A stretch of 31,196 nt of DNA, taken from the IMG/VR virus record IMGVR_UViG_3300032607_000271, positions 1 to 31,196 of that record; one strand, given 5' to 3'. The notes beneath the pieces are model-generated. The model was not told the DNA's origin and ran no database searches. It was given only the letters and a program-made list of their open reading frames with translations. Numbering within the stretch: the stretch's first letter is position 1; each line of letters begins with the position of its first letter. This DNA is from a virus. A program made the position numbers and the translations under genes. This document shows, piece after piece, positions 1 through 31,196 of this stretch.

Positions 1-127
1 AAAAGAAACAAACATAAGTTTAATATCAATATTTCATTCAATTAAAAATTACAAAGAAGTTTTAAAAAATAAATTTCAAAAAGATTATACTGATTATATA
101 GAAAACGATTATAATAACATTTATTAA
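1..127 (+). CDS. 3' fragment of sigma-like gene (duplicate of the right end)
   Basis: This is the C-terminal part, about 42 codons ending in TAA at 125-127, of the sigma-70-like gene that is complete at 30640-31182. It appears here only because of the terminal repeat. On the circular map it is not a separate gene. The next gene starts 12 bases after this stop, so the sigma-like gene and the small genes from 140 onward are contiguous. Confidence 0.9.
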   Translation, partial: KETNISLISIFHSIKNYKEVLKNKFQKDYTDYIENDYNNIY

Positions 128-141
128 AAACAAAAAAAAAT
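1..141. repeat. Left copy of exact 141-bp terminal repeat
   Basis: Bases 1-141 are identical to 31056-31196, from the AAAAGAAACA start to the A-run followed by T. The repeat cuts through the 3' end of the sigma-like gene, which is complete at the right end, and continues into the next gene. This is what an assembler leaves when it closes a circular or circularly permuted molecule; 141 is also a common largest k-mer size. I infer a circular map of 31,055 bp. A true short terminal repeat on virion DNA cannot be excluded. Confidence 0.95.
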
Positions 142-307
142 GGAAACATTAGTAACACACGAAATTGAAAGAAAAAAAGATGGTTCAAGAATTGTTAGAA
201 ATTTCTTTTTTAATAATGACAAAACAAATTGGATGGTAAAAGCACAGTCTTATTTTACTAAACACGAAAAAAAAATAGCAAAGTTAAATTATAAAAACAA
301 TAAATAA
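140..307 (+). CDS. Small basic protein, 55 aa, unknown function
   Basis: ATG at 140-142 follows an A-rich leader 12 bases after the sigma-like gene stop; TAA is at 305-307. The protein is rich in Lys, Arg and Asn (ERKKDGSRIVRNFFFNND near residues 10-27, a Lys-rich C-terminus). No membrane segment or metal motif is visible. The next gene begins one base after the stop, so it sits in a tight operon running across the circle junction. I do not recognise the family. The gene is supported by exact packing between neighbours and by the typical AAAAAA-ATG start context. Confidence 0.6.
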   Translation: METLVTHEIERKKDGSRIVRNFFFNNDKTNWMVKAQSYFTKHEKKIAKLNYKNNK

Positions 308-308
308 A

Positions 309-461
309 ATGGAAGAAAAAAATGCAATTGCAGTATTAATTCAAGTTGCTAATTTAGCACAATTAAAAGGAATTTTAAGTTTACAAGATGCTGAAATAGT
401 TTTAGCAGCAGTTAGGGTATTAACTCCAAAAGAAGAAGAAAATGGGACGTCCGAAGAGTAA
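309..461 (+). CDS. Small protein, 50 aa, unknown function
   Basis: ATG at 309 lies one base after the previous stop; TAA at 459-461 overlaps the following gene by 20 bases. The N-terminal two thirds is predicted helical (AIAVLIQVANLAQLKG, then LQDAEIVLAAVRVL), with an acidic tail (KEEENGTSEE). The helical pattern would suit a small dimerising or adaptor protein, but that is inference. The overlap with the well-supported gene at 442 suggests translational coupling. No family recognised. Confidence 0.6.
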   Translation: MEEKNAIAVLIQVANLAQLKGILSLQDAEIVLAAVRVLTPKEEENGTSEE

Positions 462-813
462 AGGATTAGGTGATACAATTGAAAAAATCACGGAAGCAAC
501 AGGTATTAAAAAAGTAGTTGAAATGTTTAGCGAAGCAACTGGAATTGATTGCGGTTGTGATAAAAGAAAAGAAACATTAAATCAATTATTTCCTTATAAC
601 AGAAATATTAATTGTTTAAATGAAACTGATTATAATACTTTAAAAAAATATATGGAATCAAAACAAAGTACTTTGAATCCTGAAGAACAAAAAGAAGTAT
701 CTAATATTTATTTTAATGTTTTTAATTATCGTTTACAGATTAGTTCTTGCGGAAGTTGCTGGGCTGGAAAATTAGACGAATTAAGAAAAGTTTACAACGA
801 ATACAAAGTATAA
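442..813 (+). CDS. Cys-containing conserved phage protein, 123 aa
   Basis: The protein starts with a basic stretch (MGRPKSKGLGD), followed by two similar segments, EKITEATGIKK and EMFSEATGIDCGCDKRKE, in which ATGI is repeated. Cys37 and Cys39 form a CGC motif, and the C-terminus has a second Cys pair in SSCGSCWAG before a charged helix. I recall this CGCDxRK type of protein from several Flavobacteriia phages, always without a known function. The paired Cys motifs could bind a metal, but no His/Cys spacing of a classic zinc finger is visible. It overlaps the gene before it by 20 bases and is followed 2 bases later by the next start. Confidence 0.8.
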   Translation: MGRPKSKGLGDTIEKITEATGIKKVVEMFSEATGIDCGCDKRKETLNQLFPYNRNINCLNETDYNTLKKYMESKQSTLNPEEQKEVSNIYFNVFNYRLQISSCGSCWAGKLDELRKVYNEYKV

Positions 814-815
814 CT

Positions 816-1172
816 ATGGAAAATAATAGCATTCAACAGGAGTATCTAAAATCAGTTATATTAAGTCAATTGTTATTAGAATCAAACGAAAGTTTATTTT
901 TTACAAAACAATATAAGCAAAATATTAAACATAAAATAAATAGTTTAAATAAAGATTTAGAAGGTATTGTAGAAAATGAATTTAAAATTATTTATAATAC
1001 AGATTCAGAAACTACAACTAATATATTGAGAAGTATTGAGGAAATAGTAGGCAAATTGCAAACAAGTTCTTTAGATGAATTAGTTTTTATTAATGCAGTA
1101 ATTGACAAATATAAAGAAAATAAAGAATGGTTTACAGAATACGGTGAAACTGAATTTTTAAAACTAAATTAA
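816..1172 (+). CDS. Hypothetical helical protein, 118 aa
   Basis: The reading frame is open from 747, but the ATG at 816, two bases after the preceding stop, fits the packing of the operon and avoids a 67-base overlap. The product is mostly helical and charged (KHKINSLNKDLEGIVENEFK in the middle, LRSIEEIVGKLQ later), with a hydrophobic N-terminal helix after MENNSIQQ. There is no signal peptide or catalytic motif that I can see. Function unknown; context is the early small-gene operon downstream of the sigma-like gene. Confidence 0.7.
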   Translation: MENNSIQQEYLKSVILSQLLLESNESLFFTKQYKQNIKHKINSLNKDLEGIVENEFKIIYNTDSETTTNILRSIEEIVGKLQTSSLDELVFINAVIDKYKENKEWFTEYGETEFLKLN

Positions 1173-1174
1173 TT

Positions 1175-1228
1175 ATGACAAATTTTTTATTATTTTGTAT
1201 TTTAATCGTATTAATATTAAAAGACTAA
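1175..1228 (+). CDS. Possible 17-aa membrane micropeptide
   Basis: A minimal frame MTNFLLFCILIVLILKD fits exactly between the stop at 1172 and the ATG at 1229, with 2 and 0 bases to spare. It would be a single hydrophobic helix. The exact fit is the only evidence besides the hydrophobic pattern; at this length a chance ORF is quite possible in such AT-rich DNA. Confidence 0.3.
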   Translation: MTNFLLFCILIVLILKD

Positions 1229-1489
1229 ATGGCTAAAAAACAATCTGAACAATATTCGCCAAAAGAAGAAGAACTTAAATCAATGCGGATTTGTTGGAAA
1301 AATGATTTAGCTTATGTAGTGCAGCCTGTTAAAGATTCAAATAAATATACAGTAGTTAAATTTAAGTTGTCAAATATTATAGAAGTGCATACATTTAGAG
1401 AAAATAAAATTGACGTACAATTTACTGAATACGAAGCATCAAAAAAAGTTATGGAATTATATAGTTTACATTCAAAAAGATTTAAATGA
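1229..1489 (+). CDS. Hypothetical protein, 86 aa
   Basis: The protein has a hydrophilic, charged N-terminus (MAKKQSEQYSPKEEELKS) followed by a predicted beta-rich segment (LAYVVQPVKDSNKYTVVKFKL, then IIEVHTFRENKIDVQFTEYEA) and a short C-terminal helix. The pattern suggests a small beta-sheet domain; no recognised motif. It overlaps the next gene by four bases (ATGA), so the two are probably translationally coupled. Confidence 0.7.
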   Translation: MAKKQSEQYSPKEEELKSMRICWKNDLAYVVQPVKDSNKYTVVKFKLSNIIEVHTFRENKIDVQFTEYEASKKVMELYSLHSKRFK

Positions 1490-1713
1490 AAGATACAATA
1501 GTAGAAGCAGTAATAGAGCAATTTAAACAACGTTCTAACGTAGGAATAAATAAATACGGTGTTACACTTGATAGAGAGGATTTAAGTACTTTAGAATGGT
1601 TAAAACATCTTCAAGAAGAATTAATGGATGCAACATTATACATTGAAAAATTAAAATGTAAATTACATTTAATAGATATAATGAAATCAGATGAAGATTT
1701 AAAATTATATTAA
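1486..1713 (+). CDS. Small all-alpha protein, possible MazG/NTP-PPase relative, 75 aa
   Basis: The motif order is NKYGVTLDREDLSTLEWLKH (residues 22-41) followed by EELMDATLYIEKL (44-56). The E44-E45-x-x-D48 pair on a helix, preceded by a KYG/LDR segment, resembles small phage proteins of the all-alpha NTP pyrophosphohydrolase (MazG-like) superfamily. Only one acidic helix is obvious, so the protein may be half of a dimeric active site or a non-enzymatic relative. It shares ATGA with the preceding gene and is the last gene before a terminator. A better MazG candidate is at 6269. Confidence 0.7.
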   Translation: MKDTIVEAVIEQFKQRSNVGINKYGVTLDREDLSTLEWLKHLQEELMDATLYIEKLKCKLHLIDIMKSDEDLKLY

Positions 1714-1718
1714 AAATT

Positions 1719-1746
1719 AAAGCTACCTTAAAAAGTAGCTTTTTTT
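1719..1746 (+). terminator. Intrinsic terminator closing the first early operon
   Basis: AGCTAC (1721-1726) pairs with GTAGCT (1735-1740) around an 8-base loop; two flanking A/T pairs extend the stem to 8 bp, and six T residues follow at 1741-1746. It lies right after the stop at 1713 and just before the promoter at 1751-1811, so it separates two transcription units. Confidence 0.85.
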
Positions 1747-1750
1747 ATAT

Positions 1751-1811
1751 GTTAAAGTTTTGTTAAAATTTATGGTTATAGTTTTTAATGTTAATAAATG
1801 TTATATATTTG
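1751..1811 (+). promoter_or_regulatory. Early promoter A with tandem GTTAAA element
   Basis: TATATTTG at 1804-1811 matches the Bacteroidetes -7 consensus TAnnTTTG. Two GTTAAA boxes begin at 1751 and 1762, 11 bases apart, and the first lies exactly 53 bases upstream of TATATTTG. The same arrangement recurs at 8313-8373 and 27672-27732. A typical -33 TTG is not evident at the expected distance, which suggests that the upstream boxes matter. The transcript would begin near 1816, so the gene at 1842 must use that ATG rather than the in-frame ATG at 1788. Confidence 0.85.
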
Positions 1812-1841
1812 CACTCAACAAACAACAAACAATTAAAAGAT

Positions 1842-1985
1842 ATGGAAACTGCAACTAAAGAAAAAATGAGAGAAATTTTAAAATCAAAAGGTTATACGGT
1901 ATCAGTTGATTCTAGAGTATGGGTGTTATCTTATTTAGGAACTTGGCAAGAAGTAAGGACGTTGGATCAAGCAAATAAATATTAA
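1842..1985 (+). CDS. Small hypothetical protein, 47 aa
   Basis: The frame is open from 1788, but the promoter -7 box lies at 1804-1811, so the start at 1842 is chosen. It follows an early leader of the type CAACAAACAACAAACAA. The product begins METATKEKMREILKSKGY (helix), then short predicted strands (YTVSVDSRVWVLSYLGTWQEV). Trp and Tyr are frequent for its size. It is the first gene after early promoter A and so is probably made very early. Function unknown. Confidence 0.65.
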   Translation: METATKEKMREILKSKGYTVSVDSRVWVLSYLGTWQEVRTLDQANKY

Positions 1986-2002
1986 AAATAAAAAATTAAA
2001 TT

Positions 2003-2212
2003 ATGACAACTGCAAAAGATTTAAAAAAAGGTTCAATAGTAGAAATAAGATTGAATTTATCAATGGAATTAATTAACCAACCTGTAAGAGTTGAAATAGA
2101 CAGAACGACAGATAAATTTTTATGGTTTAAAAACAATTATTTACAAAGAATAGGTAGGACAACTTTTGATACTTGTATTGAATATTTTGAATATAAAATA
2201 ATAACAATTTAA
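2003..2212 (+). CDS. Hypothetical small beta-rich protein, 69 aa
   Basis: After MTTAKDLKKGSIVEIRL the sequence alternates predicted strands (PVRVEIDRTTDKFLWFKNN, TTFDTCIEYFEYKIITI). The opening KKGSIVEIR resembles small SH3-like or beta-barrel phage proteins and is similar in style to the protein at 27756, which also follows an early promoter. No catalytic residues are seen. Second gene of the promoter A operon, 17 bases after the previous stop. Confidence 0.65.
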   Translation: MTTAKDLKKGSIVEIRLNLSMELINQPVRVEIDRTTDKFLWFKNNYLQRIGRTTFDTCIEYFEYKIITI

Positions 2213-2224
2213 AAACTAAACAAA

Positions 2225-2434
2225 ATGACAAAATTAGAAATTTTATTCAAATTAGAAAACTGCATTGCATTAATTAGTAATACAGAAAATGTATATGTTA
2301 GAAAGCAATTAGAATCAATTACAGACGATTTAAAAGACCAATGGGATAAAGAAGATATTTATATGCAAGAAATAAAAAACGTTCTTAATCACGAAGAAAC
2401 AATGAATAATTTAAACAATATAAGAATAAGATAA
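2225..2434 (+). CDS. Hypothetical helical protein, 69 aa
   Basis: Start ATG follows an A-rich leader 12 bases after the previous stop. The protein is helical and charged throughout (LEILFKLENCIALISNTENVYV, then KQLESITDDLKDQWDKEDIY), consistent with a small helical bundle. The stop overlaps the next start as TAATG. No family recognised. Confidence 0.65.
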   Translation: MTKLEILFKLENCIALISNTENVYVRKQLESITDDLKDQWDKEDIYMQEIKNVLNHEETMNNLNNIRIR

Positions 2435-2637
2435 TGAACGAAGCAGCATTAATAAAAATACAATCTAAAGTAATAGGGTTAGATAGACATTTACACGAAT
2501 GTATAAAAGATTTGTTAAAAGGAAATGGTTTAATAAGTGATGAACATTTAACTATTATGATTAATAGTATAGAGCGTGAATTAGCTATTTACAATCATAT
2601 TTTAAAATTATTAATATATAATCAAAACGTTAACTAA
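2434..2637 (+). CDS. Hypothetical helical protein, 67 aa
   Basis: The start ATG shares its A with the previous stop codon (TAATG), and its own stop shares an A with the exonuclease start at 2637, so the three genes are coupled. The sequence is predicted helical (ALIKIQSKVIGLDRHLHECI, SIERELAIYNHILKLLIYN). Its position directly before the exonuclease is the only hint to a role. Confidence 0.65.
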   Translation: MNEAALIKIQSKVIGLDRHLHECIKDLLKGNGLISDEHLTIMINSIERELAIYNHILKLLIYNQNVN

Positions 2638-3350
2638 TGGTACTATTATTTGATGCAGATAGCTTGATTTATGCAAGTTGTTTAAGAAGAAAAGAAAACG
2701 AATTTGACGACAAATATTATACTAATATTCAAGATTCTATTCATAAGTTTGACGAAGGATTTATGTCTATAATAAATAAGTTAGAAGAAACTTATGAGAT
2801 AGATAAAGTTTTAGTATTTTCAGGTAGTAAAGGTAATTTTAGAAAATACATTTCTCCTAAGTATAAAGCTAATAGAATTGGATTGGAGTTACCTCCATTA
2901 TTAAATGATATGCATAAGTTCGTAAAAGAAAGTTATGATTCAATAGTTGGACACGGAGTAGAAACGGATGATATGGTGGCTAGATATTGGTATAATTTAT
3001 CTAAAAAACACGGTCGTGATAACGTTATGATTATATCTATCGACAAAGATTATAAGCAGTTTCCAGCATTGATTTATAATTACCACTTTAGTCATAAAGA
3101 AGTATATGACATATCAGAAGAACAGGCAATGTATAACTTTTATGAGCAAATGATTACTGGAGATACAGCAGATAATGTTCAGTACTGTAAAGGTTATGGA
3201 AAAGCATATGCAAAGAAGTTATTTAAAGACTGTAACACTCGTTATAAGTACACTAAAAGAACGTACGGGTTATTTAGAGAATTACATAAAGGAAAAGCAA
3301 AACAACGCTACATAGAGTGCTATAATTTATTAAAATTAAGAACTAATTAA
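2637..3350 (+). CDS. 5'-3' exonuclease / flap endonuclease (PIN-like fold)
   Basis: The 237-residue protein carries the acidic metal-binding set of the FEN/T5 D15/T7 gp6 family: D6 and D8 in LFDADSLIY, E109-D111-D112 in VETDDMVA, D136 and D138 in SIDKDYKQ, and D176/D179 in TGDTADN. The last is followed by the helix-hairpin-helix-like segment CKGYGKAYAKKLF (184-196) that holds duplex DNA. By family, it degrades DNA from 5' ends and removes flaps or RNA primers, and can supply 3' overhangs for the annealing protein Erf (28326). Length fits the phage branch of the family. Start shares TAATG with the previous gene. Confidence 0.9.
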   Translation: MVLLFDADSLIYASCLRRKENEFDDKYYTNIQDSIHKFDEGFMSIINKLEETYEIDKVLVFSGSKGNFRKYISPKYKANRIGLELPPLLNDMHKFVKESYDSIVGHGVETDDMVARYWYNLSKKHGRDNVMIISIDKDYKQFPALIYNYHFSHKEVYDISEEQAMYNFYEQMITGDTADNVQYCKGYGKAYAKKLFKDCNTRYKYTKRTYGLFRELHKGKAKQRYIECYNLLKLRTN

Positions 3351-3351
3351 A

Positions 3352-3468
3352 ATGGAAAAAGAAATTAAAAGACTTGAAGAGGAATTAAAAAAACTTGCTA
3401 ATGTTGTTTATGATTTAAAGCAAACTGTTATAATTATAAAATCAGAAATAAAGTTAAATAAATGTTAA
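3352..3468 (+). CDS. Small coiled-coil peptide, 38 aa
   Basis: The frame starts one base after the exonuclease stop and reads MEKEIKRLEEELKKLANVVY followed by DLKQTVIIIKSEIKLNKC. Leu, Ile and Val occur at heptad-like spacing (L8, L12, L15, V19, L22, V26), so a dimeric coiled coil is likely. The end of the gene overlaps the upstream box of the promoter at 3453-3503. Function unknown; short, but the tight packing supports it. Confidence 0.5.
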   Translation: MEKEIKRLEEELKKLANVVYDLKQTVIIIKSEIKLNKC

Positions 3469-3503
3469 TTACTTTTTTTATAAGTAATAAAATAATATAT
3501 TTG
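3453..3503 (+). promoter_or_regulatory. Putative early promoter with shorter spacing
   Basis: TATATTTG at 3496-3503 matches TAnnTTTG and is followed by the usual early leader (CTCAACAATTAAAAACAAAC) before the ATG at 3527. GTTAAA at 3453 and GTTAAT at 3464 are 11 bases apart, as in promoters A-C, but the first box is 43 rather than 53 bases from the -7 box, one helical turn closer. The upstream boxes lie within the preceding gene. Less certain than A-C because GTTAA is common in this DNA. Confidence 0.65.
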
Positions 3504-3526
3504 CTCAACAATTAAAAACAAACAAT

Positions 3527-3748
3527 ATGAAATTCGAGGCAATAGGTTATTCAAAAGATTTTTACAATTCAGAAAAGAAATACATTGGTTCTTTAAAGTG
3601 TGAATTGGATAGAGAGGTGTATGGTTATTTAGGTAGAAAAAAAGAAATATTACAAGAGGATATTATATTAAGAAAAAAGAAAATTAAAAAAGGCACATTA
3701 GTATTAACAGAAGTCTTTCCTTTATGCGGAAGAATAATAAAAGAATAA
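3527..3748 (+). CDS. Hypothetical protein, 73 aa
   Basis: First gene after the promoter at 3453-3503. The N-terminal part is predicted beta (MKFEAIGYSKDFYNSEKKYI, GSLKCELDREVYGYL), then a basic helix RKKEILQEDIILRKKKIKKG, then strands (TLVLTEVFPLCGRIIKE). The Lys-rich middle could contact nucleic acid, but this is inference. It ends one base before the start of the next gene, which is the partner of the glycosyltransferase, so it belongs to the same operon. No family recognised. Confidence 0.65.
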   Translation: MKFEAIGYSKDFYNSEKKYIGSLKCELDREVYGYLGRKKEILQEDIILRKKKIKKGTLVLTEVFPLCGRIIKE

Positions 3749-3749
3749 T

Positions 3750-4148
3750 ATGAAACAGATAAATATGTTCGGAAACGAATTTCAAGAAGATGAAAACGAT
3801 AAAAAATACTCATCTAAAATAGAGGCTCCAATTTATGAGCCTAAGAATAAAAAGCCACACGTTTTGGAGTTGTATAATATGGCAAAGACAAATAGATTGA
3901 TACGTGAAATTATTCATTCAGAAGTAGAAGATTGCGAAAAAAGGTTCTTAATAGAAGCTGCTAAAAGACATACTGTTTTTAATTACGAAAACATAGCGGA
4001 TTATTATTCTCATTCTTCTAAAGAGATGCAAGAACTAATGGAGAAGTCAGCTTTAGTAATAATAGACTTTGAGAAAGCAATACAGTTAGGTTACGTTGTT
4101 TTATCTGAAGAAATAAAGTCACAATACTTAGAAGAATATGGAGAATAA
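3750..4148 (+). CDS. Conserved partner of the glycosyltransferase, 132 aa
   Basis: After a disordered acidic N-terminus (NMFGNEFQEDENDKK) comes KIEAPIYEPKNKKPHVLELY (23-42), then a helical domain ending NIADYYSHSSKEMQELMEKS and ALVIIDFEKAIQLGYVVLSE. I recall this arrangement from phage proteins encoded next to DNA-modification enzymes and ParB-like genes; the biochemical role is not known to me. It overlaps the glycosyltransferase by 11 bases, so the two products are likely made together. It could be a specificity or scaffolding factor of the modification system; that is inference. Confidence 0.7.
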   Translation: MKQINMFGNEFQEDENDKKYSSKIEAPIYEPKNKKPHVLELYNMAKTNRLIREIIHSEVEDCEKRFLIEAAKRHTVFNYENIADYYSHSSKEMQELMEKSALVIIDFEKAIQLGYVVLSEEIKSQYLEEYGE

Positions 4149-5022
4149 AGACTTCGCTGTTTTTATATTAACTAACGGCAGACCGAACAACATTAAAACT
4201 TTAAAATCATTAAAGACAAGTGGTTACACAGGTAAGATATACTTTATAGTAGATAACGAAGATAAAACAATACAAGAGCATATAGATAAGTTTGGATTAG
4301 AATTCGTTAAAGTATTCGACAAGAAGCATTGGGCTGATAAGATAGATGAGTGCGATAATTTTGACGAAAGAAGAACTACAACTCATGCAAGAAATGCATC
4401 TTTTAGTATAGCAGAAGAGATAGGCATTAAATACTTTATTCAGTTAGATGATGATTATACAGGATTTAGATATAGATGGGTTGATAATAAATACATAACA
4501 GATTTAACTAAGATAATACCTAAGAGCGGTAAAGTTAAAAACTTAGATAGATTCTTTGATATTCATTTAAACTTTTATAAGAAAACTAACTGTAAGAGTA
4601 TTGCTTTTGCTCAAGGTGGAGACTTTATTGGCGGAGAAGGTTGTGGATTAATAAGTAACTACAGAAGAAATTCAAGAAAGTGTATGAATTCTTTTATTTG
4701 TTCTACAGATAGACCTTTTGAATTTATAGGTTCTATGAACGAAGATGTTAACGCTTATGTTATCTTAGGAAGTAGAGGAGATTTATTCTTAACTTTACCT
4801 TACATAGGATTAGAACAGGCTCCAACTCAAGTTGCTTCTGGAGGAATTACGGACAAATACAAGAAGTACGGAACATACTGTAAGTCTTTTATGACTGTAA
4901 TGATACATCCAAGTTCAGTAAGAGTTGCAATGATGGGAAGTACAGTTAATAGATTACATCATAGAGTAAAATGGATTAGTACAACTCCGATGATAATAAA
5001 CGATAAACATAAAAAACAATAA
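4138..5022 (+). CDS. GT-A glycosyltransferase, TET-associated type (DNA modification candidate)
   Basis: The protein of 294 residues opens with a nucleotide-sugar-binding strand-loop, FAVFILTNGRP (6-16), continues with SGYTGKIYFIVDNEDKT (28-44), the conserved TTHARNASF (81-89), and the metal-binding DxD in IQLDDDY (D104-D106). Further conserved blocks are KSIAFAQGGDFIGGE, FICSTDRPFEF and NEDVNAY. This order matches the TAGT family described by Iyer and colleagues in phages with oxidised or otherwise modified bases. By family it would transfer a sugar to a hydroxylated base in phage DNA and so block restriction. No TET/JBP dioxygenase, DNA methyltransferase or hydroxymethylase is recognisable in the genome, so the acceptor is unclear. 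Confidence 0.85.
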   Translation: MENKDFAVFILTNGRPNNIKTLKSLKTSGYTGKIYFIVDNEDKTIQEHIDKFGLEFVKVFDKKHWADKIDECDNFDERRTTTHARNASFSIAEEIGIKYFIQLDDDYTGFRYRWVDNKYITDLTKIIPKSGKVKNLDRFFDIHLNFYKKTNCKSIAFAQGGDFIGGEGCGLISNYRRNSRKCMNSFICSTDRPFEFIGSMNEDVNAYVILGSRGDLFLTLPYIGLEQAPTQVASGGITDKYKKYGTYCKSFMTVMIHPSSVRVAMMGSTVNRLHHRVKWISTTPMIINDKHKKQ

Positions 5023-5023
5023 T

Positions 5024-5482
5024 ATGCAAACAAGAAAACAATTTAACAGCAAGTATCATAATAATGAATTCAATTATCTAATAAGCGAATTGACAGACAT
5101 TAAACGTTCGATAATAGATATTGATTGCGTAATATCTAAATTTAATTATAATACGTTTATGATAGACCATAAGAAGAATACAGATGAAACTTCTTTAAAC
5201 ACTTTAATGAATCTATCTAACTACGTAGACGTAGAATTAAATAATAAATCAAAGATACAATGCTTTATAGTTCGGTCGAATGTAAATACAGAAGTATGCG
5301 AGACACAAGATGGAATAACAATGATATATGAAATTAAGAACATAAACAACGTAGTTGATAAGAAGAACAAGACGGACTTTATAAAGGGAATATACAAAGC
5401 AACAAACGATAGTCAATTAAAACTATTCTTTCAACAAGAGACACATAACGAAATAAAAGAAAAACTAAGATTTGAATTTTAA
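5024..5482 (+). CDS. PD-(D/E)XK-like nuclease candidate, 152 aa
   Basis: The segment SIIDIDCVISKFNYNTFMID (29-48) followed by HKKN gives the spacing D34-x13-D48-H49-K50, compatible with the PD-(D/E)XK fold in which a beta-hairpin carries D and (D/E)xK. Later strands (KIQCFIVRSN, ITMIYEIKNI) fit the rest of such a fold. Small phage proteins of this kind include Holliday junction resolvases and recombination nucleases. The gene follows the glycosyltransferase by one base. The assignment rests on a single motif, so the alternative of a non-enzymatic protein remains open. Confidence 0.5.
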   Translation: MQTRKQFNSKYHNNEFNYLISELTDIKRSIIDIDCVISKFNYNTFMIDHKKNTDETSLNTLMNLSNYVDVELNNKSKIQCFIVRSNVNTEVCETQDGITMIYEIKNINNVVDKKNKTDFIKGIYKATNDSQLKLFFQQETHNEIKEKLRFEF

Positions 5483-5492
5483 AACAAAAAAA

Positions 5493-6032
5493 ATGGAAAT
5501 AACACAAAGATTAAAAGAAATAATATTAACAGAAACAAACGTTAATATTGAAGCAGTAACAAGAGCAAGAAATACGATAGAATTAAGAGCATTGTATTAC
5601 TACTTAATTAAAAAACTATACCCAAAAACAACCTTTATGGAAATAGCTGAATCAGTAGGTAAGAATCACGCTACAGTAATACACGCAATAAATAACTATA
5701 AAGTATATGAATCTTATAATAATGATTTAAAGCTATTAAAAGAAACAATTTTAAAAGAAATGGAAAAAGAATATATACACAAAACAAATGATAATAATAT
5801 ACTAAAAGAAACTATAAATAAAAAGAATAATCAAATAAATGATTTAAAACAAGAATTAGAAATAGTTAAAGAAAAATTAACTACATTTACAAAATCAGAA
5901 TACAATATTATAAATAAGCTAAATGAGCTTTTAATAAATATTAAAGATACAGAACTACACGATGTAATGATAATTAGATTGCAGGCTATGTACGATATGA
6001 ATATAAGAGTTTTAGAACACAATAAAAAATAA
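5493..6032 (+). CDS. DnaA domain IV-like protein with coiled coil
   Basis: The frame can be read from a TTG at 5472, but the ATG at 5493 after an A-rich leader is preferred (179 aa). Residues 20-72 resemble the C-terminal DNA-binding domain of DnaA: ARNTIELRALYYYLIKKLYP then FMEIAESVGKNHATVIHAIN, which matches the DnaA signature around GRDHTTV. There is no AAA+ ATPase. Residues 95-150 form a likely coiled coil (NKKNNQINDLKQELEIVKEK), so it probably dimerises. It may bind DnaA boxes to steer host replication to the phage, or displace DnaA from the host origin. Both roles are inference. Confidence 0.75.
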   Translation: MEITQRLKEIILTETNVNIEAVTRARNTIELRALYYYLIKKLYPKTTFMEIAESVGKNHATVIHAINNYKVYESYNNDLKLLKETILKEMEKEYIHKTNDNNILKETINKKNNQINDLKQELEIVKEKLTTFTKSEYNIINKLNELLINIKDTELHDVMIIRLQAMYDMNIRVLEHNKK

Positions 6033-6033
6033 A

Positions 6034-6183
6034 ATGGGAATATACATTAGAAAAAAAACAAAAGAAGAACACGCTGCTTATATGCGTGAATACAGGTCAA
6101 AAAATAAAGATAAAATAAAAGCTATTAATCATAAGTGGTGGGAAAACAATAAAGAATTTATTAAACTAAAAAAATCATTATGA
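6034..6183 (+). CDS. Small basic protein, 49 aa
   Basis: ATG one base after the previous stop; TGA at 6181-6183 overlaps the next start (ATGA). The protein is strongly basic: KKTKEEHAAYMREYRSKNKD followed by KIKAINHKWWENNKEFIKLK. The AAYMREYR-type helix resembles the basic linker helices found next to HNH domains in phage proteins, but no HNH residues are present. It may be a small DNA- or RNA-binding protein, or a remnant of an HNH gene. Confidence 0.55.
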   Translation: MGIYIRKKTKEEHAAYMREYRSKNKDKIKAINHKWWENNKEFIKLKKSL

Positions 6184-6272
6184 AATATATTATAATTTTG
6201 TTTTTGTATGAAATATTACGAAAAAATTTAATTGACTTTTATTATTATTTAATTGAAAAAATGCAGAAATGA
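6180..6272 (+). CDS. Small hydrophobic peptide, 30 aa
   Basis: Overlaps the previous gene as ATGA (start 6180) and the next one as ATGA (start 6269), so it fits exactly between two coupled genes. The sequence MKYIIILFLYEILRKN begins with a short hydrophobic helix, then LIDFYYYLIEKMQK. It may associate with the membrane. Evidence is the double ATGA coupling; function unknown. Confidence 0.45.
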   Translation: MKYIIILFLYEILRKNLIDFYYYLIEKMQK

Positions 6273-6670
6273 AACAATGGTATAACGAAGAGCAAACAGA
6301 TAAAAGAATGAATGTTATCGGTCAGAATGGGAATGATGGAGAACATTACAAAAAAGAAAACAATATGAAAAATTACAAAGAATTAGAAGCGGTTATTGAA
6401 TTATGGGCAGAAGAAAAAGGTATATTGTCAAAAGCTACTCCCATTAAACAAGCTATGAAAACACAAGAAGAATGTTTAGAACTTTGCAATGCTATACTAA
6501 ACAACGATACACACGAAATAAAGGATGCTATAGGCGATATAATAGTAACTTTAATAATTCAAGCAAAGATGCAAGAGATGACAATAGAAGAATGTTTAAA
6601 TGCTGCATACGATGTAATAAGCAAAAGAACAGGTAAAATGATTAATGGACAATTCGTTAAGGACAAATAA
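6269..6670 (+). CDS. MazG-type nucleoside triphosphate pyrophosphohydrolase
   Basis: The full metal-binding signature of the all-alpha NTP pyrophosphohydrolases is present: E67-E68-x-x-E71 in TQEECLEL and E83-x-x-D86 in HEIKDAIGD, separated by 11 residues. The C-terminus MINGQFVKDK is also typical for phage MazG-like proteins. The family hydrolyses (d)NTPs to NMP and pyrophosphate; in phages this may clean the nucleotide pool or lower alarmone levels. The first 32 residues (YNEEQTDKRMNVIGQNGNDG at 5-24) are unlike the rest and may be a fused small module; an alternative ATG at 6365 would remove them. It is the last gene before the terminase unit. Confidence 0.85.
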   Translation: MKQWYNEEQTDKRMNVIGQNGNDGEHYKKENNMKNYKELEAVIELWAEEKGILSKATPIKQAMKTQEECLELCNAILNNDTHEIKDAIGDIIVTLIIQAKMQEMTIEECLNAAYDVISKRTGKMINGQFVKDK

Positions 6671-6687
6671 CAATAAAGTATTTTTTT

Positions 6688-6695
6688 TATTTTTA
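6688..6695 (+). promoter_or_regulatory. Putative late promoter 1 (TAnnTTTA), upstream of terminase
   Basis: TATTTTTA at 6688-6695 lies in the 49-base gap before the small terminase gene and ends exactly 25 bases before its ATG. Two other structural gene blocks (ATG at 9832 and 19331) have a TAnnTTTA box at the identical distance. The leader here (AATTAATAATAATATTAT) is similar to but less well conserved than the other two. A role as late promoter read by the phage sigma-like protein is inference. Confidence 0.5.
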
Positions 6696-6719
6696 AATTA
6701 ATAATAATATTATTTAATT

Positions 6720-6977
6720 ATGGAAGATAAAAGAAAATATAATGGAGGTCATACTACTGCTGGTAGAAAATCAAAATCAGAAGAAATTAAACTGATTGAA
6801 AAACTATCAGCATTAGAACCTTTAGCATTTGAAGCGTTAGAAAAAGGATTGGAGAATGGAGACTTTAAGTTTACGCAATTATTCTATAACTATTATGCAG
6901 GAAAGCCACGTGAAACAAAAGACATAACAGTAAAAAATGAGCAACCTATATTTAATATTGATTTAGAAGACATTTAA
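6720..6977 (+). CDS. terS: Small terminase subunit-like protein, 85 aa
   Basis: It lies directly before the large terminase gene (11 bases). The sequence starts with a basic disordered segment (RKYNGGHTTAGRKSKSEE), then two helices (IKLIEKLSALEPLAFEALEK, FKFTQLFYNYYAGKP) and an acidic tail ending NIDLEDI. The AGRK...AGKPRE pattern is shared with short terminase small subunits of Bacteroidetes phages as I recall them. By role it recognises the packaging site and loads the motor subunit. It is shorter than classic TerS (about 140-180 aa), so it may lack part of the oligomerisation core. Confidence 0.7.
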   Translation: MEDKRKYNGGHTTAGRKSKSEEIKLIEKLSALEPLAFEALEKGLENGDFKFTQLFYNYYAGKPRETKDITVKNEQPIFNIDLEDI

Positions 6978-6988
6978 AGAACGATAAT

Positions 6989-8155
6989 ATGGAGTTCATA
7001 GTTACTACTGCAATTAAAAAGTTATTACGTTTAAAGAATCGTATTAAAGTAATTAGAGGTGGAACATCAGCTGGTAAAACATTTGGTATCCTGCCTTTAC
7101 TTATTGATAAAGCAATAAAAGAACCAATGCTAGAAATTAGTATTGTTTCAGAATCTATTCCGCATTTAAGACGTGGAGCATTAAAAGATTTTTTAAAAAT
7201 AATAATGGCACTTGGTAGGTATAAAGATGAAAACTTTAATAAATCAACTTTAAAATATACGTTTGCAAACGGAAGTTATATTGAATTCTTTTCTGTTGAC
7301 CAACCTGACAAATTAAGAGGAGCAAGAAGAACTATTTTATACGTTAATGAGTGTAACAATATAGACTTTGAATCTTATTATCAAATGGCTATTAGAACAA
7401 GTGGAGATATATGGTTAGATTATAATCCAACTTCTAATTTTTGGGTAGATAAAGAAATATTAACACAAGAAAATGTTGATTTTATTACATTGACTTACTT
7501 AGATAACGAAGCATTATCTGACACGATAATAAAAGAAATAGAATCAGCTAAAGTAAAAGCATTAACTTCGACTTATTGGGCAAATTGGTGGCAAGTATAT
7601 GGACTTGGGCAAACAGGTTCTTTAGAAGGTGTATGTATTACTGATTGGAATGAAATAGATTTACCTTTAGAAGCAAGAATACTATGTTATGGAATGGACT
7701 TTGGATATTCAAATGACCCTACTTCATTAGTTGCAATGTATAAGTATAACGATGCATATATATTTGATGAATTGATATATAAAAAAGGTTTATTGAATAA
7801 CGATATATCAAACTTATTAAAAGCAAATGAAGTAAAAGATATAGTTTACGCAGATAGTGCTGAACCAAAATCAATAGCTGAATTAAGGCAATACGGACAC
7901 AATATACTACCTGTTTCAAAAGGTAAAGATTCAATATTATATGGCATTAATTTACTAAATCAAAATAAAGTTTATATTACTTCAAGAAGTAAAAACTTAA
8001 TAAACGAATTAAGGAACTATATTTGGATGGTAGACAAAACAGGAGTTAAAATGAATAAGCCTATTGATTCATATAATCACGCAATAGATGCAATGCGATA
8101 CGCTATAATGAGTCAATTAGAAGACCCTAATAAAGGAAACTATTTTATATATTAA
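6989..8155 (+). CDS. terL: Terminase large subunit (packaging ATPase and nuclease)
   Basis: Residues 22-31 form the Walker A motif (IRGGTSAGKT), residues 116-121 the Walker B strand with catalytic Glu (ILYVNE), and DYNPTSNFW (144-152) the coupling motif seen in PBSX/SPP1-type terminases. The C-terminal nuclease domain shows the three expected acidic residues: D237 in GMDFGYSNDP, D289 in YADSAEP and D367 in HAIDAMRY. Length of 388 residues is normal for this branch. It pumps DNA into the procapsid and cuts it into headful or unit lengths. Cotranscribed with the small subunit. Confidence 0.95.
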   Translation: MEFIVTTAIKKLLRLKNRIKVIRGGTSAGKTFGILPLLIDKAIKEPMLEISIVSESIPHLRRGALKDFLKIIMALGRYKDENFNKSTLKYTFANGSYIEFFSVDQPDKLRGARRTILYVNECNNIDFESYYQMAIRTSGDIWLDYNPTSNFWVDKEILTQENVDFITLTYLDNEALSDTIIKEIESAKVKALTSTYWANWWQVYGLGQTGSLEGVCITDWNEIDLPLEARILCYGMDFGYSNDPTSLVAMYKYNDAYIFDELIYKKGLLNNDISNLLKANEVKDIVYADSAEPKSIAELRQYGHNILPVSKGKDSILYGINLLNQNKVYITSRSKNLINELRNYIWMVDKTGVKMNKPIDSYNHAIDAMRYAIMSQLEDPNKGNYFIY

Positions 8156-8158
8156 ATT

Positions 8159-8305
8159 ATGACATACGGACAAATGATTGCAGCAATACAATGTTATATA
8201 CATCACGTTAAGAATGTGGAAGTATCTATTAATCTACCAAGAAACATTGGAGAAATAAAGAAAATGAATCAAATGTATTTAATTGCATCTGCTTATTTAA
8301 AATAA
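8159..8305 (+). CDS. Small hypothetical protein, 48 aa
   Basis: Starts 3 bases after the terminase stop and ends 7 bases before early promoter B. The product is helical at both ends (YGQMIAAIQCYIHHVKN, KKMNQMYLIASAYLK) with a short polar middle. No motif recognised. The packing supports a real gene at the end of the terminase unit. Confidence 0.5.
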   Translation: MTYGQMIAAIQCYIHHVKNVEVSINLPRNIGEIKKMNQMYLIASAYLK

Positions 8306-8312
8306 ATGATAT

Positions 8313-8373
8313 GTTAAAGTTTTGTTAAAATTTATATTGTTAGTTTTAATTGTTAATAAAGTTTATATATTTG
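8313..8373 (+). promoter_or_regulatory. Early promoter B with tandem GTTAAA element
   Basis: GTTAAA boxes begin at 8313 and 8324, 11 bases apart, and TATATTTG is at 8366-8373, exactly 53 bases after the first box, as in promoters A and C. The intervening TAGTTTTAATTGTTAATAAA is also similar to promoter A. It lies between the terminase unit and a block of three genes ending with the phosphoesterase, so an early-type promoter sits inside the structural region. Confidence 0.85.
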
Positions 8374-8407
8374 TACCAGCAATAAAGCAAAACAAAAAAA
8401 TAACATT

Positions 8408-8566
8408 ATGAACATAGCATTTACAAAAGAAGAATTAGTAGCAAAAGGTGGTATAGTTGACAGTATTTTACAAATCAGAATAGTACACGATATGACAACT
8501 TATCTATACACACAAGTTTTTTATACTAACGTGAAAGGTAAGTTTGAACATTTAACATCATATTAA
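8408..8566 (+). CDS. Small hypothetical protein, 52 aa
   Basis: First gene after early promoter B, with a leader of AAAACAAAAAAATAACATT type. The product is MNIAFTKEELVAKGGIVDSI followed by predicted strands (LQIRIVHDMTTYLYTQVFYT). It looks like a small alpha-beta domain. No homologue recognised. It is followed after 20 bases by a hairpin that could be an attenuator. Confidence 0.6.
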   Translation: MNIAFTKEELVAKGGIVDSILQIRIVHDMTTYLYTQVFYTNVKGKFEHLTSY

Positions 8567-8586
8567 GTAAACAAATAAAAAACAAT

Positions 8587-8606
8587 GGGGTGTAAAAACC
8601 CCTTTT
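8587..8606 (+). terminator. Possible weak terminator or attenuator
   Basis: GGGGT (8587-8591) pairs with ACCCC (8598-8602) around a 6-base loop, followed by four T. In this AT-rich genome a run of four G then four C is rare, so the hairpin is probably meaningful. No promoter follows, so it probably reduces rather than ends transcription into the genes at 8619 and 8857. Confidence 0.5.
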
Positions 8607-8618
8607 AAAAAAACAACT

Positions 8619-8846
8619 ATGAAAACTACAAGAGAAACAGCAACAGTAAACTATTTAGGATTAAACTTTGATTTAAAAGGTAATTATTTTTCAGGAGAAT
8701 ATGCAACATACGATTATCCAGGGAGTCCAGCTGAATTTGAAATTACAAGCGTATCAGTAAATGGAACAGATGCAGAAGAATTAATTAACAGGTTAGACGC
8801 TTGGGATGAATTATGTGAATTAGCAATAGAATACATTACTAACTAA
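8619..8846 (+). CDS. Hypothetical protein, 75 aa
   Basis: Starts MKTTRETATVNYLGLNFDLK, then predicted strands (NYFSGEYATYDYPGSPAEFE, ITSVSVNGTDAEE) and a C-terminal acidic helix (LINRLDAWDELCELAIEYIT). The layout of a beta sheet with Tyr-rich turns followed by an acidic helix is one I recall from many phage hypothetical proteins, without known role. It is part of the promoter B block. Confidence 0.65.
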   Translation: MKTTRETATVNYLGLNFDLKGNYFSGEYATYDYPGSPAEFEITSVSVNGTDAEELINRLDAWDELCELAIEYITN

Positions 8847-8856
8847 AAATAAATAT

Positions 8857-9732
8857 ATGAATAATTGGAAAGATTTTGATGCACAAATTTTAAACTTAAA
8901 AAACAAAGAATTTAACAATACAACTTTAGCAAAAAAATTATTTCCAAATGGAAGTTTTAAAGATATTGAAAGTTTACGCAAATACATATCACGCAAACGC
9001 ATTTATATTGATTTTAAACCATTAAAAACTAAAAGTAATATAAAGTTAAGTAAAACAAAAATAGAGCCGTTTAAAGGTGATTTAAATAACATTTTAATTA
9101 TCGGAGATTTACATGCTCCTTTTACTTTACCAAAGTATCTTAAATTTTGTAGGGAACAACAAGAACTTTATAATTGTGGAACTGTTATATTTATCGGAGA
9201 TATTATTGACAATCATTTTAGTAGTTATCACGAATCAGACCCTGATGGATATAGTGCTGGAGAAGAATTAGACCGAGCAATTGATATGATTGCTGATTGG
9301 TATTATACATTTCCTTCTGCAACTGTTATAATAGGAAATCACGACAGATTAGTGTATAGAAAAGCATATAGTTCAGGAGTTAGTAAGCGATGGATAAAAG
9401 ACTATAAAGACGTATTAAATACTGCTGGTTGGAACTTTGTAGAAAACATAGAACTATTTGGAATTAATTTTAACCACGGAGAAGGCGGTACTGCAATGAA
9501 TAGAATAAAAACAGAATTACAATCACAAGTTCAAGGACATTTGCATACTGAATTATATGTTAAATATCTTGTAGGTGCTAATTTTATTATTTATGGAATG
9601 CAAGTTGGATGCGGTGTTGATATTAAATCTTACGCAATGGCTTATGGAAAGAACTTTAAAAAGAGCGCAATAGGTTGCGGTGTAGTTTTAAATAGTGGAA
9701 CATTACCAATAGCTATTCCAATGAAGATGTAG
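8857..9732 (+). CDS. Calcineurin-like metallophosphoesterase
   Basis: The five signature motifs of the metallophosphoesterase superfamily are seen in order: GDLHAP (83-88), GDIID (114-118), GNHDR (160-164), the single His in NFNHGEGG (H207), and GHLH (227-230). The first 50 residues precede the catalytic domain and read like a helix-turn-helix (TTLAKKLFPNGSFKDIESLR), so the protein may be guided to DNA. Substrate is not predictable: members cut cyclic nucleotides, nucleotides, phosphoproteins or DNA ends. It closes the promoter B block and is followed by a strong terminator. Confidence 0.85.
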   Translation: MNNWKDFDAQILNLKNKEFNNTTLAKKLFPNGSFKDIESLRKYISRKRIYIDFKPLKTKSNIKLSKTKIEPFKGDLNNILIIGDLHAPFTLPKYLKFCREQQELYNCGTVIFIGDIIDNHFSSYHESDPDGYSAGEELDRAIDMIADWYYTFPSATVIIGNHDRLVYRKAYSSGVSKRWIKDYKDVLNTAGWNFVENIELFGINFNHGEGGTAMNRIKTELQSQVQGHLHTELYVKYLVGANFIIYGMQVGCGVDIKSYAMAYGKNFKKSAIGCGVVLNSGTLPIAIPMKM

Positions 9733-9759
9733 TAATAATAAATTAATTTATAAATTAAG

Positions 9760-9784
9760 ACCTACATAAATGTAGGTATTTTTT
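9760..9784 (+). terminator. Intrinsic terminator after the phosphoesterase gene
   Basis: ACCTACA (9760-9766) pairs perfectly with TGTAGGT (9771-9777) around TAAA, followed by A and six T (9779-9784). It ends the promoter B block, and a putative late promoter follows within 10 bases. Confidence 0.9.
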
Positions 9785-9792
9785 GCTTTAAT

Positions 9793-9807
9793 ACAATTAT
9801 AACTTTA
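9793..9807 (+). promoter_or_regulatory. Putative late promoter 2 (TAnnTTTA), upstream of tail genes
   Basis: ACAATT (9793-9798), one spacer base, then TAACTTTA (9800-9807). The box ends exactly 25 bases before the ATG at 9832. From 9793 on, 29 of 33 bases match the region starting at 19292, including TTATTATTAATAAAAA in the leader. It lies directly downstream of a terminator, where a promoter for the long tail operon is expected. Confidence 0.65.
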
Positions 9808-9831
9808 TTTTATTATTAATAAAAAAACAAA

Positions 9832-10512
9832 ATGAAATTGCAAATAATTATACCAACTAAATTATCTGAAATAAAGTTATCACAATATCAGGCTTTTTTA
9901 AATATAGCTAAAGACAATAATGATGAAGAATTTTTACAACAAAAAATGATTCAAATATTTTGCGGAATAGATTTAAAAGATGTTGCTCAAATTAAATATA
10001 AAGATATAACAGATATAACTAAAATTATATCTAATATGTTTCAACAAAATAATTCTTTAATAAATACTTTTAAACTTGGTGGAGTTGAGTTTGGTTTTAT
10101 TCCTAATTTAGATGAAATGACATTTGGAGAATATTCTGATTTAGATACGTATATAATTGATTGGAATAATATGCATAAAGCGATGGCAGTATTGTATAGA
10201 CCTATAACAAAAAAAGGAATAAATAATACTTATGAAATTGAATCTTATAATGGAACTGCAAGTTATGCAGATTTAATGAAACACGCTCCTTTGGATGTTG
10301 TGTTAAGTGCTAATATTTTTTTTTACAATTTAGGCAACGAATTATTGAAAGCTACGATAGCTTATTTGGAGAAGGACAAGGAAGTTCAGAATATTCTGCA
10401 ACAACAAACTTTGGAGTTAAATGGGGATGGTACAGTTCAATCTATGCTATTGCTCAAGGAGACCTTAACAGATTTGACGCAGTTACACGATTACAGATTC
10501 ATCAATGTTTAA
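9832..10512 (+). CDS. Tail assembly chaperone, unshifted form (G-like), 226 aa
   Basis: First gene of the tail block. The N-terminal part (MKLQIIIPTKLSEIKLSQYQ, later FCGIDLKDVAQIKYKDITDI, PNLDEMTFGEYSDLDTYI) is of the type found in tail assembly chaperones of Bacteroidetes phages. Chaperones of this kind coat the tape measure before the tail tube polymerises. The unshifted frame ends at 10512 with TLTDLTQLHDYRFINV. A second frame, -1 relative to this one, is open from 10314 to 10580 and has coding character over its last half, so a frameshifted longer product is likely as in lambda gpG/gpGT. Confidence 0.8.
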   Translation: MKLQIIIPTKLSEIKLSQYQAFLNIAKDNNDEEFLQQKMIQIFCGIDLKDVAQIKYKDITDITKIISNMFQQNNSLINTFKLGGVEFGFIPNLDEMTFGEYSDLDTYIIDWNNMHKAMAVLYRPITKKGINNTYEIESYNGTASYADLMKHAPLDVVLSANIFFYNLGNELLKATIAYLEKDKEVQNILQQQTLELNGDGTVQSMLLLKETLTDLTQLHDYRFINV

Positions 10513-10580
10513 CGTATTTAAGTTTTGAAAAAGAAAAGCAAACAATAGAAGCAGAATTAATTAAAAGACATAATAAATGA
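10314..10580 (+). CDS. -1 frameshift extension of the tail assembly chaperone (T-like)
   Basis: The -1 frame from 10314 to the TGA at 10578-10580 has no ATG, GTG or TTG, so it can only be reached by frameshifting. Its last part reads TNFGVKWGWYSSIYAIAQGD and then RFDAVTRLQIHQCLTYLSFE, followed by a charged tail. The KWGWYSSIY...G.. ..F..VT.L pattern is the typical C-terminal module of phage tail assembly chaperones. Slippage in the T run at 10316-10324 would give a product of about 249 residues. The extension's stop overlaps the next start as ATGA at 10577, the coupling used between most genes here, which supports its reality. About 200 bases would be read in two frames. Confidence 0.8.
   Translation, partial: YFFLQFRQRIIESYDSLFGEGQGSSEYSATTNFGVKWGWYSSIYAIAQGDLNRFDAVTRLQIHQCLTYLSFEKEKQTIEAELIKRHNK
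10316..10324 (+). promoter_or_regulatory. Candidate -1 frameshift slippery site (nine T)
   Basis: Nine consecutive T residues are read in frame 0 as ATT TTT TTT TAC. They contain the heptamer T-TTT-TTT in the correct phase for tandem slippage to -1. In the -1 frame a TAA stands at 10311-10313 just before the run, so the -1 frame opens exactly at the slippery site. No comparably good heptamer is visible between here and the conserved -1 segment. Confidence 0.7.
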
Positions 10581-11032
10581 CATCACATTATTACGAAATA
10601 ACACAAGCGATTAAAAAGCAATTAAAGAGCGATTTATTTGTAAATACAGTTACTATAGGGGATATATTTAAAGTTGATTTAAACAAGCTAACAATCTTTC
10701 CATTGTCGCATATAATGTTAAATTCAGCTACTTATAATGGACCTACTTGGACTTATAATGTATCTATTTTATGTATGGATATAGTTGACGAAAGTAAAGA
10801 ACTAACAACTGATATATTTTTAGGTAACGATAACGAACAAGATGTATTAAATACTCAATTAATGGTTGCGAATAGATTTTTAGAAGTATTAAGACGTGGT
10901 AAATTTGGCGATGATTATGAATTAATAAATACTCCAAGCGTTGAATTTTTTACAGAACGATTTGAAAATAAAATTGCTGGTATAACTTTGACATTTGATA
11001 TGGTAATAGCTAACGAAATGACAAAATGTTAG
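10577..11032 (+). CDS. Tail terminator / tail completion-like protein, 151 aa
   Basis: The start codon overlaps the stop of the frameshifted chaperone (ATGA). The layout, with an N-terminal helix (YYEITQAIKKQLKSDLFVNT), a strand-rich middle (TWTYNVSILCMDIVD) and TAEHRFLEV-like helix (TQLMVANRFLEVLRRGKFG), then FENKIAGITLTFDMVI, fits the small alpha-beta minor tail or tail terminator proteins (lambda gpU type) that cap the tail tube. No enzyme motif. The position between the chaperone and the HK97 gp10-like gene supports the role; the family match is from memory. Confidence 0.55.
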   Translation: MTSHYYEITQAIKKQLKSDLFVNTVTIGDIFKVDLNKLTIFPLSHIMLNSATYNGPTWTYNVSILCMDIVDESKELTTDIFLGNDNEQDVLNTQLMVANRFLEVLRRGKFGDDYELINTPSVEFFTERFENKIAGITLTFDMVIANEMTKC

Positions 11033-11574
11033 AAGTAGAAAAGACATTAAAAAAGTTTCGTGACTATGTTATACAACAGTCAAAAAGTAATTTATCAAAA
11101 GACAAAAAAAATAATACTAAAAAATTATACAATTCAATTAAAGGTGAAATAGTATCTGAAAATGGATTTAATATTGTTGGTTTTTCAATGGATTATTATG
11201 GTCAATTTGTTGATAAAGGTGTTAAAGGTTCTGACCCATCACAAGTATCTAAAAATGCAAAGATAAAAGGGCAACAGGCTCCGAATAGCCCTTATAGTTT
11301 CAAAACAAAAAGACCTCCTTCAAAGTATTTAGAAGAATGGGCAAAGCAAAAAAACTTTAGATTGCGTGATGAAAAAGGACAATTTAAAAAAGGTAACTAC
11401 AAAACAATTGGAATTATTTTAGCTAAAAATATTTGGGCAAGAGGAATTAAACCAAGTATGTTTTTTACTAAACCATTTGAAGCAGGATATAAAAAATACA
11501 TTGATGTAGATTTACTAAAAGCATTTGAACAAGATGTACAAACAATAGTTGATTTTAATTTAAAAGACGTATGA
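11026..11574 (+). CDS. HK97 gp10-like neck/tail completion protein, 182 aa
   Basis: Residues YYGQFVDKGVKGSDPSQ and the C-terminal ARGIKPSMFFTKPFEAGYKK are hallmarks of the HK97 gp10-like virion morphogenesis family: a YxxxVxxG turn and an ARPxxFxxPA-like helix. The middle is basic (FKTKRPPSKYLEEWAKQKNF). By family the protein forms a ring at the head-tail interface. It overlaps the preceding gene by 7 bases and the next by 4 (ATGA), so it is coupled in the tail operon although its usual place is next to the head genes. Confidence 0.75.
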   Translation: MLEVEKTLKKFRDYVIQQSKSNLSKDKKNNTKKLYNSIKGEIVSENGFNIVGFSMDYYGQFVDKGVKGSDPSQVSKNAKIKGQQAPNSPYSFKTKRPPSKYLEEWAKQKNFRLRDEKGQFKKGNYKTIGIILAKNIWARGIKPSMFFTKPFEAGYKKYIDVDLLKAFEQDVQTIVDFNLKDV

Positions 11575-12647
11575 AAATAATAAAAGTTAGAAGTCCTTTT
11601 TTTGTTACAGTAAATGAAACAGGGCAAACAGGAAGCAAGGTAGAATTATTTATTTGGAACAAAGGAACTACTGAACCAAGTATTCCAACTTATACTTTAT
11701 CTAAACTAATACCAAGTGCAACACAGTTAAAAAACAATTATAATATTTCTAATTATATACGTGAATTTATTAACCCAATAAAAGCGGCTTTAGTTGATTT
11801 ACCAACTGAAGAAGATAATAATAATTGGGCGATATGTAAAGTAAAAAGATATAAATTAGTAGGAACTACTTATACGCTTTTAGATATTATAGAATACGTT
11901 TGTATTGATGCTTTTACTTTTTACAATGAAGGACAGCAATTAGAAATAGAACCATCTGCCTCAGCTCCTGCTTTAGTGTTAAATAATAGAAATATAATAA
12001 GCACTTATCCGTTTAATGGATACTTAAATATTATTTGCCAAAAGCAAAGTGATTTTTCTTTATATGCAGTTTATTTGTCGCAAACGGGAGCAGTAATTGG
12101 AGGGGTAATTATATTAAATGCTGATACTTCAGATGAATATTTTAACTTTAAAGTTCCTTTTAAATGGGATTCAAGTACTGACGAATATCAAACTTTATTT
12201 TTATCTTACGATGAAATTGAAATATTTGAAAAAACAACTATTAAAATAGAAGAATGCAAATATAATTGGGTTAATTGTAGCTTTGTAAATAGATATGGAG
12301 GTTGGGAATTTTTAACTTTCTTTAAACAACAAACCAACACTATAACAACAAAAGGAACGGATTATAAATTAATGCCACAAGATATAAATTATAATGTATC
12401 AATAGGTCAAACACAAAGAATTAATATTAACGGAAGTCAAACTGTAAAATTAAATACAGGTTATGTAGATGAAAATTATTCTGAATTAATATTTGATTTA
12501 TTACTTTCAGAAACTGTTTTGTTAGACGACAAACCTGTAACGCTTAAAACGCAAACAAGCGATTTAAAGACAGTTTTAAAAGATAGAATGATAAACTACG
12601 AAATTGAATTTGAATACGCTTACGGACTTATAAATGACGTTATATGA
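11571..12647 (+). CDS. Conserved tail protein, 358 aa (distal tail candidate)
   Basis: The protein is beta-rich throughout. Recognisable blocks are VRSPFFVTVNETGQTGSKVE near the N-terminus, CSFVNRYGGWEFLTFFKQQT in the middle, and NGSQTVKLNTGYVDENYSEL to LKDRMINYEIEFEYAYGLIN at the end. The FVNRYGGWE block is one I recall from Bacteroidetes phage structural proteins encoded near the tail tip genes. Its position before a large baseplate-like protein suggests a distal tail or tail-tip component. No enzymatic motif. Overlaps both neighbours by four bases. Confidence 0.65.
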   Translation: MKIIKVRSPFFVTVNETGQTGSKVELFIWNKGTTEPSIPTYTLSKLIPSATQLKNNYNISNYIREFINPIKAALVDLPTEEDNNNWAICKVKRYKLVGTTYTLLDIIEYVCIDAFTFYNEGQQLEIEPSASAPALVLNNRNIISTYPFNGYLNIICQKQSDFSLYAVYLSQTGAVIGGVIILNADTSDEYFNFKVPFKWDSSTDEYQTLFLSYDEIEIFEKTTIKIEECKYNWVNCSFVNRYGGWEFLTFFKQQTNTITTKGTDYKLMPQDINYNVSIGQTQRININGSQTVKLNTGYVDENYSELIFDLLLSETVLLDDKPVTLKTQTSDLKTVLKDRMINYEIEFEYAYGLINDVI

Positions 12648-14626
12648 TAGGAGCTTCAATATATGTAAAAGATTCTATTACTTTAGAATATTTAAAATTA
12701 GATTTGTTTTCAGATGAAAAAATTTCTGTTAACAGTTCTATTCAAAATATAAGTGACATTAGTAAAACGTTTTCTGATTATAGTCAAAGTTTTACAGTTC
12801 CAGCATCAAAAAATAATAATAAAATTTTTAAACATTGGTACAATAATGACATTGATTTTGGATATGACCAAAGAAGAAGAAGTGATGCTTATATAGAATT
12901 AGATTCTATTCTTTTTAGAAATGGAAAAATACAGTTAGAAAGTGTTGATTTTGCAAATGGAAAAGTACTTAATTATAAGCTAACTTTTTTAGGTATTTTA
13001 GTTAGTTTAAAAGATACATTTAATAATTTATTATTAAAAGATTTAACATTAGACAATACTTATGATTTAGTTTACACTCCTGACGTAGTTAAAAATTTAG
13101 TTACAACAACTGCAGTAAGTACAAATGTAATGTTTCCTTTAATATCATCTGAAAATGTTTGGACATACGGAGCAGGAACTACTTATGATATATCTAATTC
13201 AACAAAACCAATAAGGTATAATGATTTATTTCCAGCTATAAAATTAGATGCAGTTTTAAGAATGATTGAAACTCAATTTGGAATAACATTTAACAGAACT
13301 TCAGCGAATACTTTTTTAAATGATACGCGTTTTTTAAATGCTTATTTATGGCTTAAAAATGCTGAAAAGTTTTTATTAAAAGAAAGTACTTCTTTAATAA
13401 CTTGGGATTCATTAACAGGTTCTTCTGCTGGTTTTATAGTTGATTTAGCAAACGAATCTTTTAGTGGTAATGGTGTTACATATCCAGGTTTTTTATCCGC
13501 TACTTTAAATATAAATGTATCAGGAAGTGGCGATGTTTACAATGTTCATTTATACAAAAATAATGTAGAATATTCAAAACAAACTTTTACTTCAACAAAT
13601 AGCAATAGGTCTATATCTATAGTTGGAGCATCTGGAATCATACCTACTACAGATGTTTATACTGTTAAAATATCAGCTATTAATCCAGTGACTTTTGATG
13701 CTCAAATTGAATTAAGAATAAATTTTGGAATGGCTTCTGCTTATAGTTATATGGAAAAAGCACCTCAAACAAGTGCAGCAAATAAACTACCTATAAAAGA
13801 TTATTTTCCAGAAATAAAAATAGAGGATTTTTTTAGTGGTTTATTAAAACAATTTAACTTAACGTGTTATTCGATAGTCCAAAATGTTTACGAAATAGAA
13901 ACAATAGAAAGTTTTTATGCAAGTGGAAATATAATTGACATTTCAAAATATATAATAATTGATAGTCAAAATCTTGATAGAATAAAAAGTTTTAATAAAA
14001 TAAAATTTGAATATGAGAAATCAGAAAATGTAATTTCAGCAAATTTCTTAAGTGCTAATTCAAGAAGTTATGGTGATTTATTACAGGATTTTGAAAGCGA
14101 TGGCAGCGAATATAATATTAAACTACCTTTTGAATTATTAGCATTTAATAAACTATCAGGAAATTTAGTTGTTGGATATGCTTTAAAGTTTGATTTAAAA
14201 CAATATGTTCCAAAGCCTGTTATTTTATACGATTTAAACCCAAGCGGATTAACTTCTGCTCCGTCTTATTATTTTACAGGCTCAACTAATAACGCATACA
14301 CTAACTACAAAGCATTTGTAAATGAAACTTTAATTAGCGGAGTTTATCATTCTTTAGTTTGGGGTTCTGAAAATTCGTTTTTTACTTCAACTATTCCAAA
14401 TAGTTTGTATTTTAATTATTATCAAAATTATTTGCAAAATGTTTTCAATATAAAAACAAGAACTTTCAAAACAAAAGCAATTTTACCTTTGTCAATAATT
14501 ACAACTTTAAGACTTAAAGACAGGATACAAATTAGAGATAAAAAATATATTATAAATAATATGGTTACTGACTTAACTACAAACGAAGTTCAATTTGAAT
14601 TAATAACAGACTTTAGAATATTATGA
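12644..14626 (+). CDS. Large tail-tip / baseplate hub-like protein, 660 aa
   Basis: The N-terminus contains ISKTFSDYSQSFTVPASKNN followed by NKIFKHWYNNDIDFGYDQRR, a segment I associate with large tail proteins of Bacteroidetes phages. The middle is Ser/Thr/Asn-rich and beta-like, consistent with an inserted Ig-like or carbohydrate-binding domain (SATLNINVSGSGDVYNVHLY), and the C-terminus returns to a compact fold (LRLKDRIQIRDKKYIINNMV). The likely role is the hub or tail-associated protein under the tail tube. Size and position support this; a precise family is not identified. Confidence 0.65.
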   Translation: MIGASIYVKDSITLEYLKLDLFSDEKISVNSSIQNISDISKTFSDYSQSFTVPASKNNNKIFKHWYNNDIDFGYDQRRRSDAYIELDSILFRNGKIQLESVDFANGKVLNYKLTFLGILVSLKDTFNNLLLKDLTLDNTYDLVYTPDVVKNLVTTTAVSTNVMFPLISSENVWTYGAGTTYDISNSTKPIRYNDLFPAIKLDAVLRMIETQFGITFNRTSANTFLNDTRFLNAYLWLKNAEKFLLKESTSLITWDSLTGSSAGFIVDLANESFSGNGVTYPGFLSATLNINVSGSGDVYNVHLYKNNVEYSKQTFTSTNSNRSISIVGASGIIPTTDVYTVKISAINPVTFDAQIELRINFGMASAYSYMEKAPQTSAANKLPIKDYFPEIKIEDFFSGLLKQFNLTCYSIVQNVYEIETIESFYASGNIIDISKYIIIDSQNLDRIKSFNKIKFEYEKSENVISANFLSANSRSYGDLLQDFESDGSEYNIKLPFELLAFNKLSGNLVVGYALKFDLKQYVPKPVILYDLNPSGLTSAPSYYFTGSTNNAYTNYKAFVNETLISGVYHSLVWGSENSFFTSTIPNSLYFNYYQNYLQNVFNIKTRTFKTKAILPLSIITTLRLKDRIQIRDKKYIINNMVTDLTTNEVQFELITDFRIL

Positions 14627-14775
14627 TAAAACATATTTTAGACTTATTAGCATTAGATGATTTCTACGCACAAAGTGAATTAATAGAAATTGCAAAAGGA
14701 AAACACGAAATTCCAACAACATTTAAAAAAGGATTTAATAAAATAAAAAGAGAAATAAAATGGCTAAACCGATAG
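14623..14775 (+). CDS. Small protein between hub and tape measure, 50 aa
   Basis: The start overlaps the hub gene stop as ATGA, and the end overlaps the tape measure start by 16 bases. The sequence is MIKHILDLLALDDFYAQSEL, then a basic helix (KKGFNKIKREIKWLNR). The double overlap fits the coupling pattern of the operon. Possibly a small tail accessory protein; no family recognised. Confidence 0.55.
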   Translation: MIKHILDLLALDDFYAQSELIEIAKGKHEIPTTFKKGFNKIKREIKWLNR

Positions 14776-16247
14776 AAGTAGATTTACAAGTAAAAGACAA
14801 TATTCAAGATTCTATTGCTGGTTTAAAAGCGTTAAAAAGACAGTTAAAAGATACCGCTGCTGGTTCAGAAGAATTTAAAAAAATATACAATCAAATTGAC
14901 GATTTAGAAGATAAAATTAAATCATCTAAAAATGCAAGTAGTGATTGGATTGATAGCTTAGAAAGTGCAGGAGGTCCTTTAGGTGCTTTAGGCGGTAGTT
15001 TAAATAGAGCAAAAGTTGCAACACAATCTTTTAGTGGAGCATTAAAAGCTACAGGTATTGGCTTAATAGTAGCTTTAATAGGTGGATTAGTTGCTGCATT
15101 CTCTGATAACGAAGTAGCGATGAAGAAAATTCAACCATTATTGGATGGAATGAAGAAAATATTTCAAGGAATATTTCGTGCAGTAGAGCCTTTGTTTAAT
15201 ACGTTAGTAGATTTAGCATTAAGTGCTTTACCAATGGTTTCACAAGCGTTTGGAGTTGTATATTCAAGCGTTACTGCTGTATTTGATTCACTTGGAATGA
15301 TTGGTTCTGCAATTAAAAAGTTAATTAGTGGAGATTTTAGTGGAGCGTGGAAAGACGCAAAAAGTTCTGTTAATGATTTTAGTAAAAACTATGATGCATC
15401 TGTAAAAAGATTTAATAGTGGTACTAAAGAAATGACAGCTACAGAAAAAGAGGAAGCAGAGAAAAGAGCGGCGTCAAGGAAATTAGCACAAGAAAAAAAA
15501 GAAGAAGAAGAAAAAAAGTCAAGAGAAAAAGCATTAGCACAAGCTAAAGAAGATGCAGAGAAAGCAATTCAAGCAAAAAAAGAATACATAGATAAAGCAA
15601 ATGCATTTGACGATGAAAACAATTTAAAATCTGTTGGTAAAAATACAGGTTTTAATAGGTTAGATATGGAGGCTGATTTAGCTAATAAAATTGAAATTCA
15701 AAGAAAAGCTACTGAAGATGAAAAAAAGCAAACAGAAGCAAGAATTGCATTAGCTAAATTAGAAAAAGAACAAAAGTTAGAAGCATTACAACAAACATCT
15801 AACACGTTAAATGGATTAGCTGATTTATTAGGTAAACAAACTACTGCTGGAAAAGTAGCTGCAGTAGCAAGTGCTACAATAGAAACTTTTTTGTCTGCAC
15901 AAAGAGCATATAGTGCTACTGTAGGAATACCAATAGTTGGACCTGTATTGGCTCCTATAAATGCAGGATTAGCTATTGCTGGAGGATTAAAAAATATTAA
16001 ATCTATTTTAGCTGTAAAAACTCCTGGAGGTGGCGGTGGTTCAGCTCCAAGTGTAGGTGGTGGAGAAGGTGGACGTTCTTCTGCATCGCCTAATTTTAAC
16101 GTTGTAGGAGCAAGTTCTACTAATCAATTAGCACAATCAATAGGGCAACAGCAAAATCAACCAATAAAGGCTTATGTAGTATCTAATGAAGTAACAACAC
16201 AACAAGCATTAGATAGAAATATAGTTAAAAGTGCAACACTTGGTTAA
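14760..16247 (+). CDS. Tape measure protein, 495 aa
   Basis: Typical tape measure layout: N-terminal helical domain with AGLKALKRQLKDTAAGSEEF, a hydrophobic stretch (ATGIGLIVALIGGLVAAF, about 98-115) and a second one (LVDLALSALPMVSQAFGVVY), then a long Glu/Lys/Ala coiled coil (about 225-340), then another hydrophobic segment (AYSATVGIPIVGPVLAPINA, LAIAGG) and a Gly-rich linker (TPGGGGGSAPSVGGGEGG). At roughly 1.5 angstrom per residue this predicts a tail of about 75 nm, within the siphovirus range. It sets tail length and may help DNA pass the inner membrane. It stands downstream of the tail-tip genes, the reverse of the common order. Confidence 0.85.
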   Translation: MAKPIEVDLQVKDNIQDSIAGLKALKRQLKDTAAGSEEFKKIYNQIDDLEDKIKSSKNASSDWIDSLESAGGPLGALGGSLNRAKVATQSFSGALKATGIGLIVALIGGLVAAFSDNEVAMKKIQPLLDGMKKIFQGIFRAVEPLFNTLVDLALSALPMVSQAFGVVYSSVTAVFDSLGMIGSAIKKLISGDFSGAWKDAKSSVNDFSKNYDASVKRFNSGTKEMTATEKEEAEKRAASRKLAQEKKEEEEKKSREKALAQAKEDAEKAIQAKKEYIDKANAFDDENNLKSVGKNTGFNRLDMEADLANKIEIQRKATEDEKKQTEARIALAKLEKEQKLEALQQTSNTLNGLADLLGKQTTAGKVAAVASATIETFLSAQRAYSATVGIPIVGPVLAPINAGLAIAGGLKNIKSILAVKTPGGGGGSAPSVGGGEGGRSSASPNFNVVGASSTNQLAQSIGQQQNQPIKAYVVSNEVTTQQALDRNIVKSATLG

Positions 16248-16292
16248 TTAAAACAAAATAAAAATAAAATAATTATAATTAAAAAATAGAAT

Positions 16293-16883
16293 ATGCGAAT
16301 AGTTGAACTAATAATTGACGAAAAAGAAGACTTAAACGGAATAGAAGCAGTTTCAATAGTTGAATTTCCAGCAATAGAATCTAATTTTGTAGCATTAAGC
16401 GAACAGTTAGAACTTGCAAAAGTTGATGAAGAAAAAAGAATTTTAATGGGTGCAGCATTAATTCCAAATAAAAATATTTATCGCAGAAATGGTAAAGATG
16501 AATATTATATTTTCTTTTCAGATGATACAGTAAGAAAGGCAAGTGAACTTTTTTTAATGAATAGTAATCAAAATAATGCTACATTAGAACACGACAAGAA
16601 ACTAAAGGATTTATCTGTTGTTGAAAGTTGGATTGTTGAAGATTCAGAAATGGATAAGTCTAAAAAATATGGTTTAAATGCACCTGTTGGAACTTGGGTA
16701 GTTTCTATGAAAGTAAATAATGACGAAATTTGGAATGACTTTGTAAAAACAGGTAAAGTAAAAGGATTTAGCATTGAAGGATATTTTGCTGATAAATTAG
16801 AAATGAGTTTGCAAGTTGAGCAAGAAAATGAACTAATAGAAAAAATAAAATCAATAATTAAAAATGCTGAAATTAATAAATAA
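16293..16883 (+). CDS. XkdF-like prohead protease candidate, 196 aa
   Basis: The sequence fits the XkdF family of PBSX-type phages: GAALIPNKNIYRR (53-65), YYIFFSDDTVRKASELFL (71-88), TLEHDKKLKDLSVVESW (97-113), LNAPVGTWVVSMKV and KGFSIEGYF (157-165). H100 in the EHD motif and S160 in GFSIEG are candidates for a Ser/His catalytic pair as proposed for phage prohead proteases. It begins the head module and is followed by scaffold and capsid genes, the expected neighbours. Proteolytic activity has not been shown for most family members. Confidence 0.8.
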   Translation: MRIVELIIDEKEDLNGIEAVSIVEFPAIESNFVALSEQLELAKVDEEKRILMGAALIPNKNIYRRNGKDEYYIFFSDDTVRKASELFLMNSNQNNATLEHDKKLKDLSVVESWIVEDSEMDKSKKYGLNAPVGTWVVSMKVNNDEIWNDFVKTGKVKGFSIEGYFADKLEMSLQVEQENELIEKIKSIIKNAEINK

Positions 16884-16887
16884 AATT

Positions 16888-17073
16888 ATGGGAAATAAAA
16901 CAAGTTCACCAACAGGTGGAAAAAGAGGTTGTCTTTGCGAAGATGAAACGTATAGTGTAGATTGTTGTCAAGGTGAATTAATTAACCAAGGAATTGGAAG
17001 TTTAGTTGAACAATCAGGTGCAACAGTTACAAACCAAAGTAATGAAAGAACTATTGTCACAAATAACGGCTAA
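16888..17073 (+). CDS. Small Cys-rich structural-module protein, 61 aa
   Basis: The start at 16888 follows an AATAAAATT leader after the protease stop; an in-frame ATG at 16864 would add 8 residues and overlap. Residues 14-29 (RGCLCEDETYSVDCCQ) carry four Cys as CxC and CC, followed by GELINQGIGSLVEQSG. I recall a similar GCLC...YS..CC..... QGIG protein next to head genes in other Bacteroidetes phages. It could be a disulfide- or metal-stabilised virion component. Function unknown. Confidence 0.65.
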   Translation: MGNKTSSPTGGKRGCLCEDETYSVDCCQGELINQGIGSLVEQSGATVTNQSNERTIVTNNG

Positions 17074-17119
17074 TTTATAACAAAAATAAATAATAATAAT
17101 TAATATAAAAAATGTAAAT

Positions 17120-17656
17120 ATGAATGTACTAAACGAAATTAAAACTCTTTTGGGAATTGAAGTAAAACTTGCTCAAATGAAACTTAAAGACGGAATTACC
17201 ATTATTGAAGCAGAAGTTTTTGAAATGGATAATGCAGTTTTTTTAGTTAACGGAGAAGAAAAGATTCCTGTTCCTGTTGGAGAATACGAATTAGAAGATG
17301 GTATGATTTTAGTTGTAGCAGTTGAAGGTGTTATTGCTGAAATTAAAGAAGTATTTTCTGAAGAAGAAGTTGCACCTGAAGCAGAAGTTGCACCTGTTGT
17401 TGAAGCACAAGCCGAACCAACAAGTCCAAAACGTGTTGTTGAATCAGTTTCAAAAGAAATGTTCTTTGCTGAAATTGAAAAACTACAGTCTCAAATTGCT
17501 GAATTAAAATCAGCTAAAAAAGAATTAAGTTCTGACGTTGTTGTTGAACCTTTAACACATTCTCCAGAAGTTAAAAAAGAAGTAAAAATAAATAAATTTT
17601 CATCTAATCGCCAAATGACAACTCAAGACAGAGTTATGGCTAAACTATTTAATTAA
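17120..17656 (+). CDS. Scaffold-like protein preceding the capsid gene, 178 aa
   Basis: The N-terminal 75 residues form a beta-rich, acidic domain (IIEAEVFEMDNAVFLVNGEE, PVPVGEYELEDGMILVVAVE). A linker rich in Glu, Ala, Val and Pro follows (EEEVAPEAEVAPVVEAQAEP), then a coiled coil (EMFFAEIEKLQSQIAELKSA) and a basic tail. Acidic, coiled-coil proteins encoded just before the major capsid gene usually scaffold the procapsid. The spacing of 6 bases to the capsid start supports coexpression. A decoration role for the N-terminal domain is an alternative. Confidence 0.7.
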   Translation: MNVLNEIKTLLGIEVKLAQMKLKDGITIIEAEVFEMDNAVFLVNGEEKIPVPVGEYELEDGMILVVAVEGVIAEIKEVFSEEEVAPEAEVAPVVEAQAEPTSPKRVVESVSKEMFFAEIEKLQSQIAELKSAKKELSSDVVVEPLTHSPEVKKEVKINKFSSNRQMTTQDRVMAKLFN

Positions 17657-17662
17657 GAAACT

Positions 17663-18616
17663 ATGCCGACTACTACAAGTATTACTACTACCTATACAGG
17701 TGAATTTGCTGGAAAATATATTTCAGCCGCATTACTATCAGCTAACACTATCGCAAATGGTGGAATTGAAGTTTTGCCAAACGTAAAATTTAAAACAGTT
17801 ATCCAAAAAATAGCTACTGATGCAATTGTAAAAGATGCGACTTGTGATTTTGATGCTACTTCTACAGTAACATTAACAGAAAAAGTTTTACTTGCAGAAG
17901 AATTTCAAGTTAATTTGCAACTATGTAAGAAAGACTTTCATTCAACTTGGCAAGGAATGGAAATGGGATTCAGTTCTTTTGATACATTACCAAAATCATT
18001 TGCTGATTTCTTAATTGCTCACGTTGCTGCAAAAGTTGCTGAAAAAACAGAACAAAACATTTGGAGAGGTGTAACTGCGAACGCTGGAGAATTTAATGGA
18101 TTCGCTACTTTGTTAGCTTTAGATGCTGCATTACCAGCCGCTCAAGAAGTTCTTGGAACTACTGTTACTGCTGCTAACGTAATTGCTGAACTTGGAAAAG
18201 TTGTTGATGCAATTCCTGCTAAACTTTACGGAAAAGAAGATTTATATATCTATGTTTCTCAAAACATTGCAAGAGCATACGTTAGAGCATTAGGCGGATT
18301 TGGAGCAAGTGGATTAGGAGCAAATGGTACTAATAACGAAGGAACTGCTTGGTATAATAACGGTTCACTTTCTTTTGATGGTGTTAAAATATTTGTTGCA
18401 AACGGATTAGCTAATAACATCGCTATTTCTGCTGAAAAATCAAACTTATTCTTTGGAACTGGATTGCTATCTGACCAAAACGAAGTTAAAGTAATTGATA
18501 TGTCTGACATTGATGGTTCACAAAACGTTAGAATTGTAATGAGATTTACTGCTGGTGTTCAATATGCAATTGTTGAAGATATTGTAACATACGGAATCGT
18601 TAACGCTGCTAACTAA
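17663..18616 (+). CDS. Major capsid protein (HK97 fold), 317 aa
   Basis: Position after protease and scaffold, size, and a terminator directly behind indicate the major capsid protein. The N-terminus is Thr-rich (TTTSITTTYTGEFAGKYI), followed by segments expected of HK97-fold proteins: an extended arm and helix (SAALLSANTIANGG), the spine-helix region (FADFLIAHVAAKVAEKTEQN), and a C-terminal beta region (VRIVMRFTAGVQYAIVEDIV). Gly- and Ala-rich loops (GGFGASGLGANG) occur in the peripheral domain. Codons here are the most regular of the region, as expected for a highly expressed gene. No sign of a separate cleaved delta domain is visible. Confidence 0.85.
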   Translation: MPTTTSITTTYTGEFAGKYISAALLSANTIANGGIEVLPNVKFKTVIQKIATDAIVKDATCDFDATSTVTLTEKVLLAEEFQVNLQLCKKDFHSTWQGMEMGFSSFDTLPKSFADFLIAHVAAKVAEKTEQNIWRGVTANAGEFNGFATLLALDAALPAAQEVLGTTVTAANVIAELGKVVDAIPAKLYGKEDLYIYVSQNIARAYVRALGGFGASGLGANGTNNEGTAWYNNGSLSFDGVKIFVANGLANNIAISAEKSNLFFGTGLLSDQNEVKVIDMSDIDGSQNVRIVMRFTAGVQYAIVEDIVTYGIVNAAN

Positions 18617-18637
18617 TAATAATTAGTTTTATTAAAC

Positions 18638-18667
18638 AAAGGGGAGGTAAAATGCCTTCCCTTTTTT
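18638..18667 (+). terminator. Intrinsic terminator after the major capsid gene
   Basis: AAAGGGGAGG (18638-18647) pairs with CCTTCCCTTT with one G-T pair around TAAAATG, followed by further T. This strong hairpin lies between the capsid and tail tube genes. With no clear promoter behind it, it probably works as a partial terminator that sets the ratio between the two. Confidence 0.9.
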
Positions 18668-18690
18668 ATTAACTTAAAAAATATAAAATT

Positions 18691-19233
18691 ATGCCTTGCG
18701 ATATATCATTAGGAAGAGCCGAACAATGTAAAGATTCAGTAGGTGGTTTAAAAGCAGTTTACTTCATTAATTGGGGAGATGCTACAACGGTTACTTATTC
18801 TGCAACTGCAGGACAAGAAGACGTCATTACTGCTTTAGGTGGTACTGCTATCGGTTATAAATACGAACTTAAAGGAGCATCGACATTTGAGCAAACGCTT
18901 ACAAGTTCACGTGAAAACGGAACTACATTTGTAGACCAAAAATTAAGTTTAGACTTAAAAAAATTATCAATTGCTGACCATAAACAATTGAAATTATTAG
19001 CTTATGGAAGACCTCAAATTATCATTGAAGATAATAACGGAAAATTCTTTTTAGCTGGTTTGACAAAAGGAATGGATTTAGTTACTGCTACAATTTCTAC
19101 AGGGGCAGCAATGGGAGATATGAGTGGTTATAAACTTGAATTTTCAGGAATGGAACCTGTTCCAGCTAATTTTGTTACTGGACCATTAACTACAGGTATT
19201 TTAGCTTCGATAGTTGAAGGAACTGTTGCTTAA
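18691..19233 (+). CDS. Major tail tube protein, 180 aa
   Basis: The protein starts MPCDISLGRAEQCKDSVGGL and continues with alternating strands (KAVYFINWGDATTVTYSATA, YKYELKGASTFEQTLTSSRE, FVDQKLSLDLKKLSIADHKQ), then YGRPQIIIEDNNGKFFLAGL and DMSGYKLEFSGMEPVPANFV. The pattern of a beta-sandwich with FExTLTSSRENGTTF-like hairpin is shared with tail tube proteins of Bacteroidetes siphoviruses as I recall them. It lies between two terminators, in agreement with separate control of an abundant protein. Confidence 0.75.
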   Translation: MPCDISLGRAEQCKDSVGGLKAVYFINWGDATTVTYSATAGQEDVITALGGTAIGYKYELKGASTFEQTLTSSRENGTTFVDQKLSLDLKKLSIADHKQLKLLAYGRPQIIIEDNNGKFFLAGLTKGMDLVTATISTGAAMGDMSGYKLEFSGMEPVPANFVTGPLTTGILASIVEGTVA

Positions 19234-19253
19234 ATTATTGTTTGTTTTTTTTA

Positions 19254-19288
19254 AAGAGGGTGCTATTTATTTAGCATCCTTTTTTTTT
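19254..19288 (+). terminator. Intrinsic terminator after the tail tube gene
   Basis: GGGTGCT (19258-19264) pairs with AGCATCC (19273-19279), with one G-T pair, around ATTTATTT; A residues precede it and nine T follow (19280-19288). A promoter-like sequence begins four bases later. Confidence 0.9.
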
Positions 19289-19291
19289 AAA

Positions 19292-19306
19292 ACAATTTTA
19301 TCTTTA
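19292..19306 (+). promoter_or_regulatory. Putative late promoter 3 (TAnnTTTA), upstream of the portal operon
   Basis: ACAATT (19292-19297), one spacer base, then TATCTTTA (19299-19306), ending exactly 25 bases before the ATG at 19331. It matches the sequence before the tail operon at 29 of 33 positions and shares the leader TTATTATTAATAAAAA. It directly follows a terminator. The A instead of G at the end of the box differs from the early promoters. Confidence 0.65.
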
Positions 19307-19330
19307 AATTATTATTAATAAAAATAGTTT

Positions 19331-19660
19331 ATGATAATTTTAAAAGAACAAAACACACCGCAAGAATTTAGTTTTATTCCAAGAGAATTAAATGCTACTA
19401 CTATTGTTTTAAGAAATGAAACAACAAATGTAGAAACTATTATTAATACTGAATTTTATTTATCAGATTATTATTTAACAGTAGTTAGTGTTTTTGATTT
19501 AAAAGAAAATACATTTTATAATTTAACTGTAAAAAATAACAATGATATAGTTTATAAAGATAAAATATTCTGTACAAATCAAGATTTAGATACATATTCA
19601 GTTAATAAAAATGAATACGTATCAAACGTTACAACAAACGAATTTAAAATTTATGAGTGA
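19331..19660 (+). CDS. Hypothetical structural-module protein, 109 aa
   Basis: First gene after putative late promoter 3. It is beta-rich: MIILKEQNTPQEFSFIPREL, TTIVLRNETTNVETIINTEF, LTVVSVFDLKENTFYNLTVK, then IVYKDKIFCTNQDLDTYSVN. The layout resembles a single Ig-like or fibronectin-like domain of the sort used in virion surface or baseplate proteins. I recall similar proteins (QEFSFIPR start) adjacent to portal genes in related phages. It overlaps the portal start by 8 bases. Confidence 0.65.
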   Translation: MIILKEQNTPQEFSFIPRELNATTIVLRNETTNVETIINTEFYLSDYYLTVVSVFDLKENTFYNLTVKNNNDIVYKDKIFCTNQDLDTYSVNKNEYVSNVTTNEFKIYE

Positions 19661-21545
19661 TATATCAATAATTAATTTAAGCGCTTACACAAGTCCAATT
19701 ATTCAAGAAAATAAAAAGGATAACTTCATTGAATATGGTGCTGATAATAATTACTTTCAATATTTAATTGATAGATTTTTATATTCAGCTACAAATGGAG
19801 CAATTATAACAGGTGTTGCAAATATGATTTATGGTAAAGGATTAGATGCTTTAGATTCTAACAAAAAGCCAAATGAATATGCACAAATGAAATCTATAGT
19901 TAAGGATTCTGATTTAAAGAAAATAGCTTTAGAAAGAAAACTTTTAGGAATGGCTGCAATACAAGTTGTAAAAGAAAAAAATCAAGTTAAAAAAATACTT
20001 CATTTCCCAATGCATACTTTGAGAGCAGGAAAGTGTAATGATAAAGGGGAAATTGAAACTTGGTATTATCACTATGATTGGAAAAATAAAAAACCAAGCG
20101 AAGAAATAAAGCCTATTCCAGCATTTGGATTTGGTAACGGAAACGAAGTTGAAATATATGTTTTAAAACCTTACATTAGTGGTTTTGATTATTACGCTCC
20201 TATTGATTATTCAGGTTCTTTGCCTTATGCTTTATTAGAAGAAAACATTGCTGATTATCAAATTAATGATTGTAAAAACGGATTTAGTGGTACTAAAATT
20301 ATTAACTTTAACAACGGAATACCTTCAGAAGAACAAAGAGAAACAACAAAGCGTGATGTATTAAATAAATTAACAGGTGCAAAAGGTGAAAAAGTAATTA
20401 TTGCTTTTAATAACAATGCGGAATCAAAAACAACTGTTGAAGATTTACCTTTAAATGATGCACCAGCTCATTATGAATATTTGTCTAAAGAATGTTTTGA
20501 AAAACTAATTGTTGGACATCGTGTTACAAATCCAATGTTACTTGGAATTAAAGAAACAGGTAGTGGTTTAAGCAATAACGCAGACGAAATAGAAACGTCT
20601 ATGTTAATGTTTTTAAATTTAGTTATAAAACCATACCAAGAAGAAATATTAAATGCATTAGATACTATTTTAGCAGTTAACAATATATCTTTGGATTTAA
20701 GATTTAAGAGGTTGCAGCCTTTAGATAACGAACAAATAATAAGTTCTAAAAATCCAATAATTGAAGCAGTAAATTCTTTGAGTCCTTTAGTTGCAAACAA
20801 GGTTTTGGAATCAATGACTGCAAACGAAATAAGAGCTTTAATTGGTTTAGCTGCTGAACAAGGTGGCGAAGTATTGAATCCTTCAGTTGCTGCATTTTCA
20901 AAACAATTAAAATCAATTGATTTAGATGATTTTTTAAATTCTAAAGGAGAAGTTTTAGATGATAATTGGGTTTGTGTTGATGAAACAGAAGTTGACTATG
21001 ATAGTGAAAAAGAATTGGATTTAGAAATTAATGAATTAAATAAAAAAAGTACATTATTTAAAATAATAAATTTTGCAAATGCAGTTGGTTCAAGACCTAA
21101 TTCAAAGTCTGAACAAGATGAAGAAATAAAAGGTAATAAATTCATAACAAGATACGCTTACACAGGAAATGAAAACCCTGAACGTGAATTTTGTAAAAAG
21201 ATGATGTCTGCTTCTAAGAATGGTAGAGTTTACAGAAAAGAAGATTTAGAAAATGTTAACTCAAAATCAGTTAATGATGGCTTTGAAAACGATAATACTC
21301 CATATAATATTTTCTTGTATAAAGGCGGACCAAGATGCCAACATAAATTTTTAAGAAAGACTTTTGTAAATATGGAAGGCGTTAAAATTGACGTTAATAA
21401 TCCAAATGCAAAAACTATTTCAGTTGCAAAAGCGGAAAAATTAGGTTATAGAATTAGAAACAAAAAAGAAGTTGCAATGATTCCAAATGATATGCCATTG
21501 AAAGGTTTTCATCCTAATAACAAAAACTTACCTAAAGACGTATAA
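19653..21545 (+). CDS. Portal protein with MuF-like C-terminal segment, 630 aa
   Basis: The frame is open from 19611, but the ATG at 19653 gives an 8-base overlap with the preceding gene and begins MSDISIINLSAY, so it is preferred. The N-terminal 450 residues have portal character: DNFIEYGADNNYFQYLIDRF, a GKGLDAL turn, HFPMHTLRAGK, YVLKPYISGFDYYAP, HRVTNPMLLGIKETGSGLSN and a long helical stem. From about residue 500 the sequence changes to a segment like the C-terminus of MuF/SPP1 gp7 minor head proteins: EREFCKKMM with R511 and C514, GRVYRKEDL, and FLYKGGPRCQHKF with C562 and H564. So portal and minor head functions seem fused. The portal forms the dodecameric DNA channel. Confidence 0.85.
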   Translation: MSDISIINLSAYTSPIIQENKKDNFIEYGADNNYFQYLIDRFLYSATNGAIITGVANMIYGKGLDALDSNKKPNEYAQMKSIVKDSDLKKIALERKLLGMAAIQVVKEKNQVKKILHFPMHTLRAGKCNDKGEIETWYYHYDWKNKKPSEEIKPIPAFGFGNGNEVEIYVLKPYISGFDYYAPIDYSGSLPYALLEENIADYQINDCKNGFSGTKIINFNNGIPSEEQRETTKRDVLNKLTGAKGEKVIIAFNNNAESKTTVEDLPLNDAPAHYEYLSKECFEKLIVGHRVTNPMLLGIKETGSGLSNNADEIETSMLMFLNLVIKPYQEEILNALDTILAVNNISLDLRFKRLQPLDNEQIISSKNPIIEAVNSLSPLVANKVLESMTANEIRALIGLAAEQGGEVLNPSVAAFSKQLKSIDLDDFLNSKGEVLDDNWVCVDETEVDYDSEKELDLEINELNKKSTLFKIINFANAVGSRPNSKSEQDEEIKGNKFITRYAYTGNENPEREFCKKMMSASKNGRVYRKEDLENVNSKSVNDGFENDNTPYNIFLYKGGPRCQHKFLRKTFVNMEGVKIDVNNPNAKTISVAKAEKLGYRIRNKKEVAMIPNDMPLKGFHPNNKNLPKDV

Positions 21546-21547
21546 TT

Positions 21548-22048
21548 ATGGCACAAGGATTATTCATAACAACAAACGATATTGTTAAATTTACTAATTT
21601 AAATGGTAATTTAGACCCTGACATTTATACACAATACATTTATCAGGCTCAACAATTGCATATTCAAAACTATTTAGGCACTAAACTTTATAATAAAATA
21701 AACGATGGAATCGTAAATGGTAATTTATTAAACCCATATTTAATGCTTTTAAGCAATTATATTAAACCTATGGTAATACATTGGGCGATGGTAGAGTTTT
21801 TACCTTATGCGGCTTATAAAGTATCAAATAAAGGAGTATTTAAACATAATTCTGAAAACAGTACAACAGTTGAAAAAAATGAAATAGATTTTTTAATTGA
21901 AAAAGAACGACAAGTTGCGCAAAGTTATACAAACAGATTCATAGATTATATGTGTTTTAATCAAGTTTCTTTTCCTGAATATAATGCTAATGCAAACGCA
22001 GATATGTATCCAGATAAAGATAGTAATTTTGCAGGATGGGTAATATAA
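21548..22048 (+). CDS. Head-tail connector protein, 166 aa
   Basis: Two bases after the portal stop. The start MAQGLFITTNDIVKFTNLNG followed by YIYQAQQLHIQNYLGTKLYN is typical of head completion/adaptor proteins of Bacteroidetes phages: a helical bundle with an IQxxLGxxLY motif. LSNYIKPMVIHWAMVEFLPY and KERQVAQSYTNRFIDYMCFN are further helices. It would form the ring below the portal. The position right after the portal supports this. Confidence 0.75.
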   Translation: MAQGLFITTNDIVKFTNLNGNLDPDIYTQYIYQAQQLHIQNYLGTKLYNKINDGIVNGNLLNPYLMLLSNYIKPMVIHWAMVEFLPYAAYKVSNKGVFKHNSENSTTVEKNEIDFLIEKERQVAQSYTNRFIDYMCFNQVSFPEYNANANADMYPDKDSNFAGWVI

Positions 22049-22146
22049 AAGAAACATATAAACCAAAAGAAACTAACGTAAAAAAATTACAAGTTTTTTT
22101 AAAAAAATTAAGCAATGAGAACAGGTTGGGGAAAAGCAGTAAATAG
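22036..22146 (+). CDS. Possible 36-aa basic peptide overlapping two genes
   Basis: A frame starting inside the end of the connector gene (22036) and ending inside the next gene (22146) reads MGNIKETYKPKETNVKKLQV, then FLKKLSNENRLGKSSK. It covers the 66-base gap that would otherwise be empty. It is Lys-rich, which in A-rich DNA can occur by chance. Weak candidate. Confidence 0.3.
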   Translation: MGNIKETYKPKETNVKKLQVFLKKLSNENRLGKSSK

Positions 22147-22477
22147 TAATAAAATTAATTGGGGACAATGTGCAATTAATAACATTAGTTTTGGTTCTTG
22201 TCATTCTTTAAGTCATGCAAAGGAAACTGAAATAGTTGGAGATGAAATAAATAATATAATAAATTTCAAAGCAAGAGTATCAGCATTAGGTGGAGCATAC
22301 GAATCAGAACCTATTTTATTAGAAAATTTAGAAAGTTTAGATACATTGACTTCAAAAACAAATTTATTTGTAACGCCAAATTCTTTTAATTCAACTAATA
22401 TAATTACAAATATTCCTGCGACATTTACTGTTTCAGAAGGTAGAATAAAAACAATTTTAATGCAAAATATACTATGA
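22115..22477 (+). CDS. Hypothetical structural protein with WG motifs, 120 aa
   Basis: The N-terminus repeats a Trp/Phe-Gly motif: RTGWGKAVNSNKINWGQCAI, then ISFGSCHSLSHAKETEIVGD. The rest is Asn/Thr/Ser-rich and beta-like (PATFTVSEGRIKTILMQNIL). Short virion proteins with such GWG...WG starts are encoded near tail fibre genes in related phages, as far as I recall. It overlaps the next gene by 4 bases. Role in the virion is inferred from position only. Confidence 0.6.
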   Translation: MRTGWGKAVNSNKINWGQCAINNISFGSCHSLSHAKETEIVGDEINNIINFKARVSALGGAYESEPILLENLESLDTLTSKTNLFVTPNSFNSTNIITNIPATFTVSEGRIKTILMQNIL

Positions 22478-22809
22478 GTTTAAACTTTTCACACATACAA
22501 GGAGATACTTTTGAAGAAGTAAATTTTGCAATAATAAAAAATGCAGTTGCTTTAGATTTAACAGGTGCTATTATTAAAATGCAGTTAAGAAAAGAATGCG
22601 GTGGAATACCTATTTTATCTTTTACTTCTGTTGCAAATGCTGGTTTGACAATTGCAAATGCAATAGGTGGTTTATTTAATATAAATAAACGAATAATTAA
22701 TATTCCTGAATATTATTATTTATATGATATTGAAATAACGTTTTCAAATGGAGATGTTAAAACTTGGGTTGAAGGTAACTTTGTAATTAAATGCGATATA
22801 ACAAGATAA
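22474..22809 (+). CDS. Baseplate/fibre-attachment protein candidate, 111 aa
   Basis: The sequence reads SLNFSHIQGDTFEEVNFAII, then ALDLTGAIIKMQLRKECGGI, a beta stretch (LSFTSVANAGLTIANAIGGL), and YYYLYDIEITFSNGDVKTWV. This order of QGDTF, LTGAxIxMQLR and YYDIxITFxxGxVKT is the pattern of small immunoglobulin-like domains similar to the N-terminal domain of BppU-type baseplate proteins that hold the receptor-binding proteins. It is coupled to the preceding gene (ATGA) and to the fibre (TAATG). Confidence 0.65.
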   Translation: MSLNFSHIQGDTFEEVNFAIIKNAVALDLTGAIIKMQLRKECGGIPILSFTSVANAGLTIANAIGGLFNINKRIINIPEYYYLYDIEITFSNGDVKTWVEGNFVIKCDITR

Positions 22810-24824
22810 TGGATATAATAGACATAAATGTTTACGAAACTACAGAAACAGTTGCAATAACTGTTATGCCTAATTTAACTACTATTAATGTAAATTCTGT
22901 TACAGGTGTAGGATTAGTAACTTCTGTAAATAGTCAAGTTGGAGACGTTGTTATCTCTACTTCAGACAATAACTTTACTAATGTTTTAAAAAATAAACTT
23001 GATGGAATACAAGCAGGAGCAGAAGTAAATGTAAATGCTGATTGGAACGCCACAAGTGGAGATTCTTTTATATTAAATAAACCTACAATTCCAACAATAA
23101 CTATACCTACTTTACAACAAGTAGTAGAAGCTTCAAGTGCGTTAAATCAAAACGAAACTTTTAATGGTATATCAATTGCTCTTGATGATAGCATCTATGC
23201 CGTAACAACTGGCTTAAGTGTAATTAATAATGGCAATGGTTCATCAATTGGAATTAGCTCAGAGAACACTAATGGCACAGCTATTGTAGGCACAAGCTAT
23301 AATTCCCCTGGAGTTTCTGCCACTTCTTATAATCAAACAGCATTTGAAGCTTATGGTCAAATAGGAATATTTGCTCGTGGAAGTCAACAAGCAGCTATCT
23401 TAGATGGGGCTTCTGATGGTATTTCAAACATCGTAGAGTTTCAAAAAAATGGTAGTAATCAAGCTCACGTAACTCACGATGGAAAAGTATTCTCTAAAAA
23501 AGTTATTATAAATAAATCGAGTGATAACAATATTGACAAACTACAAGTTGAAGGTACAGCATCAGGTTCGCCTGCTACTTTATCAAATCAATTTGTAGTA
23601 AAATCGCAATTAGATTTAAAAGCAAATACAGATTCCCCAAGTTTTACGGGAACAGTTGTATCAACAAATTTAAGAATAGGCGATACTTATTTTACAGACG
23701 GTTCAATAGATGTTTACAATAATAATCTTAGCTTTTATACTCACGGCACTTATAGCACAATATTTGAAAATCAAGGAACGGGTGATTTTATATTTAGTGG
23801 CAATGGCTCTGAAAAAATGCGTATTACTTCAAGTGGTAATGCATTAATAGGTACAACTACAGATAATGGAGTTGATAAACTACAAGTAAGCGGTTCTATA
23901 CTTGCAACTGCTATCAAAAAGTCAGGAGGACTTTCCACTCAGTACTTAATGGCAGATGGGAGTACGAGTAATGGAGGTAATCAAGATATAAACGGCAAAG
24001 CTAATACAGATTCCCCAACATTTACGGGTACAGTTGTATTGCCAGCTACAACTTCAATCGGTACTGTTTCAGCAGCTGAAATACAATACTTGGATAATGT
24101 TACAAGCAATATCCAAACGCAGTTAAACGATAGTAAAGTTGGCTTTACAGACTTATTAGGAAACTTTGACGGAGGAGCATATAATTCATATATAGCAAAG
24201 GATTTATCCTATATGTTTTGTGCAGCAGGAGTAACTACATTTCAAAATGTTTTGAGATGCCAAAACATTATTTTAGGAGGAGCGACTTCTTATTTTGCAA
24301 TATCTAATATGATAGAATTTAGAACTACTGCTGTTGCGGGTAGTCTTGGATTTATTAGAGGGGTTAATATCGGTTCAATAATTAGCAGAAAATTTACAAC
24401 AAGATTTAAAATACTTTCATTACCCTCGGATGGTAGGTTTCATATTGGAGCATCAAATATTTATTCTACAGCGGCACCAACTAACATTCCTTTGACATCT
24501 ATGCTAAATTATATAGGAGTAGGGATAGATAGTGGAGGAACAAATTTAGTAACAATAGTAAACAATGCATCAGGAGGACAAAGTAATGGGGGTGTTAATA
24601 CAGGGTTAGTTGCAAGAAATGTTTTATATGATCTGGAAATATATTCTACAAATGTAGTAACTGTAAAAATAGTGGATGTATTTACACCATCTAATAGTTA
24701 CACATTCACAACAACACAACAAAACTACACTCAACCTCATTACCCTGTTGCAAGTATTACTAATAATACAACAGCAGCTATACATTCTTTTATTTGCAGT
24801 GGATTTTTATCAATATATAATTAA
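22809..24824 (+). CDS. Tail fibre / receptor-binding protein, 671 aa
   Basis: The start at 22809 shares an A with the preceding stop (TAATG). The N-terminus leads into the common fibre segment LKNKLDGIQAGAEVNVNADW, known from many tail fibre shafts. Two copies of KANTDSP[ST]FTGTVV (about residues 271-284 and 397-410) occur in the shaft. Repeated phrases such as DKLQV[ES]G also recur. The C-terminal 200 residues are beta-rich without repeats and would hold the receptor-binding tip. Base use from about 23160 to 24000 is richer in GGC, TCC and CCC than in the neighbours, suggesting exchange with other phages. Confidence 0.8.
   Translation: MDIIDINVYETTETVAITVMPNLTTINVNSVTGVGLVTSVNSQVGDVVISTSDNNFTNVLKNKLDGIQAGAEVNVNADWNATSGDSFILNKPTIPTITIPTLQQVVEASSALNQNETFNGISIALDDSIYAVTTGLSVINNGNGSSIGISSENTNGTAIVGTSYNSPGVSATSYNQTAFEAYGQIGIFARGSQQAAILDGASDGISNIVEFQKNGSNQAHVTHDGKVFSKKVIINKSSDNNIDKLQVEGTASGSPATLSNQFVVKSQLDLKANTDSPSFTGTVVSTNLRIGDTYFTDGSIDVYNNNLSFYTHGTYSTIFENQGTGDFIFSGNGSEKMRITSSGNALIGTTTDNGVDKLQVSGSILATAIKKSGGLSTQYLMADGSTSNGGNQDINGKANTDSPTFTGTVVLPATTSIGTVSAAEIQYLDNVTSNIQTQLNDSKVGFTDLLGNFDGGAYNSYIAKDLSYMFCAAGVTTFQNVLRCQNIILGGATSYFAISNMIEFRTTAVAGSLGFIRGVNIGSIISRKFTTRFKILSLPSDGRFHIGASNIYSTAAPTNIPLTSMLNYIGVGIDSGGTNLVTIVNNASGGQSNGGVNTGLVARNVLYDLEIYSTNVVTVKIVDVFTPSNSYTFTTTQQNYTQPHYPVASITNNTTAAIHSFICSGFLSIYN
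23619..23660 (+). repeat. Fibre shaft repeat, copy 1 (42 bp)
   Basis: Codes for KANTDSPSFTGTVV (residues 271-284 of the fibre). The core GATTCCCCAA is identical to copy 2 at 23997-24038, and only a few bases differ in the rest. Confidence 0.85.
23997..24038 (+). repeat. Fibre shaft repeat, copy 2 (42 bp)
   Basis: Codes for KANTDSPTFTGTVV (residues 397-410). It lies 378 bases (126 codons) after copy 1, in the same frame, so recombination between the copies would delete 126 residues and keep the frame. Confidence 0.85.
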
Positions 24825-24826
24825 TT

Positions 24827-25261
24827 ATGAAACAGTATTATATCACTCCGTATGGAACAATCATTGACGAAACCAATGTTGTGATTCCGCTTATAGAAAC
24901 TGAAAGTTTATTTATCGAATACCAAAATTGGTTGGATATAAAAGATGGAAGGGAAGTCTTACAAACTACCTATGTTACTGCCGAAGAATTAGAAGAAATT
25001 AGAAAATCATTAGTACCACAAGAAATTTCTAAACGCCAATTTATGTGGGCATTATGGAAGATGAGAGCTTTACAACCTGAAGCAATCGATGCATTCATTG
25101 ATACCTTAGAGGGTAATGAGGGTATAGAGGTAAGAATAAGTTGGAAAGGTGCAACTTCTATTAGGAGAGATGATGAAATGGTTATTGGTTTTGCGCCTTT
25201 ATTTAACCTTAATTCATTACAGTTAGATGAGTTATTTACTTCAGGAAATATTTTTATCTAA
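24827..25261 (+). CDS. Fibre accessory / assembly-like protein, 144 aa
   Basis: Starts two bases after the fibre stop. The N-terminus is MKQYYITPYGTIIDETNVVI; the middle contains VPQEISKRQFMWALWKMRAL, then a helical segment (PEAIDAFIDTLEGNEGIEVR) and IGFAPLFNLNSLQLDELF. The block ISxRQFxxAL followed by a small helical domain and a hydrophobic tail is common in proteins encoded directly after tail fibres, thought to be chaperones or distal fibre parts. The exact role is inferred from position. Confidence 0.6.
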   Translation: MKQYYITPYGTIIDETNVVIPLIETESLFIEYQNWLDIKDGREVLQTTYVTAEELEEIRKSLVPQEISKRQFMWALWKMRALQPEAIDAFIDTLEGNEGIEVRISWKGATSIRRDDEMVIGFAPLFNLNSLQLDELFTSGNIFI

Positions 25262-25328
25262 TAGGATTATTACTATTCAGCATCGCAACAGTATTTTAAA
25301 GTAAAAGAACAAAATAAACAAAAATAAA

Positions 25329-25682
25329 ATGACAAATTTTGATTGGATTATCTCGGCATTAGATTGCAAAATTAAAGTTGGAACATTGGAAGATATCGTT
25401 GATGTAGTGCATTGGAGGCTCAACGCATCAAATGAGAATCACACGGCAGAAACTTACGGATGCACAAACATGCCAGAGCCAAGCGGAACAGATTTCACGG
25501 CATACGAAAACTTAACAAAAGAACAAGTTGTATCTTGGGTAGAAAGTATTTTAAGCGTGATCCCTGAATCAATTGATGAAGTAGTTAAGGAATCGCAGTT
25601 AGCTAAAATCAAAGCTAGTTTAAACGCTGATTTGCTATTGCAGGCTAACCCTGTAAAAGTGAACTTGCCATTGCCTTTTTAA
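25329..25682 (+). CDS. DUF7936-like protein, 117 aa
   Basis: The beginning NFDWIISALDCKIKVGTLED followed by VVDVVHWRLNASNENHTAET-type sequence, then YGCTNMPEPSGTDFTAYENL and TKEQVVSWVESIL, matches a family found in many marine and freshwater phages near the fibre and lysis genes (HWR.NA...., F..F..LT.EQV..WV). I believe it is catalogued as DUF7936; no function is known. Base composition is less AT-rich than the surrounding genes. It is separated by 67 bases from the gene before and by one base from the holin candidate. Confidence 0.7.
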   Translation: MTNFDWIISALDCKIKVGTLEDIVDVVHWRLNASNENHTAETYGCTNMPEPSGTDFTAYENLTKEQVVSWVESILSVIPESIDEVVKESQLAKIKASLNADLLLQANPVKVNLPLPF

Positions 25683-25683
25683 A

Positions 25684-25866
25684 ATGAGTAAGGAGCAATT
25701 TGATATAATTATAAGCAAATGGGTTTCTCGCAAGTTATTAGTGTTTTTAATAGCTTGTGGAGGTTTGTTTAGCGGAACGTTAACTTCATCTGATTGGGTT
25801 GTGATCGCAACAGCGTACATAGGAATAGAAGGTGTTACTAATATTGTAGAAAGGTTAAAAAAATAG
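25684..25866 (+). CDS. Holin candidate, two membrane segments, 60 aa
   Basis: The 60-residue protein has two hydrophobic segments (about 18-33, LLVFLIACGGLFSGTL, and 38-55, DWVVIATAYIGIEGVTNI) with short charged ends (MSKEQFDIIISKWVSRK; ERLKK). This is the layout of a class II holin. It lies at the head of the lysis cassette, directly before an XhlA-like membrane protein and the lysozyme. By role it would open the inner membrane at a set time so that the lysozyme, which lacks a signal peptide, can reach the wall. Confidence 0.7.
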   Translation: MSKEQFDIIISKWVSRKLLVFLIACGGLFSGTLTSSDWVVIATAYIGIEGVTNIVERLKK

Positions 25867-25867
25867 A

Positions 25868-26107
25868 ATGGAAAATTTAGACCAATTAACAAGAGACATA
25901 AAAGAAATTAAACAGGCTTTATTAGGAAGTGAATTTAATAACTTTAAAGGAATGGTTCACGAAGTAAAGGAAATTGACGACAGAGTTGAAAATTTAGAAA
26001 ACTTTAAAAACGAAATGAATGTATACTTAAAGCAATTTAAAGTTGCTTTTGTTATAACCTTTGGAGCGTTAATAACTTTACTATTTAAAATATTTACAAT
26101 CAGATGA
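25868..26107 (+). CDS. XhlA-like membrane protein (coiled coil plus C-terminal TM), 79 aa
   Basis: The N-terminal 55 residues are a charged coiled coil (RDIKEIKQALLG, VKEIDDRVENLENFKNEM), followed by one membrane helix (57-77, FKVAFVITFGALITLLFKIF) and a short basic end. This matches the haemolysin XhlA / phage lysis accessory layout. Such proteins act with holin and lysozyme in PBSX. It overlaps the lysozyme start as ATGA and follows the holin candidate by one base. Confidence 0.7.
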   Translation: MENLDQLTRDIKEIKQALLGSEFNNFKGMVHEVKEIDDRVENLENFKNEMNVYLKQFKVAFVITFGALITLLFKIFTIR

Positions 26108-26553
26108 AACTAAACAATAAAGGATATAATATTATTTGCGAATTTGAAGGCTTTAGTTCTAAGCCTTATTTATGTCCAGCTAAATTAGCTACAATAGGAT
26201 ATGGAAATACTTTTTATAGCGATGGAAAAAAAGTTACTTTATTAGACAAAGAAATAACTAAATTAGAAGCCTTTGAAATGTTTAAAGAAATAGCTGATAA
26301 ATTTGCAAAGCGTGTTTCAAGTTGTGTTAAATCACCTTTAAATCAAAATCAATTTAATTCTTTAGTTTCATTTGCTTACAATGTAGGTGTAGCAAATTTT
26401 ATGAATAGTACATTACTAAAAAAAGTAAATACAAACCATAATGATTTATCAATTAAAGATGAATTTTTAAGATGGGATAAAGTAGGAACTAAAAAATTAA
26501 ACGGACTAACTAAAAGACGAATTTATGAAGCAGATAATTATTTTAATATTTAG
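26104..26553 (+). CDS. GH24 lysozyme (T4-type endolysin), 149 aa
   Basis: The active-site region reads EFEGFSSKPYLCPAKLATIG (13-32). Aligning to T4 lysozyme, E15 corresponds to E11 and T30 to T26 (same +9 and +15 spacing), while D20 is replaced by C24. Cys at this place is known in other GH24 phage enzymes. Further family features are SPLNQNQFNSLVSFAYNVG and GTKKLNGLTKRR. There is no signal or SAR segment, so release through the holin is expected. It cuts peptidoglycan between MurNAc and GlcNAc. Coupled to the neighbours by 4- and 29-base overlaps. Confidence 0.9.
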   Translation: MKLNNKGYNIICEFEGFSSKPYLCPAKLATIGYGNTFYSDGKKVTLLDKEITKLEAFEMFKEIADKFAKRVSSCVKSPLNQNQFNSLVSFAYNVGVANFMNSTLLKKVNTNHNDLSIKDEFLRWDKVGTKKLNGLTKRRIYEADNYFNI

Positions 26554-26974
26554 TATTTTACTAATAGGTTGCAGCAGTAGAAAAGTTATAATTGAAGAAA
26601 CAAAAAAAGATAGTTTAAAAGAAATAAAAACAAAAATTATTTTAAATGAAGTTTTTAAATCTGAAACAAAGAATGATATTTTAATTGAAGAATTTACTAT
26701 TGAGCCTTTTGATAGTTTAAAAGATATTGTAATAAACGGTATAAGATACAATAACGTTGTTTTAAGACACAAAAAAACAAAAGACAATAGTTTACATATA
26801 AAAGAAAAAAAAGTTCTTAAAAAGACTTATATTAAAGAAAGAGTAAAAATATCAAATAAAGAATTTAAAAAGAATATAGATAAAAAAGCTAATTATTTTA
26901 TTTATTTATGGCTTTTATTAATACCTATATTTTTATATTTATTTAAAAGGTTTAAACTAAGTTTGCTGATTTAA
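26525..26974 (+). CDS. Unimolecular spanin candidate (lipobox plus C-terminal TM), 149 aa
   Basis: The N-terminus is a lipoprotein signal: MKQIIILIFSILLIGCSS with the lipobox LIGC and lipidated Cys at residue 16. The periplasmic part is charged and partly helical (residues 20-120). Residues 123-140 (NYFIYLWLLLIPIFLYLF) form a membrane helix followed by a basic end (KRFK). A protein tied to the outer membrane by lipid and to the inner membrane by a C-terminal helix is the layout of u-spanins such as T1 gp11, which fuse the two membranes in the last step of lysis. It overlaps the lysozyme gene by 29 bases, as spanin genes often do. Confidence 0.8.
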   Translation: MKQIIILIFSILLIGCSSRKVIIEETKKDSLKEIKTKIILNEVFKSETKNDILIEEFTIEPFDSLKDIVINGIRYNNVVLRHKKTKDNSLHIKEKKVLKKTYIKERVKISNKEFKKNIDKKANYFIYLWLLLIPIFLYLFKRFKLSLLI

Positions 26975-27024
26975 CAGCTAAACACAACCTTTTCTAAAAT
27001 TTTTGTTTTTTACTTTGTTTTTAA

Positions 27025-27043
27025 ATATTTATTTTAGTTTTTA
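27025..27043 (+). repeat. 19-bp direct repeat, copy 1
   Basis: ATATTTATTTTAGTTTTTA, repeated exactly at 27051-27069 with a 26-base period. Two perfect 19-mers this close are more than chance in general, though low complexity reduces the weight. Confidence 0.8.
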
Positions 27044-27050
27044 TTTTTTT

Positions 27051-27069
27051 ATATTTATTTTAGTTTTTA
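27051..27069 (+). repeat. 19-bp direct repeat, copy 2
   Basis: Exact copy of 27025-27043; seven T-rich bases separate the two. Iterated sites in a T-rich region would suit an initiator such as the DnaA-like protein at 5493, which is inference. Confidence 0.8.
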
Positions 27070-27155
27070 AAACATTACAAATTTACAGTTTTTTTTTGAC
27101 AAAATTGCAATAAATTAAATTTACTTATTGTATAATAATGTTAATAAACTATATT

Positions 27156-27163
27156 TATATTTG
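27156..27163 (+). promoter_or_regulatory. -7 box (TATATTTG) immediately upstream of the NinG-like gene
   Basis: TATATTTG at 27156-27163 matches TAnnTTTG. The ATG of the next gene is at 27168, only four bases later, so the transcript would start at or within a base or two of the start codon (leaderless). The tandem GTTAAA element of promoters A-C is absent; GTTAATAAA at 27140 is the only similar feature. Confidence 0.55.
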
Positions 27164-27167
27164 ACAA

Positions 27168-27554
27168 ATGAAAAAACCAACACGCAAATCATTAGTAATA
27201 AAATTAGATACAGTCTTTAGTCAGTATATAAGACGTAAAGATGCTACTGACGATATTGCTACTTGTGTAACTTGTGGTAAAAAAGACCATTGGAAGAAAC
27301 TTCAGAACGGACACTTCATGTCAAGACGCCATTATAATACACGTTGGGACGAAGATAACTGTCACGTTCAATGTTCTGGTTGTAATGTATTTAGAGCAGG
27401 AGAAATATATTTGTACAATAAATACTTATGTACAAAATTTTATAAGAACTTTCCTGATATGTTATATGCAAAATCAAATATAAGTGTTAAATTTACTGAT
27501 GTAGATTTAATTGATATGATAGAAAAATATACTTTGCTTTTAGATTCTTTATAG
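27168..27554 (+). CDS. NinG/Rap-like recombination nuclease, 128 aa
   Basis: The protein matches the lambda NinG (Rap) family: basic N-terminus (KKPTRKSLVIKLDTVFSQYI), a Cys pair C33-x-x-C36 in TCVTCGKK, KLQNGHFMSRRHYNTRWDED (44-63), and a second Cys pair in NCHVQCSGCN (C69-x-x-C72). The four Cys form a zinc site and the NGHF/RRHYNTRWDEDN part is the HNH-like active region. Rap cuts branched DNA, such as D-loops and Holliday junctions, during phage recombination. No in-frame ATG before residue 51 could serve as an alternative start. It fits with Erf, SSB and exonuclease elsewhere in the genome. Confidence 0.85.
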   Translation: MKKPTRKSLVIKLDTVFSQYIRRKDATDDIATCVTCGKKDHWKKLQNGHFMSRRHYNTRWDEDNCHVQCSGCNVFRAGEIYLYNKYLCTKFYKNFPDMLYAKSNISVKFTDVDLIDMIEKYTLLLDSL

Positions 27555-27629
27555 TTTGTTTGTTTAATTGTACTTTTATAGCATACCATAGGAACTGCTT
27601 TTAAGTCTTTTTTTTGATTGTTTGTTGTG

Positions 27630-27664
27630 AAAATGGATACTTTAATTAGTATCCATTTTTTTTT
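27630..27664 (+). terminator. Strong intrinsic terminator after the NinG-like gene
   Basis: A perfect 12-bp stem, AAAATGGATACT (27630-27641) with AGTATCCATTTT (27648-27659), around TTAATT, followed by five more T. The A-tract before the stem could also allow function in the other direction. It insulates the NinG unit from early promoter C, which starts 8 bases later. The 75 bases between 27555 and 27629 hold no other recognisable element. Confidence 0.95.
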
Positions 27665-27671
27665 GCAATAT

Positions 27672-27732
27672 GTTAAAATTTTGTTAAAATTAATTTTTAT
27701 AGTTTTTTATCTTAAAAACAGTTATATATTTG
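27672..27732 (+). promoter_or_regulatory. Early promoter C with tandem GTTAAA element
   Basis: GTTAAA boxes begin at 27672 and 27683, 11 bases apart; TATATTTG at 27725-27732 begins exactly 53 bases after the first box. From 27721 on, 25 bases are identical to promoter A, including TTTGCACTCAACAAACAA at the expected transcription start. It drives the operon from 27756 with Erf, SSB, the RecA-fold ATPase and the sigma-like gene. Confidence 0.9.
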
Positions 27733-27755
27733 CACTCAACAAACAAACAAATATT

Positions 27756-27995
27756 ATGAAAAATACAAGATTTGAAACTGGAAGCATTTACGAAATGAGA
27801 TTTATTACTGATTCTGATTTATCTGCTAAATATATTTGCGTTAAAAGAACCGAAAAAACTGTTACTTTTGAAAGATTTATGAATAGTTCAGATGTAATTT
27901 CTAAAAAGATAAGAATATACGATAATGAGGAGTATGTAGTTACTGCAAATTACAGTATGGCTCCATGTATCAAATCTTCAAGAATAGTAGGGTAA
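27756..27995 (+). CDS. Conserved small protein, 79 aa
   Basis: The frame is open from 27618, but early promoter C and its leader lie in between, so the ATG at 27756 is the start. The protein reads MKNTRFETGSIYEMRFITDS, then DLSAKYICVKRTEKTVTFER, then IRIYDNEEYVVTANYSMAPC. I recall very similar proteins (FxTGSIYEMxFITDSDL) in many Bacteroidetes phages and mobile elements. The beta-rich pattern suggests a small barrel. Function is unknown, but it is the first gene of the recombination operon and so made very early. Confidence 0.75.
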   Translation: MKNTRFETGSIYEMRFITDSDLSAKYICVKRTEKTVTFERFMNSSDVISKKIRIYDNEEYVVTANYSMAPCIKSSRIVG

Positions 27996-28053
27996 TTAAA
28001 AAAAAAGTGGAGCAGAATACTATAAACTGCATAAACAAACAAAAACAAATATT

Positions 28054-28143
28054 ATGAAAAAAAATGTAGAAGATTTAATTATTTCACTTGTATTTATGTG
28101 TGTAATGCTTACAGTAACTTTAGTAATTTTAAACAACTTATAA
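28054..28143 (+). CDS. Small membrane protein, 29 aa
   Basis: Starts after the leader ACAAATATT and ends one base before the next ATG. After MKKNVEDLI there is one hydrophobic helix (ISLVFMCVMLTVTLVILNNL). The good start context and exact packing support it. Early small membrane proteins of phages often act in host takeover or exclusion, but there is no direct evidence here. Confidence 0.5.
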   Translation: MKKNVEDLIISLVFMCVMLTVTLVILNNL

Positions 28144-28144
28144 A

Positions 28145-28324
28145 ATGGAAGATTTATTAGATTTCAACAGATTTAGAATGAATGCAATGCAAACAAGGAT
28201 TTGCGAATTAGAAAGTACATTAACTACTTTAGAAACATACTGCTTTGAATTAGCAGATGACAAATGCCCAAAAGAATATAAGACAGTAATTAAACAAGAA
28301 CTTTATAACTTAAAAATTAAATAA
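28145..28324 (+). CDS. Hypothetical helical protein, 59 aa
   Basis: Begins one base after the preceding stop and ends one base before the Erf gene. The sequence is helical (RMNAMQTRICELESTLTTLE, then TYCFELADDKCPKEYKTVIK). It contains three Cys without a metal-site spacing. Position directly before the annealing protein is the only hint to its role. Confidence 0.6.
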   Translation: MEDLLDFNRFRMNAMQTRICELESTLTTLETYCFELADDKCPKEYKTVIKQELYNLKIK

Positions 28325-28325
28325 A

Positions 28326-28919
28326 ATGGAAAAGACAATTATTCAAATTAACGAGCCACAAATTTTAACATTAAATCAAAAACTATCTTTAATTCAAAAA
28401 GAATTTAAAGCAAACAAGTCTAAATTTAATAGTTTTGGAAAATATAACTTTAGAAGTGCAGAAGATATTTTAGAAGCATTAAAACCTTACAATGAAAAAT
28501 ACAAAGTTAACTTTACAATTACAGAATCAATGGTAGATTCAAACTTCTTACAATTTCCAATGCTGCGTTCTATTGCTTCTATTAACGACGATTTAGACAC
28601 TATTTCTGCTTCAGCAATAGTTGGCGTAGATTTAGAGCAAAAAGGAATGCAAATGCCGCAAAAATTTGGTTCAGCAAGTTCTTATGCTAAAAAATACGCT
28701 TTAGGTAATTTATTGTTAATTGACGATACACAAGATGCAGACGCATCAAATAAGCACGATAATAACGCATCTAAAGACGATAAAAAGTTTTTAAATATAA
28801 ATACACCAGAATACAATAAAGCTGTTGATTACATTAAAAATGGAGGTAATATATCAGCTATTGAAGGAAAGTATAAAATTAGTAAAGAAGTTAAAGAAGA
28901 ATTATTAAAAATAAAGTAA
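28326..28919 (+). CDS. erf: Erf-family single-strand annealing protein, 197 aa
   Basis: Residues 38-54 (FGKYNFRSAEDILEALKP) and 113-140 (KFGSASSYAKKYALGNLLLI then DDTQDADA) are the two hallmark blocks of the Erf superfamily, the second containing the GSAxSYAxRYALxxLLxI signature. The protein anneals complementary single strands in recombination and genome circularisation. A Lys/Asp-rich linker (about 141-155) separates a small C-terminal helical part (YNKAVDYIKNGGNISAIEGK), perhaps a contact for SSB. It lies directly upstream of SSB. Length is normal for the family. Confidence 0.9.
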   Translation: MEKTIIQINEPQILTLNQKLSLIQKEFKANKSKFNSFGKYNFRSAEDILEALKPYNEKYKVNFTITESMVDSNFLQFPMLRSIASINDDLDTISASAIVGVDLEQKGMQMPQKFGSASSYAKKYALGNLLLIDDTQDADASNKHDNNASKDDKKFLNINTPEYNKAVDYIKNGGNISAIEGKYKISKEVKEELLKIK

Positions 28920-28983
28920 TATATTTACAATCTGAAAAGCTGACAACAGAAAAAAAGGTAGGCAAAGTAAAAAAACAAATATT

Positions 28984-29280
28984 ATGAGTGCATTAATTAA
29001 TTTAAGTTTAAGAGTTGACAAATTACCAAAAGAAAAATTTGTAAAGGGAAAAGATGGAGCAGTTTATTATAATTTCACAATAGGTGTAAATGATGAATCA
29101 AATCCTTACGGTCAGAATGTAACCGCTACAGATTCACAAACAAAAGAAGAACGTGAAGCAAAAAAGTCTAAAAACTATTTAGGAAATGGTACTGTAGTTT
29201 GGACAGATGGTAACATTAAAACTGCTGATAAAAAAGTAGAAGCAACTGCAAAAGAAGTAGAATCTGATTTACCTTTTTAA
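28984..29280 (+). CDS. ssb: Single-stranded DNA-binding protein, phage type, 98 aa
   Basis: The first 70 residues have the alternating strands of an OB fold (ALINLSLRVDKLPKEKFVKG, AVYYNFTIGVNDESNPYGQN, GNGTVVWTDGNIKT). The C-terminus is acidic and ends ESDLPF, the conserved SSB tip that recruits repair and replication proteins. It is shorter than bacterial SSB (about 150-180 aa) with a shortened linker. Directly downstream of Erf, with which SSBs of this kind usually pair. The 64 bases before it hold no clear terminator; a TAnnTTTA-like box at 28920-28927 is probably chance. Confidence 0.8.
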   Translation: MSALINLSLRVDKLPKEKFVKGKDGAVYYNFTIGVNDESNPYGQNVTATDSQTKEEREAKKSKNYLGNGTVVWTDGNIKTADKKVEATAKEVESDLPF

Positions 29281-29386
29281 ATTAAATATATAGTGCTTAT
29301 CGCTATCGGTTTTCGGTAGTATCAGGAATAAGTTAAATGTGAGTTCGTCAAGCTATTTATTTTTTTTAAAACAAACAACAAACAAA
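29281..29386 (+). other. Intergenic region with GC-containing hairpin
   Basis: A 106-base gap inside the recombination operon. CTATCG pairs with CGGTAG (one G-T pair) around GTTTT near 29303-29319, in a local sequence unusually rich in G and C (GTGCTTATCGCTATCGG). No T run follows directly, so it is not a convincing terminator; it may be an RNA structure controlling the ATPase gene or an mRNA processing site. The in-frame GTG at 29339 could start the next gene 16 codons earlier, but the ATG at 29387 has the better leader. Confidence 0.45.
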
Positions 29387-30229
29387 ATGGACAAAGAAGC
29401 AAAAAGAATGTTAATGCAGTTATATGAGGAAGAATGTTTCATTAATCCTTTAGATAAAATAGTACAACCAGAACCAGCAATTTCATTTGGTTTTAAAAGT
29501 TATGAAACAAAAGATGGAACTATTGAATATCCAACTCCAATTGGAACATACGGAAACTTTAGTTTTATACAAGCACCACCAAAGAGTAAAAAAACATTTT
29601 TTGTAAGTCTATTATCTGCAGTTTATTTAGCTGGTAATTTAGAATCATTTGCAGGAGATTTAAAAGCAAATAGACAAGGCAAACACTTAATACATTTTGA
29701 TACAGAACAAGGTAATTTTCACGCTGCAAACGTATTTAAACGCCCTATTGATATGACAGGTATTAAAACAGATAAATATCATACTTTGGCGTTGAGACAA
29801 TTATCATTTAAAGAACGTGTTGATTTTATAGAATACTATTTATATGATAAATTAGAAGGTAAAAATATTGGTTTAGTTATTATTGACGGTATTGCAGATT
29901 TATGTTCAGATGTAAATAATATAGAAGAATCAAATGCAGTTGTACAAAAGTTAATGAAATGGACAAAAGAATTAAATTGCCATATAATTACTGTTATTCA
30001 CTCTAATTTTGGAACTGATAAACCGACAGGACATTTAGGTTCATTTTTAGAAAAGAAAACAGAAACTCAAATACAATTAGAGTTGAATACAGTTAATAAA
30101 AAATTAGTTACGGTAAGTTGTAAACGTTCAAGAAATGCATCTTTTGAAAACTTTAGTTTTAAAGTTAATAGTTTTGGATTGCCAGAAGTTGAAGGAGCGT
30201 TTTATGACCCATTAAAAGATATATTTTAA
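29387..30229 (+). CDS. RecA-fold ATPase with divergent Walker A (RepA/KaiC-like), 280 aa
   Basis: The core is a RecA/RepA-like ATPase: NFSFIQAPPKSKKTFFVSLL (57-76) occupies the Walker A place, HFDTEQG (103-109) holds the catalytic Glu (E107), LVIIDG (163-168) is Walker B, and VIHSN (203-207) the sensor motif. Walker A lacks the two usual glycines (A63-PPKSKK-T70 instead of GxxxxGKT) but keeps the Lys-Thr end. In phages such proteins serve as replicative helicase loaders, helicases or recombinases. With no primase-helicase in the genome, it is the best candidate for the phage's own replication motor. It follows SSB in the early operon. Confidence 0.75.
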   Translation: MDKEAKRMLMQLYEEECFINPLDKIVQPEPAISFGFKSYETKDGTIEYPTPIGTYGNFSFIQAPPKSKKTFFVSLLSAVYLAGNLESFAGDLKANRQGKHLIHFDTEQGNFHAANVFKRPIDMTGIKTDKYHTLALRQLSFKERVDFIEYYLYDKLEGKNIGLVIIDGIADLCSDVNNIEESNAVVQKLMKWTKELNCHIITVIHSNFGTDKPTGHLGSFLEKKTETQIQLELNTVNKKLVTVSCKRSRNASFENFSFKVNSFGLPEVEGAFYDPLKDIF

Positions 30230-30230
30230 T

Positions 30231-30329
30231 ATGGAAAATAAAGACAAAATTATATTTGGATTAGAAATAGCATTTTATATTGTCGTAGGTTTTATATGGT
30301 GGTATTCAATAATAAATTTTATATTTTAA
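30231..30329 (+). CDS. Small membrane protein, 32 aa
   Basis: Starts one base after the ATPase stop and ends two bases before the next start. MENKDKIIFG is followed by a hydrophobic helix (LEIAFYIVVGFIWWYSIINF). Trp pair near the membrane border. The packing and the hydrophobic pattern support it; function unknown. Confidence 0.5.
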   Translation: MENKDKIIFGLEIAFYIVVGFIWWYSIINFIF

Positions 30330-30331
30330 TT

Positions 30332-30628
30332 ATGCAAACAACAATAAAAAACCATTTAAACGATTTACAGGTTTCAGCAGCTAAAATGTTACTTTATCAT
30401 TCTGATAATAGAATGTTAATAAGTTACTTTAAAGATTTGAATGAAAAAATTGTATATTTACAAGAGTTAAATAATATAGAACAAAAATATAATTTAACTG
30501 CTATTTCAGATTATATTCAAGAACTAACTAAAATAGATTCTGAATTAACACATATTGACATTTCAATACAATTAAAAGAAATTGCTTCAGAAAAAAAAGT
30601 TGCAAAAGTTAATGCAAAATTATTTTAA
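30332..30628 (+). CDS. Hypothetical helical protein, 98 aa
   Basis: The frame is open from 30296, but the ATG at 30332 follows the preceding stop by two bases and has the usual AATT leader. The product is helical and charged (LQVSAAKMLLYHSDNRMLIS, YLQELNNIEQKYNLTAISDY, IQELTKIDSELTHI) with a basic C-terminus (KKVAKVNAKLF). No motif recognised. It precedes the sigma-like gene by 11 bases and could be a regulator of it, which is speculation from position. Confidence 0.65.
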   Translation: MQTTIKNHLNDLQVSAAKMLLYHSDNRMLISYFKDLNEKIVYLQELNNIEQKYNLTAISDYIQELTKIDSELTHIDISIQLKEIASEKKVAKVNAKLF

Positions 30629-30639
30629 AAATAAATTAT

Positions 30640-31182
30640 ATGAGCGATTATAAATGGCTTGAAAAGGTTGCAAATCATCACAAAGAATGGGTGGAAATAA
30701 TTCATAAATTTGGTGAATATGATTATGCGGAAGACATTGTTCAAGAGTCTTATATCGCTCTTATAAAATATGCTGATGCTGCTAAACTTATTGACTTAAA
30801 TGGAAACGTTAGAAAAGGATATATGTTCTTTACTTTAAAGTCTTTGTTTTTTCAGTTTTATAATAAAAAAATGAAAGTAACAAAAGTCTCAATAGATGGT
30901 TGTTGGGAATTATTTGATGATTCAAATGTTGAAGAACATAATGCCTATAATGACATTTGTATGTTGATAGATTCTGAACTTGAAAATTGGCACTGGTATG
31001 ATAGAAAATTATTTAAACTGTATCGTGATTCTGATATGTCAATGCGTGACATTGCAAAAGAAACAAACATAAGTTTAATATCAATATTTCATTCAATTAA
31101 AAATTACAAAGAAGTTTTAAAAAATAAATTTCAAAAAGATTATACTGATTATATAGAAAACGATTATAATAACATTTATTAA
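30640..31182 (+). CDS. Sigma-70/ECF-like transcription factor, 180 aa
   Basis: Residues 20-75 resemble sigma region 2 (EYDYAEDIVQESYIALIKYA with the AEDIVQExY helix, then GYMFFTLKSLFFQFYNKK). Residues 118-160 form a region 4-like helix-turn-helix (WYDRKLFKLYRDSDMSMRDI, AKETNISLISIFHSIKN). The linker between is acidic, as in ECF sigma factors. By family it would direct host RNA polymerase to specific promoters. It lies at the end of the early operon, at the right time to switch on the TAnnTTTA-type promoters of the structural genes. The stop at 31182 equals 127 at the left end; on the circle the gene runs into the small genes from 140. An alternative is a small terminase-like HTH role. Confidence 0.75.
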   Translation: MSDYKWLEKVANHHKEWVEIIHKFGEYDYAEDIVQESYIALIKYADAAKLIDLNGNVRKGYMFFTLKSLFFQFYNKKMKVTKVSIDGCWELFDDSNVEEHNAYNDICMLIDSELENWHWYDRKLFKLYRDSDMSMRDIAKETNISLISIFHSIKNYKEVLKNKFQKDYTDYIENDYNNIY

Positions 31183-31196
31183 AAACAAAAAAAAAT
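31056..31196. repeat. Right copy of exact 141-bp terminal repeat
   Basis: Identical to 1-141, including the nine-A run before the last T. It contains the last 127 bases of the sigma-like gene and the start of the gene at 140. Taken with the left copy it closes the map. Confidence 0.95.

Follow-up and report, generated by a model that had tools for sequence, protein, structure and literature searches.

The window analysed here is the whole 31,196-nucleotide stretch of IMG/VR virus record IMGVR_UViG_3300032607_000271 (positions 1 to 31,196). It contains a gene for a TAGT-family glycosyltransferase, preceded by a small gene for the freestanding C-terminal domain of a ParB-like protein; we use "CTD" for the conserved part of this partner that is common to freestanding and fused forms. 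The features discussed below are, in window coordinates:

1-141, no strand: direct terminal repeat, identical to 31056-31196
3750-4148, plus strand: freestanding CTD of a ParB-like protein, 132 aa, predicted all-helical, pI 5.1
3807-3857, plus strand: extended CTD motif Y-[S/T]-x-K-x-x-x-P-x-Y-E-P...K-P, aa 20-36, with Y20, P27 and Y29 invariant
4138-4148, plus strand: 11-nt overlap of the partner's stop and the TAGT start
4138-5022, plus strand: TAGT glycosyltransferase (PF20691), 294 aa, GT-A fold, pI 9.2
4447-4455, plus strand: D104-D105-D106 of TAGT, DxD-type nucleotide-sugar/metal motif, conserved in relatives
4738-4752, plus strand: N201-E-D-V-N205 of TAGT, invariant or nearly so, candidate catalytic acid region
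6720-8155, plus strand: terminase landmark outside the module, with the inferred small-terminase position at 6720-6977 and the large subunit (Terminase_3, Terminase_3C) at 6989-8155

As the original prediction had proposed, 4138-5022 encodes a genuine, full-length TAGT glycosyltransferase. Its product matches the PF20691 TAGT profile over positions 1-204 of 205 (E 1.6e-29; 103.8 bits, against a cutoff of 27.5), and matches phrog_842, annotated as "beta-glucosyl-HMC-alpha-glucosyltransferase", at 1e-59. The catalytic-type motifs D104-D105-D106, N201-E-D-V-N205 and H274-H275 are intact, and each is invariant or more than 90% conserved among 32 relatives. Comparison with the closest relative (L002) gives a dN of 0.069 and a dS of 1.44, i.e. 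a dN/dS of ~0.05. The AlphaFold model (pLDDT 78.4) has a GT-A fold, with Foldseek matches to GT-A/GT2-like enzymes; no solved structure matches the TAGT by sequence, and a PADLOC search for defence genes returned neither the TAGT nor the CTD. TAGTs are rare, with five genomes above the cutoff in a survey of ~800 genomes from two phyla. "TET-associated" is simply the name of the Pfam family.

The 141-bp direct terminal repeat identifies the window (GC content 27.7%) as a complete genome, such that genes missing from it are truly absent. Pfam scans of the 53 window proteins found no dioxygenase, no DNA methyltransferase and no second glycosyltransferase family besides TAGT. Searches of the whole window record for PF00303 (the thymidylate-synthase type, or dCMP hydroxymethylase, fold), PF01555 (N6/N4 methylases) and PF00145 (C5 methylases) were likewise empty, with positive controls in each case. 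PF12851 (Tet_JBP) matched none of 34 records that included the window, and since no control genome was positive in that search, the absence of TET/JBP from the window rests on the Pfam scans. Hence, the window lacks the dioxygenase that is encoded with the TAGT in TET/JBP-TAGT systems, and it lacks both the dCMP hydroxymethylase and the other, acceptor-making DNA glucosyltransferase of the T-even glucosyl-hydroxymethylcytosine pathway. The suspicion of an undescribed modification route was fair: a TAGT is present in a complete genome that encodes no recognisable base-hydroxylating enzyme. We considered and rejected one candidate DNA methyltransferase, 16293-16883, which matches PHROG 1530 at 16293-16880; the matched part is probably an XkdF-type head protease (Peptidase_S78_2). 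Two further genes near the locus have recognisable domains. The product of 6269-6670 is a MazG-like nucleotide pyrophosphohydrolase that could trim the nucleotide pool; its gene is not conserved beside TAGT in other phages. The product of 5472-6032 has a DnaA C-terminal helix-turn-helix domain and a long tail, and is possibly a DNA-binding protein with a replication or regulatory role.

The same arrangement recurs far beyond this genome. After dropping TAGTs that are at least 85% identical to one another, we retained 119 non-redundant loci from bacterial phages and prophages and one archaeal virus. The CTD lies beside the TAGT in 118 of these; the two genes overlap or nearly touch in 112 loci, are separated by inserted genes or occur in another order in six, and the CTD is missing from one. 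With TAGT as bait, 89 of 91 loci had a CTD, and when open reading frames at contig ends were allowed, Lactobacillus phage Ld17 was the only one without it. A search of viral contigs and bacterial genomes with the CTD recovered 106 further loci, all of which had a TAGT. Clustering of the neighbourhoods of the 119 loci revealed no other near-universal family; the next most frequent was the terminase large subunit, with 49 loci in its largest cluster. Hosts and sources of the pair include Bacteroidota, Lachnospiraceae and other Clostridia, Verrucomicrobia, Spirochaetes, Alpha- and Gammaproteobacteria, Lactobacillus, Nocardia, Vibrio and the archaeal virus HHTV-2. Thus, TAGT and CTD without TET constitute a widespread module, not a gap in one genome. 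The original prediction had been right about the TAGT and the missing handle enzyme, but had overlooked both the obligate partner and the TET-free module.

The two genes nearest the TAGT had been put forward as possible sources of the hydroxylated base. For 3750-4148, the association with the system is borne out, but there is no sign of a hydroxylase: we found no dioxygenase or thymidylate-synthase-like match, and the predicted structure is all-helical, so we reject a hidden hydroxylase in this gene. The downstream gene, 5024-5482, is found in only four of the 119 loci and is therefore not needed by the pair; its sole match is a weak one to a PADLOC homing endonuclease (E 0.0023). A broader version of this idea is that the host, or a phage gene that escaped recognition, makes 5-hydroxymethyl or 5-hydroxy pyrimidines that the TAGT then glycosylates. 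The TAGT routes known so far do act on hydroxymethyl-pyrimidines or on glucosides of these (PMC13216743, PMC13390438), and many small window genes are unannotated. Nonetheless, we consider this explanation improbable: the CTD, whose model is helical and without an enzyme match, is the sole near-universal neighbour of TAGT; a thymidylate-synthase-type (PF00303) gene occurs in only one of the 34 records, that of Vibrio pv27; and the presence of the same pair in E. coli, Lactobacillus, Bacteroides and Haloarcula makes a single shared hidden handle unlikely.

What, then, is the partner? The product of 3750-4148 matches the C-terminal part (aa 121-214 of 217) of phrog_620, "ParB-like partition protein", with an E-value of 3.5e-7. 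Its 11-nt overlap with the TAGT gene is repeated in most relatives, which suggests that the two genes are translationally coupled. The AlphaFold model (pLDDT 81.6, pTM 0.57) starts with an extended N-terminal segment and becomes helical from residue 45 onwards. It has no match among PDB structures (best Foldseek E 1.8; best VIA Z 3.1), and a missing match is not proof of a new fold; no solved structure matches the CTD significantly by sequence. Two loci have a damaged CTD gene beside an intact TAGT: in L027 the frame is broken into a 77-aa N-terminal and a 40-aa C-terminal part, and L033, near a contig start, has only a 40-aa C-terminal part. Both cases may reflect sequencing error, a contig end or real decay.

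In 43 of the 118 non-redundant loci with a CTD, and in 27 of the 35 loci from bacterial genomes, the CTD is part of a longer protein of at least 200 aa, and most of the longer partners that were tested have a ParB_N domain N-terminal to the CTD. Such domains are fused to phage DNA methyltransferases and bind ATP, CTP or GTP (PMC12704722), and ParBc proteins often co-occur with the CmoX cytosine modification genes of phages (PMC12783734). In E. coli YnaK, the ParB_N half hits the ParB_N portion of a Type II DNA methyltransferase model at 1e-38, as well as 498 phage records. Many of these records are labelled DNA methyltransferases, and the alignments to them mostly cover only the first ~137 aa. 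By contrast with many relatives that have long partners, the window encodes no ParB_N domain in any of its six frames (best E 0.26; positive controls 3e-40, 2e-24 and 6e-8). In eight of the long IMG/VR relatives with a freestanding CTD, a ParB_N gene is found away from the TAGT, usually 2.5-5 kb downstream. In a quick TAGT tree, which has many weak forks and forces at least three changes, the window falls inside a 51-row group with the CTD alone, while fused forms are spread over deeper branches. In the window's clade, then, ParB_N has apparently been lost or become detached; the constant core throughout is CTD with TAGT. Two TAGTs outside the CTD clade (L218 and L219) overlap a ParB-like gene and precede the terminase; for L219 the ParB match was obtained with a profile built for this analysis, at 6e-8.

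Across 95 CTD sequences, Y20, P27, Y29, L67, R73, F77, Y86, Q94, E98 and D106 are invariant. The simplest reading of this pattern and of the model is that the CTD binds TAGT as a partner, docking on the enzyme through its extended segment. Position 21, which lies next to Y20 in the low-confidence extended segment, is T in 50 sequences, S in 45 and nothing else. A hydroxyl-bearing residue that is freely swapped yet never lost could alternatively be a glycosylation site. This raises the possibility that the TAGT glycosylates Ser or Thr (or Tyr) of a protein, most simply position 21 of its own CTD, or else a protein of the capsid or of packaging, as has been reported for GREB1. GREB1 is a eukaryotic protein described as an O-GlcNAc transferase that acts on an estrogen receptor (PMC10446492, PMC10908778), and one E. 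coli TAGT has the PGAP label "GREB1-related"; moreover, the absence of a base-handle enzyme is expected if DNA is not the substrate. On the other hand, the partner often has a ParB_N domain of the kind common to DNA methyltransferases, the TAGT is strongly basic, the characterised phage member of PF20691, from T6, works on DNA, and a conserved hydroxyl side chain could equally be a structural contact. We regard a protein acceptor as unlikely, but as the strongest competitor among the alternatives to DNA.

The position of the pair in phage genomes is also conserved. A ParB-like gene, the TAGT and the terminase follow one another in HHTV-2 (with the terminase ~3 kb on), Lactobacillus phages c5 and phi jlb1, a Porphyromonas phage, Salmonella SPF_0923, Nocardia NTR1 and E. 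coli Rac-type prophages. In the Rac-type prophages (L181, L197 and L198) the pair consists of YnaK and a TAGT with the PGAP annotation "hypothetical" or "GREB1-related"; it lies just before the terminase, and one such prophage has the pair with no handle gene annotated. Of 5426 complete E. coli genomes, 885 match at least 80% of the YnaK-TAGT pair DNA, with some copies broken. In K-12-type strains, such as C600, the pair is reduced to its first ~254 nt, before ydaY.

Some pairs are accompanied by sugar or modification genes. Directly downstream of the module we found a UDP-galactopyranose mutase (L163), an NDP-sugar epimerase/dehydratase (L170), a cytidylyltransferase (L173) and, in five loci (L168, L179, L185, L190 and L194), a radical SAM enzyme; these eight loci are from gut Firmicutes, Bilophila and Bacteroidaceae prophages. 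Related class I SAM methyltransferases (Methyltransf_23-like) are encoded between CTD and TAGT in L022 (9117-10001) and L160 (5883-6719), and a Methyltransf_23-like class I SAM methyltransferase is encoded just upstream of the CTD in L161 (140-967). There are extra glycosyltransferases in L119, and tandem TAGTs in L163, L166, L168 and L190. These accessory genes suggest that the sugar donor varies among loci, and that the sugar, which may be an unusual one, may be elaborated further. The extra glycosyltransferase, sugar-nucleotide and radical SAM genes, together with a GT-A/GT2-like fold that is common to polysaccharide transferases, would also be consistent with a target unrelated to DNA protection, such as a host surface molecule modified in lysogenic conversion or superinfection exclusion. 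Such a role is very unlikely given the location before the terminase and the ParB_N partner; furthermore, by eye, TAGT and CTD sequences have no obvious membrane segment.

The ParB_N domain, the proximity of the terminase and the charge of the two proteins (TAGTs are strongly basic, with a median pI of 9.0, and CTDs are acidic, at 5.2) favour DNA as the probable substrate. We propose, with roughly even confidence, that the CTD and TAGT form a complex for handle-free glycosylation of viral DNA, targeted by ParB_N in many phages. In this model, the basic, GT-A-fold TAGT would take a sugar from a host nucleotide sugar, and the acidic, helical CTD protein would bind the TAGT as an obligatory partner. 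The ParB_N domain on the CTD, as found in most bacterial prophages, would load the complex onto newly replicated phage DNA, such that the sugar would be placed on viral DNA around the time of packaging, where it might shield the DNA from host nucleases. Across lineages, the pair comes without an enzyme for a hydroxymethyl, hydroxy or methyl handle, so a group on an ordinary base is the most likely acceptor. The fullest form of this proposal is a more tentative suggestion: TAGT together with CTD/ParB would put the sugar directly on an unmodified base, by a route shared by phages and prophages of many bacterial phyla, by one archaeal virus or more, and by a considerable minority of E. coli genomes. 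O-linked transfer normally requires a hydroxyl, whereas canonical bases offer only amino, keto and ring-nitrogen groups, which argues against a handle-free reaction. The window's own clade also argues against the DNA reading, since it has no ParB_N, and DNA targeting there must come from elsewhere.

The closest characterised enzyme is the beta-glucosyl-HMC-alpha-glucosyltransferase (BGAGT) of phage T6, which adds a second glucose to glucosyl-hmC (PMC13216743, PMC13390438). Like the window TAGT, it is a phage enzyme that uses a sugar nucleotide and matches PF20691 (35.8 bits), and a GT-A fold has been reported for it (PMC13216743), although its single sequence could not be aligned to the window profile by hhalign. 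It differs in its acceptor, a glucosylated hmC that is made by a dCMP hydroxymethylase, encoded next door, and an alpha-GT, and no CTD or ParB gene is annotated beside it. More similar in gene content are the solitary TAGTs reported in 288 of 753 phage genomes, which lack alpha-GT and beta-GT and whose function was stated to be undefined (PMC13216743, May 2026). As in the window, these are TAGTs without another known DNA glucosyltransferase; that study does not mention ParB, and the partner and module are identified here. The ParB_N-DNA methyltransferase fusions of phages share the ParB_N type, but their effector is a methyltransferase rather than a CTD and glycosyltransferase pair (PMC12704722). 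CmoX carboxymethylcytosine hypermodification resembles the module in that its phage genes for DNA modification are often found together with ParBc proteins, but it installs a carboxymethyl handle, and TAGT is not mentioned in its description (PMC12783734). The link to the GREB1 glycosyltransferase domain is the PGAP label of an E. coli TAGT. We also considered the glycosyltransferases of mycobacteriophage cluster O, and set them aside, as this analysis did not tie them to TAGT. The novelty therefore lies in the setting of a known enzyme family, which here belongs to a distinct module that has a new partner and lacks the known handle enzymes; parts of the neighbourhood may have been noted earlier.

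Solitary TAGTs that are related to that of the window thereby gain a defined partner and a conserved genomic position, and the YnaK-TAGT pair of E. coli Rac-type prophages offers a tractable model for them. Should the partner or a packaging protein prove to be the substrate, protein glycosylation of the GREB1 kind would be extended to phages. Should the substrate be DNA, the module would represent glycosylation without a hydroxymethyl handle, and hence new base chemistry, probably serving as an anti-restriction layer.
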